Below are positions 1-64,000 of a stretch of DNA of 64,000 nucleotides, one piece after another. The DNA lies in the NCBI GenBank assembly GCA_014802335.1, contig JAAVCL010000003.1, positions 41,902 to 105,901 of the forward strand, given 5' to 3'. Under the pieces are notes generated by a model. The model was not told the origin of the DNA. It did not search any database and was given only the letters and a program-made list of their open reading frames with translations. Position 1 is the stretch's first letter. The number at the start of each line of letters is the position of its first letter. The translations under genes and the position numbers were made by a program. The DNA is from Bacteroides sp. (GTDB taxonomy: Bacteria; Bacteroidota; Bacteroidia; Bacteroidales; Muribaculaceae).

Positions 1-115
1 CGGGTAAAAAATTTCTTTCCAATGCACTTCGAGCTCGGGGAGGAATCTGCGGAAATAGCCCGTTTACACCCGGATGCAGCAAAATTCGACCTATATTCGT
101 CGCCCACCTGTCGCC

Positions 116-173
116 ATTACATCATGTCCGCTCCCTACTCGGCCTATTTCATCCTCACTTGACGATTTTACGG
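116..173. repeat. 58-bp direct repeat, left copy (BspA 3'-end stub)
   Basis: This 58-bp stretch matches 6367-6424 in the same orientation with one visible mismatch (tccgct against tcggct). On the minus strand the right copy is the last codons (RKIVK-stop) and 3' flank of the BspA gene at 6406-7785. The left copy is therefore a detached 3'-end stub with no gene body attached. Together the copies bracket the defence-like cassette. Bases 1-115 beyond it show nothing I can name. Confidence 0.85.
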
Positions 174-259
174 AAAGTAAATGACGGTACCTTTGCATAC
201 ATGTTACCTTAATCTTCATTTGGTTATGGATTGTCGACAAGTTGGATCTCCCAAGTCCC

Positions 260-289
260 TTTCTTTGTCGCACCTTTACGACAAAGAAA
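260..289 (-). terminator. hairpin after the AlbA_2 gene
   Basis: There is a perfect 11-bp inverted repeat (tttctttgtcg at 260-270, cgacaaagaaa at 279-289) just past the stop of the minus-strand gene ending at 297. There is no clear T-run after it, so factor-independent termination is only likely. Confidence 0.5.
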
Positions 290-296
290 TATGCCT

Positions 297-1961
297 TTAT
301 TGTTTTCTACGATATTTCTGATTGGGATCATTGGGCTTATCAGGAATAGTACGTTCCAACACTCCCGCTCCCACCAAATCATAGATATACTTTTTTCTGT
401 TATCAAAGTGGTCTGAGACTCCGGCTCGCTGAAGAATCTCTTGTCTATTCCGTGGTATATTACAGAAGTTTCTAATATCCTGCTGTTTCTTTGTTAACTT
501 CAACTTGGTCGTATTTTGAGGAAGTTGGTCGTGAACTGGGTCGGTTTTTGTCAGAGCCGGGTCGGTTTTTGAGTTAGATTGATCGCGAACTGGATCGGTT
601 TTTGTCAGAGCTGGGTCGGTTTTTGAGTTAGGTGGGTCGTTAACTGGGTCGGTTTCTATCAGAGCTGGGTCGGTTTTTGAGTTAGGTTGGTCGTTACCTT
701 GGTCAACTCTGCGAGGAATCGTTATGACAAACTCGTTGGCGGAATGGGTTATTTCCCGTTGATCAATGCCATTTGAGAAAATCGCGTTTGGATCATACTC
801 AAGAGCTCGACGAACTCCACTGCCTGCGCCTGTATAGGGGAGCAGATAGTTGGCATTTGTGAAGAGGAACATATTGCGTGGCATCGATGTGCCATTTTTG
901 ATATCCTCTACAGTCAGTCCATTCGGTAGCGCACCGGGACTATGAATCTCCAAGCGATTGTCAAAAATAAAGATGCGTATAGGAGCCTTGATATTTAGGG
1001 AGCGATGCACTAAAGCGTTTACTGTATATTCTATAAGACTTTCGTATGGAATCTCTAATTGCCCGAGCGAATTAAAATCCTTTTCCACTTGCACTTTGCG
1101 GAGATTGCGGGTAAAGAAGTTCATAATGGTGCGGAACTGATGCAAGAGGTTGCCTTCTATCTCCATATCGTGCATCTTGTCACGAAACTGTATGCCTCCG
1201 ACTGAGTTGCCTAAGAAACTGATGCACTTGGCAGTCATTACAGGAAGCCAACGCTGAGTGTATTTTCCGAAAAGAAGTATGGCTGCTACGGTCAACATTC
1301 CATCCGGACGAATGAACCTCAGATTCTTTAACAATCTTTCGATTGTTGTTCCTGTAATGACAAACTCGGCCATCTGATCAAGTGAATAATCCTTCATATT
1401 CAACTCATCAATATGTTTCCCCTTAAACACAGGTGAGAACCTACTCATCAAATACAGTTTGATAGTGTCGGTATCAAGGTCATCCAACGTAGCACCCGGC
1501 ACAGCAGCTTCATCGGGATCAAAATTCCCACATCCACTCATCATCTCTGCAAGTTCCGAATTGTCGAACACCTTGCGCTTATCAGCACCATTCTTAACCC
1601 ATATCACACCCTTATTATCGTGGTATGGCTTATTCTTGCCTTCTGGAATTGTGGCAATAACGACTGCACCTCCGGTTACTGAGACATTCTCAACTTCAAT
1701 CAAGATATTTGGAATAACATTCTCAGATGCAATATTAGTCAGAAGATTAGTAGTCTCCTGAAGTTCCTTATAAGATAGCGCATTAATCTCACCAGACTTA
1801 TCGTTTATACCTATGATAAGCCTTCCGCCGCGAGAATTGCTGAACGCAACCATCTCGCACCCGATCTCATACTTATCGTCTTTATTGGCCATCCGTTCTT
1901 TGAACTGTACCTGCCCGGCCTCCGCCAAGTCTCTCAATTGAAGTATATCTTGCTCAGTCAT
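297..1961 (-). CDS. AlbA_2 (Schlafen-type) / HATPase_c_4 putative regulator
   Basis: A 554-residue protein of the 'ATP-binding / putative DNA-binding' family. The N-terminal third (about residues 10-140, with SNSRGGRLIIGI near 41-52) is an AlbA_2 domain. Residues about 300-400 carry a GHKL-like ATPase module (NALVHR at 315-320, SPGALP at 341-346, a GAGSGVRRA loop at 378-386). Residues 424-477 are three near-identical 18-residue repeats rich in KTDP, and the last 75 residues look like a winged helix. Family members are often regulators, and several occur in defence or mobile contexts. Here it is the last gene of a minus-strand series behind a RelA/SpoT protein and an R-M enzyme. Its function in this cassette is inferred from the neighbourhood only. 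The start is the ATG at 1961, directly before the AlbA_2 fold. Confidence 0.85.
   Translation of the reverse strand: MTEQDILQLRDLAEAGQVQFKERMANKDDKYEIGCEMVAFSNSRGGRLIIGINDKSGEINALSYKELQETTNLLTNIASENVIPNILIEVENVSVTGGAVVIATIPEGKNKPYHDNKGVIWVKNGADKRKVFDNSELAEMMSGCGNFDPDEAAVPGATLDDLDTDTIKLYLMSRFSPVFKGKHIDELNMKDYSLDQMAEFVITGTTIERLLKNLRFIRPDGMLTVAAILLFGKYTQRWLPVMTAKCISFLGNSVGGIQFRDKMHDMEIEGNLLHQFRTIMNFFTRNLRKVQVEKDFNSLGQLEIPYESLIEYTVNALVHRSLNIKAPIRIFIFDNRLEIHSPGALPNGLTVEDIKNGTSMPRNMFLFTNANYLLPYTGAGSGVRRALEYDPNAIFSNGIDQREITHSANEFVITIPRRVDQGNDQPNSKTDPALIETDPVNDPPNSKTDPALTKTDPVRDQSNSKTDPALTKTDPVHDQLPQNTTKLKLTKKQQDIRNFCNIPRNRQEILQRAGVSDHFDNRKKYIYDLVGAGVLERTIPDKPNDPNQKYRRKQ
531..692 (-). repeat. three tandem 54-bp repeats inside the AlbA_2 gene
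   Basis: Three in-frame units of 54 bp encode 18-residue repeats (DQPNSKTDPALIETDPVN and two variants), forming a probable flexible linker between the ATPase-like module and the C-terminal winged helix. The DNA repeats (gggtcggtttttg...) are close enough for slippage. Any change by whole units keeps the frame. Confidence 0.9.
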
Positions 1962-2075
1962 ATGTAATCTTAAATATTAGAGAACTATACTATTGACATC
2001 CTCCTTTTTATAACAGCTCAAGTATCGTGAGGATTTAGAATTATACTAATTCGTACACAAAGAATACCACGAGTT

Positions 2076-3116
2076 TTAAACTAATTTCATTTTCTCGCAG
2101 TTAGAGATTATTCTATCTAAAATCCTAAGAAAATCACTTGTATCCAAAAAGTAACTTGGATAAGCTTCCTGAAGTTCCTTGATTTTCGATACGGAAACAA
2201 GAACTACTGCATTTTTTGCATCTTGAGAAACACGTTCCAATCTGGAGTAGTCGTTCATAGCAGATGTCTCATCATTATATGGATTTACATTAACCCTTTT
2301 AGTCTTAAAGTTTATATTTAATATATAATATTTGTTGGTATAGTTTTCTTTTATTGCAAAATTATTTGTTACTCGAAGGGCTTTTAGAGTATCACAAAGA
2401 TTATATTTTTTATCAAGGACATATAAAAGTTTCATCAAATCCCGGGTTGTTAGACCTTGATTTGAGTGAACAGGAAGAATATTCCGTTCTTCCTTAATTG
2501 CAAATAAAGAACTTACATATTTGAAAAATTCTAGCCACTCGTCAGCTCCTTGGCTTGATTTAAGGGGAGTTTTAGTAACTAAACCAGCTGTTTCAACCGC
2601 CATCGCCCAAAAATGTTGTAACTTAGTCCGTACCTGAAGTTCTACTCGGAGCCCATTATAGTCATTATTGTCTGAAACAAACTTATAGACAAAATGCACA
2701 CTTCGATATCCACTTTCTTTTGGAAATTCTATATAATTTATGGGCGATTTTTCCAGCATGAATCCTTCAGGTACATTTGCCTGCAAGATTGTGTACAACT
2801 TATCTAAAGTCTTTATATTCGGAAGAACCACGCGAAGACCACCTATATCTTGCATCCCTCCTAATTTCATCTGGGGATTGAGGTCAAGTTTATATATAAT
2901 TGAAGTAAGTCGTTTTAATCTCCGGGATGTAAAGGTTGCATTAATTCGATTGTTATTTATAATTTCATTTATACCAGTTTGGAGTTTATCGAGAACGAAT
3001 AAGTGAAGTGATCGCCAATCATTTATTTTTGCAATGGCGTTTTTAACAATATCATCTTCTCTAGATGAGATAGCAATTTCTCCGGCCTTATCAATTTGAT
3101 GTCTTCCGTATTTCAT
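2076..3116 (-). CDS. stand-alone RelA/SpoT-domain (p)ppGpp synthetase-like protein
   Basis: A 346-residue protein with a RelA/SpoT nucleotidyltransferase fold in its first half. Seen in the sequence are a basic RRLKRLTSIIYKL segment (about 65-77), QDIGGLRVV (89-97), GYRSVHFVY (136-144) and VELQVRT (158-164). These correspond to the donor and acceptor nucleotide-binding motifs of alarmone synthetases. No HD hydrolase, TGS or ACT domain is present, so it is not the housekeeping Rel. The C-terminal 170 residues are not recognised. Related small synthetases act as alarmone makers, as toxins (toxSAS) or in phage defence (CapRel-like), but no obvious antitoxin lies beside it. Its place between an R-M enzyme and an AlbA_2 protein suggests a defence role (inference). 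Confidence 0.8.
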   Translation of the reverse strand: MKYGRHQIDKAGEIAISSREDDIVKNAIAKINDWRSLHLFVLDKLQTGINEIINNNRINATFTSRRLKRLTSIIYKLDLNPQMKLGGMQDIGGLRVVLPNIKTLDKLYTILQANVPEGFMLEKSPINYIEFPKESGYRSVHFVYKFVSDNNDYNGLRVELQVRTKLQHFWAMAVETAGLVTKTPLKSSQGADEWLEFFKYVSSLFAIKEERNILPVHSNQGLTTRDLMKLLYVLDKKYNLCDTLKALRVTNNFAIKENYTNKYYILNINFKTKRVNVNPYNDETSAMNDYSRLERVSQDAKNAVVLVSVSKIKELQEAYPSYFLDTSDFLRILDRIISNCEKMKLV

Positions 3117-3251
3117 TTGTATTTAATTTATGGGTCTGCGACTATGCCGTAGATATTTGAGGGTTTAATTATATAAGATCTTCTTTGCTAAGTAACTTGC
3201 TTTAGCAAATTTTTATCTTTGTATCTGTGATGAGAGACTCAATATAAAATG

Positions 3252-5699
3252 TCATTTTAAAAAGCCATATAGATATATTTTAGGCTCTATTTGTTTTGCT
3301 AATTCTTTTAATTTGTCCCGAAGATTATTGATAAGTTCTGTATAGCGAGTATCGTCACTATCAGATTTCATTTGGACATTACCGTTCTTTAAGGTCTTAG
3401 CTCCTTGAAAATGCATCTTTATATCGTAAAGTGATGCATTCGGGTTTGAATCCTCTTTTGAATGATAGTACCGCCATAGCTCTCGACCTGCATCCATAAC
3501 GGCAGTGGCCTCAGCAGAGAACAAAAGAGGTTGAGAATTATCTTCTGCGACAGAAAATAGCGTAGCGTCCTTCGTTGGTCTTTTTTTGCCCTTTATATAA
3601 TCGTTCAACGCGTGACTTTTGAATGTATCTCTTGCACCAACTTCTTCTTCGGAGAAGGGAATCCAATGATTTGTAGCTTCTTGACAACTTATTGCGTTAT
3701 CAAATATGGCATAAACCAAACAGTCATGATGAAAATTAGGATCATCCTTCCAACTATTTAAGGGGAAAAGATACTGATCTCTATCATTTAACCACGTTTT
3801 ATTAATTACTTTTCGAATGACACTATAAATTGACATCTGAATCACATTATTAATAGTAATAGGAGTGAACAAGCTATATTTTATATCATTCGCGGATAAT
3901 TTATTCGTTATAAATATCTGTGTATTATGTTGAATATCAGTTCCATTCATTCGAAGATATCCTAATATTGAATTATTCTTCTTATCATAAAATTGACGTA
4001 GCCACTCGATTATATATTTATCATCCGCATAGGAACGAATGTTCTTATAACCTATTTTTTTACCTTGTGCATTGAAAACATCAGCCACTATGTGGGAAAA
4101 ATTCTCTTGCTGATTTGAATCCCAAATCATGAATCCAATTGGAAACTGTCCTTTCACATTATCAAAAGTAGAGGCCGGTACCACAAAAATACGTTTAAGT
4201 TTTATATCAAATTGCTTCCTAAATTTGATAAAATTAGAGGCTTGAAGATTTTTTAATGTTGAAAAGTTAGCAATGACTGTGCCAGGAATTTCTTGCTTTA
4301 TTCTGAACAAAAATTGAGCAAATAATTCTCTCGCAGCTGTTCCAATTAATCCTTGGAATCTTTTATACGTTTCAGTCTCTTTTGCAACTCCTGATATATT
4401 CTTACCTGTATTTTTTAGCTGTTTTGCATCTGAATGTTCCTTGTACGGAGGATTAATATAAATAACCAATTTTTTGCGTTTTTCTTCATCTGCGATAATC
4501 TCTCGCAGACCATTTGGAAGTTTATCGAAGGAGTCATTAAGAAAATCAAATTGAAATACATGTGTTGGGAGGAGGTTTGCTCCATTCTTAATACGTTCCT
4601 GCATGACGTCAACATCGGCTTTATCCAAAGTTGAAGCCCAAATCTTATACTTATCCACTAGACCGTTTAGTAGATTACCTGTACCCGCAGCACAGTCCCA
4701 TATATAGTATTCATCTTGCCAATTCTCTCCTAACTCGTCTTCGAGATATAATTGTGATAACTCTACCCATTTTTGAGGTGTGAAATAAGATCCTTTACGT
4801 TCCCTGACATCTTGTGGTACTAGAAGATCGCGACGTTTGATTATATAATCCCAGTACTCTTCCTTAGGAGGACGGTCATAACAATTCCAAAATTGTGTAT
4901 GTGCTTCTTGGTCATCAATGAACTTTGCTTTACTAGAATTGAAAACACCCATTGCCGTCCTATTACGTCCAAGTTCATAATATGTCTCACGAAGAACTAC
5001 ATGGAGCTTATCCTGAATAGTCTTATTTTTAATTGATAGAATATCTGCAAGGAAGAAGTCAGAGTCCAGAACACCTTGTTTTTTTGCTTCATCCCAATTA
5101 ACATCAATGGTTGGTTTAACAGTTTTTAGCCATTTTTGATAGATAACGACAAAGTTATTTTTACTTATACGGATTCGCGATATCTTCTTCTTTCCGATGA
5201 TAAAGTTAGATTTAATGAAACGAGCTAGTTCCTTTTCATCAGATCCATAATCGAAGGAGTACATCGAAATACCGAAAACATTTTCTACCAACTTCAAAAC
5301 TATTTGGAATTCTTTAGTAGAGTGATCAGATGGTGTAACGTTCCAGTTGAAATCGTTGGCATAGAAAACCTCCTGAATTTCAGAATAAGGGATAAAAACA
5401 ATCCGGTCAGCATCGAAAGCTCCGATGAATTTTGGAGGTAAGTAAGATTCAAATGTACGTGCCTTGCCGATAGTAAGAATTAATTGAGCGAATGATTCTT
5501 CAATTGGTTTAGAACCTTTCTTCGCCTCTGCCCATAAAAGAAATTCATTTTCAGAAAGAGATCTCTCATTATTAGGATTAGGGACGGCAACAGAGAAGTC
5601 TATATCACCAAGAATATGCGTGGTGTCATATGCTGAAAACCAATCTTGAGCAATATGATTTTTTAGTTCTTCTTCTCGTATATTATGTGGGTAAGCCAT
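3252..5699 (-). CDS. type IIG-like restriction-modification enzyme (Eco57I-type N6-adenine methylase)
   Basis: An 815-residue fusion. The N-terminus shows a PD-(D/E)XK-like nuclease pattern: acidic residues in GDIDFS (31-36), then E58-A-K60 in WAEAKKG. After a helical linker comes the methylase: YFTP (305-308), SAM-binding DCAAGTGN (335-342) and catalytic NPPY (416-419), typical of gamma-class N6-adenine methylases. The C-terminal half probably recognises the target. Cutting and methylation in one chain fits a type IIG system that needs no partner. The gene starts 2 nt after the stop of a decayed Xre regulator (5702-5928), so the pair was probably a controller-R-M operon. I see no frameshift in this ORF. 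The target sequence cannot be read from the protein. Confidence 0.8.
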   Translation of the reverse strand: MAYPHNIREEELKNHIAQDWFSAYDTTHILGDIDFSVAVPNPNNERSLSENEFLLWAEAKKGSKPIEESFAQLILTIGKARTFESYLPPKFIGAFDADRIVFIPYSEIQEVFYANDFNWNVTPSDHSTKEFQIVLKLVENVFGISMYSFDYGSDEKELARFIKSNFIIGKKKISRIRISKNNFVVIYQKWLKTVKPTIDVNWDEAKKQGVLDSDFFLADILSIKNKTIQDKLHVVLRETYYELGRNRTAMGVFNSSKAKFIDDQEAHTQFWNCYDRPPKEEYWDYIIKRRDLLVPQDVRERKGSYFTPQKWVELSQLYLEDELGENWQDEYYIWDCAAGTGNLLNGLVDKYKIWASTLDKADVDVMQERIKNGANLLPTHVFQFDFLNDSFDKLPNGLREIIADEEKRKKLVIYINPPYKEHSDAKQLKNTGKNISGVAKETETYKRFQGLIGTAARELFAQFLFRIKQEIPGTVIANFSTLKNLQASNFIKFRKQFDIKLKRIFVVPASTFDNVKGQFPIGFMIWDSNQQENFSHIVADVFNAQGKKIGYKNIRSYADDKYIIEWLRQFYDKKNNSILGYLRMNGTDIQHNTQIFITNKLSANDIKYSLFTPITINNVIQMSIYSVIRKVINKTWLNDRDQYLFPLNSWKDDPNFHHDCLVYAIFDNAISCQEATNHWIPFSEEEVGARDTFKSHALNDYIKGKKRPTKDATLFSVAEDNSQPLLFSAEATAVMDAGRELWRYYHSKEDSNPNASLYDIKMHFQGAKTLKNGNVQMKSDSDDTRYTELINNLRDKLKELAKQIEPKIYLYGFLK

Positions 5700-5701
5700 A
5701 C

Positions 5702-5928
5702 TTAATAGAGGTTATTACCATTGAGTAATTGGGGTGGATGGACATTAAGAATTGATGCAATTTTGACAAGCATTTTAAGAGTGCGTAGTATTGGAGTACC
5801 AGCGAGGGACGGTAGCTTAATTCTTACCTAACTGCTCGGCACGCATTTCCCTTTAAGACTCTTTTAGCTAATGCTACCATTAGCCGATTAATGCGTTCAA
5901 ATTCTATATCTTTTGTTTCTGTTGACAT
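5702..5928 (-). pseudogene. frameshifted Xre-type HTH controller
   Basis: Reading the minus strand from the ATG at 5928 gives MSTETKDIEFERINRLMVAL, then the frame breaks. Another frame gives AEQLGKN-stop-ATVPRWYSNTT, and a further shift gives LKMLVKIASILNVHPPQLLN before a TAA at 5702-5704. Assembled, these pieces match the usual small Bacteroidota Xre pattern (NRL..VLAE..., AEQLGK...TVS.W.SN..QP, LETL..IA.ILNV...LL). The length of 227 nt is not a multiple of three, and an internal TAA adds to the damage. The stop lies 2 nt before the R-M start codon, which fits a former controller protein for that enzyme. It was found by translating the gap; no track ORF shows it whole. Confidence 0.75.
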
Positions 5929-6405
5929 GAAACAATTAATTGATGTTATATGTAAAATTACAAAGAAAATTCGGATTAGGCAAGAGACTGAGAACGAAAA
6001 TGATAGCTCTATACAGAGCAAATGTGAGAGTTGTCGGGTGTATCGCTGGATTTTGCTATTATTTGGCTTAGTGAAGGCGGTTCAGGCGGACAAGTGCGCC
6101 GATTGGTTTTGGCGAATGGAAGCCATTATCTCCGCGGAGTAAGGTCTTTTATCGAGCCGTCATCGTCAAGTCGGGTCTCAAACTTCACACCGGCAAATTC
6201 TTCTTGATTCTTGGTAACTGACTCGCTTCTTTCAAACACGGAGATAGCGATTGTCTGACTAATAACCAAGTCGGACTTGGTGATATAACCATATTTTATT
6301 AACTTTATCACCGTGGTAATAATAACCGTGGTGATAAAGTATGAAATTCTATAATCGGAGAAAAGAATTACATCATGTCGGCTCCCTACTCGGCCTATTT
6401 CATCC
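5929..6405. other. gene-poor gap with a decayed C-terminal fragment
   Basis: There is no intact gene. On the minus strand, about 6297 to 6126, an open frame ends in FAGVKFETRLDDDGSIKDLT and a stop. It reads like the C-terminus of a real protein that I do not recognise. It is joined in the track to a shadow of the BspA gene (6126-6569), so the ORF as listed is artificial. The inverted repeat at 6302-6340 and the right 58-bp repeat are also here. Confidence 0.5.
6302..6340. promoter_or_regulatory. inverted repeat, possible operator
   Basis: Arms actttatcac and gtgataaagt (10 bp, perfect) surround an inner ccgtggt...ccgtggt direct repeat. The whole is nearly palindromic except for two central mismatched pairs. 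It lies upstream of the Xre/R-M unit on the minus strand. Whether it is an operator or a terminator for the BspA gene cannot be told from sequence. Confidence 0.4.
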
Positions 6406-6424
6406 TCACTTGACGATTTTACGG
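6367..6424. repeat. 58-bp direct repeat, right copy (BspA 3' end)
   Basis: The partner of 116-173. It covers the final codons of the BspA gene at 6406-7785 and about 40 bp of its 3' flank. Confidence 0.85.
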
Positions 6425-7785
6425 ATGCCCTCGGCAGTGCGTGAGATGTAAACGCCGCGTCCAAGACTCTCGAAGCTCTCTCCCACGTATACTCCGCCCA
6501 ATGTATAATAACCGTATACACCCGGCGCATATTCACTTCCCGAACTTGAATCCGCTTCGATCTCATCAATTCCCGTCACTATTTCTATCGGCTTGATGTC
6601 GCTAAATAATCTCCACGGCGCAAAAGTGCGCGCGGCCTCGATACCTTCCGGTTTTACGTAGAGCGTTGCTGATGCATAATCTTCCTCTCTGACGAAGTTG
6701 TAATTTATCAAGAATGGCGGATCATCAGTGTTGTAAATAATTGTTGACAAATTCTGTATATATTCCGGATTCATATCAGGATGCCCGTAGTATGGACCGT
6801 AATAATTAAAACACTTAGGGAAGTTATTCCATAAAAATGTGTAATCTAAATCGAGATATAAATTTGGACGTCTCTCGTATCTGGTTACTTTTTCAGCAAG
6901 GGAGGAACTTTGGTCAAAAAATACGCTTCCTGCTATATGAACTTCGCAAAGGTTCAGCATATTAAAAAAAGGAGAACCGTAAATTTTAGTTCGCTCGGGC
7001 AGAACTATTTTTTCCATTTCGCAATTATTTGCAAATGCACCGTCCATGAGTTCACAGCCTTCTCCAAGAGTAAATTTCTTCATATAGAAATTATTGGCAA
7101 ATGCCTCTTTCTCTATCGTGACATTTGCAGGAATACAAACACTGTCTAACTTCGTAAAGTTGAAAGCATAAGTGCCAATACGTCCCACTGTCGGTGGTAA
7201 ATTAATTTTTTTAATAGGAGAGCCGGTAAACATACTGTATGGTATCTCTGAAAGATAATCGGGCCACTCCACCTCCTCCAAACCGGTCTGAACAAAAATA
7301 TTCGCTCCTATATAACTTATATCATCAGGCAGCTTACTGAAGTCAAATATTTTAAGGTTTGAACAATATCTAAATGCTCCATACCCTATCTTTTTAAGTC
7401 TGTTTGCCCGGATATTTATAATTTCGATTATCGTGTTGTCCATGAAAGCTTCTCCTTCAATAGATGTAACCGAGGGGGGTACGTTAAGAGTTTTTACAAC
7501 CGGGGCTATGTAATCAATAGTTGTGACAGTATATGTGGAGTTGCCTATTTGCACCCTTGGCATGATAGACATTTCTTCTCTTATTTCTGTTTCCTCACGG
7601 GGCAAGCGCACTGATGCTGTCTTCTCCTTTTCCGAGAGGATGGTATAGATGAATCCGTCAATTGATACGCTTTCAGATTCGGTCGGATTGCTTGTGTTGC
7701 CACCAATGCTTTGCAGACTGCCCATACAAGGCAACAGGCAAATTACAATTGCCCTGATAATGTTCCGCATAATCTCTCTTTTCAT
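6406..7785 (-). CDS. BspA-like LRR_5 surface protein (copy A, left arm)
   Basis: A 459-residue exported protein. An N-terminal signal peptide (IIRAIVICLLPCMGSLQS) is followed by BspA/LRR_5-type repeats of the TpLRR kind (AFRYCSNLKIFDFSKLP, then IGANIFVQTGLEEVEWP). The C-terminus (YYTLGGVYVGE...GRGVYISRT..GIRKIVK) resembles a T9SS type A sorting tail. BspA relatives are surface adhesins that bind host or bacterial partners, but the ligand here is unknown. It follows copy B (7819-10035) by 33 bp, so the two form an operon. The paralogue at 15362-16729 on the opposite strand is nearly identical for the first 200 residues and diverges in the middle, making this the outer gene of the left inverted-duplication arm. 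Confidence 0.85.
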   Translation of the reverse strand: MKREIMRNIIRAIVICLLPCMGSLQSIGGNTSNPTESESVSIDGFIYTILSEKEKTASVRLPREETEIREEMSIMPRVQIGNSTYTVTTIDYIAPVVKTLNVPPSVTSIEGEAFMDNTIIEIINIRANRLKKIGYGAFRYCSNLKIFDFSKLPDDISYIGANIFVQTGLEEVEWPDYLSEIPYSMFTGSPIKKINLPPTVGRIGTYAFNFTKLDSVCIPANVTIEKEAFANNFYMKKFTLGEGCELMDGAFANNCEMEKIVLPERTKIYGSPFFNMLNLCEVHIAGSVFFDQSSSLAEKVTRYERRPNLYLDLDYTFLWNNFPKCFNYYGPYYGHPDMNPEYIQNLSTIIYNTDDPPFLINYNFVREEDYASATLYVKPEGIEAARTFAPWRLFSDIKPIEIVTGIDEIEADSSSGSEYAPGVYGYYTLGGVYVGESFESLGRGVYISRTAEGIRKIVK

Positions 7786-7818
7786 ATCTGAATAATAAAG
7801 CAGTTAAAATCGTTTTCG

Positions 7819-10035
7819 TCATTTTATGATTTTACGGATACCGTCAGTAGTGCGGCAGATGTAAACTCCGCGGCTAAGACTATCGAAGTTGTCTCCTACG
7901 TATACTCCGCTGAGGGTATAATAACCGCAACATCCGGATTCCGCACCGGCCTCTTCCGCATAATCCAAGTCTGTATTATCAATCCCAGTCACAATATCTA
8001 ACGGTGCGATATTATGAAAGTTTTTCCAGGGGTTTATAACCCTTGCTCTGTTCAGTCCCTTTGGTTCGACATATAACGTTGCGGTGTCATAATCCTTCTG
8101 ACGCACGATGTCATAGTCTCCGATATATTGAGGAGCATCCGTGTGATATATAACCTTTTTAAGATCTTGCTTCCATACAGGGCTGATAGAAACATGAGGA
8201 TCATAACCGTGATCGGATCCATAATCTTCTTCATATCCAAAATGTGAAGGAAAAGAATAATAACCAAACGGATTATTTCCAAGATAGTATGCCATCTCAT
8301 CATCCCGTGCTAAAAGTTGCGCTCCGTTGTAAAAATGCACATCAGCTGCAAGCTCGAGCTCACTCAGATTCAGCATGTCGAAAAAAGGACAACCATAAAT
8401 CCGGGTGCCGGAAGGCAATACTATTTTTTCAAGATCAGAATTGTAGCTCAGGCAAGTTGAATAAAGCCGGCATCCTTCTCCCAATCTTAGTTCTTTCAAG
8501 TCAAAGTTACATGCAAAGGCTTGTTCCATCAACAAGACATTAGCGGGAATAGAAAGAGTATCAATTTTACACCACGCAAAAGCCGCCGTTGAAACGGTGG
8601 TAAGGGTTGGTGGTAATTTTAAATTTGTAACTGCAGAGTAAAAAAACATTTTCTCAGGTACGACCGGAAGGTGTTCAGGCCATTCAACATCGGTAATGCC
8701 CGATCTGAAGAAAACACGATTCCCTACCTTTTCCGGGTCGGACGGTAGTTTCGAAAAATCGAAAGAACTCAGGGCACTACAGTTCGCAAATGCGTTTTCT
8801 CCAATATATTCCAATCTGTCACATTCGATATTGATTTGCTCTATTGGGGAGAAGTTAAATATTCCGCCCGGAATTATCTTCAGTTCTGCCGGCCAGGTAA
8901 CCTCTTTAAAAGAGGTGTTATAAAAGATTCCGTACCCTAATTTATCGGAATCCGTGGGTAGTTTGGAAAAATCGAAAGAATTCAAGGTAATACACTTCGC
9001 AAATGCGTACTCTCCAATATATTCCAATCTGTCACATTCGATGTTAATTCTCTCTATTGCAGACTCATAAAACGTTTTGGAAGGAATTGTCCTTAGATCT
9101 GCAGGCCAGTTAATCACCCGCATATAGGTTCCACTAAAGATTCCGCCCCCTAATTTATCGGGATCCGAGGGTAGCTTGGAAAAATCGAAAGCTGTCAGTT
9201 CTTTACAGTATGCAAAAGCTTCCTCTCCGACATATTCCAATCTGTCACATTCGATATTGATTTTCTCTATTGGGGTATAGCTAAATATTCCCCTTGGAAT
9301 TATCTTTAGTTCTGCCGGCCAGTTAACCTCTTTAAAAGGGGTTTTATAAAAGATTCCGTACCCTATTTTATCGGGATCCGCGGGTAGTTTGGAAAAATCG
9401 AAAGAACTCAGAGAACTACAGTTAGCAAATGCTTTCTCTCCAACTTCTTCCAATTCGCTGCCTTCTATATTGATTCTCTCTATTGCAGAGTCATAGAACG
9501 TTTTAGGTGGTATTGTCTTTAGTTCTGCAGGCCAGTTAACCTCCTTAATACCGGTTCTACTAAAGATTCCGTCCCCTAATTTATCAGGATTCGTGGGTAG
9601 TTTGGAAAAATCAAAAGAACTCAGAGCACTACAGTAATTAAAAGCTTCCTTTCCGACTTCTTCCAATCTGTCACATTCAAATTCTATATGTCTTAAATCA
9701 AAAAAGGATGCAAATGCACGTTCTTCAATTTATTTTACTGTTGCAGGTACTGTTAAGGATATTTCTCCACTAAAAAATCGGGGTGTGATTTTACGTATTG
9801 TCGTTACCGTGTAGTCAATACCATCTATATTTACTATATCAGGTATTACAAACTCTTGCTTATTACGCGATACATCTTTCATAAGATCTACTGCAACGGT
9901 CCTATCCTCTTCTGAAAGGACTATATACCTAAAATCATCAATCCAGATTTGTACAGCACTTGCAAGCAACCTTACACTCAGTAATAAACAAACAATCATA
10001 CACCGCATTACGACACTGATGGTCTTTCTTTCCAT
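7819..10035 (-). pseudogene. BspA-like LRR_5 protein (copy B, left arm), nonsense-interrupted
   Basis: The gene starts at ATG 10035, with an in-frame TAA 12 nt upstream that fixes the start, and encodes a signal peptide. Codon 102 is TAA (9730-9732) where the paralogue at 13976 has TAC in an otherwise matching context (ACAGTAAAATA). The frame is otherwise open to 7819, which is why the track shows a 101-residue and a 615-residue piece. Restored, it would be about 738 residues against 454 for the paralogue. The extra length is four added 71-residue LRR units (8812-9663). The C-terminus has the same GVYIxRTTDGIRKIIK tail. It is either a true pseudogene or expressed only by read-through or after reversion. 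Confidence 0.85.
8812..9663 (-). repeat. four tandem 213-bp units in BspA copy B
   Basis: Four consecutive 71-residue units each begin E(E/Y)(V/I)GE.AFA.C..L and end INIE...L. A fifth, more divergent unit follows and corresponds to the single one in the paralogue at 13976. Units 1 and 3 resemble each other (KTFY(D/E)SAIERINIE), as do units 2 and 4 (GYGIFY.T.FKEV). The array therefore looks like a duplicated 426-bp dimer. Confidence 0.9.
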
Positions 10036-10188
10036 GGCTTTGGCTTTTTAGGTAGTGGTTATAAATAACGATCAGAGGAAACAAATACGATCAGAGGAAA
10101 CAGACTTCTGTCTCAAAATATCTGTATCTCCCATATTGATCTTATTTAAATTTCAGCACCCACTAATTGTTAAGAATCGTTTCGGCGA

Positions 10189-10196
10189 CAAATATA
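10189..10196 (-). promoter_or_regulatory. -7 box for BspA copy B (left)
   Basis: The minus strand has TATATTTG, matching the Bacteroidota -7 consensus TAnnTTTG. It is the mirror of the box before the right copy. The -33 position reads TTTC rather than the TTTG seen in the right arm, so this promoter may be weaker. Confidence 0.5.
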
Positions 10197-10204
10197 CAAA
10201 ATTA

Positions 10205-10574
10205 TATTTGATTATAGAAATTTTCATAGATATTTGAACCCACAAGAAATGTGAATGACGTAGAGGTATTATTCTTTCGAGTCAAGTATGAGTTTGAAAT
10301 TATTAATAGTATTGAGTTATGAGGTATGTGGATATAATTTTAGATTCGGCACAAGGCGTTATGAGCTTCCATGACAACAGAAGCCGGTTTCTGAAGTTCG
10401 CCTCATAATATATGAGACAACGTACTAAAAAATATCGAACATAATTTTAAAATCAAAAGTTGACGGATAAGGGTGATCCGTCAGAATGAGTGGATAATTT
10501 TGCATCGTCTTAAGAGCATGGCGCGCTATAGGATTCTCTTTAAGATTTTAAGTTTAATCTAAATCAATTAAAAA
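10205..10574. other. non-coding leader before the central operon
   Basis: About 370 bp with no ORF I would accept. It holds a perfect 8-bp inverted repeat (tgacggat / atccgtca, 10461-10483) and a TAATTTTG -7-like box at 10495-10502 on the plus strand. Both lie upstream of the operon starting at 10575. Confidence 0.55.
10461..10502 (+). promoter_or_regulatory. possible operator and -7 box of the central operon
   Basis: An 8-bp inverted repeat with a 7-nt spacer lies 12 bp before TAATTTTG (10495-10502), which fits TAnnTTTG. No well-spaced -33 TTTG is seen. If it is a promoter, the palindrome sits where a regulator could block or activate it. Confidence 0.4.
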
Positions 10575-11960
10575 ATGTCCACAATTAAACAAACAGAAGA
10601 CAAAGACAACGTAATTGACGGTTATGATCGTTTTTCGAGTCACCAATATTTAAGTCCCACGCGTGGCGTGTTACCATTGGTAATTTATCCAAATGAGGAA
10701 CAGACCGGTCAACTTACAGATGCTCACTGCTCAATACTTAGATCGTTGGGTTTTAACAGTGTCGTCACAAAAGGGACGGAAGAAGAGCTTTTGGAAAATA
10801 TCTCCATCCTTATAAACAACGGTCTTATGCCAATTCCCACACATGATATATTTAATCCTTCAAACAAGAAGCTTATTGCAGGGTTAACTGACAAACTTTC
10901 CGAGTTGGTTGCAAAATTAGATCGAAAGGAAAAGCTGGGTGGCATTTTCACCGGTTACTGTGGTTCTTTGGAGGATCTTGATGTCTTGAAAGCAATAGTT
11001 TCTGCGATAGACACGGGCCTCGGATGTACTAAATTGCCATCTATTAAAGATGTAACAAGCGTAACGAACCAAAGAACTTTGCAAATTCATTTGATTCCGG
11101 AACAATCATCACGGTTAATATTCAGTATCCCCGATTTAAGTATAAAAGATGCAGAATCTAAATTTTTTGCAGCGAAGACTCAAACATGTGCAGGCCCCGG
11201 TGTATGGTTATCAGATTCGAAAGCTACAACAAAAGATAGCGCAAACGTGGAAAAGACGCGCCTAAAGGAATTTTTTAATAATCTTGAGATTCTTACGGTG
11301 ATGTCAAATTATACCTCACGTCCGATATGGGGAAAAGTAAATGAAGGTTCCTATGCATCCATGTTGCTTGAATCCATGAATGCTCTCGCCTATGGCGCGC
11401 AAGGTCTTTTCTTCACTCAAAGCAGTAACAATGGCTCAAAAGTAAGTTCCGTTCCCAGTACAGCAAATCCATGGTATAAGTTAATTAATCGGATTAAACA
11501 ATTCGAAGGTATATTTCTTAACGGAAAGACAATAGATGTGCGACATCTTCTTGACTCTTCCGTATCCAGTGATTGCTATTTCGCTGAATTTAAGAATACA
11601 ATGGGCCCCTTAATTAGAATATCTCCTGTTAAGGCATCGCCTATTAAGGCCACAACTGATTCGAACCTTACCATATCGCATATCTCTTTAATGCCTATGA
11701 ACTCTATGCTTAATAATGATATTTTCAATGATGAAACATTAGATTTCTTAGTCATTGTCAATAATAGTATAACTGCTACGAGAGCATACCGTTTAGAGTT
11801 GAATCCTTATTATCAAGTATATGAGGTGCAATCGGCTAAGATAACGAATCCGGCAGATCGTAGTAAAAATACTTTGGAAGAGGAGCTTGTGGTTACAACC
11901 AATGGTGTTATAGAGCGGAGAATAGCTCCGGGAGATGTATTGATACTCAGGTGGAAATAA
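10575..11960 (+). CDS. GH-A-like TIM-barrel paralogue, probably non-catalytic, unknown function
   Basis: A 461-residue protein that I do not recognise by name. No signal peptide is visible. Its middle and C-terminal parts match the downstream gene in order: NALAYGAQGLFFT (compare TALAYGAKGVVLW), WYKLINRIKQFEGIFLNGK (compare WYYVRRIIREIKRYESIFLNSK) and a closing IERRIAPGDVLIL (compare IERLLAPGGYIIF). These fit a GH42-like (clan GH-A) barrel with a C-terminal beta domain. Where the neighbour has CDEPSLELL, this protein has GYCGSLEDL (about 127-135), so the putative acid residue is missing. It forms an operon with the next gene (8-nt gap). It may be a partner or binding subunit (inference). Confidence 0.6.
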   Translation: MSTIKQTEDKDNVIDGYDRFSSHQYLSPTRGVLPLVIYPNEEQTGQLTDAHCSILRSLGFNSVVTKGTEEELLENISILINNGLMPIPTHDIFNPSNKKLIAGLTDKLSELVAKLDRKEKLGGIFTGYCGSLEDLDVLKAIVSAIDTGLGCTKLPSIKDVTSVTNQRTLQIHLIPEQSSRLIFSIPDLSIKDAESKFFAAKTQTCAGPGVWLSDSKATTKDSANVEKTRLKEFFNNLEILTVMSNYTSRPIWGKVNEGSYASMLLESMNALAYGAQGLFFTQSSNNGSKVSSVPSTANPWYKLINRIKQFEGIFLNGKTIDVRHLLDSSVSSDCYFAEFKNTMGPLIRISPVKASPIKATTDSNLTISHISLMPMNSMLNNDIFNDETLDFLVIVNNSITATRAYRLELNPYYQVYEVQSAKITNPADRSKNTLEEELVVTTNGVIERRIAPGDVLILRWK

Positions 11961-11968
11961 AAATAAAT

Positions 11969-13735
11969 ATGTATAACAAACTAAAAATTAAAACTATGCT
12001 AAAAGATTCTTTAAAAACGAATAAAGTAGTGGCGGCCAATAGTGACTCGGGAAGCAGCGAGGATTCTACATATAAATATAAGAACCCTACCCCAGGTGAA
12101 ATTCCTATAATTGGCTATTTGGTATCCCATAACAAAAGTTTTGAACTTAAGAATGTAAATCCTCAAGATATAAAAGTTGAGGAAAATTTCACTCCCTACG
12201 TCCCCGACGAACCGGGGAATCCAACTGAATTGGATGATCGGCAGAATGTTCTGAATTTTTCCGCTGCCGGATGTAATCTCGCTTTAAATGGAGTAGTCAC
12301 AAATAAGGACACTAACTATATAGAACTTCAAAAATATGCTTACAACAAATTGGGATTGATTGTGTCTAATATAGGAAAGTTATGTGCAGAACCGGTTGCT
12401 AATAATACCAATAATGAAGGTCCTTTCGAAAGTTTTATAAATGCATTTAAAGCTGATTCTAATATAGAAGATGATAAATATAAAAAGGTTGCAGCTTTTC
12501 TATTATGTGATGAACCTTCTCTGGAGCTATTAGAGGGTAGTGAATATATTAATTCAAATACCCTGTCCTTTTATTACAAACGGCTTGTAGAGAAATGTAC
12601 CCCGGAAGGTTTGGATGCATTAGTGCTTATAAACCTGGTTGCTATTCATGGAAAAAATAGGACTGCAACTGAGTATCAACGTTATCTGGATGCTTACGAG
12701 GTAAATTTTAATCCATTGTTTTATTCTGTTGATGTATATCCGATTCTTCAGTGGAATCCTTTGGTAATTACAGAAAATAGCCTAAGTGGAATGAGCAGCT
12801 CCCTGCGCGCGGGTGAGATTGTGCAAGTGCATGAGCGCTTTTACAGAACGCTGGAAATGGTCTCGGCCCAAGCGCGCAATAATAATAATAAGCCATTTTG
12901 GTATTATCCGCTTGTCGGTGAGCATTTTAATCATAATAGTTTTTATTATCCCGCTCAAAAAGAAGAGTATATGCGGTACTCCATATTCACCGCTTTGGCC
13001 TATGGTGCTAAGGGAGTGGTATTATGGCGTATGCTGGAGAATATAGACGATAGGAAAAATCTATTTCTGGTACATGACCACGCTGATTATAACCCCGAAA
13101 GCTATATGCGTCATCCTATTAATGCTGACCGCACTCGCAGTCCGTTCTGGTATTATGTGAGACGCATAATCAGGGAAATTAAGCGTTATGAGTCTATTTT
13201 CCTTAATTCTAAGGTGGTCGATACCTTTCATACGGGACTTGAGAAAATGGCAGATTATGCTCAATCTATTTATGACCCTTCAACACCAGGTGTACTTCCG
13301 TACGTGAAACATGGCTGGGCGCCGGGGGTAGAAAATCCAATCCCTCCTGAAACTCGCACAGCCGAGGTCTGGGGACTCAGACCGTTGAATTCTGACAGTA
13401 GGACTGTTTTTAAATCGATAGAGAGTCCAGAAGAAGGCTTCGGTGTTCTTGTTTCTCATTTGGAAGATGACAACAATGCAGAAGATCAACAAGAGCAAAA
13501 GAAAAACGCACAATCCCCGGTTAAAAAAAATTATTATATGGTGGTGAATCATGATGCTGCCAATGCCCAAAAGATTCGCATCAATTTCTTGAGCGGATAT
13601 AAGATTAAGGAGCTGACACCTCGCAGTTCAAATAATATCATCATTAATAATGAGATAAACACAACAACCACAAGTAGTATTGAACGACTGTTGGCACCGG
13701 GAGGCTATATTATTTTTCAACAGATAAATGATTAG
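11969..13735 (+). CDS. GH42-like (GH-A) TIM-barrel protein, unknown substrate
   Basis: 588 residues from the ATG at 11969; the track's earlier GTG at 11951 overlaps the upstream stop and is less likely. Seen in order: a conserved IPIIGYLVS strand, CDEPS (DEP at about 181-183, typical of the acid/base strand in GH-A enzymes), YSVDVYPIL, NKPFWYYPLVGEHF, the TALAYGAKGVVLW block, and a C-terminal beta-sandwich-like part ending IERLLAPGGYIIF. The N-terminus is Ser/Asp-rich with no signal peptide, so the protein may be cytoplasmic, which is odd for a glycan enzyme. It is flanked by BspA-type surface genes on both sides. The family call rests on motif resemblance only. Confidence 0.6.
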   Translation: MYNKLKIKTMLKDSLKTNKVVAANSDSGSSEDSTYKYKNPTPGEIPIIGYLVSHNKSFELKNVNPQDIKVEENFTPYVPDEPGNPTELDDRQNVLNFSAAGCNLALNGVVTNKDTNYIELQKYAYNKLGLIVSNIGKLCAEPVANNTNNEGPFESFINAFKADSNIEDDKYKKVAAFLLCDEPSLELLEGSEYINSNTLSFYYKRLVEKCTPEGLDALVLINLVAIHGKNRTATEYQRYLDAYEVNFNPLFYSVDVYPILQWNPLVITENSLSGMSSSLRAGEIVQVHERFYRTLEMVSAQARNNNNKPFWYYPLVGEHFNHNSFYYPAQKEEYMRYSIFTALAYGAKGVVLWRMLENIDDRKNLFLVHDHADYNPESYMRHPINADRTRSPFWYYVRRIIREIKRYESIFLNSKVVDTFHTGLEKMADYAQSIYDPSTPGVLPYVKHGWAPGVENPIPPETRTAEVWGLRPLNSDSRTVFKSIESPEEGFGVLVSHLEDDNNAEDQQEQKKNAQSPVKKNYYMVVNHDAANAQKIRINFLSGYKIKELTPRSSNNIIINNEINTTTTSSIERLLAPGGYIIFQQIND

Positions 13736-13746
13736 AATCCTTTTAA

Positions 13747-13796
13747 AATTCCCGGATTTTAGGAATACGATAAATAATTCCTAAAATCCGGGAATT
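13747..13796 (+). terminator. terminator of the central operon
   Basis: A perfect 20-bp inverted repeat (aattcccggattttaggaat, 13747-13766, and its complement 13777-13796) begins 11 bp after the stop at 13735. An AT-rich tail follows it. It probably insulates the BspA copy B promoter just downstream. Confidence 0.8.
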
Positions 13797-13809
13797 ATAA
13801 TATAATAAT

Positions 13810-13840
13810 TTTGATAAGTACACTTAATTTTGTATATTTG
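13810..13840 (+). promoter_or_regulatory. promoter of BspA pair, right arm
   Basis: TTTG (13810-13813), 19 nt, TATATTTG (13833-13840) is an excellent match to the Bacteroidota housekeeping promoter. The predicted start is near 13847, giving a leader of about 130 nt. Only the -7 half lies inside the inverted duplication. Confidence 0.75.
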
Positions 13841-13975
13841 TTGCCGAAACGATTCTTAACAATTAGTGGGTGCTGAAATATAAATAAGATCGATATGGGA
13901 GATACAGATATTTTGAGGCAGAAGTCCGTTTCCTCTGAATCATTATTTATAGCCACTACCAAAAAAGCTAAAGCC

Positions 13976-15340
13976 ATGCAAAGAAAGAATATTAGTGTCA
14001 TAATGCGGTGTATGATAGTTAGCTTATTACTGAGTATAGGACTGCTTAATAGTGCTGCGCAAATCTGGATTGACGATTTTAGGTATATAGTCCTTTCAGA
14101 AGAGGATAGGACCGTTGCAGTAGATCTTATGAAAGATGTATCGGGTAATAAGCAAGAGTATGTAATACCTGATATAGTAAATATAGATGGTATTGACTAC
14201 ACGGTAACGACAATACGTAAAATCAAACCCCGAGTTTATAATGGAACAATATCCTTAACAGTACCTGCAACAGTAAAATACATTGAAGAATGGGCATTTG
14301 CATCCTTTTTTGATTTAAGACATATAGAATTTGAATGTGACAGACTGGAAGAAGTTGGAGCGAGTGCATTCTGGGGCTGTGAAAACTTGAGTTCTTTCGA
14401 TTTTTCCAAACTACCATCCGACCCGGAAAAGGTAGGAAATGGAGTTTTCTATAGGTCGGGCATTACCGAAGTTGAATGGCCGGAATATCTTGCGGTTGTA
14501 CCGGAGAAGATGTTTTTTAATTCTGCGGTTACTAAATTAAAATTGCCACCAACTGTTACAACCGTCTCAACGGCGGCTTTTACGTTGTGCAAAATTGATA
14601 CTCTTTCTATTCCCGATAATGTCGTGTTGAGGGAACAGGCTTTTGCATGTAACTTTGATTTGAAAGAACTAAGATTGGGAGAAGGATGCCATTTGTATGC
14701 AACTTGCCTGAGCTACAATTCTGATCTGGAGAAAATAGTGTTGCCTTCAGGCACCCGGATTTATGGTTGTCCTTTTTTCGACATGCTGAATCTCTGTGAG
14801 CTCGAGCTTGCAGCTGATGTGGAATTTTATAACGGAGCACAACTTTTAGCACTGGATAGCGACATGATATATTATGTTAGGGATAATGATTTAGGTGAAT
14901 ATTTATCTCCGGAATTTCACTATAGCAGTAATCCGATTGAACATGGGAGCTTGTATGAAGGTTATGGAAGAGTCTCTCCGAATTGGAAACAATATGTTAA
15001 AAAGGTTATATATCACACGGATGCTCCTCAATATATAGGAGACTATGACATCGTGCGTCAGAAGGATTATGACACCGCAACGCTATATGTCGAACCCAAG
15101 GGACTGAACAGAGCAAGGGTTATAAACCCCTGGAAAAACTTTCATAATATCGCACCGTTAGATATTGTGACCGGGATTGAGAATACAGACTTGGATTCTG
15201 CGGAAGAGGCCGGTGCGGAATTCGGATGTTGCGGTTATTATACCCTCAGCGGAGTATACGTAGGAGACAATTTCGATAGTCTTAGCCGCGGAGTTTACAT
15301 CTCGCGCACTACTGACGGTATCCGTAAAATCATAAAATGA
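13976..15340 (+). CDS. BspA-like LRR_5 surface protein (copy B', right arm)
   Basis: 454 residues from the ATG at 13976. The track starts at 13895, but the left-arm copy has an in-frame stop in that extension, so the internal ATG ahead of the signal peptide (MIVSLLLSIGLLNSAAQ) is chosen. The body has LRR_5 motifs (FWGCENLSSFDFSKLP, VPEKMFFNSAVTKLKLP) and one 71-residue unit instead of five. The C-terminus ends in the T9SS-like tail YYTLSGVYVGD...RGVYISRTTDGIRKIIK. It is intact where the left copy has a stop. A' follows after 21 bp, so they are probably co-transcribed from the promoter at 13810-13840. The likely role is a surface adhesin; the ligand is unknown. Confidence 0.85.
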   Translation: MQRKNISVIMRCMIVSLLLSIGLLNSAAQIWIDDFRYIVLSEEDRTVAVDLMKDVSGNKQEYVIPDIVNIDGIDYTVTTIRKIKPRVYNGTISLTVPATVKYIEEWAFASFFDLRHIEFECDRLEEVGASAFWGCENLSSFDFSKLPSDPEKVGNGVFYRSGITEVEWPEYLAVVPEKMFFNSAVTKLKLPPTVTTVSTAAFTLCKIDTLSIPDNVVLREQAFACNFDLKELRLGEGCHLYATCLSYNSDLEKIVLPSGTRIYGCPFFDMLNLCELELAADVEFYNGAQLLALDSDMIYYVRDNDLGEYLSPEFHYSSNPIEHGSLYEGYGRVSPNWKQYVKKVIYHTDAPQYIGDYDIVRQKDYDTATLYVEPKGLNRARVINPWKNFHNIAPLDIVTGIENTDLDSAEEAGAEFGCCGYYTLSGVYVGDNFDSLSRGVYISRTTDGIRKIIK

Positions 15341-15361
15341 CGAAAACGACTTTAATCAGAT

Positions 15362-16729
15362 ATGAAAAGAGAGATTATGCGGAACATTATCAGGGCAATT
15401 GTAATTTGCCTGTTGCCTTGTATGGGCAGCCTGCAAAGCATTGGTGCCAACACAAGCAATACGACCGAATCTGAAAGCGTATCAATTGACGGATTCATCT
15501 ATACCATCCTCTCGGAAAAGGAGAAGACAGCATCAGTGCGCTTGCCCTGTGAGGAAACAGAAATAAGAGAAGAAATGTCTATCATGCCAAGGGTGGAAAT
15601 AGGCAACACCACATATACTGTCACAACTATTGATTACATAGCCCCGGTTGTAAAAACTCTTAACGTACCCCCTTCGGTTACATCTATTGAAGGAGAAGCT
15701 TTCATGGACAACACGATAATCGAAATTATAAATATCCGAGCAAACAGACTTAAAAAGATAGGGTATGGAGCATTTGGATATTGTTCAAACCTTAAAACAT
15801 TCGACTTCAGCAAGCTGCCTGATGATATAAGTTATATAGGAGGGCAAGTTTTTATACAGTCCGGTTTGGAGGAAGTGGAGTGGCCCGATGATCTTTCAGA
15901 GATACCAAAATGTATGTTTACCGGCTCTCCAATTAAAAAAATTAATTTACCACCTACGGTGAAACGTATTGGCAAATGTGCTTTCAGCTTTACACAATTA
16001 GACAGTGTAAGTATTCCTGCAAATGTCACGATAGAGGAAGAGGCATTCAGCAATAATTTCTATATGAAGAAATTTACTCTTGGAGAAGGCTGTGAACTCA
16101 AGGACGGTGCATTTGCAGATAATTGTGAAATGGAAAAAATAGTTTTGCCCGAGCGAACTAAAATTTACGGCTCTCCTTTCTACCATGTGCTCAACCTCAG
16201 AGAAGTCCATATTGCGGGGAGCGTATTTTTTGACCAAAATTCCTATCTTACAAAAAGATTAAAGACTTTCCCGTCAAGGCGGTTTCCTGTTTTTCATGAT
16301 AAATATTATGAACACTATTTTCCTGAATGTTTTCATTATAGTCCGTTATACTTTGGCTCCATGGACCCGGAATATAAACAGAATTTGTCTACAATCATAT
16401 ATAACACTGATGAGCCGGCACTTTTGATAAACAATCATTTTATGAGAACGAGTGATTATGATTCGGCGACTCTATACGTAAAACCGGAAGGTGTCGAGAC
16501 CGCGCGCAATTTTGAACCATGGTGTTTATTTAGCGCTATCAAGCCGATAGAAATAGTGACGGGAATTGATGAGATCGAAACGGATTCATGTTCGGGAAGT
16601 GAATATGCGCCGGGTGTATACGGTTATTATACACTGAGCGGAGTATACATGGGAGAGAGCTTCGAAAGTCTTGGACGCGGCGTTTACATCTCACGCACTG
16701 CCGACGGTATCCGTAAAATCATGAAATGA
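15362..16729 (+). CDS. BspA-like LRR_5 surface protein (copy A', right arm)
   Basis: A 455-residue paralogue of 6406-7785. It has the same signal peptide and N-terminal half (MKREIMRNIIRAIVICLLPC), with LRR_5 motifs such as AFGYCSNLKTFDFSKLP. The segment at about residues 290-370 differs clearly from copy A (FPSRRFPVFHDKYYEHYF against a quite different sequence). The C-terminus again ends GRGVYISRTADGIRKIMK. The last gene of the right arm, it stops 61 bp before the tRNA gene. Divergence in one central segment between near-identical ends is what gene conversion or selection on an exposed surface would give. Confidence 0.85.
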   Translation: MKREIMRNIIRAIVICLLPCMGSLQSIGANTSNTTESESVSIDGFIYTILSEKEKTASVRLPCEETEIREEMSIMPRVEIGNTTYTVTTIDYIAPVVKTLNVPPSVTSIEGEAFMDNTIIEIINIRANRLKKIGYGAFGYCSNLKTFDFSKLPDDISYIGGQVFIQSGLEEVEWPDDLSEIPKCMFTGSPIKKINLPPTVKRIGKCAFSFTQLDSVSIPANVTIEEEAFSNNFYMKKFTLGEGCELKDGAFADNCEMEKIVLPERTKIYGSPFYHVLNLREVHIAGSVFFDQNSYLTKRLKTFPSRRFPVFHDKYYEHYFPECFHYSPLYFGSMDPEYKQNLSTIIYNTDEPALLINNHFMRTSDYDSATLYVKPEGVETARNFEPWCLFSAIKPIEIVTGIDEIETDSCSGSEYAPGVYGYYTLSGVYMGESFESLGRGVYISRTADGIRKIMK

Positions 16730-16742
16730 AGTTGACTGAAAA

Positions 16743-16774
16743 TTTGGAGAAAAAAGAAAAAAGTGTTATCTTTG
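16743..16774 (+). promoter_or_regulatory. promoter of tRNA-Pro
   Basis: TTTG (16743-16746), 20 nt, TATCTTTG (16767-16774), followed after 16 nt by the mature tRNA start. This is a near-perfect Bacteroidota promoter. Confidence 0.8.
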
Positions 16775-16790
16775 CAGACGCAAAGAAAAT

Positions 16791-16864
16791 CGGGGTGTAG
16801 CACAGTTGGTTAGCGCGCTACGTTCGGGACGTAGAGGTCGGGCGTTCGAGTCGCCTCACCCCGA
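16791..16864 (+). tRNA. tRNA-Pro(CGG)
   Basis: A cloverleaf can be drawn by eye. The acceptor is cggggtg / caccccg with discriminator A, the anticodon stem ctacg / cgtag encloses ttcggga, so the anticodon is CGG, and the T-arm is ggcg-ttcgagt-cgcc. The C1-G72 pair is typical of bacterial proline tRNA. CCA is not encoded. The gene sits at the junction between the AT-rich accessory block and housekeeping DNA, but no attachment-site duplication of its 3' end was seen. Confidence 0.95.
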
Positions 16865-16867
16865 CAG

Positions 16868-16908
16868 GAAGCCGGAGAGCTGCAAGGTTCCCCGGCTTCT
16901 TAATTTTT
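16868..16908 (+). terminator. terminator after tRNA-Pro
   Basis: An 8-bp stem gaagccgg / ccggcttc (16868-16875, 16892-16899) is followed by ttaattttt. This is a standard intrinsic terminator. Confidence 0.85.
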
Positions 16909-16973
16909 ATTAACGCTGCCGGCCTAATCCAAAATTTCGAACGCATACCATACAATCCGATAGGAAAAATAAT

Positions 16974-16993
16974 GAAGTCGTTTAAACTTTTTA
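16974..16993. repeat. GTTTAAAC-core dispersed motif, copy 1
   Basis: gaagtcgtttaaacttttta lies 72 bp before metG. Related copies are at 22334, 22518 and 25048, all in gaps next to housekeeping genes. The function is unknown. Confidence 0.6.
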
Positions 16994-17065
16994 CAACGAC
17001 TTCAAAAGTAAACACATTCTTAAGTTTCAAGAAAAAACTTAAAACCAAATATCGAATATACATAA

Positions 17066-19105
17066 ATGAAAGAATTTAAACGCACACTCATCACCACCGC
17101 ACTCCCCTACGCAAACGGCCCGGTGCATATCGGCCACCTTGCCGGGGTTTATGTTCCGGCTGATATTTATGCACGCTACATGCGTCTTCAAGGCCGTGAG
17201 GTTCTGCTGATTGGCGGCAGCGACGAACATGGTGTGCCTATCACCATAAAGGCACGCAACGAGGGTGTCACTCCGCAGGATATAGTGGATCGTTATCATA
17301 AAATCATCAAGGATTCTTTTGAAGAGTTCGGGATTTCTTTTGATGTTTACGGGCGCACCACTTCCGACACACATCGGCGCGTGGCCTCTGAATTTTTCCG
17401 CAAGCTCTATGATAAAGGTGAGTTTATCGAGAAAACGTCAATGCAACTCTATGACGAGGAAGCAGGCCAATTTCTTGCCGACCGCTATGTTACGGGCACG
17501 TGTCCGCATTGCGGCCGAGAGGGTGCATACGGCGACCAATGCGAAGCGTGCGGCACTTCGTTGAACGCCACCGACCTGATTGATCCGCGTTCCACAATTA
17601 CCGGCTCGATCCCGGTGATGAGAGAAACAAAGCATTATTACCTTCCTCTCGACAAGTGGCAACCCGAGCTTGAAAAATGGATTCTCGAGGATCACAAGGA
17701 GTGGAAGACTAACGTTTACGGCCAATGCAAGTCGTGGCTCGACATGGGGCTGCAGCCTCGCGCCGTGAGCCGAGACCTTGACTGGGGAATACCCGTGCCC
17801 GTTGAGGGCAACGAGGGCAAAGTGCTGTACGTGTGGTTTGACGCCCCTATCGGTTACATCTCAAATACCATCGACCTGGTGGGTGATGATTATACCAAAT
17901 GGTGGAAAGATCCCGAAACCCGCATGCTGCACTTTATCGGTAAAGACAATATCGTGTTCCATTGCATCGTTTTCCCATCCATGCTGATGGCCGACGGCAC
18001 TTATAATCTCCCCGATAATGTGCCGGCCAATGAATTCCTCAATCTTGAGGATGACAAAATTTCAACCTCGCGCAACTGGGCGGTATGGCTGCACGAGTAT
18101 CTGCAGGATTTCCCGGGCAAACAAGACGTGCTGCGCTATGTGCTGACCGCCAATGCCCCCGAAACGAAAGATAATAACTTCACATGGAAAGATTTCCAGG
18201 CGCGTAACAACAGCGAATTGGTGGCGATTCTCGGAAATTTCGTGAATCGTGCAATTGTGCTGACCCATAAATACTTCGATGGCATTGTTCCGGCGCCCGG
18301 AGAACTCACCGAAACAGAAACCACCCTCATCGAGGAAGTAAAGAAGCTGAAAGAGGAGTTGACCGAGGCTCTCGACACATTCCATTTCCGCGAAGCCCTG
18401 CGCCTGGCGATGGATATGGCCCGCGCCGGCAATAAATATCTGCAGGACACCGAACCCTGGAAAGTGGCAAAGACCGACATGCCACGCACGGCCACCATTC
18501 TTAACACTGCAATCCAAATGTGTGCCAACCTTTCGATTGCATTCGAACCGTTCCTGCCATTCATGTCTGCAAAATTAGTCAAGATGCTCGGCGGCGACAA
18601 GATAAGCTGGGATATGCTCGGCTGTTTCGATCTTGTGCCGGCCGGAGCAAAGATTGGCGAGCCGGAGCTACTGTTTGAAAAGATTGAGGATTCGACTGTT
18701 GAGGCACAAGTGCAGAAACTGCTTGACACAAAGAAAGCCAACGAATTGAAGGCATGGAAACCGGAGCCCGTGAAGCCTGACGTGGACTTCGAGACATTCG
18801 AGAAGACTGACATCCGCGTTGGCAAGGTTCTGGAGTGTTCAAAAGTAAAGAAATCGAAGAAACTGCTGCAATTCCTCATTGACGACGGCATGGAGAAGCG
18901 CACCATCCTGAGTGGAATCGCTCTGAGCTATCCCGACCCCTCGGTGTTGGTAGGCAAGGAGATATGCTTCATAGCCAACTTCCCTGTGCGCAAAATGATG
19001 GGAATTGACTCACAAGGTATGATTCTTTCGGCAGTGAATCCTGATGGCACCTTAACTGTTATCTCTCCGTCGGCTCCGGTTGTTCCCGGCGCTCAAGTGG
19101 GATAA
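17066..19105 (+). CDS. metG: methionyl-tRNA synthetase
   Basis: 679 residues; charges tRNA-Met with methionine in the cytoplasm. Class I signatures are visible: the HIGH-type motif in [13 protein letters not shown] near the N-terminus, a zinc knuckle CPHCGREG...CEACG in the connective domain, and a KMSKS-type loop as [10 protein letters not shown]. The last 100 residues ([20 protein letters not shown]) form the EMAP/Trbp111-like tRNA-binding domain that makes the long, dimeric form of the enzyme. The length is normal for Bacteroidales. It converges with the AsmA-like gene, whose stop is 16 bp away. Confidence 0.97.
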
Positions 19106-19121
19106 CAACCTGCCCGGAGGG

Positions 19122-22100
19122 TCACTCTCCCTGATAAGTAGCCGCGGTGTGAACAAATTCACCCATATATCGGCGCCCCATACTCAAAATATTGATGCGC
19201 GTGTTGTCGTCGACTCCGATGGCAATGCGCGCACCGTTTTTATCGTGCCACGACTTGCCGCCGAAATGCAGCTTGGGGTTATGGAAGTCACCGTCTATAT
19301 TTATTCCAAAGGGAATTTTAAGTGGCCAGTCGATTACTCCTACGTGATAATATATTTCTCCGTTGAAATTATTGATTCCACCCAACATTAGCTTATATTT
19401 GCTCATCTCGAATTCAAAAGGATAGACTTCAAGGAGATTGTTGCGGATTCCGGCATGGACCGTTATGTCGCGGATGTGAAGGTTATCATCATCGGGGAGC
19501 AAGAGGCGTCGGGTCACCTTCCGGATAAACGGACTCTGATGCACATTCATACCCCACGCCCGCACGTAGGCATCCGCCAAAACGGAAGGTACATTCAGAT
19601 ACATGCTTGGGAAAATCAGCATATCGGTGTTCATCGTAGCCGACAGATTCCCCTTAAAGTTCTTCATTTCGGGCATCATCTCCAGCAAATCATGGAAGTT
19701 CTTGAAGAAATTGACCACATTTACATCTGCCACGTCAACATGCGCACCCATATTCATGTTCTGCATGTCCCGAGTGTCATATTTCAGGTTCATGCCGAGC
19801 CGGCCGAAATCCGAACCTATTCCGAGTGTATCTATGTTCATTCCCCCGTCGGCGAGCTTTATATCTGTGTATAAATTATATAAGTGGAGGTTTATATAAC
19901 GTGTTTGCAATGCGGAAGCCGTGATATGGGCACGAAGATTCCGCGGTATCAACAAGGCAATTGAATCATCGCCTTCGGCCATTTCGCGTTTGTCACCACG
20001 GGCAATGGCCGACTCCGGATGCCGCTGCGTGTATTCGCGCGCGAGTTGATTGATCTGGATTGTGTCTATCGCGGCATTAAGTGAAAGATTTAAAGGTGCC
20101 GGAACCGACGAGTTCAGAAACTGACGCAGATTTCCGACGCCCGCACTGATCTTTCCCTTGGTTCGCCCCGAACTTATCACCAAGCTCCTGAGATTAACCG
20201 AGTCAAGAGAAGCGGTCAAATCGAGTTTGCCTATAGAGGTGGAGGCCGGGTAGCGTTTTGTTCCCATTTTGCCTCCCGATGCTTTCAGGTCGAGTCGGGC
20301 TTGCCACATCGCCAAGAGCTGCTTGAGATTGGGCGGGAGGTTGAGTTGAAGGAATTCCGGGGTGTGACGCACGAATCCTCGCGTACGCGTATCCTCCACC
20401 CAGCGTGAAGGCATGGCAAAAGATTCGGTTTTTACCGGTGTTCTCAACCGGGTGCCGACAAAATCCAAATTCAGGTTTGACAAATCAACGTTAACGCCTG
20501 CGGTTTTCAGAGTCACATCCTTTGTGGTTATCTTCACTTCGACCTCTCTTGCCGCCTTCCCGGTCATCTTTTGGCTGAGTGCGGCAAGAGTCTTTACCCC
20601 GTTCAACTGAAGATTCATGTCTGATTTCTTATCGGTAACCTTTAATTGGCCGGCTGCCAGACTAAGCTTTACCGGAATTTGTGTCAGCAGGACCCCGGTG
20701 CTGAGTGTATCGGAGTAAGCTTCTGTTGTGGAGGCGGTGAAATCCGTAATCGCAAAATCTGACGAGCCTGATTTAATTTCAAGCTTTTCGGATTTAAGTT
20801 GTAAATTGGCCAAAGCTCCATATAATGTCGAGCCGTCGAGTTTGAATTTCACATCGGCATCAAGCCCCAGATTTCCTTTCAGACAGTAGGGCTGTAATTC
20901 AGGGAAATTCTCGGAGAGTACATGCAGATCTGACTCTGCATAAAGTTTTGCTTTTACATCGGGAGTAGACAACAGGTCGGTTACCTTTCCTGAGACATTC
21001 ATGTCCACTCCTTCCCCACTTAACAACATCCGGGGAATCTCAAGGTATGAAGCCTTGGGATCGCGCCCGTTGAAAAATAATGCCGCGTTTAATTCAACAT
21101 TGTTCATCTCATATTTACGGCCATTGGAAAGAGCATAACTAACCCGGCCGCGGGGCACGCGGAAGTCGACTTCAATCGAGGGTAACCATGCCGATGAGAA
21201 TTCGTAAGGCCCCACCAGGCGAGCCGAGGCATCCAGGGCCAGATCGGCATCCAGATGTTCGAGTGCAGGATAAGAACCCGCAGGGAGAAAATCAAGAAGG
21301 TCTTTAAGAGTGAAATCTCTCAGACTGTATGCGAACGATTCCATTGCCGGAGAGGTTCCTATATTCATATTCATGGTCATCTCACCCTTGATATTACCCA
21401 AAGCCACGTGATAATCGTCAGTGGAAATACCAAAGGGATCGAAGCGTAACCCCACATCACCCGACAGACCGATGGGGAAGTAATTTAAAATAGTGAAGTC
21501 GCCACTTTTCAGATTTATAAGACCCTTAAGATCAAGACTATATTTATCATTGTTGCGGCTATGAGCCGAGGGTTGAAGACTAAATTCATTCAGATTAAGC
21601 TTAGCCTCAGTGGATGTTGCCACACTATTGTAGGCAATCCGGCCTGAATGGCCCATGGTAAAGCCGTCGATGTGAAAATAGGGAATTTCTGATTTGCCTC
21701 CGGTAGGTACGATCGTATAATTGTTCAACGAATTGTCCAAAGCCACGAGATTGACATCGAGACTGTCGAGTTCAATGTCTTTCACATATATACGATGCGA
21801 AAGAAGCGGAATAATATTTATACTTCCCTTGAATTTCAGGGCAGAGAGCAACCTGTCGGCATCGGGAGGGAGCTCGTTTTTCAGCTGCGAAGGAATGGAG
21901 TCAAAATTCCGACTTCGTAAAACTATTGTATCAATTTCGACATCAAGATGAGGAAATGATGACCATAACGAGTATTTTACCTCACTTAATTTGAGATCTC
22001 CATTAATTTCCTCAGACACCTCTTTGCTGATCAGTGTTGCGAGACGAGAAGGATTATACCACCAGGTAAGCCCGCAGAGAGTAAGGAAGAAAAGGAGAAT

Positions 22101-22226
22101 CAACGAGAATATCCCTCCGAAAAACCAATACACGAAACGCAACCAGGCAGATTTCTTTTTTTTCGGATTTGGCTGGCTCTCATCGGGGGCAGAGTTTATG
22201 GAATCTTTAATATATGTATCTTTCAT
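19122..22226 (-). CDS. AsmA-family inner-membrane-anchored protein
   Basis: 1034 residues. After a charged N-terminal tail there is one transmembrane helix (FVYWFFGGIFSLILLFFLTL), then a long beta-rich periplasmic part with the typical AsmA start (ISKEVSEEINGDLKLSEVKY...FPHLDVEIDTIVL). AsmA-like proteins are thought to form elongated bridges or grooves that help move lipids or assemble the outer membrane. The exact role of the Bacteroidota members is not settled. The gene stands alone on the minus strand, with two copies of the GTTTAAAC motif in the gap upstream. Confidence 0.8.
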   Translation of the reverse strand: MKDTYIKDSINSAPDESQPNPKKKKSAWLRFVYWFFGGIFSLILLFFLTLCGLTWWYNPSRLATLISKEVSEEINGDLKLSEVKYSLWSSFPHLDVEIDTIVLRSRNFDSIPSQLKNELPPDADRLLSALKFKGSINIIPLLSHRIYVKDIELDSLDVNLVALDNSLNNYTIVPTGGKSEIPYFHIDGFTMGHSGRIAYNSVATSTEAKLNLNEFSLQPSAHSRNNDKYSLDLKGLINLKSGDFTILNYFPIGLSGDVGLRFDPFGISTDDYHVALGNIKGEMTMNMNIGTSPAMESFAYSLRDFTLKDLLDFLPAGSYPALEHLDADLALDASARLVGPYEFSSAWLPSIEVDFRVPRGRVSYALSNGRKYEMNNVELNAALFFNGRDPKASYLEIPRMLLSGEGVDMNVSGKVTDLLSTPDVKAKLYAESDLHVLSENFPELQPYCLKGNLGLDADVKFKLDGSTLYGALANLQLKSEKLEIKSGSSDFAITDFTASTTEAYSDTLSTGVLLTQIPVKLSLAAGQLKVTDKKSDMNLQLNGVKTLAALSQKMTGKAAREVEVKITTKDVTLKTAGVNVDLSNLNLDFVGTRLRTPVKTESFAMPSRWVEDTRTRGFVRHTPEFLQLNLPPNLKQLLAMWQARLDLKASGGKMGTKRYPASTSIGKLDLTASLDSVNLRSLVISSGRTKGKISAGVGNLRQFLNSSVPAPLNLSLNAAIDTIQINQLAREYTQRHPESAIARGDKREMAEGDDSIALLIPRNLRAHITASALQTRYINLHLYNLYTDIKLADGGMNIDTLGIGSDFGRLGMNLKYDTRDMQNMNMGAHVDVADVNVVNFFKNFHDLLEMMPEMKNFKGNLSATMNTDMLIFPSMYLNVPSVLADAYVRAWGMNVHQSPFIRKVTRRLLLPDDDNLHIRDITVHAGIRNNLLEVYPFEFEMSKYKLMLGGINNFNGEIYYHVGVIDWPLKIPFGINIDGDFHNPKLHFGGKSWHDKNGARIAIGVDDNTRINILSMGRRYMGEFVHTAATYQGE

Positions 22227-22582
22227 AGTGGGATCGATATATAGAATCTACTCCGTGTCGGCCTTCCGCATCGACGCGAAATAAATTTCAAAGCAAATGG
22301 AATGAAAATAATGTCGTTTAATTTTATAACAAAGAAGTGGCCCAAACTTTTAAAAAAAAAACTCTATAAGTGTTTAAATTTATAACCGTCTGGACGGGAG
22401 GCTGCCACAAAGCCCCGGAATATTCAGAGAAGAAGAGTCGAAAGTCTTGGAATGGGAGAAGGCCCATGCTCTAAAAATTAAGAGAGACAAATCGTATGAT
22501 TCATCTCTCTTAATTATGAAGTCGTTTAAACTTTTTAAAACCTAAGAAGTGTTTTGAATTTCTTTTGTGAAAACACCGGAAG
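22227..22582. other. intergenic gap with two GTTTAAAC-type motifs
   Basis: 356 bp without a gene. It holds gaagtggcccaaactttta (22334-22352, degenerate) and gaagtcgtttaaacttttta (22518-22537). Each is followed within 10-15 nt by an aagtgttt(t/a)(g/a)aatt tail. Nothing else is recognised. Confidence 0.55.
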
Positions 22583-24934
22583 TTAACTTTTTTTCGAGCG
22601 TGAGGTTCTTTTCTTCGGGGCAGCGTCCTGAGCCTCCATAAGAGCCTTTACTTCTTCCAAGGTCAAAGCCTCCGGGTCGGTTCCCTTTGGTATTTTATAA
22701 TTCACCGCTTTTTTGGCACCCTCTTTTTTATATGCGATATAGGGGCCAAAACGTCCGCGCAGCACTTCCGCACCCGGCAATTCATCGAACGTCTTTATAA
22801 GTCTGTTGGCTTCTTCCGATCGTTTTCGTTCAATCAGTTCCACAGCCTCCTCGATTGTTATGGTCTGTGGCGCCAAATCTTTCGGTATCGACACAAAGAC
22901 ATTGCCATGCTTGATGTAGGGGCCGAACCGACCTATTGCAGCCGTAACGTCAACGTCTTCGTATTCACCTACTTTACGAGGAAGTTCAAACAGCTTAAGG
23001 GCTTCTTCAAGAGTAATTGTCTGCAGACTCTGCCCCTCGTTTAAACTTGCGAAAAGAGGTTTTTCATCGTCCGACACCTCTCCAATCTGAACCACGGGGC
23101 CGAATCGGCCGATTTTTACCGAAACGCGTCGGCCGGTGGCCGGGTCGGTGCCAAGCACTCTTTCTCCAACTTTATGATCCATTTTCATGGAGTCCACACG
23201 TTCGATAAAAGGATGGAAGCCGCCATAGAAATTCTTCAATTCATCTTGCCAGGGAAGGTTTCCTTCAGCAATTTCATCGAATTTCTCTTCCACACGCGCC
23301 GTGAATCCGTAATCGAGAATATCGGGGAAATATTCCGTTAGAAATTCGTTCACAACCATTCCGACATCTGTGGGCACGAGTTTGCCGCGTGTGGCTCCGG
23401 TGCGTTCGGTCTTTGTTGAGTCGGTGATCACATCATTTTCAAGAGTCAGAACTTTATATTCTCTCTCCGTCCCCTCGCTTTCACCGTGTGCTATATAATC
23501 GCGGCTCTGCAGGGTTGAGATTGTGGGAGCGTAGGTGGATGGACGGCCGATTCCGAGTTCCTCCATTTTCCTTACCAATGTTGCCTCCGTATACCTGGCG
23601 GGAGCCTGCGTGAAGCGTTCGGTGGCCACCGCTGAGTTAAGGGTGAGGGTGTCGTCAATTTCCATTTGAGGAAGAAGACCCGTTTCAGACTGACTTTCTT
23701 CAGGTCCGGGCATTTCGGAATCAACATGGGCACCATAGACTTTCATAAAGCCTTCGAAAACGAGGGTTTCGCCTGTTGCACGGAAAATTTCGTCGGCATC
23801 TGAAACGGAAATATCAATATTTGTTTTCTCCAAACGCGCATCAGCCATCTGAGAGGCCACCGCACGTTTCCAGATCAGTTCATATAAACGTTCCTCCTGG
23901 GGAGTTCCCGAGATATGGTTTTTGTTTATGTAGGTTGGCCTGATAGCCTCGTGAGCCTCCTGCGCCCCTTTCGACTGCGTGTGATAATGGCGCTGCTGAA
24001 GATAGTCATTACCATACTTTCCGGTGATTTCAGCGGCAATGTCGCGCAATGCCAGTTCCGAAAGATTCGTGGAGTCGGTTCGCATATATGTTATATGCCC
24101 TTCTTCATAGAGTTTCTGGGCAACCCGCATTGTGGTATTAACCGAAAAACCGAGTTTGCGCCCTGCCTCCTGTTGAAGGGTTGAGGTGGTGAAAGGGGGA
24201 GCCGGCTTTCGCGAAGTGGGCTTCTTTTCGATTTCAGAAACCTTAAAAATTGCTTCGCGACATTTTTCGAGGAATATTTTAACTGCGGCTTCCGTTTCGA
24301 ACCGGCGTGGACATTCGGCCTTCATAACCGCCCCGCCCGGAACTGCAAACAGAGCATTTACGCGATAGAAAGGTGTGGCAACGAAATCCTTAACTTCAAT
24401 TTCTCTTTCGCACACCAAGCGCAGGGCGACACTCTGCACACGTCCGGCCGATAAGGAGGGTTTGATTTTTTTCCATAACACCGGGCTGAGTTCAAACCCG
24501 ACAATACGGTCAAGAACCCGACGCGCCTGCTGGGCATTAACCATATCCACATCTATTGAACGCGGATTGGCAATAGCATTCAGAATTGCCGGTTTTGTTA
24601 TCTCATGGAAAACTATGCGGTGGGTGTTCTCAGGTTTCAGCCCGAGCACCTCGTATAAATGCCATGCAATTGCCTCACCCTCGCGGTCCTCATCACTTGC
24701 AAGCCACACTGTATCTGCCTCCTTGGCGGCACTCTTTAGTTTTTTTACAAGTTCTTTTTTATCAGACGGTATCTCGTATTTCGGAGTGAAATCTCCTTCT
24801 ATATCCACACTCATGCCCCGCTTCTGCAAGTCGCGAATATGACCGAAACTTGACATCACCTTATAATCGGGGCCTAAAAATTTCTCGATGGTCTTGGCCT
24901 TGGCCGGAGACTCGACTATTACTAAGTTTTTCAT
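22583..24934 (-). CDS. topA: DNA topoisomerase I
   Basis: Relaxes negative supercoils by single-strand passage. 783 residues from the ATG at 24934; the track used a TTG three codons earlier. Seen are the TOPRIM start MKNLVIVESPAKAKTIEKFL, the SAGRVQSVALRLV signature, and YMRTDST, whose tyrosine is the nucleophile. The C-terminus carries topoisomerase C-terminal repeats (GRFGPYIKHG, RGRFGPYIAYK) instead of cysteine zinc fingers, and ends in a Lys/Arg/Ser-rich tail. This is the usual Bacteroidota architecture. It is a monocistronic minus-strand gene. Confidence 0.96.
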   Translation of the reverse strand: MKNLVIVESPAKAKTIEKFLGPDYKVMSSFGHIRDLQKRGMSVDIEGDFTPKYEIPSDKKELVKKLKSAAKEADTVWLASDEDREGEAIAWHLYEVLGLKPENTHRIVFHEITKPAILNAIANPRSIDVDMVNAQQARRVLDRIVGFELSPVLWKKIKPSLSAGRVQSVALRLVCEREIEVKDFVATPFYRVNALFAVPGGAVMKAECPRRFETEAAVKIFLEKCREAIFKVSEIEKKPTSRKPAPPFTTSTLQQEAGRKLGFSVNTTMRVAQKLYEEGHITYMRTDSTNLSELALRDIAAEITGKYGNDYLQQRHYHTQSKGAQEAHEAIRPTYINKNHISGTPQEERLYELIWKRAVASQMADARLEKTNIDISVSDADEIFRATGETLVFEGFMKVYGAHVDSEMPGPEESQSETGLLPQMEIDDTLTLNSAVATERFTQAPARYTEATLVRKMEELGIGRPSTYAPTISTLQSRDYIAHGESEGTEREYKVLTLENDVITDSTKTERTGATRGKLVPTDVGMVVNEFLTEYFPDILDYGFTARVEEKFDEIAEGNLPWQDELKNFYGGFHPFIERVDSMKMDHKVGERVLGTDPATGRRVSVKIGRFGPVVQIGEVSDDEKPLFASLNEGQSLQTITLEEALKLFELPRKVGEYEDVDVTAAIGRFGPYIKHGNVFVSIPKDLAPQTITIEEAVELIERKRSEEANRLIKTFDELPGAEVLRGRFGPYIAYKKEGAKKAVNYKIPKGTDPEALTLEEVKALMEAQDAAPKKRTSRSKKS

Positions 24935-25279
24935 ATATTTCAAATATGCGTCCGGGCAATCCGCTCCAATTTGTATAAGATTTCATAACAAGGCGGATGT
25001 TCCTCTTTTCTTATTACAACTCCCTTTTTTCACATATTGTTGAGATAGAAGTGGTTTAAACTTTTTACGAAAACCCGATAAGTGTTTAAAATTGTTTAAA
25101 AGTTTTAACAACTTCATATAAAAAGAGTCCGAACGCAAAATTAATCAAATTTTCTTATAGTGTGTGGAGTTTTAGATGATTTTAGATACCCACACATAAA
25201 AATGTGGTTTGGGCATACCCGTAACTTTCACCTGCAAGATTATGCCAATGTGAGCCAAATACTCCGAAAAGAAGTTACT
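24935..25279. other. intergenic gap before topA
   Basis: 345 bp. It contains gaagtggtttaaacttttta (25048-25067), with the aagtgtttaaaattg tail seen in the other copies, and a small hairpin ccaca...tgtgg near 25190-25207 just past the RAYT gene. No ORF is worth keeping. Confidence 0.55.
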
Positions 25280-26194
25280 TTACAATGATTCCTTGACGAG
25301 TGTTTCTGCCAAAGCATTCATTTCAAGACACAGGCTACGGCTCAGTGAAGTTCCGGCAGGATAACCAAGTGAAAGTATTAATAGTCTGCCTTCCGCACAC
25401 AGATCAAATTCGCGGGCAGCGGGCTTGAACCGTTCAGGGAAGGCTTCATGAGTAATTAGAATTATTCGCGTTTCCATAGAATCGGCTTCTGCCCTAACTG
25501 CTTTTTCTGCCGGCGAGATGAATGGAGAGACGAGAACTCCACCATTTAAGCCTGTATGCCGCCATTTTTCCAGATTATTTTTCCTGATTTCTTCACTATC
25601 TGCCCTATGAATCACCACTTGCTCTTTAAAAGGATTGGATAATAATTGGAAATTTCCGTATGCCGCCAGCACTTTCGTGCCTATTTTTATATTATTTACG
25701 CGAGTGAAAAAGCCGGGATTAGCAAATCTTATTGCAAGGCGATAGGGGTTTTCTCGCAAATACTCATAGATGACATTCAGTTTTCTTGAGGAAGTCAAAA
25801 TTTGGTCATTGAACCCTTTTTCGAAGATGCTTTCAAGCCCTGCTCTTTTATTGATCATAACTTTAAAGGCCGCCAGTTTTCTTCCGAGGATTTCGTCCAT
25901 TTCGGTTTCGACTGAAAGGAGAATATGGAGATGATCGGGCATCAAGGCATATTGAAATATTTTTAAAGCAGGATGGATTGTTGGGATTTCCCTAAGACAA
26001 GCCTTAATAACTGCCCCGAGCGGAGAGGCTTTGAGGTAAGAACGCCCATAAGAACCTTTGGGCAGCCGCCAATCACCGGCAATGCAGCCAAAATTACTCA
26101 CATCTTTCCGCTTTTTGAGAGTGATGAGATATATTTGTCTTTTCCTATAATCGTGCCAAGGCGCTCGATTATTTCCACTCCATGTCTTGCCCAT
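25280..26194 (-). CDS. REP-associated tyrosine transposase (RAYT, Y1_Tnp/HUH family)
   Basis: 304 residues. The HUH motif is clear in YALMPDHLHILLSV (His-Leu-His at about 88-90), and a helix with candidate catalytic tyrosines follows (VIYEYLRENPYRLA). RAYTs are domesticated single-copy relatives of IS200/IS605 transposases that nick short REP palindromes and are thought to spread them. This one has an extra C-terminal region of about 110 residues (ending in LGYPAGTSLSRSLCLEMNA) of unknown function. Its 5' side is packed with simple repeats, and REP-like palindromes lie at 48.2 and 63.5 kb. There are no terminal inverted repeats and no partner gene. Confidence 0.85.
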   Translation of the reverse strand: MGKTWSGNNRAPWHDYRKRQIYLITLKKRKDVSNFGCIAGDWRLPKGSYGRSYLKASPLGAVIKACLREIPTIHPALKIFQYALMPDHLHILLSVETEMDEILGRKLAAFKVMINKRAGLESIFEKGFNDQILTSSRKLNVIYEYLRENPYRLAIRFANPGFFTRVNNIKIGTKVLAAYGNFQLLSNPFKEQVVIHRADSEEIRKNNLEKWRHTGLNGGVLVSPFISPAEKAVRAEADSMETRIILITHEAFPERFKPAAREFDLCAEGRLLILSLGYPAGTSLSRSLCLEMNALAETLVKESL

Positions 26195-26200
26195 CTTCTT

Positions 26201-26272
26201 GAAACTTGCTGAAACTTGCTGGAACTTGCTGAAACTTGCTGAAACTTGCGCTGGAACTTGCGCTGGAACTTA
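26201..26272. repeat. 10-bp tandem repeats upstream of RAYT
   Basis: Five units of g(a/g)aacttgct begin 7 bp before the RAYT start codon, followed by two longer (c)gctggaacttg variants. A short-period array next to a start codon could affect its expression by slippage. Confidence 0.85.
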
Positions 26273-26293
26273 GTTCTTAAACAAAAAAAATTT

Positions 26294-26420
26294 CAACAAT
26301 GCCCTCTTTTACATTTTCTTTAAACTTTTCCCCTTTCCCCTTTTTCTTCTCTTTTTCCCTCTCCCTTCTTCCTCCTTTCCCTCTCCCTCCTTTTCCCTTT
26401 CCCTCTTCTGCCTTTTGCTC
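26294..26420. repeat. long polypyrimidine tract
   Basis: About 125 bases made almost entirely of C and T on the plus strand (ctttcccctttttcttctct is typical), with very few purines. Such strand asymmetry can form triplex DNA or stall polymerases. It is non-coding. Confidence 0.8.
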
Positions 26421-26436
26421 AGATTTTTTATCCGCT

Positions 26437-26549
26437 CGGGGCGAGAAAAATGCGTCTATTTTTGTCTGAGCTGCGAGCTTTAGCGAAGCTGGCCCCGGGG
26501 CGAGAAAAAGAGCGTCTATTTTTGTCTGAGCTGCGAGCTTTAGCGAAGC
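26437..26549. repeat. two 53-54 bp tandem copies at 60-bp spacing
   Basis: cggggcgagaaaaa(t/ga)gcgtctatttttgtctgagctgcgagctttagcgaagc occurs at 26437-26489 and 26496-26549 with a one-base indel. A GC-rich palindromic stretch (gggccggcacggcccgg) follows before the comM stop. It could be a REP cluster served by the adjacent RAYT (inference). The track's 122-residue ORF here is low-complexity noise. Confidence 0.8.
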
Positions 26550-26614
26550 GGAGCTGCGAGCCTTGCGAGCTGGGCTGGGGCGGCACGGGCCGGCACGGCC
26601 CGGAGGGGGCCTCC

Positions 26615-28189
26615 TTAATAGGTTTGACCGTAGGAGGCTCGGTCGAGGCTTCGATAGCCTATGGCTTCGGCAATGTGTCGCGTGAGGATGGGGGCATTCA
26701 CCGCCTCCTCGGGGGGCATAAAGGCGGAATAATCAAGGTCGGCAATTGTGCGCGCCACGCGCAAAATGCGGTCGAAGGCTCGTGCCGACATGTTGAGCTT
26801 TGTCATCCGGTCTTTTAATTTTGCCATGCCTGTGGCATCGGGCCATGCGAATTCATGCAGAAGGCGAGAGTTCATCTGCGCGTTACAATGCACTCCGGGG
26901 GTGTCGGCATATCTACGCTGCTGAATTTCACGGGCTTTCATCACCCGTTCTCTGATATCCTTACTGGATTCTGCCGGGGCCGGATTTGCCATGGCATCGA
27001 ACTCTACCGGCTCGATTTCTATCTGCAGATCGATGCGGTCAAGCAGAGGCCCGGAGATACGATTCATGTAGCGCGCCACCTGCCCGGGCATGCAAGTACA
27101 TCGCTTCACGGGATGGCCGTAATAGCCACACGGGCATGGATTCATAGAGGCCACCAGCATAAAACTTGCAGGGTAATCGACCGTGTATTTCGCACGGCTC
27201 ACGGTTATTATGCGGTCTTCGATTGGCTGCCGCAAAACTTCAAGCACCTGGCGCGGGAATTCAGGGAACTCGTCAAGAAAAAGCACACCATTGTGGGCAA
27301 GAGAAATTTCACCGGGCATCGGGGACGCACCTCCTCCCACAAGAGCCACGGGCGACACCGTGTGATGAGGCGTACGGAACGGGCGGCTGGTCATCAGCAT
27401 CGAACCGCGGGTAAGCTTTCCGGCAACCGAGTGAATTTTCGTGGTTTCAAGAGCCTCACCCATTCCCAAAGGAGGGAGAATACCGGGGAGACGCTTGGCC
27501 ATCATTGATTTGCCGGCTCCGGGAGGACCTATCATCAGAATATTATGACCCCCCGCACATGCAACTTCAAATGCCCGTTTCACGTTCTCCTGACCTTTTA
27601 CCTCGGAAAAATCAAGGTCGAAATGAGATGAATTGGCCACAAAAAGTTCCCTTGTATTTATAACGGTGGGTGATAAGGCCGAAGTTCCTTCAAGCACTTC
27701 CTTGGCTTCGGTAAGGTTTCTGACACCAAACACCTCTATGTTATTCACCACAGCCGCCTCGGTGACATTGGCCTCGGGAACAATCAAACGTCTGAAGCCC
27801 ATAGACCGCGCCTTTATAGCAATGGGGAGGATTCCTCTGACCGGCATTACGGAGCCGTCGAGACTCAGTTCGCCGGCAATCATATATTCTCCCAAATTGT
27901 CGCATCTCACCATTTCGCATGCCGACATAAGGCCGAGTGCAATGGGAAGATCGAAAGAAGCTCCCTCTTTCTTCACATCGGCAGGTGCAAGATTAATTGT
28001 GGTACGAAAATGGGGGAAATGAAGACCGCATGATTTCATGGCCGACTGTATGCGTAGATAGCTTTCTTTCACAGCCGTGTCGGCCATACCCACGATATTG
28101 AATTGCGTGCCGTTCTCCACCATAGTCTCTATCGTAACGGGGAAAGCATCAATACCTTGAATTGCAGCGGAATATATTTTGGTTAACAT
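26615..28189 (-). CDS. comM: YifB/ComM-family Mg-chelatase-like AAA+ ATPase
   Basis: 524 residues. An N-terminal ChlI-type domain (INLAPADVKKEGASFDLPIAL) is followed by Walker A GPPGAGKS, Walker B VLFLDEFPEF, and a C-terminal Mg_chelatase_C part with the SARAFDRILRVARTIADL sequence. ComM is a hexameric helicase that promotes branch migration during natural transformation in other bacteria. In Bacteroidota the role is assumed to be recombination-related. The length is typical. It is preceded on the minus strand by a lipoprotein gene 39 bp away. Confidence 0.93.
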   Translation of the reverse strand: MLTKIYSAAIQGIDAFPVTIETMVENGTQFNIVGMADTAVKESYLRIQSAMKSCGLHFPHFRTTINLAPADVKKEGASFDLPIALGLMSACEMVRCDNLGEYMIAGELSLDGSVMPVRGILPIAIKARSMGFRRLIVPEANVTEAAVVNNIEVFGVRNLTEAKEVLEGTSALSPTVINTRELFVANSSHFDLDFSEVKGQENVKRAFEVACAGGHNILMIGPPGAGKSMMAKRLPGILPPLGMGEALETTKIHSVAGKLTRGSMLMTSRPFRTPHHTVSPVALVGGGASPMPGEISLAHNGVLFLDEFPEFPRQVLEVLRQPIEDRIITVSRAKYTVDYPASFMLVASMNPCPCGYYGHPVKRCTCMPGQVARYMNRISGPLLDRIDLQIEIEPVEFDAMANPAPAESSKDIRERVMKAREIQQRRYADTPGVHCNAQMNSRLLHEFAWPDATGMAKLKDRMTKLNMSARAFDRILRVARTIADLDYSAFMPPEEAVNAPILTRHIAEAIGYRSLDRASYGQTY

Positions 28190-28228
28190 AAGTAATATCT
28201 ATCTTAAACATCCGATTCATACGCCCGG

Positions 28229-29281
28229 TTAACGGCAGGCCTCTTTCATCGCCTTCACAGCCTCGGCCATATCCGAGCCTTCGTAGAGGGGCTTTCCGTC
28301 ACGCCCCACCACAACTTCCCATGGCAATCTGCGCGCCCCGACACTTACAGCCACGTTATCCGACAGGCCAAGAGGAGTCCACACCGACACAGCACCATTC
28401 AATGAATCGCGCCGACACGTTGACAAGGCATTGAGGGAATCGGCATCAACTATCATATTGACTATTACTCGCCTGGAGGAATCGTTTAATTCACGCGAAA
28501 GTTGGCGGAGCGGGCGGATGCTTTCAGCACGCGAGCCGTCAGAGGGCTTTGAAAAAACAAACATCACCGGGGTGTTCCGGAATTTTACAGTGTCGCAGCC
28601 AGTGAAAATCGATCTTAACACCACCTTATCCGGAAATGCAGAATCCGACTGCATATCTATCAAATCAGCTCGTGATATCAACGAGAGCCATTTTTGGTCG
28701 GCGCCGTCTCCTTTCAACGATTTCAAAAGCTTTTCAAAACCTTTCGGATCTTCGCGACGGTTATAGTAAAGGCCGAGCAATAGCGCCGAAAGCGGATCTT
28801 CAGGCACCTCCTTTATTGTTTTGGCCACGGCATCATTTATGGCTCGCCCGGCAGCAGATGAATCCGAGTCATAATTCATCAGCAGTGTCTTATTGTCAAG
28901 CCGCCAGCGAGTAAGTTTTTCGGTGAGCTTGTTTCCTTCAATTTCCCAATCCAAAGGATTGCCGGAAGCGCCTGTAACCTTGATTTTGTCTCCCCGTTCC
29001 ACGTATGCCACCACCGGGCATGCAGAATGTGATAAAGTGAAGTAGAGCAGCGTGGGCCGATTGGTCACACCGATCATGCTTCCTTTACCTTTTGCAACGG
29101 AAATCATGCTTTCCACAAGCCATCCTTTGGCGGGATCTGAAGCATAATAGACTGAGGAATAGACCTCGTTAACATCTTCAGCAAGCTTGATATCGACACT
29201 GAACTCGTTTTTGGTGCACGCAGCGAGCAAAAAAACAATCAAAAGAGAAAACCATGCAGCTTTTAGATTCGGTAAAAACAT
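28229..29281 (-). CDS. TlpA/DUF4369-like lipoprotein lacking the CxxC pair
   Basis: 350 residues from the ATG at 29281, which directly precedes a lipoprotein signal (FSLLIVFLLAAC, Cys as lipidation site); the track's TTG start overlaps the upstream stop. The N-terminal half has the DUF4369-like pattern common before thioredoxin domains. The C-terminal half keeps the thioredoxin strand order (NTPVMFVFSKPSDGS..., RRLPWEVVVGRDGKPLY with the cis-Pro region). The usual WxxCxxC is replaced by SKPSDGS, so it cannot be a normal disulfide exchanger. It is likely a binding or structural protein of the envelope. It is co-directional with manC, which ends 29 bp upstream. Confidence 0.7.
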   Translation of the reverse strand: MFLPNLKAAWFSLLIVFLLAACTKNEFSVDIKLAEDVNEVYSSVYYASDPAKGWLVESMISVAKGKGSMIGVTNRPTLLYFTLSHSACPVVAYVERGDKIKVTGASGNPLDWEIEGNKLTEKLTRWRLDNKTLLMNYDSDSSAAGRAINDAVAKTIKEVPEDPLSALLLGLYYNRREDPKGFEKLLKSLKGDGADQKWLSLISRADLIDMQSDSAFPDKVVLRSIFTGCDTVKFRNTPVMFVFSKPSDGSRAESIRPLRQLSRELNDSSRRVIVNMIVDADSLNALSTCRRDSLNGAVSVWTPLGLSDNVAVSVGARRLPWEVVVGRDGKPLYEGSDMAEAVKAMKEACR

Positions 29282-29310
29282 AGTAGAAAGATGTTTCAGA
29301 GAGTCTAAAA

Positions 29311-30420
29311 TCAAACATATTCCTCGCCGAAACGGGCGGTAACGTCGTTCACAACCTGTCGGATTTTCTGCTCATCGGCAAGCGGATAGATCAGAAGCGC
29401 GTTTCCACGATCGGCCACGATATAATCTTTGAGACCTGCAGCCACGATAATCTTGTCAGCATCGGCAGCAAAAAGAGTTCCTTCACAATCGGAAGCGAGA
29501 ACTTTGCAATTTTGTGTCACGTTTCGGTCTGAGTTCTTCGGAGAAGATTCATAGAGTGCATTCCAGGTTCCCAGATCGCTCCAACCCAAGTCGGCGGTTT
29601 CCACATATACATTATCCGCTTTCTCCATAATGGCATAATCTATGGATATGGAGGGTGCATTAGGAAACGCTTTGTCGATAAAATTCATTTCCTCGGGAGT
29701 GGGATAATCCTTCTCGCCGGCATCAAAGACCGTGGCCGTTTCAGGGTCATACTTTGCGAATGCTTTCAAAATCGAATCAGCACGCCACATAAACATTCCC
29801 GAATTCCAGAAAAACTCACCGGTACTGAGAAAAACCTTAGCCATCTCGACATTCGGTTTTTCAGTAAAGCTCTTGACTTTCAATATGTTCTCAACGTCGG
29901 TTGGCTTTCCTCGCTGAATATAGCCATAGCCTGTATGCGGGGAGTTGGGTTTCAGACCGATTGTGAGCAATCTGTCGCCCCCTTCCACAAACTCCAGGCC
30001 GCGCGCAATGACCTGATGAAACTCACTTTCACGCAGAATCAGGTGATCGGAGGGAAGTGTTACAATTGAGGCCAGGGGGTCGATGGCATAAATATGATGG
30101 GCAGCCCAGCACACACACGGAGCCGTGTTGCGGCGCACCGGCTCGAGAAGAATATTTTCGGGAGGCACATCCGGCAACTGTTCGCGGATTATGTCGTAAT
30201 AAGCACGGTTGGTGACAAGAAGAATTCTTGACGGATCGGTAAGAGGGAGAATCCGGTCGTAGGTGAGCTGCAGCAAACTTCTGCCCGTGCCGAAAAAGTC
30301 GAGAAATTGTTTGGGTTTATCAGTGCGGCTGAAAGGCCAGAAACGAGTTCCCACACCCCCGCACATAATCACACAATAACGATGCTCTTTATTATGATTC
30401 ATAAATTCTTCCTGTTTCAT
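29311..30420 (-). CDS. manC: mannose-1-phosphate guanylyltransferase
   Basis: 369 residues. Makes GDP-mannose from mannose-1-phosphate and GTP for surface glycans. The nucleotidyltransferase signature is MCGGVGTRFWPFSRTDKPKQ near the start, followed by PSDHLI and FTEKP. There is no C-terminal phosphomannose isomerase domain, so it is the short single-function form. A second Met at residue 7 could be the start. GDP-mannose feeds capsule and glycoprotein synthesis. The only sugar gene close by is the glycosyltransferase at 33.2 kb. Confidence 0.93.
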   Translation of the reverse strand: MKQEEFMNHNKEHRYCVIMCGGVGTRFWPFSRTDKPKQFLDFFGTGRSLLQLTYDRILPLTDPSRILLVTNRAYYDIIREQLPDVPPENILLEPVRRNTAPCVCWAAHHIYAIDPLASIVTLPSDHLILRESEFHQVIARGLEFVEGGDRLLTIGLKPNSPHTGYGYIQRGKPTDVENILKVKSFTEKPNVEMAKVFLSTGEFFWNSGMFMWRADSILKAFAKYDPETATVFDAGEKDYPTPEEMNFIDKAFPNAPSISIDYAIMEKADNVYVETADLGWSDLGTWNALYESSPKNSDRNVTQNCKVLASDCEGTLFAADADKIIVAAGLKDYIVADRGNALLIYPLADEQKIRQVVNDVTARFGEEYV

Positions 30421-30423
30421 AGA

Positions 30424-30608
30424 TAAGTAGCTCTTAGAAATTAGTTTATATTGAAGTAACTCTTAGTGGCTATGCTTCTTTTCGGTCTTTTTTGATGGCT
30501 TTAAAATTGTTCATCAGCCGTTTAGCCCCCTAAACTCCTTCTTCTCAATTCCAAATCCATTCCAAAATCCCCGAAAATAAGTCATCGCTAATTTCTAAGA
30601 GCTACTTA
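30424..30608. repeat. 185-bp MITE-like element with 21-bp terminal inverted repeats
   Basis: A perfect 21-bp inverted repeat (taagtagctcttagaaatta+g at 30424-30444, complement at 30588-30608) encloses non-coding DNA. Parts of the interior recur at 48143-48216 (aaattagtttata...cttcttttc.gtcttt) and, inverted, at 63415-63469 (tgatgaacaattt.aaag.catc). The single flanking bases are not informative about a target duplication. Confidence 0.75.
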
Positions 30609-30672
30609 GCAAATTGTCAGGTTAGCAATAATCAATGTCCCCAATATGCGGCAAACTTCGACAGGCGCGTTA

Positions 30673-32469
30673 TCAGGCCATTCCGGCAGGGAGAGTCTTG
30701 AACTGATGTTTTACACCCTCAACAACGTTGAGCATGTAGTCGCCCAGTTTTTCGGCTTCTCCGATAAGGTCCATAAAGAATATACCTTCCTGATAGTCAT
30801 ATTCTTTATTATTGATATTAAATATGTTGCCGTCGCGAAGTTTGTTTCGGAGATTGTTGATTTCGCGCTCTTTATTATAAGCGGCCACAATGCGTGAATT
30901 TTCGGGAGTCTCGAGTTCTTCAAGAAGCCCGAGCACATTTTTCATGGCTTGACTCACGAGGTCGTACATCTGGTCGACTTCTTTAATCACCTTTTCGTTA
31001 AATTCGACATGAATCTGACCTTTGCGTGTCAGAGTCTTGGCCACGTTGAAACATCCGTCGGCTATTGATTCAATTTCACTGACAATCCGCAACATTCCGG
31101 CCACGCGCATCTTGCCTTCGGGGCTGAGGCGTCCTTCGGCAACGCGATTAAGGAACGTGCCGATTTCCATTTCCATTCTGTCGGAAATCTCCTCATATTT
31201 TTCAACACGGTTGAATGTTTCCTGAAACTCCTCATCATCAGGATTGAGGTGAATCATCTTCTTCGACATGTCGAGCATGCGTTCCACGCGCTGGCCGTAG
31301 ACAAGGATTTCTTTCTGAGCCTGAGTGATGTTGAGCTCGGAAGCCGACATAAGACCACGGCCGATATATTTGAGTTCGAACATCTCCTCATCATCCTTGT
31401 GACGGTTCGGGATAATCCAGCATACGATCTTTACATACACCTTGGTGAACCAGATCATCACCAGCAGGTTTATGGCGTTGAACACCGTGGGATACATGGC
31501 GAGACCGAAGGCAATGCAGCTTTGTGCAAGAGCAGTCATGGCACCGCGCGGATCAATCAGATTCGTTCCTCGCATCCCGGCTTCCTGGGCTGCACTGATA
31601 TCCAGCGGATTCAGACCGTTGCATGCTTGGGTTATGTCGGCAACGAGTTCGGTGAAGGGATGAAAGCAACAAAGCACCACCAACGACCCCAGACAGTTAA
31701 AGAGCACATGGCCCATTGCCGTTCGCTTGGCGGCGATATTTCCACTCAGAGAGGCAAGAACCGGGGTTATGGTGGTTCCTATATTTCCGCCTAAGATTAT
31801 CGCACATCCGAGTTCGAACGATATCCAGCCTTGCGAACACATGATTAGCGTAATCGCAAACGTGGCAGCCGAACTTTGAGCTACCATCGTAAACACGATA
31901 CCCAACGCAAAGAAAATCAGCACGGACCCATAACCAAGGGTGGTATAATCTGTTACGAAACGCAACATTTCGGGGTTTTCCTGAAGGTTGGGCACATACT
32001 TGCTGATAAGGTCGAGACCCATGAACAGGAAGCAGAAACCAACAAGGAATTCACCTAAAGACTTATAGGTGCTTTTCTTCATGAACATCATCGGCACACC
32101 GACGGCCAGAAGCAGAATACTGTAATCTGATATATTGACTTCAAAGGAAAAGGCTGAGATAATCCAGGTGGTTGCCGTGGTGCCGACGTTCGCACCGAAT
32201 ATAACCGCCATTGCCTGCGCAAGACTCATGAGCCCGGCGTTGACGAAGCTGACCACCATTACCGTCGAGGCACTTGAACTCTGAATGAGGGCGGTTATAA
32301 GTATGCCGGTAAGCACTCCCGTAACTCGGTTACGTGTCATTATGCCCAATATGTTGCGAAGCCGGTCGCCCGCAACTTTCTGAAGGCCTTCACTCATCAC
32401 TTTCATGCCATAGAGGAACAGACACACTGCCCCCAGAAGGCTGATAAAATCAATAACCGAATAGTTCAT
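30673..32469 (-). CDS. Na/Pi cotransporter family protein with PhoU-like tail
   Basis: 598 residues. The N-terminal half holds about eight hydrophobic helices with the duplicated signature of PNaS transporters (ALIQSSSASTVMVV and MVAQSSAATFAITL, the QSS motifs that bind sodium and phosphate). The C-terminal 230 residues are helical and PhoU-like. These proteins import phosphate with Na+. The PhoU-like tail probably controls activity. The gene is divergent from folA across a symmetrical promoter region. Confidence 0.92.
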   Translation of the reverse strand: MNYSVIDFISLLGAVCLFLYGMKVMSEGLQKVAGDRLRNILGIMTRNRVTGVLTGILITALIQSSSASTVMVVSFVNAGLMSLAQAMAVIFGANVGTTATTWIISAFSFEVNISDYSILLLAVGVPMMFMKKSTYKSLGEFLVGFCFLFMGLDLISKYVPNLQENPEMLRFVTDYTTLGYGSVLIFFALGIVFTMVAQSSAATFAITLIMCSQGWISFELGCAIILGGNIGTTITPVLASLSGNIAAKRTAMGHVLFNCLGSLVVLCCFHPFTELVADITQACNGLNPLDISAAQEAGMRGTNLIDPRGAMTALAQSCIAFGLAMYPTVFNAINLLVMIWFTKVYVKIVCWIIPNRHKDDEEMFELKYIGRGLMSASELNITQAQKEILVYGQRVERMLDMSKKMIHLNPDDEEFQETFNRVEKYEEISDRMEMEIGTFLNRVAEGRLSPEGKMRVAGMLRIVSEIESIADGCFNVAKTLTRKGQIHVEFNEKVIKEVDQMYDLVSQAMKNVLGLLEELETPENSRIVAAYNKEREINNLRNKLRDGNIFNINNKEYDYQEGIFFMDLIGEAEKLGDYMLNVVEGVKHQFKTLPAGMA

Positions 32470-32535
32470 TACTTATGAAATAAAGGAAGTGTGGCGGCCT
32501 TGAATACCGACTCACCTCGGTTTGTTACTTATTTT

Positions 32536-32571
32536 TTGCAAAGATAGCAATATTTTTGTTTATCTTTGCAA
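32536..32571. promoter_or_regulatory. palindromic divergent promoter for Na/Pi transporter and folA
   Basis: An 11-bp perfect inverted repeat, ttgcaaagata (32536-32546) and tatctttgcaa (32561-32571), puts a TATCTTTG -7 box on each strand. Each arm's outer TTG stands 22 nt before the opposite strand's -7 box and can act as its -33, so the two promoters share DNA. Confidence 0.7.
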
Positions 32572-32611
32572 CGGTATCTAAAAATTAAACAACCGAATAT
32601 CGGAAACAGAT

Positions 32612-33226
32612 TTGTTAAAAATGTTGTCTATGGAGACAAGTATTGTTTTTCCTTTCTCAAAAGATAAAAAGGATATTCACAACATGGCGTCTACCCATCC
32701 GTTCAGCACTTTCAATTCTTCGGTGTCGCGTCAACGCGAGATATGGGCGGTTGTCGCGATGGGGCGTAACGGAGAAATCGGTTTCAACGGCGACATGCCG
32801 TGGCATCTGCCGGAGGATCTGAAGCATTTCAAGCAGCTGACTTTAGGCCATCCGGTAATCATGGGGAGGAAAACATGGCTTTCGATTCCCGGGCGACCAT
32901 TGCCGGGACGCCGCAATATAGTGCTTACGCGCATCGGTCTGGAGGCCGACGGGGCGGAATGTGTGGGGTCGCTCAACGAAGCTATCGCTCTTTGCCCCCC
33001 TCCGGAAATTCCTGTAATTATAGGAGGTGGCTCTGTATATGCCGAGGCTCTTGAGTTGATTACACGCCTTTACGTGACAAGAATAGACCGCGACTTTCCG
33101 CAGGCCGACACTTACTTCCCCATCATTAAGGATAACGATTGGACCATGACCGATTGCTCGGAACCTATGATTTCGCGGACAGGACTCACCTATCGTTTTG
33201 AGACGTATGAAAGTAACAATCATTAA
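32612..33226 (+). CDS. folA: dihydrofolate reductase
   Basis: Reduces dihydrofolate with NADPH for one-carbon metabolism. The DHFR core begins at about residue 43: IWAVVAMGRNGEIGFNGDMPWHLPEDLKHFK (substrate loop and acidic residue), then HPVIMGRKTW and IIGGGSVY for NADPH. The 204-residue ORF has an unusual N-terminal extension of about 40 residues. An internal ATG at 32684 would still leave 17 extra. The predicted transcription start near 32575 allows the long form. The end overlaps the glycosyltransferase start by 20 nt. thyA is not in the window. Confidence 0.95.
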   Translation: MLKMLSMETSIVFPFSKDKKDIHNMASTHPFSTFNSSVSRQREIWAVVAMGRNGEIGFNGDMPWHLPEDLKHFKQLTLGHPVIMGRKTWLSIPGRPLPGRRNIVLTRIGLEADGAECVGSLNEAIALCPPPEIPVIIGGGSVYAEALELITRLYVTRIDRDFPQADTYFPIIKDNDWTMTDCSEPMISRTGLTYRFETYESNNH

Positions 33227-34475
33227 TAAGTCGGATTCCACGGGAGGAGCAGCCATTGTGTCCCGCCGGCTCACCGAGGCGCTCCGCACAGCCGGAATCG
33301 AGGCCTCGATGCTCGTGGCCGAGAAGCTTTCAGATTTCCCATGGGTGACGCAAGCCGCTTCGCCGAAACGGGAAAAAATTCCCTTTTTAGCCGAAAGATT
33401 GAAAATATTTATCCATAACGGCTTTAATCGAAGTGATCTTTTTAAAGTGGATACAGCTTCCGACGGGCTGCCGCTGTGGAATCATCCCCTGGTGAAAGAG
33501 GCTGACGTCATCTGCCTGAATTGGGTGAATCAGGGTTTCCTGTCGTTGAAAGGAGTGGAACGGATACTGCAGATGGGCAAACCCGTTGTCTGGACCATGC
33601 ACGACATGTGGAACATGACCGGAATCTGTCATCATGCGGGTCATTGTCTGAACTGGGAAAAAGAATGTGGCAACTGCCGTTTTCTGGGTTCCAAGTCATC
33701 TCCCCGCGATATTTCTCATAAAGTCTGGCTGCGAAAACATGCCATTTGCGAGAAAGCCACTTCCTCATCTTCCATAAAATTGCATTTCGTGGCCGTATCG
33801 AACTGGCTTGCTCAATTGGCACGCCGGTCAAGTTTGCTCTCTTCGGCTTCCCTATCTGTCATACCCAACGCCTTCCCTTTACCCCCGGCCCCCTCCGGCC
33901 ACGCCACACACGATAAATTCAGAATCGTAATGGGCGCTGCCCGTCTTGACGACCCAATCAAAGGCCTTCCCATTCTTGTAAAAGCCACTCAGCTCCTCAA
34001 GCAACTTCACACCGATGAAGCCCGACGAATGGAGCTTATCACATTCGGAGCAGTCAGAAATCAGGAGGCGCTCGACGGAATCGGAATCGCTCACCGGCAT
34101 TTAGGAATGTTACACGGCGAATCAAATATCCGCCGCGTGTATCTGGACTCTGACGCCGTGGTGTCGGCTTCTCTGTATGAAACTTTGCCCGGAACTTTAG
34201 TCGAAGGTCTGGCTTACGGTTGCATCCCGGTTTCTTTCAACCGTGGCGGCCAGTCGGATATAGTGACGCACCTCGACACGGGGTACATAGCCGAGTTTGA
34301 CCCTGACATAACTACCGCCGCCTCAAACCTTTGCAACGGTATCTTATGGGCCTTCAACCATGTAAATGAGGATATGAGAATCAGAATGTATAATTCAGCT
34401 CTTAAAAAATTTGACTCTCAGGTTATAGCCGGAGAATATATCAAACTGTTCTCACGCCTCTTGGAACAGGGCTGA
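33207..34475 (+). CDS. glycosyltransferase, GT4-like
   Basis: 422 residues from the ATG at 33207 (the track began at an upstream TTG). Two Rossmann-like halves of the GT-B fold: the N-terminal part MKVTIINKSDSTGGAAIVSRRL and PVVWTMHDMWNMTGICHHAG with a Cys/His-rich stretch (GHCLNWEKECGNC), and the C-terminal part MGAARLDDPIKGLPILVKA...SASLYETLPGTLVEGLAYG, where E-x7-E fits the GT4 nucleotide-sugar site. It probably adds a sugar to a surface polysaccharide. The Cys-rich segment is typical of a Bacteroidota subgroup. It is translationally linked to folA (overlap), with no other glycan genes next to it. Confidence 0.85.
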   Translation: MKVTIINKSDSTGGAAIVSRRLTEALRTAGIEASMLVAEKLSDFPWVTQAASPKREKIPFLAERLKIFIHNGFNRSDLFKVDTASDGLPLWNHPLVKEADVICLNWVNQGFLSLKGVERILQMGKPVVWTMHDMWNMTGICHHAGHCLNWEKECGNCRFLGSKSSPRDISHKVWLRKHAICEKATSSSSIKLHFVAVSNWLAQLARRSSLLSSASLSVIPNAFPLPPAPSGHATHDKFRIVMGAARLDDPIKGLPILVKATQLLKQLHTDEARRMELITFGAVRNQEALDGIGIAHRHLGMLHGESNIRRVYLDSDAVVSASLYETLPGTLVEGLAYGCIPVSFNRGGQSDIVTHLDTGYIAEFDPDITTAASNLCNGILWAFNHVNEDMRIRMYNSALKKFDSQVIAGEYIKLFSRLLEQG

Positions 34476-34698
34476 GAGTGGGGACTGTAAGAAACAAATA
34501 CCCTTGCATTATTTGATTTGGTTTCCACAATTTTAAGCTTATAATTCCGTTATGAATTTGTTTAAACTTCATTTTAAGGAACTGTTCAGAATATATCACG
34601 GAAGTATGGGCTATCTTGCGGGGCGAGTATAAAAAGGACGTATGTCCGAACATAGTCATCGCCTGTTGTTTAGCCAACTCCAGCCTAACAATCAATCA

Positions 34699-37350
34699 AT
34701 GTCAATGATATCAACGAATATAAAATGTGTGCTTGCAGCCGCGCTTCTGAGCCTGTGTGCACCTGCATCTTATGCCCGTTCGGCCGAAAATGCCTCAAAC
34801 CCGGATTGGACAATTCACTCATCATTCTATAATCAGCCACGCCGCATCCTCGACACCCCGTCGCGAGTATATTTTTTCGTTCACACCACCCCTTACGATA
34901 CGCAGTCATATTCACGCTATTATAACAAAGCGGGCGGCTCGATTTTTTATCTCGACAAGAATAATCCCGACAAGGGGATTCAGGACCTTGCCCGCCAAGT
35001 CTCATTCACTGGCTTTGACATGGTGCTTGCCGAGGTAGACCCTCAGACCAACACTCTGGCGGTTGCCTACGAAGATGGAGGCATAGATCTCATTTCTCCC
35101 GCAGGGAAGGTGAATCACCTCAATGCGCTTAAGGAAGCTCCGGATTATTACCTGTCGACAGTAATCGGCCTGGAATTCGAACCGGGTGCCAACACTCTTT
35201 TCGTGTGCACGGCAGGCGGTTTCGTAAGTATCGATACAACCACAGGCGAAATAAAAGTCCTTGCCGATTGGCGCGAACGTGTGTATGACATTGTGAGATG
35301 TGGAGACGGCTATCTGGCAATTATCGATAACAAACTTTATGAATCGAAACCCGGGGCTGATTTAAGCCGCCGTGATTCTTTTGTTGAATTGCGGGGATTG
35401 AACAATAATGTGCCGCTGCGTCTGCTCTCGTTTTCTGACTCCTATGCCGGTTTCGTTTGCCAAAACGGCACTGTCTACCTGCTCAAGAAAAACAACGGTA
35501 GCTGGAGCCGTGAAATGTTATTGGATAGAGCCAATATCGTGAAAAGCAATTCTCAAGTTGTGGTGAATGTGCTGGAGCATAATGTTCAGAAAACAACTAA
35601 AGGTTATATGATATCCTCTCCCGAGGATATATATATGATTTCGATAGATGCAAATTCCGAAAAACCGACGGTGAAAAAATTGGGGGTTCCGGCTAATACC
35701 ACCACTTTCGCGGGCAGTTACAACGGCAACGACTTCTGGTTCTTTACCAAATCGGATAAATTTATAGCAATGAGCCACGACGGCTCCGCCTGGAAAGAGA
35801 GCTCGGAGGCATATTCAGTTTCTGCACCCCACACAGCCAAAGACGTTCATTTCATATATTCACCGACTCATGGATTTCTTGCAATAAATAAAGAAGCGGG
35901 GATGAAAGGAAGCGTTGTCGACCGGGTTATGCCGCTTACCATTGCGTCTTATCGTAACGGCGCATGGACCGATCTGTCTCCCCGAAAAGATGTGCCCTAC
36001 TTTGTGGAAGCCGACCCCTCTCTGCTTAACAGATACCTTAGTGATAGCTATAAATGGTATCCTTTGAATTCAGCCAACGGTGCGGTTATCGACCCGTTAC
36101 ACCCCGATGTGCTGCTTGGCGGCAGCACGTGGGACGGTATAGCCGGAGTCTACCTTGATGATCCGCGGAAGACTCCGCATGTGCACGTTGTGGGCGATTC
36201 TCCAAACCTAAATCTTAACGCCGTCAAGATGTTCCCCACAAGCACATGGGGGCGCTATGCAGGTTTATACATAATGGGTGTGGATGCGGATAACAATATC
36301 TGGGCCACCCGCTCAAACCTTAGAAATGCCGATAACACCGCGAATACCCTTGCCCAAGTTTGGGTTCTCACACCCGATGCTCGTCAGGAAGCTTTCGAGA
36401 ATGACCAACCTTCTCTCTGCGGCCAATGGAAACGTATGGAAGTTGACGGCAATTTCTATACGGAATTCTACGCAATGGGAAAAGTTCTCAAACATCCAAA
36501 AAATAAAAATAAAATCCTTCTCAGCGGGCAGGTTAACAATGGCAAAGGCCGTCCGCTGCGTATCTATAATACCAACGGCACCTTTGACACTTCGGCCGAC
36601 GACACCCTGGTAGACGTGAATTATTTCCGCCGTGATGACGGCAGCAAGGGGTCGGCGCAAAACATCACCGCATATTTTGAAGACCCCTCGACAGGCGAGA
36701 TCTACGTATTCTGCGGAGACGACCTTTTTATCATTGATCTTGACAGCCCGGTGACCAGTAACACCATGGATGCGAAGAGTCTGAGCCTCAAAACCGAGGA
36801 TGGCAATATTTTCGTGCCTTTCTCGATTATCCAGGGATATGACGCGTGTCAGGATGAATATGGACGCCTTTGGGTGGCTACTTCCAAATTCGGTGTCTAT
36901 GGTATAACCGCCGACCGCACCCGCCTCGTGGCTCACTACTGCATGGAAAATTCTCCCCTCCCCTCCAATGCGGTATATGGAGTTGGTTGGAATCCTGAAA
37001 CACAATCTCTGTTTATATCGACAGATGTTGCAATCTGCGAAGTTAAAGTTGACTCTCCCGAATCTTCATCTTCCTCCACTTCAGGAATGGCTCCGTTTGC
37101 CGTTCCACGAAGCGTGACCCCCGACTATACGGGCACCGTGGCGATACACAACGTTCCGAAAGCCACCGCACTTCGCGTGCGCGACACGGATGGTAAAACC
37201 GTAGCACTCATCAACGATGTGAAGGATGGTGTGGCGTTCTGGGATCTTACCGATACAGAGGGCGAAGCCGTGCCAACCGGAACATATACCATTGTAGACG
37301 CCAGCGGCACTCCGGCTTTCGAGTCTATCATTCTCCCGGTGATAAGATAA
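34699..37350 (+). CDS. porZ: PorZ-like T9SS component (beta-propeller protein)
   Basis: 883 residues from ATG 34699 ahead of a signal peptide (MISTNIKCVLAAALLSLCAPASYA). The track start at 34642 leaves a hydrophilic leader that would hide it. Repeated propeller blades are visible in the first 750 residues (NTLAVAYEDGGIDLISPAGK, NTLFVCTAGGFVSIDTTTGE), a pattern I associate with PorZ. The last 80 residues resemble a T9SS C-terminal domain (VAIHNVPKATALRVRDTDGK...GTYTIVDASG). In Porphyromonas, PorZ is a surface part of the attachment complex that supplies A-LPS for anchoring cargo. The assignment rests on motif memory; a generic two-component-type propeller is the alternative. Confidence 0.7.
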   Translation: MSMISTNIKCVLAAALLSLCAPASYARSAENASNPDWTIHSSFYNQPRRILDTPSRVYFFVHTTPYDTQSYSRYYNKAGGSIFYLDKNNPDKGIQDLARQVSFTGFDMVLAEVDPQTNTLAVAYEDGGIDLISPAGKVNHLNALKEAPDYYLSTVIGLEFEPGANTLFVCTAGGFVSIDTTTGEIKVLADWRERVYDIVRCGDGYLAIIDNKLYESKPGADLSRRDSFVELRGLNNNVPLRLLSFSDSYAGFVCQNGTVYLLKKNNGSWSREMLLDRANIVKSNSQVVVNVLEHNVQKTTKGYMISSPEDIYMISIDANSEKPTVKKLGVPANTTTFAGSYNGNDFWFFTKSDKFIAMSHDGSAWKESSEAYSVSAPHTAKDVHFIYSPTHGFLAINKEAGMKGSVVDRVMPLTIASYRNGAWTDLSPRKDVPYFVEADPSLLNRYLSDSYKWYPLNSANGAVIDPLHPDVLLGGSTWDGIAGVYLDDPRKTPHVHVVGDSPNLNLNAVKMFPTSTWGRYAGLYIMGVDADNNIWATRSNLRNADNTANTLAQVWVLTPDARQEAFENDQPSLCGQWKRMEVDGNFYTEFYAMGKVLKHPKNKNKILLSGQVNNGKGRPLRIYNTNGTFDTSADDTLVDVNYFRRDDGSKGSAQNITAYFEDPSTGEIYVFCGDDLFIIDLDSPVTSNTMDAKSLSLKTEDGNIFVPFSIIQGYDACQDEYGRLWVATSKFGVYGITADRTRLVAHYCMENSPLPSNAVYGVGWNPETQSLFISTDVAICEVKVDSPESSSSSTSGMAPFAVPRSVTPDYTGTVAIHNVPKATALRVRDTDGKTVALINDVKDGVAFWDLTDTEGEAVPTGTYTIVDASGTPAFESIILPVIR

Positions 37351-37374
37351 TCTCAGATTAAACTTATATGTATT

Positions 37375-37419
37375 ATACGCGAATGCGGCGGGTCATCACG
37401 ACTCGCCGCATTCGCGTAT
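37375..37419 (+). terminator. strong hairpin after porZ
   Basis: A perfect 16-bp inverted repeat, atacgcgaatgcggcg (37375-37390) and its complement (37404-37419), lies 25 bp past the porZ stop. No U-tract follows. It is probably a terminator. Confidence 0.7.
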
Positions 37420-37625
37420 TCCATAATACTTTAACTAACCTAACATCATGAAACAATTCTGTTTACATCTTTATAACAACCCTGCCGCACAGATTGTTTT
37501 GTCTAATCAAAATTTTTCTTCTCTCCCCGCCGGCGCAATGCCGGCACCCCCTCTGCGTGCGTCTGATTTATGGGGGGTCGGTTACCACACAATCCCGCCA
37601 GAATTCAGGCGGCAGCTTAAGATGA

Positions 37626-39332
37626 TTATATTTCCATTATCTTACTGTCGAATGTTTCGGGGTCTATGGCGCGGCGTTTCAGCCGCGATCTATAGGTATA
37701 GACCGTCGAGACTGAACAACGGAGAAAATGTGCTATCTGGTCGGGGTCTGAAATGCCGAGTCGGTAGACAGCAAGAACTCTCAGCTCGGTGTTGAGCTTT
37801 TCGCCCGGTTTTAATTGTATTCTTCCCTCTTCGACGAGCAACATATTTATTTTTTCAACAAACGACGGATATATATTCAACACCGCTTCGTCAAACTTGG
37901 AATAGAACGCTTTTATAGTTTCGTTAACGATTTCGTCGGAATCCAGTTTTTTAAGAATACCCTTCACGTTCCCCTGCAAAGCAAGGTTTCTGAGCGCGGC
38001 GTGATACTTTTCGAGCAAGGAGATATTTAGAGAACTATATTCCATGAACAATCCGGTATATTCTTCGGCAATACGTCCGGATTTTTTCAGGCGGCTGTTT
38101 GAGAATTCAAGAGCAGTGTTGGTTTTTTCAAGAGCCTCGTTAGAGACTTCAAGAGCTGTGTTGGCCTCGCGGAGTCTGTCGGAAATGGATTGCAACTCGT
38201 CGTTTGTCTGCTGAACCCGGTGATTTGCATCCTCAACACTTTTCCACTGGCGGGTGATGTAAGCTACCGCACCAATCACGATGACAAGCAACCCACCTAA
38301 CGCACATAGATAGACCTGGAGTCGTCGTCTCAGTTCCTGTTGCTGACGGTCGTAAGCCTTGTCGATTGCCGGGAAAAGTATATTCAGCTGCGCATCACGC
38401 AGGCGGCTGCCATAGTAATTGGCATCATCCTGACTGACTTTCACATATCTTTTGGCACGTTCAAGATCTCCCTCTTCAAAAACCTGAGTGGCCAGATCGC
38501 GTATCGCCATGTTTTCTTTGGTTGCCCCTCGGATGTCGGAAATAACCGTGATTGCAAGATATTTTTTATAGTTTTGCTTATCGCCGGCGGCATTATAGGC
38601 ATTTGCCAGAATGGATGCAAGAATGGAGTATTGACGGTCGCCCGAACGGTAATTTTTCAACTTTCTTTCGAGCAGGTTGATTGTCTCGTTTATCTTACCT
38701 TCCTTAATATCGCGCGCAGTCACGTTGGTGAGATAATCGAACGAATTCAAATTGCCCATTCTTATCAGCGAATCGGTGTAGAGTTCACGCATTTTCTCAG
38801 CACGTCGACTCGGATCGCCATGTGTAATATACTGAGCTTCATATTGATATAGGGCGCAGTAGACTCCGAACATTTTGAGATATTCCGCAGAATCAAGCCT
38901 TGAGCGGTCAAGTCCGGCCAACAATTCGTGAGCCATGCTGAAAAGTCCGGCATGTGACGCGATATCGGCTCGCGTCAACATGGCATGCGTCAGATCGTCG
39001 GGATTATTATTTTTACGAGCCAGCTGTTCGGCTTCTGTCACATAATACAGAGCCGAATCACTGTTATAGGCTATGTATTCATTGGCAATTGCCTGCAACA
39101 GCGACATGCGCTTGTGAACTTCGGGCGAGCCACCGAGTTCGGTTTTCAGAAGACTGATATTATGCTCGCGTTGATCCATATATTCCTGCGACTTTTCAAT
39201 TTCCGCATCAACTTCTGTATAGAGTTCGTTGAGTTCTTGCGTTCGCTTGAAATTATCGGAACAGCCGGTGATGATTATTCCAGCAAGAATAATCATCACC
39301 GGCTGTAAAATTCCGACTATGAATCTTTTCAT
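37626..39332 (-). CDS. DUF6377-type TPR/transmembrane regulator with LuxR-like C-terminus
   Basis: 568 residues. N-terminal lipoprotein-like signal (MIILAGIIITGCSD), about 300 residues of TPR-like helices, a transmembrane helix (VYLCALGGLLVIVIGAVAYI), a long coiled coil (repeated LEVSNEALEKTNTALEFSN), and a cytoplasmic tail ending LGISDPDQIAHFLRCSVSTVYTYRSRLK, a helix-turn-helix of the kind in DUF6377 proteins. It probably links an envelope signal to transcription. The target is unknown, and its place between T9SS genes and tyrS is only suggestive. Confidence 0.8.
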   Translation of the reverse strand: MKRFIVGILQPVMIILAGIIITGCSDNFKRTQELNELYTEVDAEIEKSQEYMDQREHNISLLKTELGGSPEVHKRMSLLQAIANEYIAYNSDSALYYVTEAEQLARKNNNPDDLTHAMLTRADIASHAGLFSMAHELLAGLDRSRLDSAEYLKMFGVYCALYQYEAQYITHGDPSRRAEKMRELYTDSLIRMGNLNSFDYLTNVTARDIKEGKINETINLLERKLKNYRSGDRQYSILASILANAYNAAGDKQNYKKYLAITVISDIRGATKENMAIRDLATQVFEEGDLERAKRYVKVSQDDANYYGSRLRDAQLNILFPAIDKAYDRQQQELRRRLQVYLCALGGLLVIVIGAVAYITRQWKSVEDANHRVQQTNDELQSISDRLREANTALEVSNEALEKTNTALEFSNSRLKKSGRIAEEYTGLFMEYSSLNISLLEKYHAALRNLALQGNVKGILKKLDSDEIVNETIKAFYSKFDEAVLNIYPSFVEKINMLLVEEGRIQLKPGEKLNTELRVLAVYRLGISDPDQIAHFLRCSVSTVYTYRSRLKRRAIDPETFDSKIMEI

Positions 39333-39350
39333 TAGTGAGCTTCCAACTTC

Positions 39351-39375
39351 AATGAAGTCGCGGAAACGACTTCAT
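39351..39375 (-). terminator. tyrS terminator hairpin
   Basis: aatgaagtcg (39351-39360) and cgacttcatt (39366-39375) form a 10-bp stem with a 5-nt loop between the tyrS stop and the DUF6377 start. Confidence 0.6.
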
Positions 39376-39387
39376 TAATTGAGATTG

Positions 39388-40680
39388 TTATTCGGCAATC
39401 AGAAGGTAGTGATTTTTCTTACCTTTCTGAATGTGTATATATTTGCCGCCAAGCAGCGCAGAGGCATCCAACGAGCCTGCGGGGTCAGTAAATTTTTCTT
39501 TATTTACACTGAGTGCGCCTGCCTGAATCATCTTTCGTGCTTCTCCCTTCGAAGGGAACACACCTGATTTTACAGCAAGAAGATCAAGCACGGGTATTCC
39601 CTGCTGAAGTTCTTCGCGTGAAATGGTGAATGTCGGCACCCCGTCGAAAATGTCAAGGAGTGTGCGTTCGTCGAGCTGGCGCAGAGCCTCGGCCGCCTTA
39701 TTGCTGAAGAGTATGGCAGAAGCCTCCACGGCAGCTTCATAATCTTTTTCACTATGAACCATTACGGTCAATTCGCGAGCCAGACGCTTTTGCATGGGAC
39801 GCAGCCCGGGGTCGGCTGCGTGCTGAGCTGCAAGCTCCTCGATTTCCTCTTTAGTGAGGAAGGTGAAAATCTTCAGATATTTCTCGGCATCAGCATCCGA
39901 GACATTCAACCAGAATTGATAGAATTTGTAGGGAGATGTACGCTCAGGATCAAGCCATACGTTTCCACTTTCAGTCTTACCGAATTTTCCCCCGTCGGCT
40001 TTGGTTATCAGCGGACAGGTCAGCGCGAAGGCTTCGCCTCCGAGCTTGCGGCGGATAAGTTCTGTGCCTGTGGTGATATTTCCCCATTGATCGGAGCCGC
40101 CAAGCTGCAGACGGCATCCTCTATCCTTATAAAGTGTGTAATAGTCAAAGCCTTGCAGCAACTGATAGGTAAATTCGGTGAAACTCAGACCATCGCGTGC
40201 CTCCCCATTCAGACGCTTCTGCACGGAGTCTTTGGCCATCATATAGTTAACGGTGATATGTTTACCGATTTCGCGTGCGAAATCAAGAAATGTCACATCC
40301 TTGGTCCAATCATAATTATTCACCATTTCGGCCTTGTTGGGAGCATCGCTGTCGAAATCGAGGAATTTGGACAGCTGCTTTTTAATAGCCTCCTGATTGT
40401 GGCGAAGTGTGTTTTCATCGAGCAGGTTGCGCTCTGCCGATTTTCCCGACGGGTCGCCGATCATTCCGGTTGCGCCGCCGATAAGCGCGAGCGGCTTATG
40501 GCCGCAGCGCTGGAAATGACGCAGCATCATAACCCCGCAAAGATGACCGATATGCAGTGAATCGGCCGTTGGGTCTATCCCAAGATATGCGGTGGTCATT
40601 TCTTTCTTTAACTGTTCATCAGTTCCGGGCATCATGGTGTGGACCATTCCACGCCATGTCAGTTCTTCTATAAAATCCAT
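39388..40680 (-). CDS. tyrS: tyrosyl-tRNA synthetase
   Basis: 430 residues; charges tRNA-Tyr. The class I HIGH-type motif lies in [14 protein letters not shown], the substrate site in [27 protein letters not shown], and the KMSKS-type loop is [11 protein letters not shown]. The C-terminal 70 residues are an S4 RNA-binding domain ([20 protein letters not shown]). The length is standard for the bacterial TyrS family. A hairpin lies on each side of the gene. Confidence 0.97.
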
Positions 40681-40698
40681 TCTTATTCAGTTTTTATG

Positions 40699-40723
40699 CT
40701 ACGGGACCTTTCTGGTCCCGTAG
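40699..40723. terminator. hairpin between the M28 peptidase gene and tyrS
   Basis: ctacgggacc (40699-40708), loop tttct, ggtcccgtag (40714-40723), followed on the plus strand by tctttttt. The flanking genes run on the minus strand, where the tail is A-rich, so the direction of termination is uncertain. Confidence 0.6.
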
Positions 40724-40729
40724 TCTTTT

Positions 40730-41707
40730 TTATTCTTCATATATAAATCTTGTGACCACACGGCCCACTGCTTCGAGAGTCTTCGGGTCTATGTTCTCAA
40801 GATTATCTGCCATTGTGTGCCAAGTGGGGCAAAATCCATCCGGCCGATAATCAATAATGTCTATTGCCGGAATTCCCTGCTGCAGAAACGGGATATGGTC
40901 ATCATTTACCGCACCCCCGATTGAGGAGGGGAATAAATGAGCCAAGCCTTCGTTGGCTGCCACCCTTCGGAAGCTGTTGTCTAATGACGTGGCGCCACGC
41001 CGCGAGAAATACTCAGCCGGAAAAACGGCATCTTTTCCGCCCACCATATCAAGCAGGATTACCCGTGACGGGACGTAACCCGGCGTGATAGGATTTTCAG
41101 CGAAATAACGCGCTCCGAGCGCCCAGCTTTCGTCATCATCTTCCGTGCCGGAGTCCTCGGCATCAACAAAGAGTATATCTATTCCTTTTCCGGGATTGTT
41201 CTGGCCAAGGATACGGGCGGCCTCAAGCAACACCCCGACACCGCTGGCACCATCGTTGGCACCGTCAATGGGTTTGTTGTGATTGGCCGGATCGGGGTCT
41301 TTATCAGCCCGGGGACGCGTGTCGTAATGAGCAAGGAGCAGCAACCGGTCGCCCATTTCAGGATTGAAGCTTCCCATTATGTTCGTGCTGTGAAGCACAT
41401 TCCCTTGGGCCGCTCCCAAATCTGCTTTCTGAATACTGACCGTTGCGCCATGACGCCTCAGTTCTGATTCGAGCCAACGGGCAGCCTGCTCATGTGCCTC
41501 AGTGTTGGGCACACGCGGACCAAAGGCAACCTGCCTTGCCACGTATGCATAGGCACTGTCGGCGTTGAAGGCCGGAATCGTGACTACTGCTGAATCCATG
41601 GATTCCGGGCGCACCGAAGTGTCGCCGTTTTCTTTCGAAGCCGACCCTTTCGCCCCACAACTCAGCAGAAGCATGGCCCACATCATTATTATCGTTATTA
41701 TTCGCAT
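40730..41707 (-). CDS. M28-family metallopeptidase / glutaminyl cyclase-like lipoprotein
   Basis: 325 residues. Lipoprotein signal MRIITIIMMWAMLLLSCGAK. M28 zinc-ligand pattern: LLAHYDTRPR (His), PIDGANDGASGVGVLLEAARIL (Asp bridging both metals), VDAEDSGTEDDDES (catalytic Glu region), and a late DDHIPFLQQGIPAIDIID (His). Bacteroidota members act as aminopeptidases or, in many cases, as glutaminyl cyclases that form N-terminal pyroglutamate on exported proteins. Which one applies cannot be decided here. A strong promoter lies so close that the transcript may be almost leaderless. The gene is divergent from porW. Confidence 0.85.
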   Translation of the reverse strand: MRIITIIMMWAMLLLSCGAKGSASKENGDTSVRPESMDSAVVTIPAFNADSAYAYVARQVAFGPRVPNTEAHEQAARWLESELRRHGATVSIQKADLGAAQGNVLHSTNIMGSFNPEMGDRLLLLAHYDTRPRADKDPDPANHNKPIDGANDGASGVGVLLEAARILGQNNPGKGIDILFVDAEDSGTEDDDESWALGARYFAENPITPGYVPSRVILLDMVGGKDAVFPAEYFSRRGATSLDNSFRRVAANEGLAHLFPSSIGGAVNDDHIPFLQQGIPAIDIIDYRPDGFCPTWHTMADNLENIDPKTLEAVGRVVTRFIYEE

Positions 41708-41711
41708 GTTG

Positions 41712-41743
41712 CAAATTTACTATTTTTTATGCAACCCGTCAAA
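41712..41743 (-). promoter_or_regulatory. promoter of M28 peptidase gene, nearly leaderless
   Basis: On the minus strand TTTG (41740-41743), 20 nt, TAAATTTG (41712-41719). The expected transcription start falls at or next to the annotated ATG (41705-41707). Confidence 0.65.
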
Positions 41744-41786
41744 TTTCAGACGAAATAAGAACCGCTACATAAGCGTTTTATATACA

Positions 41787-44759
41787 ATGAGCAAATTTTC
41801 TAAAATATGGGTTGCACTGACCGGAGTTCTTCTCTGCATCGCCTTGTGGGGATGCGGAACCAAAAAGAACACCCCTGTGTCTCGTCAATGGCAGGCTTTC
41901 AACACGCGTTATAACGTCTATTTCAACGGAAAGAAGCATTATGATGAACAGCTGAAAAGCATGGAGTCGACGTATGAAGATGATTACACCCGCATCACTC
42001 TGATCCACCCCGCCGAAGCCCATGCCGATAACAAACGGCCGAAGCCTAACGGTAATTTCGACCGCACCATTGAAAAGATGCAGAAGGCAATCCAACTACA
42101 CTCCATTAAGAAAAAGCCCGTGAAAAAGGGGTCTTCCGCCAAAGAAAAGGAATTCAGGGCTCGCACGGAGTTCAACCCCTTCCTGCACAATGCCTGGCTC
42201 ACCATGGGCAAATCGCAATACTATAATGGTGATTTCGCCGGGGCTGCCACAACTTTCCTTTACATTTCCAAACATTTCACATGGCTGCCCGAAGTCGTGA
42301 CCGAAGCCCGACTCTGGATGGGTCTATGTTATTGCGCTCTGGATTGGACTTATGAGGCCGAAAACGTGTTGAGGCTCGTTAAAGAAAAAGACTTGGTAAA
42401 TAATAATCTGCGCAACCTCTATTATCTTGCTCAAGGAGATTATTATGTGCGTTCCAACAACTATCAGGAGGCCGTGAAATATCTGGGTCAGGCGGTGAAA
42501 TATGCTCATGGCAGTCAAAAGAACCGCCTTTGGTTTCTGCTTGGCCAACTTTACTCACAACTCGACCGTAAAAAAAGTGCATACGCCGCGTTTAAGAAAG
42601 CCGGCTCAGGAATCGGCACCGATTACCGCACCAAATTCAATGCCCGCATAAAACGTTCGGAAGTTTACGAAGGGAGCAACATAAAGGGAGAAGTAAAGTC
42701 TCTGAAGGCCATGACCCGGTTTGCCCGAAATGCAGAGTTTCAAGATCAGATATATTATGCGATCGGAAACCTGTACATGTCTCGGAAAGATACGGTCAAT
42801 GCATTGGAGAATTATCAACTCGCGGCTGAAAAATCCACTCGTAACGGCATTGATAAGGCTTTGGCTCAACTTGCCCGCGGAAATATATATTTCAATCAGG
42901 GCGAATATGTCAAGGCCCAGCCCTGTTATGCCGAAGCGATCCCCCAGCTTCCCGAAACGTATCCCAACTATAAATTGCTGAAATTGCGCAGCGATGTGCT
43001 TGATGAACTTGCTGTATATGCAGGCAACGTCGAATTGCAGGATTCTTTGCTGACCCTTGCGAAAATGACTCCTGAAGAGCAGCGTGCCGTGGCCGAACGT
43101 CTTGCCAAGGAGCTTATAGAACGTGAAAAACGTGAGGCCGAAGAGGCTCGCCGGGCCGAATACCTTGCCGAACAAGAAGGCAACGGCGCCGACAATATCA
43201 AAAAAGATGAGGGAACTTCGCAAAACTTCATGGCGAATGGCGATAAATCATGGTATTTCTATAATGCCATGACCAAAAACCAAGGAAAAAATGAATTCCA
43301 ACGCCGTTGGGGTGCCCGTAAACTTGAAGACGACTGGAGACGACGCAACAAAACCACTTTCTCTCTCTCCGAACCCGAGGAAGACGAAGATGATAATGAA
43401 AATTCAGAACTCTCCGAAGACAGACCGGATGCTGATGTTCAAAACAGTAATGATAAATCAACTCCCGATGCTTCCGACCCCCATAATCCCGAATATTATC
43501 TTGCGCAGATTCCGAAAACTCCGGAGGAAATTGAAGTGGCCAACGATGTTATAAAAGAGGGTCTTTACAATATGGGTATAATCCTTAAAGACCGTCTTGA
43601 AGATTATCCGGCTGCCCGACGCGAGTTTGAAGAACTGTTGCGCCGATATCCCGACAATGTGTATCGTCTTGATGTGTATTATAATATGTATCTCATGGCG
43701 GTGAGAAGAAACGAAACGGGCGTGGCTGAAACATGGCGTCGTAAGATATTAGAAGATTTTCCTGATTCTCCATACGGAAAGGCTATGGAAGATCCCGCAT
43801 ATTTCGACAACCTGCGCCGCATGAACGAAATTCAGGAAGGCCTCTATGAGCAGGCTTATACCGCCTATCTTGCCGACAATAACGCACAGGTTCACTCTCT
43901 GACGGCCCGGATGGAGAAAGACTATCCACTCTCTGCAATCCTTCCGAAGTTCATTTTCATTGATGCTCTTTCCTATCTGACCGAAGACAATATAGAAAAA
44001 TTTAAGTCGCAGCTCACACTTCTGCTGGATCGTTATCCCGACACAGACATGACCGATGTGGCAGGAGGCATAATGCGCGGCCTGAAAGCCGGGCGCGTGC
44101 CGAAAGCCGGAACTTCAAACTCTCGCGGAATGATTTGGGATATACGGTTGAGCAATGACTCGGTGTCGGCAATGGATGGCCAACCCGCCAATTTCGAACG
44201 AAACCCCGACGCACCGCAATATCTTGTTCTTGCTTTCCCTCGCGACTCTATCAACGCCAACCAGGTGCTGTTTGACGTGGCCAGATTCAACTTCTCTTCA
44301 TTTGTGGTGCGGGATTTTGACCTCGAACCAATGAGTTTCGGCAATGTCGGACTGTTGATCATAAAGGGATTCGCCAACATGAAGCAACTGGAACACTACC
44401 GGGCGGTAATGGCTCAGAAGCAATTCGAACTCCCCGAAGGGGTGAGGCCAATCATGATCAGTAAATCCAACTTTGAACTTCTGCTGCGTGAAGGGCGTTC
44501 TTTTGAAGAGTATTTCCGATTCGAGGAAGACACCCCTCCCGATGACCTTCCCCCTGTGGAAGCCCCCGACGACGAAGAATCAGAGCTATCTGAAGAATCA
44601 GAGATCCCTGAGATTTCTGAAAACTCTGAAAACTCTGAAAACTCCGAAAACTCTGAAAACTCTGAGAATTCTGAAAACTCCGAGAACTTAGAGAACACTG
44701 AGAACCCGGAGCATTCTGAGAACTCAGAAAACTCTGCCTCCCAAGAAGAACCCCAATAA
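41787..44759 (+). CDS. porW: T9SS TPR lipoprotein PorW/SprE-like
   Basis: 990 residues from the ATG at 41787. The track's longer start at 41565 runs antisense through the M28 gene and is rejected. The lipoprotein signal (IWVALTGVLLCIALWGC) is followed by the motif TRYNVYFNGKKHYDEQ and FDRTIEKMQKAIQLHSI, which I recognise from PorW/SprE. TPR helices then run to about residue 450, and a second helical block follows a charged linker. In T9SS, PorW joins the motor ring to the outer-membrane translocon. The final 60 residues are Glu-rich and end in a degenerate (SEN)n tract. porX starts 14 bp downstream, making an operon of two T9SS genes. Confidence 0.85.
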   Translation: MSKFSKIWVALTGVLLCIALWGCGTKKNTPVSRQWQAFNTRYNVYFNGKKHYDEQLKSMESTYEDDYTRITLIHPAEAHADNKRPKPNGNFDRTIEKMQKAIQLHSIKKKPVKKGSSAKEKEFRARTEFNPFLHNAWLTMGKSQYYNGDFAGAATTFLYISKHFTWLPEVVTEARLWMGLCYCALDWTYEAENVLRLVKEKDLVNNNLRNLYYLAQGDYYVRSNNYQEAVKYLGQAVKYAHGSQKNRLWFLLGQLYSQLDRKKSAYAAFKKAGSGIGTDYRTKFNARIKRSEVYEGSNIKGEVKSLKAMTRFARNAEFQDQIYYAIGNLYMSRKDTVNALENYQLAAEKSTRNGIDKALAQLARGNIYFNQGEYVKAQPCYAEAIPQLPETYPNYKLLKLRSDVLDELAVYAGNVELQDSLLTLAKMTPEEQRAVAERLAKELIEREKREAEEARRAEYLAEQEGNGADNIKKDEGTSQNFMANGDKSWYFYNAMTKNQGKNEFQRRWGARKLEDDWRRRNKTTFSLSEPEEDEDDNENSELSEDRPDADVQNSNDKSTPDASDPHNPEYYLAQIPKTPEEIEVANDVIKEGLYNMGIILKDRLEDYPAARREFEELLRRYPDNVYRLDVYYNMYLMAVRRNETGVAETWRRKILEDFPDSPYGKAMEDPAYFDNLRRMNEIQEGLYEQAYTAYLADNNAQVHSLTARMEKDYPLSAILPKFIFIDALSYLTEDNIEKFKSQLTLLLDRYPDTDMTDVAGGIMRGLKAGRVPKAGTSNSRGMIWDIRLSNDSVSAMDGQPANFERNPDAPQYLVLAFPRDSINANQVLFDVARFNFSSFVVRDFDLEPMSFGNVGLLIIKGFANMKQLEHYRAVMAQKQFELPEGVRPIMISKSNFELLLREGRSFEEYFRFEEDTPPDDLPPVEAPDDEESELSEESEIPEISENSENSENSENSENSENSENSENLENTENPEHSENSENSASQEEPQ
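44616..44739 (+). repeat. 9-bp (SEN) tandem tract at the porW 3' end
   Basis: About 13 degenerate units of tctgaaaac / tccgaaaac encode Ser-Glu-Asn repeats near the PorW C-terminus. Period 9 keeps the frame, so copy number can change without truncation. Confidence 0.85.
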
Positions 44760-44773
44760 ACACCCCACTGCAC

Positions 44774-46312
44774 ATGGATAAAATTCTTTGGGCCGACGAC
44801 GAGATCGATCTCCTCAAGCCCCACATTCTCTTTCTTAAAGCCAAAGGATATGAATTGACCACCGTCTCCAACGGCCGCGACGCACTTGATGCGCTCGACA
44901 AAGACGTTTTCTCTCTCGTGCTCCTTGATGAGAATATGCCCGGCATCTCCGGACTCGAAACTCTCGACCTGATAAATGAACGTCACCCGGATGTGCCCGT
45001 GGTGATGGTCACAAAATCGGAAGAAGAGAATATAATGGACCAGGCCATCGGCAACCGAATTGCCGATTACCTCATTAAACCGGTGAACCCTAATCAGATT
45101 CTGCTTTCTATCAAGAAGAATCTGCACAGTCGCGAAATTGTGAACGAACAGGCCAGCTCTGATTACCAACAGGATTTCACCAAAATTTCGCAACTTATAA
45201 ATATGGCCGGCTCGGTTTCCGACTGGATGGATGTTTACCGACAGCTGGTGAGATGGGAGCTAAAACTTGCTGAAACAGGAAGCGCAATGGAAGAAATGCT
45301 GCTCATGCAAAAGCGTGACGCAAATTCCAATTTCTGCAAATTTGTGAAACGAAATTACGAAGAGTGGGTCACGACCGACAATCACCCTCTGATGAGTAAC
45401 CAAGTGTTCCGACGCAAAGTCTTCCCTCTGCTCGATGACGGCGACAAGGTGTGCTTCTTCCTTATCGATAATTTCCGCCTTGACCAGTGGCGCGTGCTTC
45501 AACCCCTTTTGGCTGAGTATTTTAATGTTACCGAAGACCTTTACACCACTATTCTTCCAACATCAACCCAATATGCGCGCAATGCTATCTTCGCCGGCCT
45601 TATGCCCTACGACATTGCAAATATGTTTCCCAAACTGTGGGTTGAAGAGGATGAAGACGAGGGACTCAATATTCACGAACAGGAACTGATTCAGACCCAA
45701 CTTGACCGATTCCGCAGAAAAGAGAAATTCACTTATACAAAACTCAACGACTCTTCGGCGGGCGAAAAATTTATGCAGCGTCTCAATTCTACTAAAGATA
45801 TTCCGCTGCATGTGGTGGTGCTTAATTTTATTGATATGCTGTCGCATGCCCGAACCGAATCCAAAATGATTCGCGAACTCGCAAACAGTGATGCAGCCTA
45901 TCGCTCAATCACCGAATCCTGGTTCAAACATTCTTCTGCTCTCGACATCTTCCGCCGCCTTTCAGAATTAGGTTATAAAGTGATTCTTACAACCGACCAC
46001 GGCACAATCCGGGTGGACAACCCGATTAAGGTGATCGGTGACAGAAATACCAACACAAATCTTCGTTATAAATGTGGTAAAAACCTGAACTATAATTCAA
46101 AACAGGTTTATGAAATCCATAACCCCAAAAAGTTCGGATTGCCTGCGCCAAATCTTTCAAGCTCTTTTATCTTCGCCCTCAATGAAGATTTCTTCTCTTA
46201 TCCCAACAATTACAATTATTACGTTCAGTATTACACCGGCACATTTCAGCATGGTGGCATCTCGTTGCAGGAAATGCTGGTGCCGCTGGTAACCCTTACT
46301 CCCCGACGCTAA
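44774..46312 (+). CDS. porX: T9SS response regulator PorX (receiver + PglZ-type phosphatase domain)
   Basis: 512 residues. The N-terminal receiver domain has the acidic pocket ADDE (7-10), phospho-acceptor Asp52 (LVLLDENMPG), the VTKS lysine near 84, and a KPVNP switch loop. From about 160 on comes the PglZ domain (alkaline phosphatase superfamily) with LIDNFRLDQW, LPTSTQYARNAIFAGLMP and TTDHGTIRV carrying the metal ligands. PorX with PorY and SigP controls T9SS expression. Its PglZ domain is a zinc phosphodiesterase acting on cyclic and linear oligonucleotides. There is no DNA-binding domain, as expected. It sits between porW and a Sel1 gene that starts 2 bp after its stop. Confidence 0.93.
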   Translation: MDKILWADDEIDLLKPHILFLKAKGYELTTVSNGRDALDALDKDVFSLVLLDENMPGISGLETLDLINERHPDVPVVMVTKSEEENIMDQAIGNRIADYLIKPVNPNQILLSIKKNLHSREIVNEQASSDYQQDFTKISQLINMAGSVSDWMDVYRQLVRWELKLAETGSAMEEMLLMQKRDANSNFCKFVKRNYEEWVTTDNHPLMSNQVFRRKVFPLLDDGDKVCFFLIDNFRLDQWRVLQPLLAEYFNVTEDLYTTILPTSTQYARNAIFAGLMPYDIANMFPKLWVEEDEDEGLNIHEQELIQTQLDRFRRKEKFTYTKLNDSSAGEKFMQRLNSTKDIPLHVVVLNFIDMLSHARTESKMIRELANSDAAYRSITESWFKHSSALDIFRRLSELGYKVILTTDHGTIRVDNPIKVIGDRNTNTNLRYKCGKNLNYNSKQVYEIHNPKKFGLPAPNLSSSFIFALNEDFFSYPNNYNYYVQYYTGTFQHGGISLQEMLVPLVTLTPRR

Positions 46313-46314
46313 GA

Positions 46315-47367
46315 ATGAAAACACTGATTTACTTTCTGATTGGTGCGGTAATTTCATTGTCGGCATTAGAGCGTAAGGCCGAAGAGGGTGATCCGGAGGC
46401 TCTTTACCGCCTGGCCACTCTCTACGAATCAGGATATGACTCCATTCTGCCCGACACGGCCAGGAGCATTTCATTGCTGAGACGGGCCGCCGAACTTGAC
46501 TATGCCCCGGCTCAGAATTACTTAGGGTTTCTTTATGGACGGGGAGAGTTGATGCCGGCCAATAAGGATTCCGCCCGTTATTGGATTGGCCGCGCGGCCG
46601 ACCTCGGAGACTTGAAGGCAGCCAATAATCTTGGATTTATGCTGCTCGAAGAATACAATGACTCCACCGATTCATTGGCGGCTACATACCTGTCGCGTGC
46701 CGCCAACGGCGGTCTGCCGGTGGCAATATCCACGTTGGGTTCGCTTTATGCAGAGGGGCGAGGTGTTCCACGTGACACATTGAAGGCCGTTGAGTTATTT
46801 GAAAAAGCCATTGAAACAGGTTTTAAGGATGCCCAACTCCGTCTTCTCAATCTGAAGGGAAAAGAATGGATGTCGCTGCCCCCAGAACTCCGCTACCAAA
46901 CTGCACTCCGCTACATGAGGCTCGGAAGCCCCCTTATAGCCGTGCAACTCCTCTCGGGATTGGATGATCTTTCTTATCTCAATCCCACCCAAAAGGACGC
47001 GACCTCAAGAACGGAACATCTGGACCGTGAGCAATTGGCCCGCGTTTTCGCACTTCTCGGTCAAGCGTTCTCTCATGGTGCCGGAGTGGGATATGATCAC
47101 GCCAAGGCAAACAAATACTTTGCAACTGCCGCTCTTTTAGGCAACCCGGCTGCCGCGTTTGTATTTGCAGAAACACTCGAAATCTTCCCCGACATTTTGT
47201 CTACATCTCTTTTCAACGACGAGGAGCAAAGCCAACTTGAATCTTTGGGAGCCGACTTTAGTGTGACAGCGCGTGAATTGCGCGATTTTGCAAAAGAACA
47301 GGGCATTACCGATGCCCGGCAGGCTCGCGATGCTTTAATCGGGCACCCGGCCGATGTAAGTCAATAA
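46315..47367 (+). CDS. Sel1-repeat protein
   Basis: 350 residues. A short hydrophobic N-terminus (MKTLIYFLIGAVISLSA) is probably a signal peptide. Then come Sel1-like repeats with the AxxxLGxxYxxG pattern: AEEGDPEALYRLATLYESGYD, AAELDYAPAQNYLGFLYGRGE, ISTLGSLYAEGRGVPRDTLKAVELFEKA. Sel1 proteins are scaffolds for protein-protein contacts. It starts 2 bp after porX, so it is almost surely co-transcribed and may serve in the envelope with the T9SS (inference). It overlaps the 3' end of pgeF by 33 bp. Confidence 0.8.
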   Translation: MKTLIYFLIGAVISLSALERKAEEGDPEALYRLATLYESGYDSILPDTARSISLLRRAAELDYAPAQNYLGFLYGRGELMPANKDSARYWIGRAADLGDLKAANNLGFMLLEEYNDSTDSLAATYLSRAANGGLPVAISTLGSLYAEGRGVPRDTLKAVELFEKAIETGFKDAQLRLLNLKGKEWMSLPPELRYQTALRYMRLGSPLIAVQLLSGLDDLSYLNPTQKDATSRTEHLDREQLARVFALLGQAFSHGAGVGYDHAKANKYFATAALLGNPAAAFVFAETLEIFPDILSTSLFNDEEQSQLESLGADFSVTARELRDFAKEQGITDARQARDALIGHPADVSQ

Positions 47368-48054
47368 CCGGGCGGGGGCTCCCCCACTGCGCCGATGACT
47401 CGGATAAGTGGCTCCGTCAGGGCTTAGATAGCCATACGTACATGCCGGATGGATTTTTATATTATCTGCTTTTACTCCTCGCCTCAACAAACGCTCTCGA
47501 TTTATCCCCAGCAAATCCAAATGAGGGCGGCCGCTCGCCCCATTGGGCCATGATACGAAATCTCGAAATCCGGCAGCAATAAAACTTTCAGCCAATTCCG
47601 GCCCCACCTCATAATTATCCTTATGAATACAGGGGCCGATAAATGCATTTATATTTGAAGCCGACACTCCGCGACTTTCAAGCAAATCAAGCGTATTGTC
47701 GATTATTCCCCCCAATGTGCCTTTCCATCCGGCATGGATCGCAGCGATTGCCGAAACATCCTCAGCGTAAAGTAAAACCGGAACGCAATCAGCCGTTACC
47801 ACACCCACACAGAGATCAGGATTAAAACAAACCACTGCATCCGTTTCCTCCAATAACTCGGAACCATCGCTGACAACAGCCACATTCAAAGAATGTGTCT
47901 GCTGAGGAAGTGTAGCCAAAGTCTTGTAAAAGCACCGCATTTTTTCAGCATCTGCTACCTCTCCCACCGGCCACACACACATTCCCTTCACGTCACCCCG
48001 GCGAAACACCGTCTCTTTTCTCCAATTCTCTTCTTTCATAATCACGAAAATCAT
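47335..48054 (-). CDS. pgeF: peptidoglycan editing factor PgeF (YfiH family)
   Basis: 239 residues; an ATG at 48039 is an alternative start. The family signature is clear: VVTADCVPVLLYAED (Cys ligand), AIHAGWKGTLGGIIDNTL (His ligand) and FIGPCIHKDNYEVGPEL. PgeF removes wrongly built muropeptide precursors (L-Ser in place of L-Ala), so it is a cell-wall quality-control enzyme. Older names are laccase-domain or polyphenol oxidase protein. It converges with and overlaps the Sel1 gene. Confidence 0.9.
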   Translation of the reverse strand: MIFVIMKEENWRKETVFRRGDVKGMCVWPVGEVADAEKMRCFYKTLATLPQQTHSLNVAVVSDGSELLEETDAVVCFNPDLCVGVVTADCVPVLLYAEDVSAIAAIHAGWKGTLGGIIDNTLDLLESRGVSASNINAFIGPCIHKDNYEVGPELAESFIAAGFRDFVSWPNGASGRPHLDLLGINRERLLRRGVKADNIKIHPACTYGYLSPDGATYPSHRRSGGAPARLLTYIGRVPD

Positions 48055-48079
48055 TTCTACTAAGTAAACGCGTTAGTTA

Positions 48080-48142
48080 GGTATTAGTTAATAGGTATTA
48101 GTTAATAGGTATTAGTTAATAGGTATTAGTTAATAGGTATTA
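48080..48142. repeat. 4.5 copies of a 14-bp tandem repeat
   Basis: The unit ggtattagttaata starts at 48080, 48094, 48108 and 48122, with a partial copy (ggtatta) at 48136. All four are identical. Confidence 0.95.
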
Positions 48143-48231
48143 AAGCTAAGAAATTAGTTTATAAAGAATTAAATCGACACAGCCGTACTTCTTTTCAGTC
48201 TTTCGTCAAAAAAATACGAAAAAAATTCGCC

Positions 48232-48352
48232 GTCAAGTGTAGGGACGTGATTCTTCACGTCCGGGGAAATCCCAATACCCCGTATCACGTCCGGGGAAAT
48301 CCCATTACACGGCGTCGTCCCGGACGTGAAGAATCACGTCCCTACACTTGAC
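48232..48352. repeat. REP/BIME-like element, 34-bp perfect inverted repeat
   Basis: The arms 48232-48265 and 48319-48352 are exact complements, starting gtcaagtgtagggacgtg. Inside, cacgtccggggaaatccca occurs twice. The TGTAGGGAC head is shared with 63481-63560, and the RAYT at 25.3 kb is a candidate mobiliser. Confidence 0.85.
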
Positions 48353-48503
48353 GCCCCCCATTCGTTTCCGGGGCGAATGTATTGGCACGCCATGGCCCTG
48401 CAAATTCAATTGCTTTTTTCTATTTGCGGTTTTTCTGAGGGATGTGTGAAGAAAGTTTGAATATCTTCTTGGTTATCTGAATGGTAATTATTACTTTTGA
48501 GCT

Positions 48504-49847
48504 ATGAAAACTTTTTTTAATATTATTTCGTTTTTTTTAATCATTTCTTCCATTTTGGGTGTGGCTTTTCCGGCTGGTGCACAAAGTTCGGTGGATGAGC
48601 AGATTCGTAAAGTTGCTGCTTCCGGTAAAGTTATTGATATTGATGGAAAGAGTGAGAGTTTGCAGTCTCCTGATTCAATATACTGGAATCTGGATTCCGT
48701 TCGCAATCGTATTTTGAATTTCTATTACGAGCAGTTTCGCCATTCTCAGGATCCGGATGCTCCATATTTCATGTTCATGAGTAAGGATGCGAGTCTGGCA
48801 ATGGGTATTGGCGGGTGTGTGCGTATGCGTGGTTATTATGACTGGGCCGGGGCAATTCCGGCTTCCGGGTTCGCACCCTATCTGATTCCTATGACTCCCG
48901 ATCCGGCTAATCGCAATGCTTTTGGAACAACCCCGTCGGGTACGAGTCTTTATTTCAGGGTGCTGGGACGCTATAAGCATCTGGGTAATTATCAATTATA
49001 TATAGAAGCTAACTTTAATGGCTACAACGGGCGCGATTTTCATTTGAAAAAGGCTTATGCCATTATTAACGACTGGACCATAGGGTATGCACCCTCTACA
49101 TTTGCCGACCCGGCGGCCACTCCTCCTACGGTGGATGCTCAAGGACCTTCAAATAAAATTTCGCCAACTTCGGTTTTATTGCGTTGGATGCCCGTGGTAA
49201 AAAACAAGTGGGTCTTCGCTCTTTCAGCGGAAACCCCTTCAACCGCCATTGGTGCGGACAACACTTCGACAAAACGTGTAACTGCATGGCTCCCCGACTG
49301 GGCGGCATTCGTGCAGTATCAGTGGGAGCAAGGTCAGCACGTGAGACTTTCGGGAATTGTCAGAACTCTTTCTTATCGCGATCTTCTGTTGAATAAGAAT
49401 TATAATCCGGTTGGCTGGGGAATACAGTTAAGTTCGGTGGCTCATCCGTTTTATGCCTTTACCACCTATGCCAACATTTCCTACGGACATGGAGAAGCAT
49501 CTTTAGGAGGAGATCTTCAGATTGGAAATTACGACCTGGTTCCCGAGCCGGGCATTAGCGGCAAGCTCTATGCTCCGGCCTCATTGGGGTGGTGCGTAGG
49601 TTTGCAATATAACTTCCGGCCAAATCTTTTCATGAGCGCCAGTGCAAGTATGTCGCATTACATGCCAAAATCGGGTGCGGCGCCCGATGAGTACAAAAAC
49701 GGCCTTTTCACAGATATAAACGTATTTTGGAATCTGACTCCGCGCATGCAGGTAGGAGCCGAATTTGATTTGGGGCGGCGTCAGAACATTTCCGGAGAAA
49801 CGCGCTGGGCCCGCAGAATAGGGGCGATGGCCCAGTTCAGTTTCTAA
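48504..49847 (+). CDS. DcaP-like outer-membrane porin
   Basis: 447 residues. A signal peptide (IISFFLIISSILGVAFPAGAQ) and a short helical/coil segment (VDEQIRKVAASGKVIDIDGK) precede a beta-barrel: many alternating strands (LYFRVLGRYKHLGNYQLYIEANFNG, FTTYANISYGHGEASLG) and a terminal strand ending in Phe (RRIGAMAQFSF). This layout fits the DcaP-type porin family, which passes small charged compounds. Its substrate is unknown. It is upstream of the fructan locus but convergent with it, separated by a strong two-way terminator. Confidence 0.75.
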   Translation: MKTFFNIISFFLIISSILGVAFPAGAQSSVDEQIRKVAASGKVIDIDGKSESLQSPDSIYWNLDSVRNRILNFYYEQFRHSQDPDAPYFMFMSKDASLAMGIGGCVRMRGYYDWAGAIPASGFAPYLIPMTPDPANRNAFGTTPSGTSLYFRVLGRYKHLGNYQLYIEANFNGYNGRDFHLKKAYAIINDWTIGYAPSTFADPAATPPTVDAQGPSNKISPTSVLLRWMPVVKNKWVFALSAETPSTAIGADNTSTKRVTAWLPDWAAFVQYQWEQGQHVRLSGIVRTLSYRDLLLNKNYNPVGWGIQLSSVAHPFYAFTTYANISYGHGEASLGGDLQIGNYDLVPEPGISGKLYAPASLGWCVGLQYNFRPNLFMSASASMSHYMPKSGAAPDEYKNGLFTDINVFWNLTPRMQVGAEFDLGRRQNISGETRWARRIGAMAQFSF

Positions 49848-49871
49848 TCGAGACGCTAATTTTCCATAATA

Positions 49872-49924
49872 CTTTCATATAAAAAAGGTTAGTGCCGTCG
49901 GCACTAACCTTTTTTATATGAAAG
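49872..49924. terminator. bidirectional terminator, 25-bp perfect stem
   Basis: ctttcatataaaaaaggtta... (49872-49896) and its exact complement (49900-49924) with a 3-nt loop give A-tract/GC stem/T-tract in both directions. It lies between the convergent porin and fructokinase genes. Confidence 0.9.
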
Positions 49925-49951
49925 GGATGAAGTAGGGAAAGCAAGAAAAAA

Positions 49952-50842
49952 TCAATTCTGAGTGATTTCTTTTGGGAGAATGGGCATCGCTCCGTTTTGT
50001 GTGCAAACAAATGCTGAGGTGTTGACTGCACATCTATGCGCCTCGGCTACACTCTTGCCTTTTAAAATGCTGGCCACAAAGGCTGCGGTGAATGAGTCGC
50101 CGGCTCCTACCGTATCGGCCACCTTTACCACGGGTGTGGGTTGGAACGACACGTTGCCAGGGGTGAAAACGTAGCTGCCGTTTATACCACAGGTAAGAAT
50201 CAGCATCTTGAGATTATACTTGCCGAGAAGAATCCAGCACTTGTCTTGAAGATCAATTCCGGGATAGCCGAACATTCTGCTCACGGTCACCAATTCTTCA
50301 TCGTTAATCTTGAGGATGTTGCACTTCTCCATTGATTCAGTAAGGATTTCTTTGGTATAAAATCCCTGACGCAGATTTACGTCGAAAACAATCAGCGAAT
50401 CCTCTCTTTGCGGCATCGAAGAAAGGAACTTGCGAATAGTCTCTCTCGACACAACATTTCTTTGCGCTAAAGAACCAAAGCAAACGGCACGCGCGTTTTT
50501 GGCTATTGTTTCAAGTTCTTCGGTCCAAGGAATATTATCCCAGGCCACATTTTCCTTAATGTCATACTGAGGCACCCCGGCTTCATCGAGTTCCACCTGA
50601 ACTGTTCCGGTTGCGTAAGGCACGGTGTCGAGTTTATATTTCAGACCTTTTGAGATAAAATTCTCCTTTAATTCGTGGCCTAAAACATCATCGCCAATTG
50701 CAGAGATGGCAATGCCGGGCAGACCGAATTGTGAAACGTGATATGCGAAGTTTGCCGGTGCACCTCCGATTTTCTTTCCTTCAGGAAGGACATCCCAAAG
50801 GGCTTCTCCCATTCCTACGACTACGTCTTTTATATTTTTCAT
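49952..50842 (-). CDS. fructokinase (PfkB family)
   Basis: 296 residues; phosphorylates fructose from the fructan pathway. Ribokinase/PfkB features: GEALWDVLPEGKKIGGAPANFAYH near the start (sugar-binding GGAPAN), DVNLRQGFY, and the C-terminal signature DTVGAGDSFTAAF with catalytic Asp. It is the last gene of a minus-strand run GH32-MFS-kinase. The gene content matches the known Bacteroides levan locus, where the kinase is needed to use released fructose. Confidence 0.93.
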   Translation of the reverse strand: MKNIKDVVVGMGEALWDVLPEGKKIGGAPANFAYHVSQFGLPGIAISAIGDDVLGHELKENFISKGLKYKLDTVPYATGTVQVELDEAGVPQYDIKENVAWDNIPWTEELETIAKNARAVCFGSLAQRNVVSRETIRKFLSSMPQREDSLIVFDVNLRQGFYTKEILTESMEKCNILKINDEELVTVSRMFGYPGIDLQDKCWILLGKYNLKMLILTCGINGSYVFTPGNVSFQPTPVVKVADTVGAGDSFTAAFVASILKGKSVAEAHRCAVNTSAFVCTQNGAMPILPKEITQN

Positions 50843-50870
50843 ATTATTGAATGTTTTATCTAAGAGTTAC

Positions 50871-52052
50871 TTAACGATGAATAAAGGTTGTGTATAATGC
50901 TAGATAAGCCACGCCTACGGTCATTACGGCTACGGCCCCTGCCACGCCAATGGCTTGTTGAGCAAAGCCCATGCAGAGAGGGAAAACAGTGCCTCCGATA
51001 AGACCCATAATCATAAGGCCTGAGACTTCGTTTTTCTCGCGTGGCTGGCGGTTGAGAGCCTGTGCAAATACAACCGAGAAGATATTAGAGTTGCCGAAGC
51101 CGATGCAGGCAATGGCGGCAAGAACTATAAACTGAGTGGTGCCGAGGAAAAGGCCTAACATTCCCAAAAGCATGCACCCGACGCTGATAGCAAAGAATAC
51201 TTTGGCCGACATTCTGGCAAGAAGATAGGAGCCTAACAGGCAGCCCCCGGTGCGGAAGTAGAAATAGATCTGCGTTCCGATCACCGCTGCGGCTGTGTCC
51301 AAACCGAAGCGCTCCATAAGAATCTGAGGGGCGTAGGTATTTGTGCCCACATCAATACCCACATGACACATGATGCCGACGAAACAGAGGGCAACAAACG
51401 GAATGGAGAGCAGTTTGATACATTCCATAACTCCTGTAACCTTATCGGGAGATTCCTCCTTTATCGGAGTCATACCGAGGAACAGAATGGAAATCAGACA
51501 CATAATGCCGAAAATTGGGAATACGACTCTCCAGCCAAGTCCGAAAGTGGGAAGAACGGCGGCCGCACCCCAAGCCATAAGATAAGGGGCCATGAGTGAG
51601 GCCAACGCCTTTACAAACTGACCGAATGTGAGGGTCGACGCCAGTTTTGAAGGATTGATAAGACCGGAAACCAGAGGATTAAGAGACGTCTGCATCACTG
51701 CATTGCCGATGCCCAGAAGAGAAAAGGCAATCAACATTGTCCAGTATGTATCGTCAAATATCGGAATTATAAGCGATACCAGAGTAAGTATCAGCGAGAA
51801 CAATACGGTTTTTTTACGTCCTATTTTATTCATCAGCATGCCGGTGGGCACTGAGAAAATCAAGAACCAGAAAAACACCAGAGAGGGAATGAAACCAGCT
51901 TGGGAAGCCGAGAGGTTAAGGTCTTCCTTTACAAAGTTTGTGGCAGAACCCACAAGATCGACAAAACCCATAGAGAAGAAACAGAACATCACGGGGATTA
52001 TCTGCATCGCATTTGAACGGGGATTATCCTGTAAAGTCTTGGTTGCTTGCAT
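50871..52052 (-). CDS. MFS sugar transporter (FucP-like), probably fructose
   Basis: 393 residues with 12 predicted hydrophobic helices. The start (FFSMGFVDLVGSATNFVKEDLNLSASQAGFIPSLVFFWFLIFSVPTGML) and GRKKTV loop fit the FucP/glucose-galactose branch of the major facilitator family. Lying between GH32 and fructokinase, it most likely carries free fructose, or fructose and glucose, across the inner membrane. It ends 28 bp before the kinase start on the same strand. A ctaagagttactta stretch close to the MITE termini overlaps its stop codon. Confidence 0.9.
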   Translation of the reverse strand: MQATKTLQDNPRSNAMQIIPVMFCFFSMGFVDLVGSATNFVKEDLNLSASQAGFIPSLVFFWFLIFSVPTGMLMNKIGRKKTVLFSLILTLVSLIIPIFDDTYWTMLIAFSLLGIGNAVMQTSLNPLVSGLINPSKLASTLTFGQFVKALASLMAPYLMAWGAAAVLPTFGLGWRVVFPIFGIMCLISILFLGMTPIKEESPDKVTGVMECIKLLSIPFVALCFVGIMCHVGIDVGTNTYAPQILMERFGLDTAAAVIGTQIYFYFRTGGCLLGSYLLARMSAKVFFAISVGCMLLGMLGLFLGTTQFIVLAAIACIGFGNSNIFSVVFAQALNRQPREKNEVSGLMIMGLIGGTVFPLCMGFAQQAIGVAGAVAVMTVGVAYLALYTTFIHR

Positions 52053-52188
52053 ATTATAAATTTATTAAAATTTATTGACTTGTTGTGATTAGCGGGGTGA
52101 GAAGATAGAGGAAGAGAAGAATAATATGAGAGAGAGGAAGAGCGATAAGTTCAGATGAGGCACATCAAGACCGGAAGTTTTTTATCAT

Positions 52189-54021
52189 CTATTTGATAGA
52201 AAATACTTTCAAGTTGTTGAGTTTGGCTTTCCCTTCCGAGGCCGCGATGCTGAGATTAAGATAGGGTTCGTTAGGGAATACAAGATTGGTCATCACAAAG
52301 CGGCCGTCGTTGCCGAAGAGTTCAATGCTGGAACGGTCAACGAAAATACGCAAGGAAATTTTACCATCTTTTTCATGAGTGGGAGCCACGGTTACAGCAG
52401 GGAAGTGAGTGCTGAAATCAGTGATACCCGATTTTGTTCTGTCGAAGCTCATGGTTCTTGAGTTGGAGTCATAGATCATCACCACTTTTTCATCCTTGCT
52501 GTTGGATAGAGTCAGATCAACTTTAGAATTTTTGGATGCTTCGAAAGAAACTTCAATTTCGCATAATCCCTCTGTAGAAGCCGGGAGTGTGAAATTGAGA
52601 GGGGTGGCATTTAAAGTTGCTCTGGAGGCTTCCGCTTCAAGATTGCCACGGAGATTATAAAGTTCGTCAACAGGAGCGCTTGCCAGATATATTTCGCCAT
52701 CAGCATCCTTGAAGAGTTTCATTTCACGAGGAAGAGTATTTGCACTTCTGAATTGAACAGTAGGCACTTCGGCCGCATATTCCCAGTTGCTCATCCAGCC
52801 GATTACCACACGGCGGTTATCGGGGGCATCGCTCCAGCTTACTGTGGCGTAATGGTCTTTACCATAATCCATCCATTTGGTTGGCACGTTGCCCTGTTTG
52901 TCAGTATCGACTTTAAAGGTTTTGCCGTCAAAATCTCCTATGAAATATTGAGTGGCCGAACCGCCGAAAGGACCTCCGGGATTAAGATTACATATCAGCA
53001 CCCATTTTGTCTTGTTGGTTCCGGGAATTGAGAGTTCGAAAAGGTCGGGGCACTCCCACACACCATTCTGCGCGCCGAGACCCTTACCGAAGGCACTTGC
53101 AAGAGTCCATTCCTTCATGTCTTTTGAGGTGAAAATCAGCATTTCATGTTCAAGGGCATGAGCAATGAGAAGATTCCATTCCCCGGTTTTTTCATTAAAG
53201 AACATGTTGGGGTCGCGAGCTTCCGAGTCGAGAGTTAACGTCGGATTCCCGTCGTATTTCTCGAAAGTCTTGCCATTGTCATGGCTCACGGCCAAACTTT
53301 GAACTTGATTTTTGGCCGCCGAAGTATACATGGCCAAGACGGCATCTTCGCCAAATCCGGCGGTGTTGTTCGGGTCGAGGGCACAGCTGCCGCTAAATAT
53401 AGAACCCAATCCATCAGGCTCAATCGCTAAACCCTCCGGAGTCCAATTAAGGAGATCGGTCGAACTGGAGTGTCCCCAAGTCATGTTCTGCCACTTCGAG
53501 CCATAGGGATTATATTGGTAATACAAGTGCCATTTACCATCCTTATAGAACATACCGTTGGGGTCGTTCATCCAGCCCCACTGGGGAGTGTGATGATAAG
53601 CGGGACGAAACTGTTTTTCTGTATTTGCGGAGTCAAATGAATTTGCAACCTCCAATCCTTTCCAGCACACTTCGCCATTTGATTCATGGCGTTCGCTTGG
53701 ATTCTGCGGAAGCACAATGTCGAGCACAACCTTTTTCCCTTTATAAGGTTTCAGGTCAAAGGGAACGGTAAGATCTGTTTTTGATTTGGCCAATCGGGCA
53801 TAAAATGTTTTGACCAATTGATTGTCAACAATAACTTGAATCCTGGCATCATCAACATTGTCTTGAATCGGAAGGAGAAGATAATCTCCATCGCCGGTGA
53901 TGCGCACCAGGGTGTTGTCAACGCCAAGATGTTCGATTTTTACCCCGTCTCCGGCAAAAGCTGCGGTCGACAGAAGGATTGTCAAAGCTGAGTTAATGAG
54001 TAATTTTCTGCAGTCTAACAT
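52189..54021 (-). CDS. GH32 exo-fructanase with N-terminal DUF4980
   Basis: 610 residues. A signal peptide (LTILLSTAAFA) with no lipobox suggests the periplasm. Residues about 25-130 are a DUF4980-type beta domain. The GH32 five-blade propeller then starts with GWMNDPNG (nucleophile Asp153), continues with ARDPNMF (RDP at 269-271, transition-state stabiliser) and WECPDLF (acid/base Glu323), and ends in a C-terminal beta-sandwich (SSIELFGNDGRFVMTNLVF). All catalytic residues are intact. It should release fructose from levan or inulin oligosaccharides brought in by SusC. It heads the minus-strand unit and is divergent from susC. Confidence 0.93.
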   Translation of the reverse strand: MLDCRKLLINSALTILLSTAAFAGDGVKIEHLGVDNTLVRITGDGDYLLLPIQDNVDDARIQVIVDNQLVKTFYARLAKSKTDLTVPFDLKPYKGKKVVLDIVLPQNPSERHESNGEVCWKGLEVANSFDSANTEKQFRPAYHHTPQWGWMNDPNGMFYKDGKWHLYYQYNPYGSKWQNMTWGHSSSTDLLNWTPEGLAIEPDGLGSIFSGSCALDPNNTAGFGEDAVLAMYTSAAKNQVQSLAVSHDNGKTFEKYDGNPTLTLDSEARDPNMFFNEKTGEWNLLIAHALEHEMLIFTSKDMKEWTLASAFGKGLGAQNGVWECPDLFELSIPGTNKTKWVLICNLNPGGPFGGSATQYFIGDFDGKTFKVDTDKQGNVPTKWMDYGKDHYATVSWSDAPDNRRVVIGWMSNWEYAAEVPTVQFRSANTLPREMKLFKDADGEIYLASAPVDELYNLRGNLEAEASRATLNATPLNFTLPASTEGLCEIEVSFEASKNSKVDLTLSNSKDEKVVMIYDSNSRTMSFDRTKSGITDFSTHFPAVTVAPTHEKDGKISLRIFVDRSSIELFGNDGRFVMTNLVFPNEPYLNLSIAASEGKAKLNNLKVFSIK

Positions 54022-54397
54022 ATCTGGATTTAATTAAATTTTAAGGTAGAAGCATGCCGGAACATTCATGGCTGCCGCCGGGTATGCTTTCGATTGCAAA
54101 GCTACTTAAAAAGAAATGGATGTGTTATAATAAACATGTCAATAAGTATAAAAAATTGAGCATGCGTCATTTTTTTATATTGAATATCAATTTTTAAACA
54201 CTTTTTATGGTTTCGGAAAAAATTTAGACACGTTTAATGCTTCAATATGAAAAAAGTTGCGTCACATATAAAAAATGGTGCAGTGAATGAAAAATTATAC
54301 TCCGCGCAACTTTCATTATACACAGATATTATTAATAAATAATAAATTTGCGGCAGATAATTAACAACTATTAAGCAATAACCAAAAAATCAACAGC
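54022..54397. promoter_or_regulatory. divergent control region of the fructan PUL
   Basis: 376 bp, very AT-rich. A TAGCTTTG -7 box faces the GH32 gene on the minus strand (54097-54104) and a TAAATTTG box faces susC on the plus strand (54343-54350). Neither has a well-spaced -33 TTTG, as expected for promoters needing an activator. In Bacteroides this locus type is switched on by a fructose-sensing hybrid two-component regulator; none is in the window. Confidence 0.6.
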
Positions 54398-57300
54398 ATG
54401 AAAAGATCATTCCTTAGTATGCTTCTTCTGTGTCTTATGACAGTGATAGCGTATGCGCAGGATATCACGGTGCATGGAACGGTGATATCGCGTCAGGATG
54501 GAGAACCTTTAATCGGAGCCACCGTGATGTCGGAGGCAACTAAAAAAGGAACGGCCACCGACCTTGACGGAAATTTTGAACTTACCGTTCCGGAGGGTTC
54601 CAAAATTACGGTAACATACGTAGGATACAATTCAACCACACTCGAGGCACGAGCCGAAATGCAAATTTATCTTGATGAAAATGCAGCCGTTCTCAATGAG
54701 GTTGTTGTGGTGGGCTACCAAACAGTTCGTAAAGCCGATTTGACCGGTGCCGTTTCTGTAATGGATATGAAAGAACCCCTTTCAGAGAATTCGGGTAACA
54801 TCATGTCGTCAATGGCCGGCAAACTCCCCGGTGTGAATGTGGTGCCGTCGGCCGAGCCGGGTGCAACAGGTTCTATCCGCGTGCGTGGTATGTCGACGGC
54901 TAATTCTTCGAACGACCCCTTATATATAGTAGATGGTGTTCCGACCGACAACATCAATATAATCAATCCCTCGGATATCGAATCAATGCAGGTTCTGAAG
55001 GATGCTGCGTCGGCTTCAATCTATGGTTCGCGTGCGGCCAATGGCGTTGTGATAATCACCACCAAGCAGGGAAAAGGCGACAGATTGTCGATCAACGTTA
55101 ACTACGCGATTTCAGCACAGACCGTAGGTAAGACCTATAAGCTTCTCAATGCCGAGGAATGGGGCAATGCGTTCTGGACAGCCTCTTCCAATGCCGGAAT
55201 CAATCCGGGTCTCAATGCCGGCGCAGCTGCAATTTACGGCACCGGTTCAACTCCGGTTCTGCAGCAATACATAGCCGGAAATCCCAATTATCCCTCCACA
55301 GACACAAATTGGCAGGATAAGATTTACCGCACCGCATGGACCAACAATCTTACGGCCTCTATCGCCAACAATACAGAAAAGGGTTCCGTTCTTTTCTCTC
55401 TGAATTATATCAACCAGACCGGTAACCTTGAAACTTCATTCTACCGCCGATTTTCCGGCCGTATCAATTCGCGCTATGATTTCAACAAATACATCAGTGT
55501 GGGAGAAAACCTGCTGATCGCGCAATGGAAGAATCAGGGTGCCGATGTGTATGGAGCGCGTGGCATTCCGTCTCTTGCAATTCAGGCTCATCCGGCCCTT
55601 CCGGTCACCGGCCTTGACGGTGAGTGGGCAGTGCCTTTCCAATTGGTGGCCTGCGATAAGGAAAATCCGGTTCAGCTTCTTCAGAATGCTAAAGATAACG
55701 ATCACAATAACTGGCGAATCCTTGGCAATGCATATCTTGAAGTAAAACCTATTCAGGGACTCTCGATTAAAACAAACATCGGTATCGAACACAGTCAGTA
55801 TTTCAATGTTGATCTGGCTCGTCGCATCATGCCCACCGACCACAATTCCGTATCGTCAGCCTACGGAGAGGGAGACACATGGACCTGGACCAATACCGCC
55901 AACTATGTGAAGACCATAGCCGACAAGCACCATATCAATGCCCTTATCGGTACGGAAGCAATCTCATATAACTTCCGCGATCTCACCGGCAGCCGTCAGG
56001 ATTATATGTTTGAGGATACCGACTTTATGCAGGTAGGTGCCGGCGCAGGAACCCAAAACGCGGGTGGCGGACGCTCACAGTGGGGTGTTTTCTCACTCTT
56101 TGCAAAAGCCGACTATAATTTCGACGATCGTTATCTGGCTTCGTTCACCATTCGTCGCGATGAAAATTCACGATTTGCCAAGAAACACCGCGCAGGTGTC
56201 TTCCCGGCTGCTTCGGTGGCATGGCGCCCTTCAGCAGAACCATTCTGGCCACAGAACGATATTGTCAACGATCTGAAGATTCGCTATTCGTGGGGACAGA
56301 ACGGTAACGCCAACATTCCTTCTCTCTATCCCGCTTTCTCAACTTATCGTTACGACACAGGCAATGCCGGATATGACATCACAGGTTCTAACTCTCTTAC
56401 CACTGCCGGTATCGTGATTGCTTCAACCGGTAATCCTGATCTTAAATGGGAAACAACGACTCAGAACAACATCGGTCTCGACATGATGTTGCTGAACGGC
56501 CGACTCAATCTCACCGCCGACTATTATGTCAAGACCACACACGATATGCTCACCATTCCCCCTGCACTTGCAGTGGCAGGTGAAAATGCCGATATCTGGA
56601 TGAATACAGGAAAGATGCGCAACACCGGTTGGGAAGTATCTTTGGGTTATAACAGCCCCACCTACGGCGATTTTTCATGGAACGGTTCGGTGAATATCTC
56701 TCAATACAGAAATAAACTTCTCGAACTCAATTCGCGTCAGGAGTTTGTGGACGGTGCTTACGGTTCACGCCTGATGCCCGGCCAGCCGATGGGTATAATC
56801 TGGGGTTATGTGTGTGACGGAATATTCCAGAATGAAGCAGAAGTGGCGAATCATGCCACTCAGACCGGTGCCGCTCCGGGCCGTCTGGTCTATCGCGACC
56901 TTAACGGTGATGGTGTAATCACGGATGCCGACCGTTGCATAATCGGCAATCCCAATCCCGATCTTGCTCTTGGTCTTAATCTTGCCCTCCGTTACAAAGC
57001 CTTTACTCTCGACATGTTCTTCTCAGGAGAATTCGGTTTCGACATCGTCAACGACATGCGCAACCAGCTTTGCCTGATGAGTTCTTCGAACACTCTTACC
57101 AACCGTGGCCGCGACATTCTTAACGCTTGGACGCCGCAGAACACAAACACGACTATTCCGGCCCTTTCAACCGACAACTCCAATATGGAAGACCGCATTT
57201 CAAGCTGGAATGTTGACAACGGTTCTTATTTCAAGATGAAATACATCAAGCTTTCATATATGCTTCCCGAAAAAGTGGCGCGTGCCATCGGAGGCCAGAG

Positions 57301-57457
57301 CATCGATGTTTACGGACAGGTTGAAAATGTATTTACAGCAACTAAATTCAAAGGTCTTGATCCTGAACTTTTGCCCGGACAATATGGCATACGTGTTGAA
57401 GACGGCGGTTGGATTCGTCCGCGCACATTCACTCTTGGTGTTAACTTATCATTCTAA
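54398..57457 (+). CDS. SusC-like TonB-dependent transporter
   Basis: 1019 residues. Signal peptide (LLLCLMTVIAYA), CarboxypepD-regulatory-like domain (ITVHGTVISRQDGEPLIGATV), a plug with TGAVSVMDM and MAGKLPGVNVV...IRVRG, then a 22-strand barrel ending RPRTFTLGVNLSF. It imports fructo-oligosaccharides into the periplasm using TonB energy, capped by the SusD partner encoded next. First gene of the plus-strand half of the PUL. The SusC-SusD-DUF4960 order is that of the B. theta levan locus. Confidence 0.95.
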   Translation: MKRSFLSMLLLCLMTVIAYAQDITVHGTVISRQDGEPLIGATVMSEATKKGTATDLDGNFELTVPEGSKITVTYVGYNSTTLEARAEMQIYLDENAAVLNEVVVVGYQTVRKADLTGAVSVMDMKEPLSENSGNIMSSMAGKLPGVNVVPSAEPGATGSIRVRGMSTANSSNDPLYIVDGVPTDNINIINPSDIESMQVLKDAASASIYGSRAANGVVIITTKQGKGDRLSINVNYAISAQTVGKTYKLLNAEEWGNAFWTASSNAGINPGLNAGAAAIYGTGSTPVLQQYIAGNPNYPSTDTNWQDKIYRTAWTNNLTASIANNTEKGSVLFSLNYINQTGNLETSFYRRFSGRINSRYDFNKYISVGENLLIAQWKNQGADVYGARGIPSLAIQAHPALPVTGLDGEWAVPFQLVACDKENPVQLLQNAKDNDHNNWRILGNAYLEVKPIQGLSIKTNIGIEHSQYFNVDLARRIMPTDHNSVSSAYGEGDTWTWTNTANYVKTIADKHHINALIGTEAISYNFRDLTGSRQDYMFEDTDFMQVGAGAGTQNAGGGRSQWGVFSLFAKADYNFDDRYLASFTIRRDENSRFAKKHRAGVFPAASVAWRPSAEPFWPQNDIVNDLKIRYSWGQNGNANIPSLYPAFSTYRYDTGNAGYDITGSNSLTTAGIVIASTGNPDLKWETTTQNNIGLDMMLLNGRLNLTADYYVKTTHDMLTIPPALAVAGENADIWMNTGKMRNTGWEVSLGYNSPTYGDFSWNGSVNISQYRNKLLELNSRQEFVDGAYGSRLMPGQPMGIIWGYVCDGIFQNEAEVANHATQTGAAPGRLVYRDLNGDGVITDADRCIIGNPNPDLALGLNLALRYKAFTLDMFFSGEFGFDIVNDMRNQLCLMSSSNTLTNRGRDILNAWTPQNTNTTIPALSTDNSNMEDRISSWNVDNGSYFKMKYIKLSYMLPEKVARAIGGQSIDVYGQVENVFTATKFKGLDPELLPGQYGIRVEDGGWIRPRTFTLGVNLSF

Positions 57458-57475
57458 TCCTTTCAGCTCAAAACA

Positions 57476-59167
57476 ATGAAAACTATAAAATCATATATAA
57501 GAAAATCGATTTATGGCGCTATACTCGGCTCGATGACTTTGGCAACCGTGTCGTGCGACAATATTCTCGATACAAAACCACAGGGCGTTTTCTCGGCCGA
57601 ACAAATCGGCAACGATGAGGCAATCGACCTTATGACAGCAGCCTACGCAACCCTGCTTTGCCATTACTTCGGCAATAACGAGTCTTTTGCCGGTCCGATA
57701 AATAACTGGGTAATCGACCTTCGTTCCGATGATGCCCTGAAAGGTGGCGACGGCATTACAATGGAGGCTTACATGCATCAGCTGGAAATAGGCAACGTGA
57801 TGAACGACTCCCCTATTCTCGACTTCAAATGGCGTAATAACTGCTATTCGGTGGCACGCTGTAACACTGCTATCCGGGCCATTGCCGCCGCTTCAAATCT
57901 AAGCTCGGAAGATCAGCAATCTTTTATTGCCGAGATGAAGACCCTGCGTGCATATTATAACTTTGATATGTACCGTCTGTTTGAGAAATTCCCTTATATA
58001 GATGAGGATGCGAATCCCTCGGAAGTGCGTGCCGACCAATATACCCGCGCCGAAATTGTGGATATGATCAGAAAAGATCTTCGTGATGCCTACGACATTC
58101 TGCCGGCGAAACAGTCTCAGGCGGGTCGTTTCAACAAGTATGTGGCAGCCTCAATTCTTGCAAAAGTTGCCATCTATGAAAGCGACTGGGCCGAGGTGGA
58201 AAAATATGCAGGATTTGTGATTTCCTCAGGTCAGTATGACCTCTATCCAAACTTCCTTGATATGTCAAAGCCGGAAATGAACAACACTTACGAGTCGATA
58301 ATGGCTGTGCAGTTTTCTTCGGCAAATTCTCCCAACCAGTATAACTTCTGCAATTGCCTTAATTGCACATACAACTTCCTGGATGCCGATCACACCACAA
58401 CCGCTTATGGTAACGGTGACGACTTCTACCTTGCATCTCAGGATCTTGTAAATGCCTTCCGCACCGATGCCTCGGGTCTTCCTTATCTTGACGGGACACA
58501 AAATTCGGAAAATATTGACAAGGCCGACTATGCCGGAAATGTCGATCCTCGTCTCGATTTTACATTGGGTCGTATAGGAATGCCGTGGCGCGGTTATGAA
58601 TATACCGAACACTGGTGCCGCAACCTTGCCCTTTACGGTCAGTATTCAGGAAAGAAACCTTATCCGTCACCCGACAGTCCATACGTAGAAACCGGAATTG
58701 TGCCTTGGGGCGCCTCTTCGCTCAACTGTATCCTCATCCGATATGCCGACGTGATGCTGATGAAAGCCGAAGCCCTGATAGAGCAGAACAAACAACTTGA
58801 TGAAGCCCGGAACCTGATCAATCAGGTTAGATCCAAAGCAGCCCGTTCGGTCGACCCCTCATATAGCCCGATAGATATTGACCCCACTAAAGCACATTAT
58901 GCTGTCGGCCAGTATCCTGCTTCGGGGTGGAGTCAGGACTATGCACGCCGTGCGGTGCGTCACGAACGTCGCGTGGAATTGGCAATGGAAGGCCATCGCT
59001 GGTTTGACTTGGTGCGCTGGAACACAGCTGTTGAAACCGTAAATAAATATTATCAGTTTGAATCGCAGTTCCAACCTTACTATTCAGGTGCTCATCTTTC
59101 GGCTTCCGATATTTATTTCCCCGTGCCTTTGAGCCAGATTGAAAACGGTGGTGATTTATACAAGTAA
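57476..59167 (+). CDS. SusD-like surface glycan-binding lipoprotein
   Basis: 563 residues. Lipoprotein signal ending LATVSCDN, then the RagB/SusD fold of TPR helices with the usual N-terminal LDTKPQGVFS and C-terminal motifs (YADVMLMKAEALIEQNKQLDEARNLINQVR; ERRVELAMEGHRWFDLVRW). It forms the lid of the SusC transporter and binds fructan at the cell surface. It starts 18 bp after susC and is co-transcribed. Confidence 0.95.
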   Translation: MKTIKSYIRKSIYGAILGSMTLATVSCDNILDTKPQGVFSAEQIGNDEAIDLMTAAYATLLCHYFGNNESFAGPINNWVIDLRSDDALKGGDGITMEAYMHQLEIGNVMNDSPILDFKWRNNCYSVARCNTAIRAIAAASNLSSEDQQSFIAEMKTLRAYYNFDMYRLFEKFPYIDEDANPSEVRADQYTRAEIVDMIRKDLRDAYDILPAKQSQAGRFNKYVAASILAKVAIYESDWAEVEKYAGFVISSGQYDLYPNFLDMSKPEMNNTYESIMAVQFSSANSPNQYNFCNCLNCTYNFLDADHTTTAYGNGDDFYLASQDLVNAFRTDASGLPYLDGTQNSENIDKADYAGNVDPRLDFTLGRIGMPWRGYEYTEHWCRNLALYGQYSGKKPYPSPDSPYVETGIVPWGASSLNCILIRYADVMLMKAEALIEQNKQLDEARNLINQVRSKAARSVDPSYSPIDIDPTKAHYAVGQYPASGWSQDYARRAVRHERRVELAMEGHRWFDLVRWNTAVETVNKYYQFESQFQPYYSGAHLSASDIYFPVPLSQIENGGDLYK

Positions 59168-59201
59168 TTAAACTCTTCTCAATATTTTACCGAATTATCC
59201 A

Positions 59202-60671
59202 ATGAAGACTATTCTTAAATATATTGCAGGTGTCTCAGTGATCTGCTCAATGACACTATCTTCGTGTTCTGAATTTGAACCCGAAGGCTATGAAAACCTT
59301 CCCGATCTCCCCACGGTCAGAGAACTCCGGGCCTCTCAATCGGGTCATACTGTAAATGTAACATGGCAGTTGCCTGTGGCCTCCAATATTACCGATGTTC
59401 TTTTTATCCGCGATGCCAATAACAATGAGGCGATAAGCCTCGGTTCCTCAGCTCAGTCTTATGAAATCAAAGGACAGCAAATGGGTGTCGAGGGTCTCTA
59501 TACTGTAAAGGTATGTTACGATGATAAATATGTGTCGGAAGGTGTATCCACATCCTATACTCTTCCTGTTGAAGAACTTGCCGGGGTTACCAATCTCTCC
59601 ATAACAACCGACAAGCGAAATGTGACTCTTTCATGGAATGCTCCCGTATCAGACGAGATAACCGGCTATCGTATCGTTACAAACGGTGACGAGGCTGCTG
59701 CTATGATTGTGGAAGGTAAAGATATAACTACCGTTACCCTGAATGCACAGCCCATGGAGGTTGATCTCGTATATGACGTTCAAGCCATCTATGACACCTA
59801 TTATTACTCCACAAGTGCATCTGTTTCCACCAAGATTCCTTACATCACTCCAAAAATGGGTTATGTTATGACAGCAAATTCAATTGCCGAGTTGCCCGAT
59901 GATGATGAGCGGGCCGCCGCCTCATGGTTTGTGCAGCAGGAAAATGCAGACCTTGTTGCCGCAGCAGATCTTGCCAACATCACCCCGGATGATTATGCAG
60001 TGCTTTGGATCGAAATTGACCGTGTGGATCTTCCGATGGGTTGGGAAAACCTGCCTTCATCTCTTTCTTCCGATGAAGCGATAACCGCCCTTAAGGAATA
60101 TACGTCAAAAGGTGGTAACCTTTATTTGGCTAACTTCGCAACCCAGCTTACCGTTCCCTTAGGATTTGTTCCTGATAATATGGCTCCCACTGTTTATGGA
60201 AACGGCAATGGAGGCACCGGAAGCGATGTTTGGGTGATCAATCCTTTCCTTGGCGTAATGTTCCAGAATGGTGGAGACCAAGGTTACTACGACCGTTCGG
60301 AACATGCGATATTTAACGGGCTCACACTTGAAGATCCAAACGGATACGGATATCTGACACTGCCTCTTATAGGTCCCGGAATGCGTGAAGATCATAACTG
60401 TCTTTGGGATTGCAATATTTATGGAAAGGGAGCTTACAAAGATGTTATAGCCAATTTCGAAGCCACCACAGGCTCACTTGTGCTCGCAACCTGGGGGCAT
60501 GTGCAAGACCACTGTGTGGCCGGTCTGGTAGAATTCTTCCCGACTACTGTTCACGGTCGTTGCATTGCAAACGGTTTTGCGGCCTACGAATGGAATCAGA
60601 ATTCAGGAGCCAATCCATATCAGAAGAATGTTGAGAAACTAACTTTAAATATTCTTAATTATTTGAAATAA
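59202..60671 (+). CDS. DUF4960 surface fructan-binding lipoprotein (SGBP)
   Basis: 489 residues. Lipobox in SMTLSSCSEFEPEG, then two fibronectin-III-like units (TVNVTWQLPVASNITDVLF; NVTLSWNAPVSDEITGYRIV), and a C-terminal DUF4960-like domain rich in Trp and Gly (DDYAVLWIEIDRVDLP, GTGSDVWVINPFLGVMFQNGG, ATWGHVQDHCVAGLVEFFP). The equivalent protein of the B. theta levan locus binds levan at the surface. It does not catalyse. Its presence is the best hint that levan, rather than inulin, is the target (inference from family). Confidence 0.85.
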   Translation: MKTILKYIAGVSVICSMTLSSCSEFEPEGYENLPDLPTVRELRASQSGHTVNVTWQLPVASNITDVLFIRDANNNEAISLGSSAQSYEIKGQQMGVEGLYTVKVCYDDKYVSEGVSTSYTLPVEELAGVTNLSITTDKRNVTLSWNAPVSDEITGYRIVTNGDEAAAMIVEGKDITTVTLNAQPMEVDLVYDVQAIYDTYYYSTSASVSTKIPYITPKMGYVMTANSIAELPDDDERAAASWFVQQENADLVAAADLANITPDDYAVLWIEIDRVDLPMGWENLPSSLSSDEAITALKEYTSKGGNLYLANFATQLTVPLGFVPDNMAPTVYGNGNGGTGSDVWVINPFLGVMFQNGGDQGYYDRSEHAIFNGLTLEDPNGYGYLTLPLIGPGMREDHNCLWDCNIYGKGAYKDVIANFEATTGSLVLATWGHVQDHCVAGLVEFFPTTVHGRCIANGFAAYEWNQNSGANPYQKNVEKLTLNILNYLK

Positions 60672-60740
60672 GAATTATTAGAACAAATAATTAGTTGGAA
60701 CATGAGTTAATTAGTTATTGGGTAAATTAGATTGTAGGAT

Positions 60741-60778
60741 AATCCGCGGGGGCGGCCGTTTTTTCGCTTCCGCGGATT
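60741..60778 (+). terminator. hairpin between SGBP and GH32 genes
   Basis: aatccgcgg (60741-60749) and ccgcggatt (60770-60778), followed by tcttttatcc. It may end or attenuate the susC-susD-SGBP transcript before the last gene. Confidence 0.65.
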
Positions 60779-60853
60779 TCTTTTATCCCTAATGACTATA
60801 ATTTCTAAATTAAATTCCTGTAACTTTTCTATAATTTTACAATACCATAATAA

Positions 60854-63202
60854 ATGAATCATATATCCAACCTAATGCTTTCGATGCTGGTGACAATTCC
60901 GGTATTGAGTGTACAGGCAGATAGAATTACACACCTTCCCATGGAACCCGTTTCTCGCGATTTCGTGAAGGACACCGAGGGGAATCGTAATCTTCTTCTT
61001 GTTTCAAAATTTACACCCGAATCCCCACTGGGAGCAATCGGCAACGCCCTTCGATTTGACGGATACACCACATACGTTCAGGGCAATGTAAATGCAAGCG
61101 AAGAAGAGTTGAAATCACTTTCCGTTTCACTATGGGTTGCCCCTGAAACATACCCGGTGGTCGAACCCGACGTTCCGACTGATAAGAAAATATGTGTGGC
61201 AGGGACTTTCGATGAGGAGAACCGTAAGGGGTGGCGTGTGGCAATTGGCTATACAGGCAAATATGCATTTGAATGTTATTCAGGCGGCTGGAAAGTTACA
61301 GTTAATGCCTCGGATATAATTCCAACTTATGAATGGAGCCACATTGTGGCGGTTGCCGACGGGGAAACCAAGAAAGTTACTCTCTATCGCAATGGAAACA
61401 AAGTGGGCGAGGCCAATTGCATGGCTACAATTGATAATTCCGCAGAGAAACTTACCGTAGGGAAAGCCCCGGAAACAGTGATGAGCGGTCCTTTCACGAT
61501 ACAGATGTTCAACGGCCTGATTGATGAACTTGAAGTCTTCGACTCTGTATTGCCCGAAAGTCAAATAGCAATAACCACCGACAAAGAACCTGATTTATCA
61601 ATCCCCGAGTCAAGATATGCCGAACAGAAATTGCGTCCTCAATTCCACGGGATGCCGGCTACGGGCTGGACAAACGAGTGTCATGGCATGACTTATTCGA
61701 ACGGACAGTACCACCTGTTCTTTCAAAAGAATGCGAATGGCCCATATATGACGCGACTGCATTGGGGACACATCTCATCGCCCGATTTATTAAATTGGAC
61801 TGAGAATAAGGTGGCAATTGCCCCCGGCGACCCATACGATATAAAAGGATGCTGGAGTGGAGCTGTTGTCAAAGATCCATATCTTACCAACGACAAGGTG
61901 GGAGCCATATACACAGCCGTCGATTATGAGAAGGCAACTATCTGCCTGGCCACGGCAGATGATGAAGATATGATAAAGTGGACAAAGGATTCATCCAATC
62001 CGCTGATAAACGGTCGTCCTTCAGGACTGAGCGATGATTTCAGAGACCCTTATTTTTTCAGAAATGGAAATGACGCTTACATAATAGTCGGAACTTCAAA
62101 AGATAATCTTGGGGCTGCCACTCTTCATAAAATGGATCCTGCCACCCGCCGTTTCTCGAATGATGGTAAAATCTTTTTTGCAGCCACTGATGCCCGCACA
62201 CAGGGAACTTTCTGGGAAATGCCCAATCTCACCCCAATGGGTGATGGGAAATGGCTTTTTACAGTCACCCCTTTGGGTATGGCAGATGGTGTGAAATGTC
62301 TGTATTGGGTTGGCACGATTGCCAACGACGGGACATTCAATCCTGTTGTCGGCCCCGGGCAGTTAGAACTTAACTCTCGTGATGGCTTCGGTCTTCTTTC
62401 CCCCACAATTTTTCAGAAAGATGATAAGACAATTGCTCTCGGCATAGTGCCCGACAAACTCCCCGGCTCGGAGAATTATATGCTTGGTTGGGCGCACTGC
62501 TATTCTCTGCCCCGCGAAATTGAATTAGATGACCGGAATAATCTTGTTCAGCGCCCATATTCAAAAGTATCCGACATGTATTCCGGTGGTTTTTCAGCCG
62601 GCGAGCAAACACTTGTAGGTGAACTCCCCCTTGAAGGAATTTCAGGCCGTCAGGTGGAAATCAAAGCTGAATTTAAGGTTGGTGCCGTGCCTTTCGGAAT
62701 CCGCTTTTTCGGCAATGGTAAGATTTATTATAATCCCGCTGCCGGAGAACTTGTGGCCGATTTTAGAGATATTCCCAGAATTATCAATGATTACGGAACC
62801 TACTCCGGCCTATATCGGATGAAACTTCCTGAAGGGGTGCAGCAAGACTCTCTCATGACCATAGATTTATTTATTGACGGTTCGATAATTGATATTTTCA
62901 TAAACGACCGTTATGCACAATCAATACGCCTGTTTGCAAACGACACAGTGCCCGAAGAATACTCATTATATTCTGAAGGACCTGTGACACTTAAGAGTGT
63001 GGAGGCAAACCTTCTCCGCGCTGGAGCAGGCATAGAAGGCATCGATGATGATTCTATGGAGATTAGCAAAAATAAAAGTGGTAACGTCTATGACCTCTCC
63101 GGCAGAATAGTAGGTAACTACCGGAGTGGGTCAAAAATAACAGAAACAATTGATTCCGAAGTCTATATAATTGATGGAAAAAAGGTTATGATAACTCGCT
63201 GA
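60854..63202 (+). CDS. LamG-GH32 fructanase with altered nucleophile motif and T9SS-like tail
   Basis: 782 residues. Signal peptide (MLSMLVTIPVLSVQA), no lipobox. Residues about 60-235 form a LamG/concanavalin-like domain (ALRFDGYTTYVQG...LSVSLWVAPETY; GLIDELEVFDSVL). The GH32 propeller begins at GWTNECHGMTY (271-281) where the family norm is WMNDPNG, so Glu275 stands in the nucleophile position. FRDPYFF (RDP 397-399) and WEMPNLT (Glu455) keep the other two catalytic sites. The C-terminus (NVYDLSGRIVG...VYIIDGKKVMITR) looks like a T9SS type A sorting tail. It is the last PUL gene, probably the surface endo-acting or branch-specific enzyme. Confidence 0.85.
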   Translation: MNHISNLMLSMLVTIPVLSVQADRITHLPMEPVSRDFVKDTEGNRNLLLVSKFTPESPLGAIGNALRFDGYTTYVQGNVNASEEELKSLSVSLWVAPETYPVVEPDVPTDKKICVAGTFDEENRKGWRVAIGYTGKYAFECYSGGWKVTVNASDIIPTYEWSHIVAVADGETKKVTLYRNGNKVGEANCMATIDNSAEKLTVGKAPETVMSGPFTIQMFNGLIDELEVFDSVLPESQIAITTDKEPDLSIPESRYAEQKLRPQFHGMPATGWTNECHGMTYSNGQYHLFFQKNANGPYMTRLHWGHISSPDLLNWTENKVAIAPGDPYDIKGCWSGAVVKDPYLTNDKVGAIYTAVDYEKATICLATADDEDMIKWTKDSSNPLINGRPSGLSDDFRDPYFFRNGNDAYIIVGTSKDNLGAATLHKMDPATRRFSNDGKIFFAATDARTQGTFWEMPNLTPMGDGKWLFTVTPLGMADGVKCLYWVGTIANDGTFNPVVGPGQLELNSRDGFGLLSPTIFQKDDKTIALGIVPDKLPGSENYMLGWAHCYSLPREIELDDRNNLVQRPYSKVSDMYSGGFSAGEQTLVGELPLEGISGRQVEIKAEFKVGAVPFGIRFFGNGKIYYNPAAGELVADFRDIPRIINDYGTYSGLYRMKLPEGVQQDSLMTIDLFIDGSIIDIFINDRYAQSIRLFANDTVPEEYSLYSEGPVTLKSVEANLLRAGAGIEGIDDDSMEISKNKSGNVYDLSGRIVGNYRSGSKITETIDSEVYIIDGKKVMITR

Positions 63203-63252
63203 TAAAAATTGCCGAATGAGTCAAAAACGGTGCGAACAGCCTTAACAATCAT

Positions 63253-63306
63253 AAAACGCCACGCAATTGGTCAAAATGTATACCAACATCGTGGCGTTTT
63301 TCTTTT
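63253..63306 (+). terminator. terminator of the fructan PUL
   Basis: aaaacgccacg (63253-63263) pairs with cgtggcgtttt (63290-63300), followed by tctttt. It lies 50 bp past the GH32 stop. Confidence 0.8.
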
Positions 63307-63351
63307 AAATTAATAGATTTTATAGTTGAAAATATGAAAATTAGATAACGA

Positions 63352-63413
63352 AAAAAGTGTCCTCCCATTGGTAAAAAGTGTCCTCCCATTGGTAAAAAGT
63401 GTCCTCCCATTGG
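63352..63413. repeat. three 21-bp tandem repeats
   Basis: aaaaagtgtcctcccattgg+t is repeated at 63352, 63373 and 63394. On the minus strand it would read (QWEDTFY)n, but there is no other coding sign. Confidence 0.9.
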
Positions 63414-63480
63414 AAGAAGGAATTTAGCGGGCTAAACGACTGATGAACAATTTCAAAGACATCAAAAAATCCGCGACAAA

Positions 63481-63560
63481 TGTAGGGACATGGCGTGCCA
63501 TGTCTGAACGTTGAGGCGGGTAAAGCGACGGTGCTTATCCAGACGTGGCACGTCCCTACA
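63481..63560. repeat. REP-like element sharing the TGTAGGGAC head
   Basis: tgtagggacatggcgtgcca... at 63481-63506 contains a perfect small palindrome (acatggc-gt-gccatgt). It is mirrored imperfectly by cagacgtggcacgtccctac+a at 63540-63560. Same layout as 48232-48352. Confidence 0.75.
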
Positions 63561-63597
63561 CTCGTCCGGTAACGAATAGTCCCCAAAATTTCTTTCC

Positions 63598-63804
63598 TCA
63601 TTGGGTCTCTCTCAGTTCCTCTATCAATTCTTCAAGGATATAATCATCGCTCATAAGTTGCAGACCATATTTCGGGTCTGTCATTTGCTCATATACTTTA
63701 GTACTGTAATAAAGGTCAAGGGCACGCTCAGACGATATTTTCAGTGTATCAGCCAAGAGCATAATTATTCGGCTTTGCTTTCGCCATAGTACATTGTCTC
63801 TCAT
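63598..63804 (-). CDS. DUF3791-type small protein
   Basis: 68 residues: LWRKQSRIIMLLADTLKISSERALDLYYSTKVYEQMTDPKYGLQ... matches the helical pattern of DUF3791 proteins, which usually lie beside a DUF3990 gene in Bacteroidota. The start ATG at 63804 is 13 bp after the stop of the DUF3990-like gene, so they form an operon. Pairs of this kind are often suspected to be toxin-antitoxin or accessory modules, but no function is established. Confidence 0.75.
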   Translation of the reverse strand: MRDNVLWRKQSRIIMLLADTLKISSERALDLYYSTKVYEQMTDPKYGLQLMSDDYILEELIEELRETQ

Positions 63805-63817
63805 ACGTTATAACCCT

Positions 63818-64000
63818 TTATTCCGACACTATCTCCGAATTTTTAAATGTCAAATACCTGTCTATTATCTCTTGATTGAGTATGCAGAGCTGGTGGTTTA
63901 CTTTCTTATAACGCAACTGACCGAGAGCCTGCTCTGCTGTGATAATATCGTTTTCGTAGTCTTCAACAGTGTCAATTACGTTATCGTTTGCCACACCACC
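63818..64000 (-). CDS. DUF3990-like protein, C-terminal part (cut by window edge)
   Basis: Found by translating the edge on the minus strand; it is not in the ORF track. The last 60 residues read GGVANDNVIDTVEDYENDII...LGQLRYKKVNHQLCILNQEI... and then a TAA at 63818-63820. The 'GGVAND.v..tv' and 'LRY.k.N.Q.cilNqe' pattern is what I know from the C-terminus of DUF3990 proteins (ADP-ribosyltransferase-like fold). The start lies beyond the window. It is the first gene of the pair with DUF3791. Confidence 0.75.
   Translation of the reverse strand, partial: GGVANDNVIDTVEDYENDIITAEQALGQLRYKKVNHQLCILNQEIIDRYLTFKNSEIVSE

Follow-up and report, generated by a model that had tools for sequence, protein, structure and literature searches.

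The window, that is, the whole 64,000-nucleotide stretch of a Bacteroides sp. (Muribaculaceae) contig that was analysed, contains two adjacent genes, P0001 and P0002, whose products are termed the A protein and the B protein. The pair is located between two arrays of BspA-type (LRR_5) genes, and the features of the locus are as follows:

6406 to 10035, minus strand: left BspA-type array, an inverted copy of the right one
10091 to 10228: inner arm of the inverted repeat, 90% complementary to its partner at 13801-13938
10575 to 11960, plus strand: P0001 (461 aa), the A protein, a GH42/GH-A-like barrel and beta-sandwich with the active site erased
11969 to 13735, plus strand: P0002 (588 aa), the B protein, with the same fold as P0001 and the site kept
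12509 to 12517, plus strand: codons of D181-E182-P183 in P0002, at the end of predicted strand 4
13747 to 13796, plus strand: stem-loop directly 3' of P0002, terminator- or attenuator-like, with a 20-bp stem (-29.5 kcal/mol, z -5.9)
13810 to 13840, plus strand: match to the Bacteroidota-type promoter consensus (TTTG-N19-TAnnTTTG), 5' of the right array
13895 to 16729, plus strand: right BspA-type (LRR_5) array, with two genes at 13895-15340 and 15362-16729

Both genes of the pair lie on the plus strand and are separated by 8 bp. An in-frame stop stands immediately 5' of P0001, whose open frame is 462 aa, and the best start of P0002 is the ATG at 11969; the listed GTG at 11951 would overlap P0001. 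P0001 and P0002 are homologues. Each recovered the other when searched with phmmer against the collected open reading frames (E 1.6e-4 and 4.4e-4), and the A-type profile was aligned to single family members by hhalign with a probability of 100% (E 4e-66, 384 columns). An earlier note on this DNA had described an adjacent GH-A-like homologous pair sharing an ALAYGA(K/Q)G block, with CDEPS in the second protein alone. These searches, together with AlphaFold2 and Foldseek on both proteins, bear out that description: the block reads ALAYGAQG/ALAYGAKG in the two proteins, and D181-E182-P183 occurs only in P0002. The AT-richness on which the note had also remarked is not a distinctive trait: the GC content of each gene is 38.8%, that of the BspA genes on either side 40% and that of the whole window 45%.

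The placement of the pair between surface-protein arrays was confirmed by the BspA (LRR_5) genes on both sides. The array regions 6400-10228 and 13801-16735 are inverted copies with about 84-86% identity, and the pair occupies the 3.57-kb spacer of this inverted repeat. Recombination between the arrays could flip the pair and thereby swap its downstream array. The first gene of the left array (7819-10035, minus strand) carries an in-frame stop at 9730-9732 (codon 102) in a frame of 738 codons that is otherwise open. The stem-loop after P0002 was not called by a consensus terminator scan, and the promoter match at 13810-13840 is suggestive only, given five matches in the window versus 1.9 expected. 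Based on these two sequence elements, the right BspA array in the window is probably transcribed separately from the A and B genes.

Structure prediction, which the earlier note had proposed as a check for unrelated folds, assigned one fold to both proteins. The AlphaFold2 models of P0001 and P0002 (pLDDT 78.8 and 83.5; pTM 0.86 and 0.88) each consist of an eight-stranded (beta/alpha)8 barrel followed by a C-terminal beta-sandwich, and the barrel of clan GH-A was recognised in both by AlphaFold2 and Foldseek. By E-value, the best PDB matches of P0002 were PslG, GH164 and GH42; P0001 matched mixed GH barrels, including the non-enzymatic CD98hc. The TM-scores of both models were modest (about 0.3-0.5), and thus a GH-type barrel is supported, and family membership is not.

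Single-sequence searches with P0001 and P0002 returned no Pfam match (GH42 PF02449 included), nothing above noise in NCBIfam and nothing credible in the PDB; malate synthase and cathepsin were dismissed as noise (E 0.03-0.1). A single-protein scan of genome contigs was likewise empty, and an alignment query recovered the relatives. Of 297 genomes from the same family, 20 contained matches. The A-type profile gave matches at genus level in 29 of 111 genomes, at family level in 28 of 397 and at order level in 13 of 393; outside the genus, only lower-scoring forms, mostly single, were found. About 90 family members were collected, and conservation was scored on 15 A, 19 B and 49 single proteins. 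Profiles of family members matched GH42 PF02449 in 23 of 30 cases (best 1.4e-9) and GH42/GH158 chains in the PDB, and half of the ten relatives scanned singly exceeded the GH42 gathering score of Pfam. The earlier statement that no named family fits therefore stands for P0001 and P0002 themselves in Pfam and NCBIfam, and falls for the family, since the single-copy relatives above the gathering cut-off identify GH42 as the nearby named family. P0001 and P0002 belong to a divergent GH42/clan GH-A-like family.

Resemblance to GH42 is seen in the region of strands 6 to 8, with S-x-D-x-Y-P and LR...LA.GA.GI.YW, and in the acid/base Glu on strand 4. Unlike GH42, the family has lost the nucleophile Glu, shows D-E in place of N-E, has members of about 400-600 aa rather than 650-700 aa and includes A copies without an active site; P0001 and P0002 score nothing on PF02449. 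GH164 and GH158 are GH-A barrels with weak profile matches at the acid/base region and fold matches to the family, and they retain both catalytic Glu, unlike the family here. Among the other candidates, a defence system was rejected (PADLOC gave only a weak PDC-M48A match, E 0.0016 over 44 residues), as was a site upstream of metG common to the relatives, since gene order around metG is not conserved and an empty site could thus not be demonstrated. For a mobile-element origin, no match was found in plasmids (P0002), phages (one relative, L139) or viral contigs. Two variants of domain structure were recorded. Exported members of about 900 aa, present in L051 (4384-12702, three in tandem), L053, L054 and L063, have an additional domain at the C-terminus and also a Por-like tail. 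Some B proteins carry a Cys-rich N-terminal extension of about 30-60 residues, a possible metal site that P0002 lacks:

L032, 9742 to 11436: B protein with Cys-rich extension
L096, 108 to 1958: B protein with Cys-rich extension
L097, 8572 to 10365: B protein with Cys-rich extension

Fifteen A/B couples were found, distributed over seven genomes that all belong to one Muribaculaceae genus (the window; G000:C7 and C27; G069:C18 and C6; G265:C2, C71 and C39; G100:C11; three in G367:C13; G336:C44 and C46; G306:C1). The gene order is A-B in 12 couples and B-A in three (L032, L033 and L035); the genes are 9-69 bp apart or overlap in most loci, and an LRR gene sits between them in two (L035 and L097). 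A and B are co-inherited, as would be expected for any linked genes: their distances are correlated (r=0.93, Mantel p=2e-4, 14 couples), and in a quick tree, some long branches of which are unsure, 12 A proteins form one clade whose two subclades mirror two B clades. The couples of L108, L033 and L044 are placed elsewhere on this tree, and the A state thus arose at least three times. The B proteins themselves evolve fast. Between L034 and L098, identity is 70-91% for the flanking genes, 31% for B and 23-29% for the LRR proteins; between L033 and L096, the flanks are 60-92% identical, and A and B fall below the comparison threshold. One contig stretch (L095 1315-17914, G367:C13) holds three couples and a truncated fourth A together with a polysaccharide cluster, and its couples lie near other secreted proteins, one of them CotH-like.

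The earlier note had suggested a search for co-occurring homologues beside BspA genes, and BspA company is indeed recurrent. A co-directional BspA/LRR_5 gene was located within 400 bp in 17 of 23 signal-less clusters versus 3 of 35 others (Fisher p 4e-7, by a crude signal rule). A 4-nt overlap joins the B and LRR genes in L037, L038, L039 and L043, and the two genes abut in L108; couples of L033 and L095 have no adjoining LRR gene, and the LRR gene of L034 is on the opposite strand. One small genome (G305, L100-L106) has seven single family genes with DE intact, six of which are followed by a same-strand BspA/LRR-type gene within 225 bp. The BspA-type LRR_5 proteins that flank the couple are known mainly as surface or adhesion proteins, and no report of enzyme partners of this sort was found in the literature searched. 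A search of the literature for a description of the module also returned none. The recurrent, co-inherited active/dead couple is a confirmed observation, stronger than the earlier note had stated.

Neither P0001 nor P0002 has a signal peptide, as had been remarked before, and all 15 couples read as signal-less; a simple score flagged the A protein of L044, where the upstream ATG is doubtful. The signal rule is crude; it was wrong at least for L033, L037, L040 and L095, scored as having a signal, and for L036, L045 and L123, scored as having none. Single-copy family members usually carry a signal peptide. Such relatives have Wza, Wzz, Wzx, EpsG, CpsB and glycosyltransferase genes as neighbours in L094 and L041, and SusC/SusD in L054. 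PslG, a GH39 EPS glycosidase and the best PDB fold match of P0002, is comparable in that the exported relatives of the family are likewise in EPS clusters; unlike PslG, P0002 is not exported, has another active site and is 8% identical to it. We know of no A-like partner of PslG.

The division into an active and an inactive protein extends across the family. P0002 retains D181-E182-P183, N222, S253-x-D255-x-Y257 and W311, and conservation of D181, E182, N222, D255 and Y257 reaches 97-100% across the 68 B and single proteins. At the same positions, the 15 A proteins keep E182 in none, N222 in one, Y257 in two, D181 in five and D255 in six; of the scaffold, W311, L343, G346, A347, F411 and G578 persist in 14-15 of these proteins. 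This loss of site residues with retention of the scaffold is the pseudoenzyme signature of A. The acid/base Glu that GH42 has at the end of strand 4 corresponds to E182 in P0002 and is lost in P0001. Of the two catalytic Glu that characterise GH-A on strands 4 and 7, P0002 has the strand-4 residue only, and P0001 has neither. The reading of DEP as the GH-A catalytic site thus holds for the strand-4 Glu and covers half a site, because throughout the family a non-acid residue stands where GH42 has its nucleophile Glu (aligned with FLMEQS of 4uni and FMLMEQT of 3tts). With the nucleophile missing, catalysis by B is a prediction.

The couple is best classed as a GH-A/GH42-like enzyme with a pseudoenzyme partner, a variation on a known arrangement and not a new kind. 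The reading we prefer, with a rough probability of 0.4, is a pseudoenzyme/enzyme couple that arose by GH42-related duplication and acts intracellularly as an A-B heteromer. Homology, fold, residue pattern, missing signal, co-inheritance and neighbourhood are established by computation; beyond these, we infer the heteromer, the cytosolic site, the glycan substrate and the functional tie to BspA. The duplication would have occurred within a GH42-related family, the exported relatives of which are encoded in polysaccharide utilization loci and capsule/EPS clusters. As the active subunit, B would use an atypical GH-A-type site in which strand 4 supplies DE, strand 5 N and strand 6 D-x-Y, without a strand-7 nucleophile; A, with its site residues gone and scaffold retained, may serve the complex by giving it structure, holding the substrate or regulating it. 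With the signal peptide lost, the couple would most likely be intracellular, and the heteromer may act there on a cell-made or imported glycan. In the genome, the couple is tied to secreted BspA/LRR proteins that change rapidly. Loci with an LRR gene between A and B, couples that lack an adjoining LRR gene and the fast evolution of B weigh against this reading. A dead paralogue acting beside a live one is described for the heparanases HPSE1/HPSE2 (PMC12406646). Unlike that animal pair from another GH family, A and B are an adjacent bacterial gene couple.

B and the DE-bearing members might alternatively use a substrate-assisted or other non-GH42 mechanism on N-acetyl sugars, by analogy with GH18, GH20, GH84 and GH123, in which substrate assistance on such sugars is found. 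The change of GH42 N-E to D-E and the vanished nucleophile point in this direction, but no sequence relation to GH123 (PF13320) exists (hhalign probability 0.2%), and the overall similarity is to GH42/GH39/GH164. We regard this mechanism as somewhat unlikely, and it is compatible with the pseudoenzyme/enzyme couple. A little less credit is given to an exit of the couple without a Sec signal, by lysis, vesicles or an unknown exporter, and to work at the surface with BspA/LRR proteins, for example in an anchored glycan-binding or glycan-cutting complex. The close linkage to secreted LRR genes, the fast divergence typical of surface proteins and the exported relatives would suit such an exit; A and B, however, have neither a signal nor a sorting tail, type VI VipB was not found in eight genomes (by a model that may miss the Bacteroidota subtype), and type IX export, for which SprA was found in seven of the eight, requires a Sec signal. 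It is improbable that B and the entire family are non-hydrolytic glycan-binding or regulatory barrels from which A merely drifted further: the non-acid nucleophile position throughout would agree with this, but near-invariance of D, E, N, D and Y in 68 divergent proteins and the exported relatives in polysaccharide gene clusters argue against it. That A is a decaying duplicate, a pseudogene being lost, is very improbable despite broken A copies adjoining B genes in L040, considering the full-length frame in 14 of 15 A proteins, their retained scaffold (residues present in 13-15 of the 15) and their inheritance in step with B.

Returning to the intracellular couple, a bolder version, which we consider doubtful, has three genes of one gut Muribaculaceae genus forming a hypervariable module, in which a heteromer of active and dead glycosidase, working by a new catalytic arrangement, and a fast-changing secreted LRR protein would tailor or sense capsule or host glycan. 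If so, the B family would merit its own CAZy family. If the heteromer is real, it would represent a bacterial pseudoglycosidase conserved as the partner of its active paralogue, with three or more origins on the tree. From this family it could be learned how a GH-A barrel works, or is reused, without a strand-7 nucleophile, and the family would provide a first biochemical handle on BspA/LRR loci in gut bacteria of mouse and rabbit, which are little studied.
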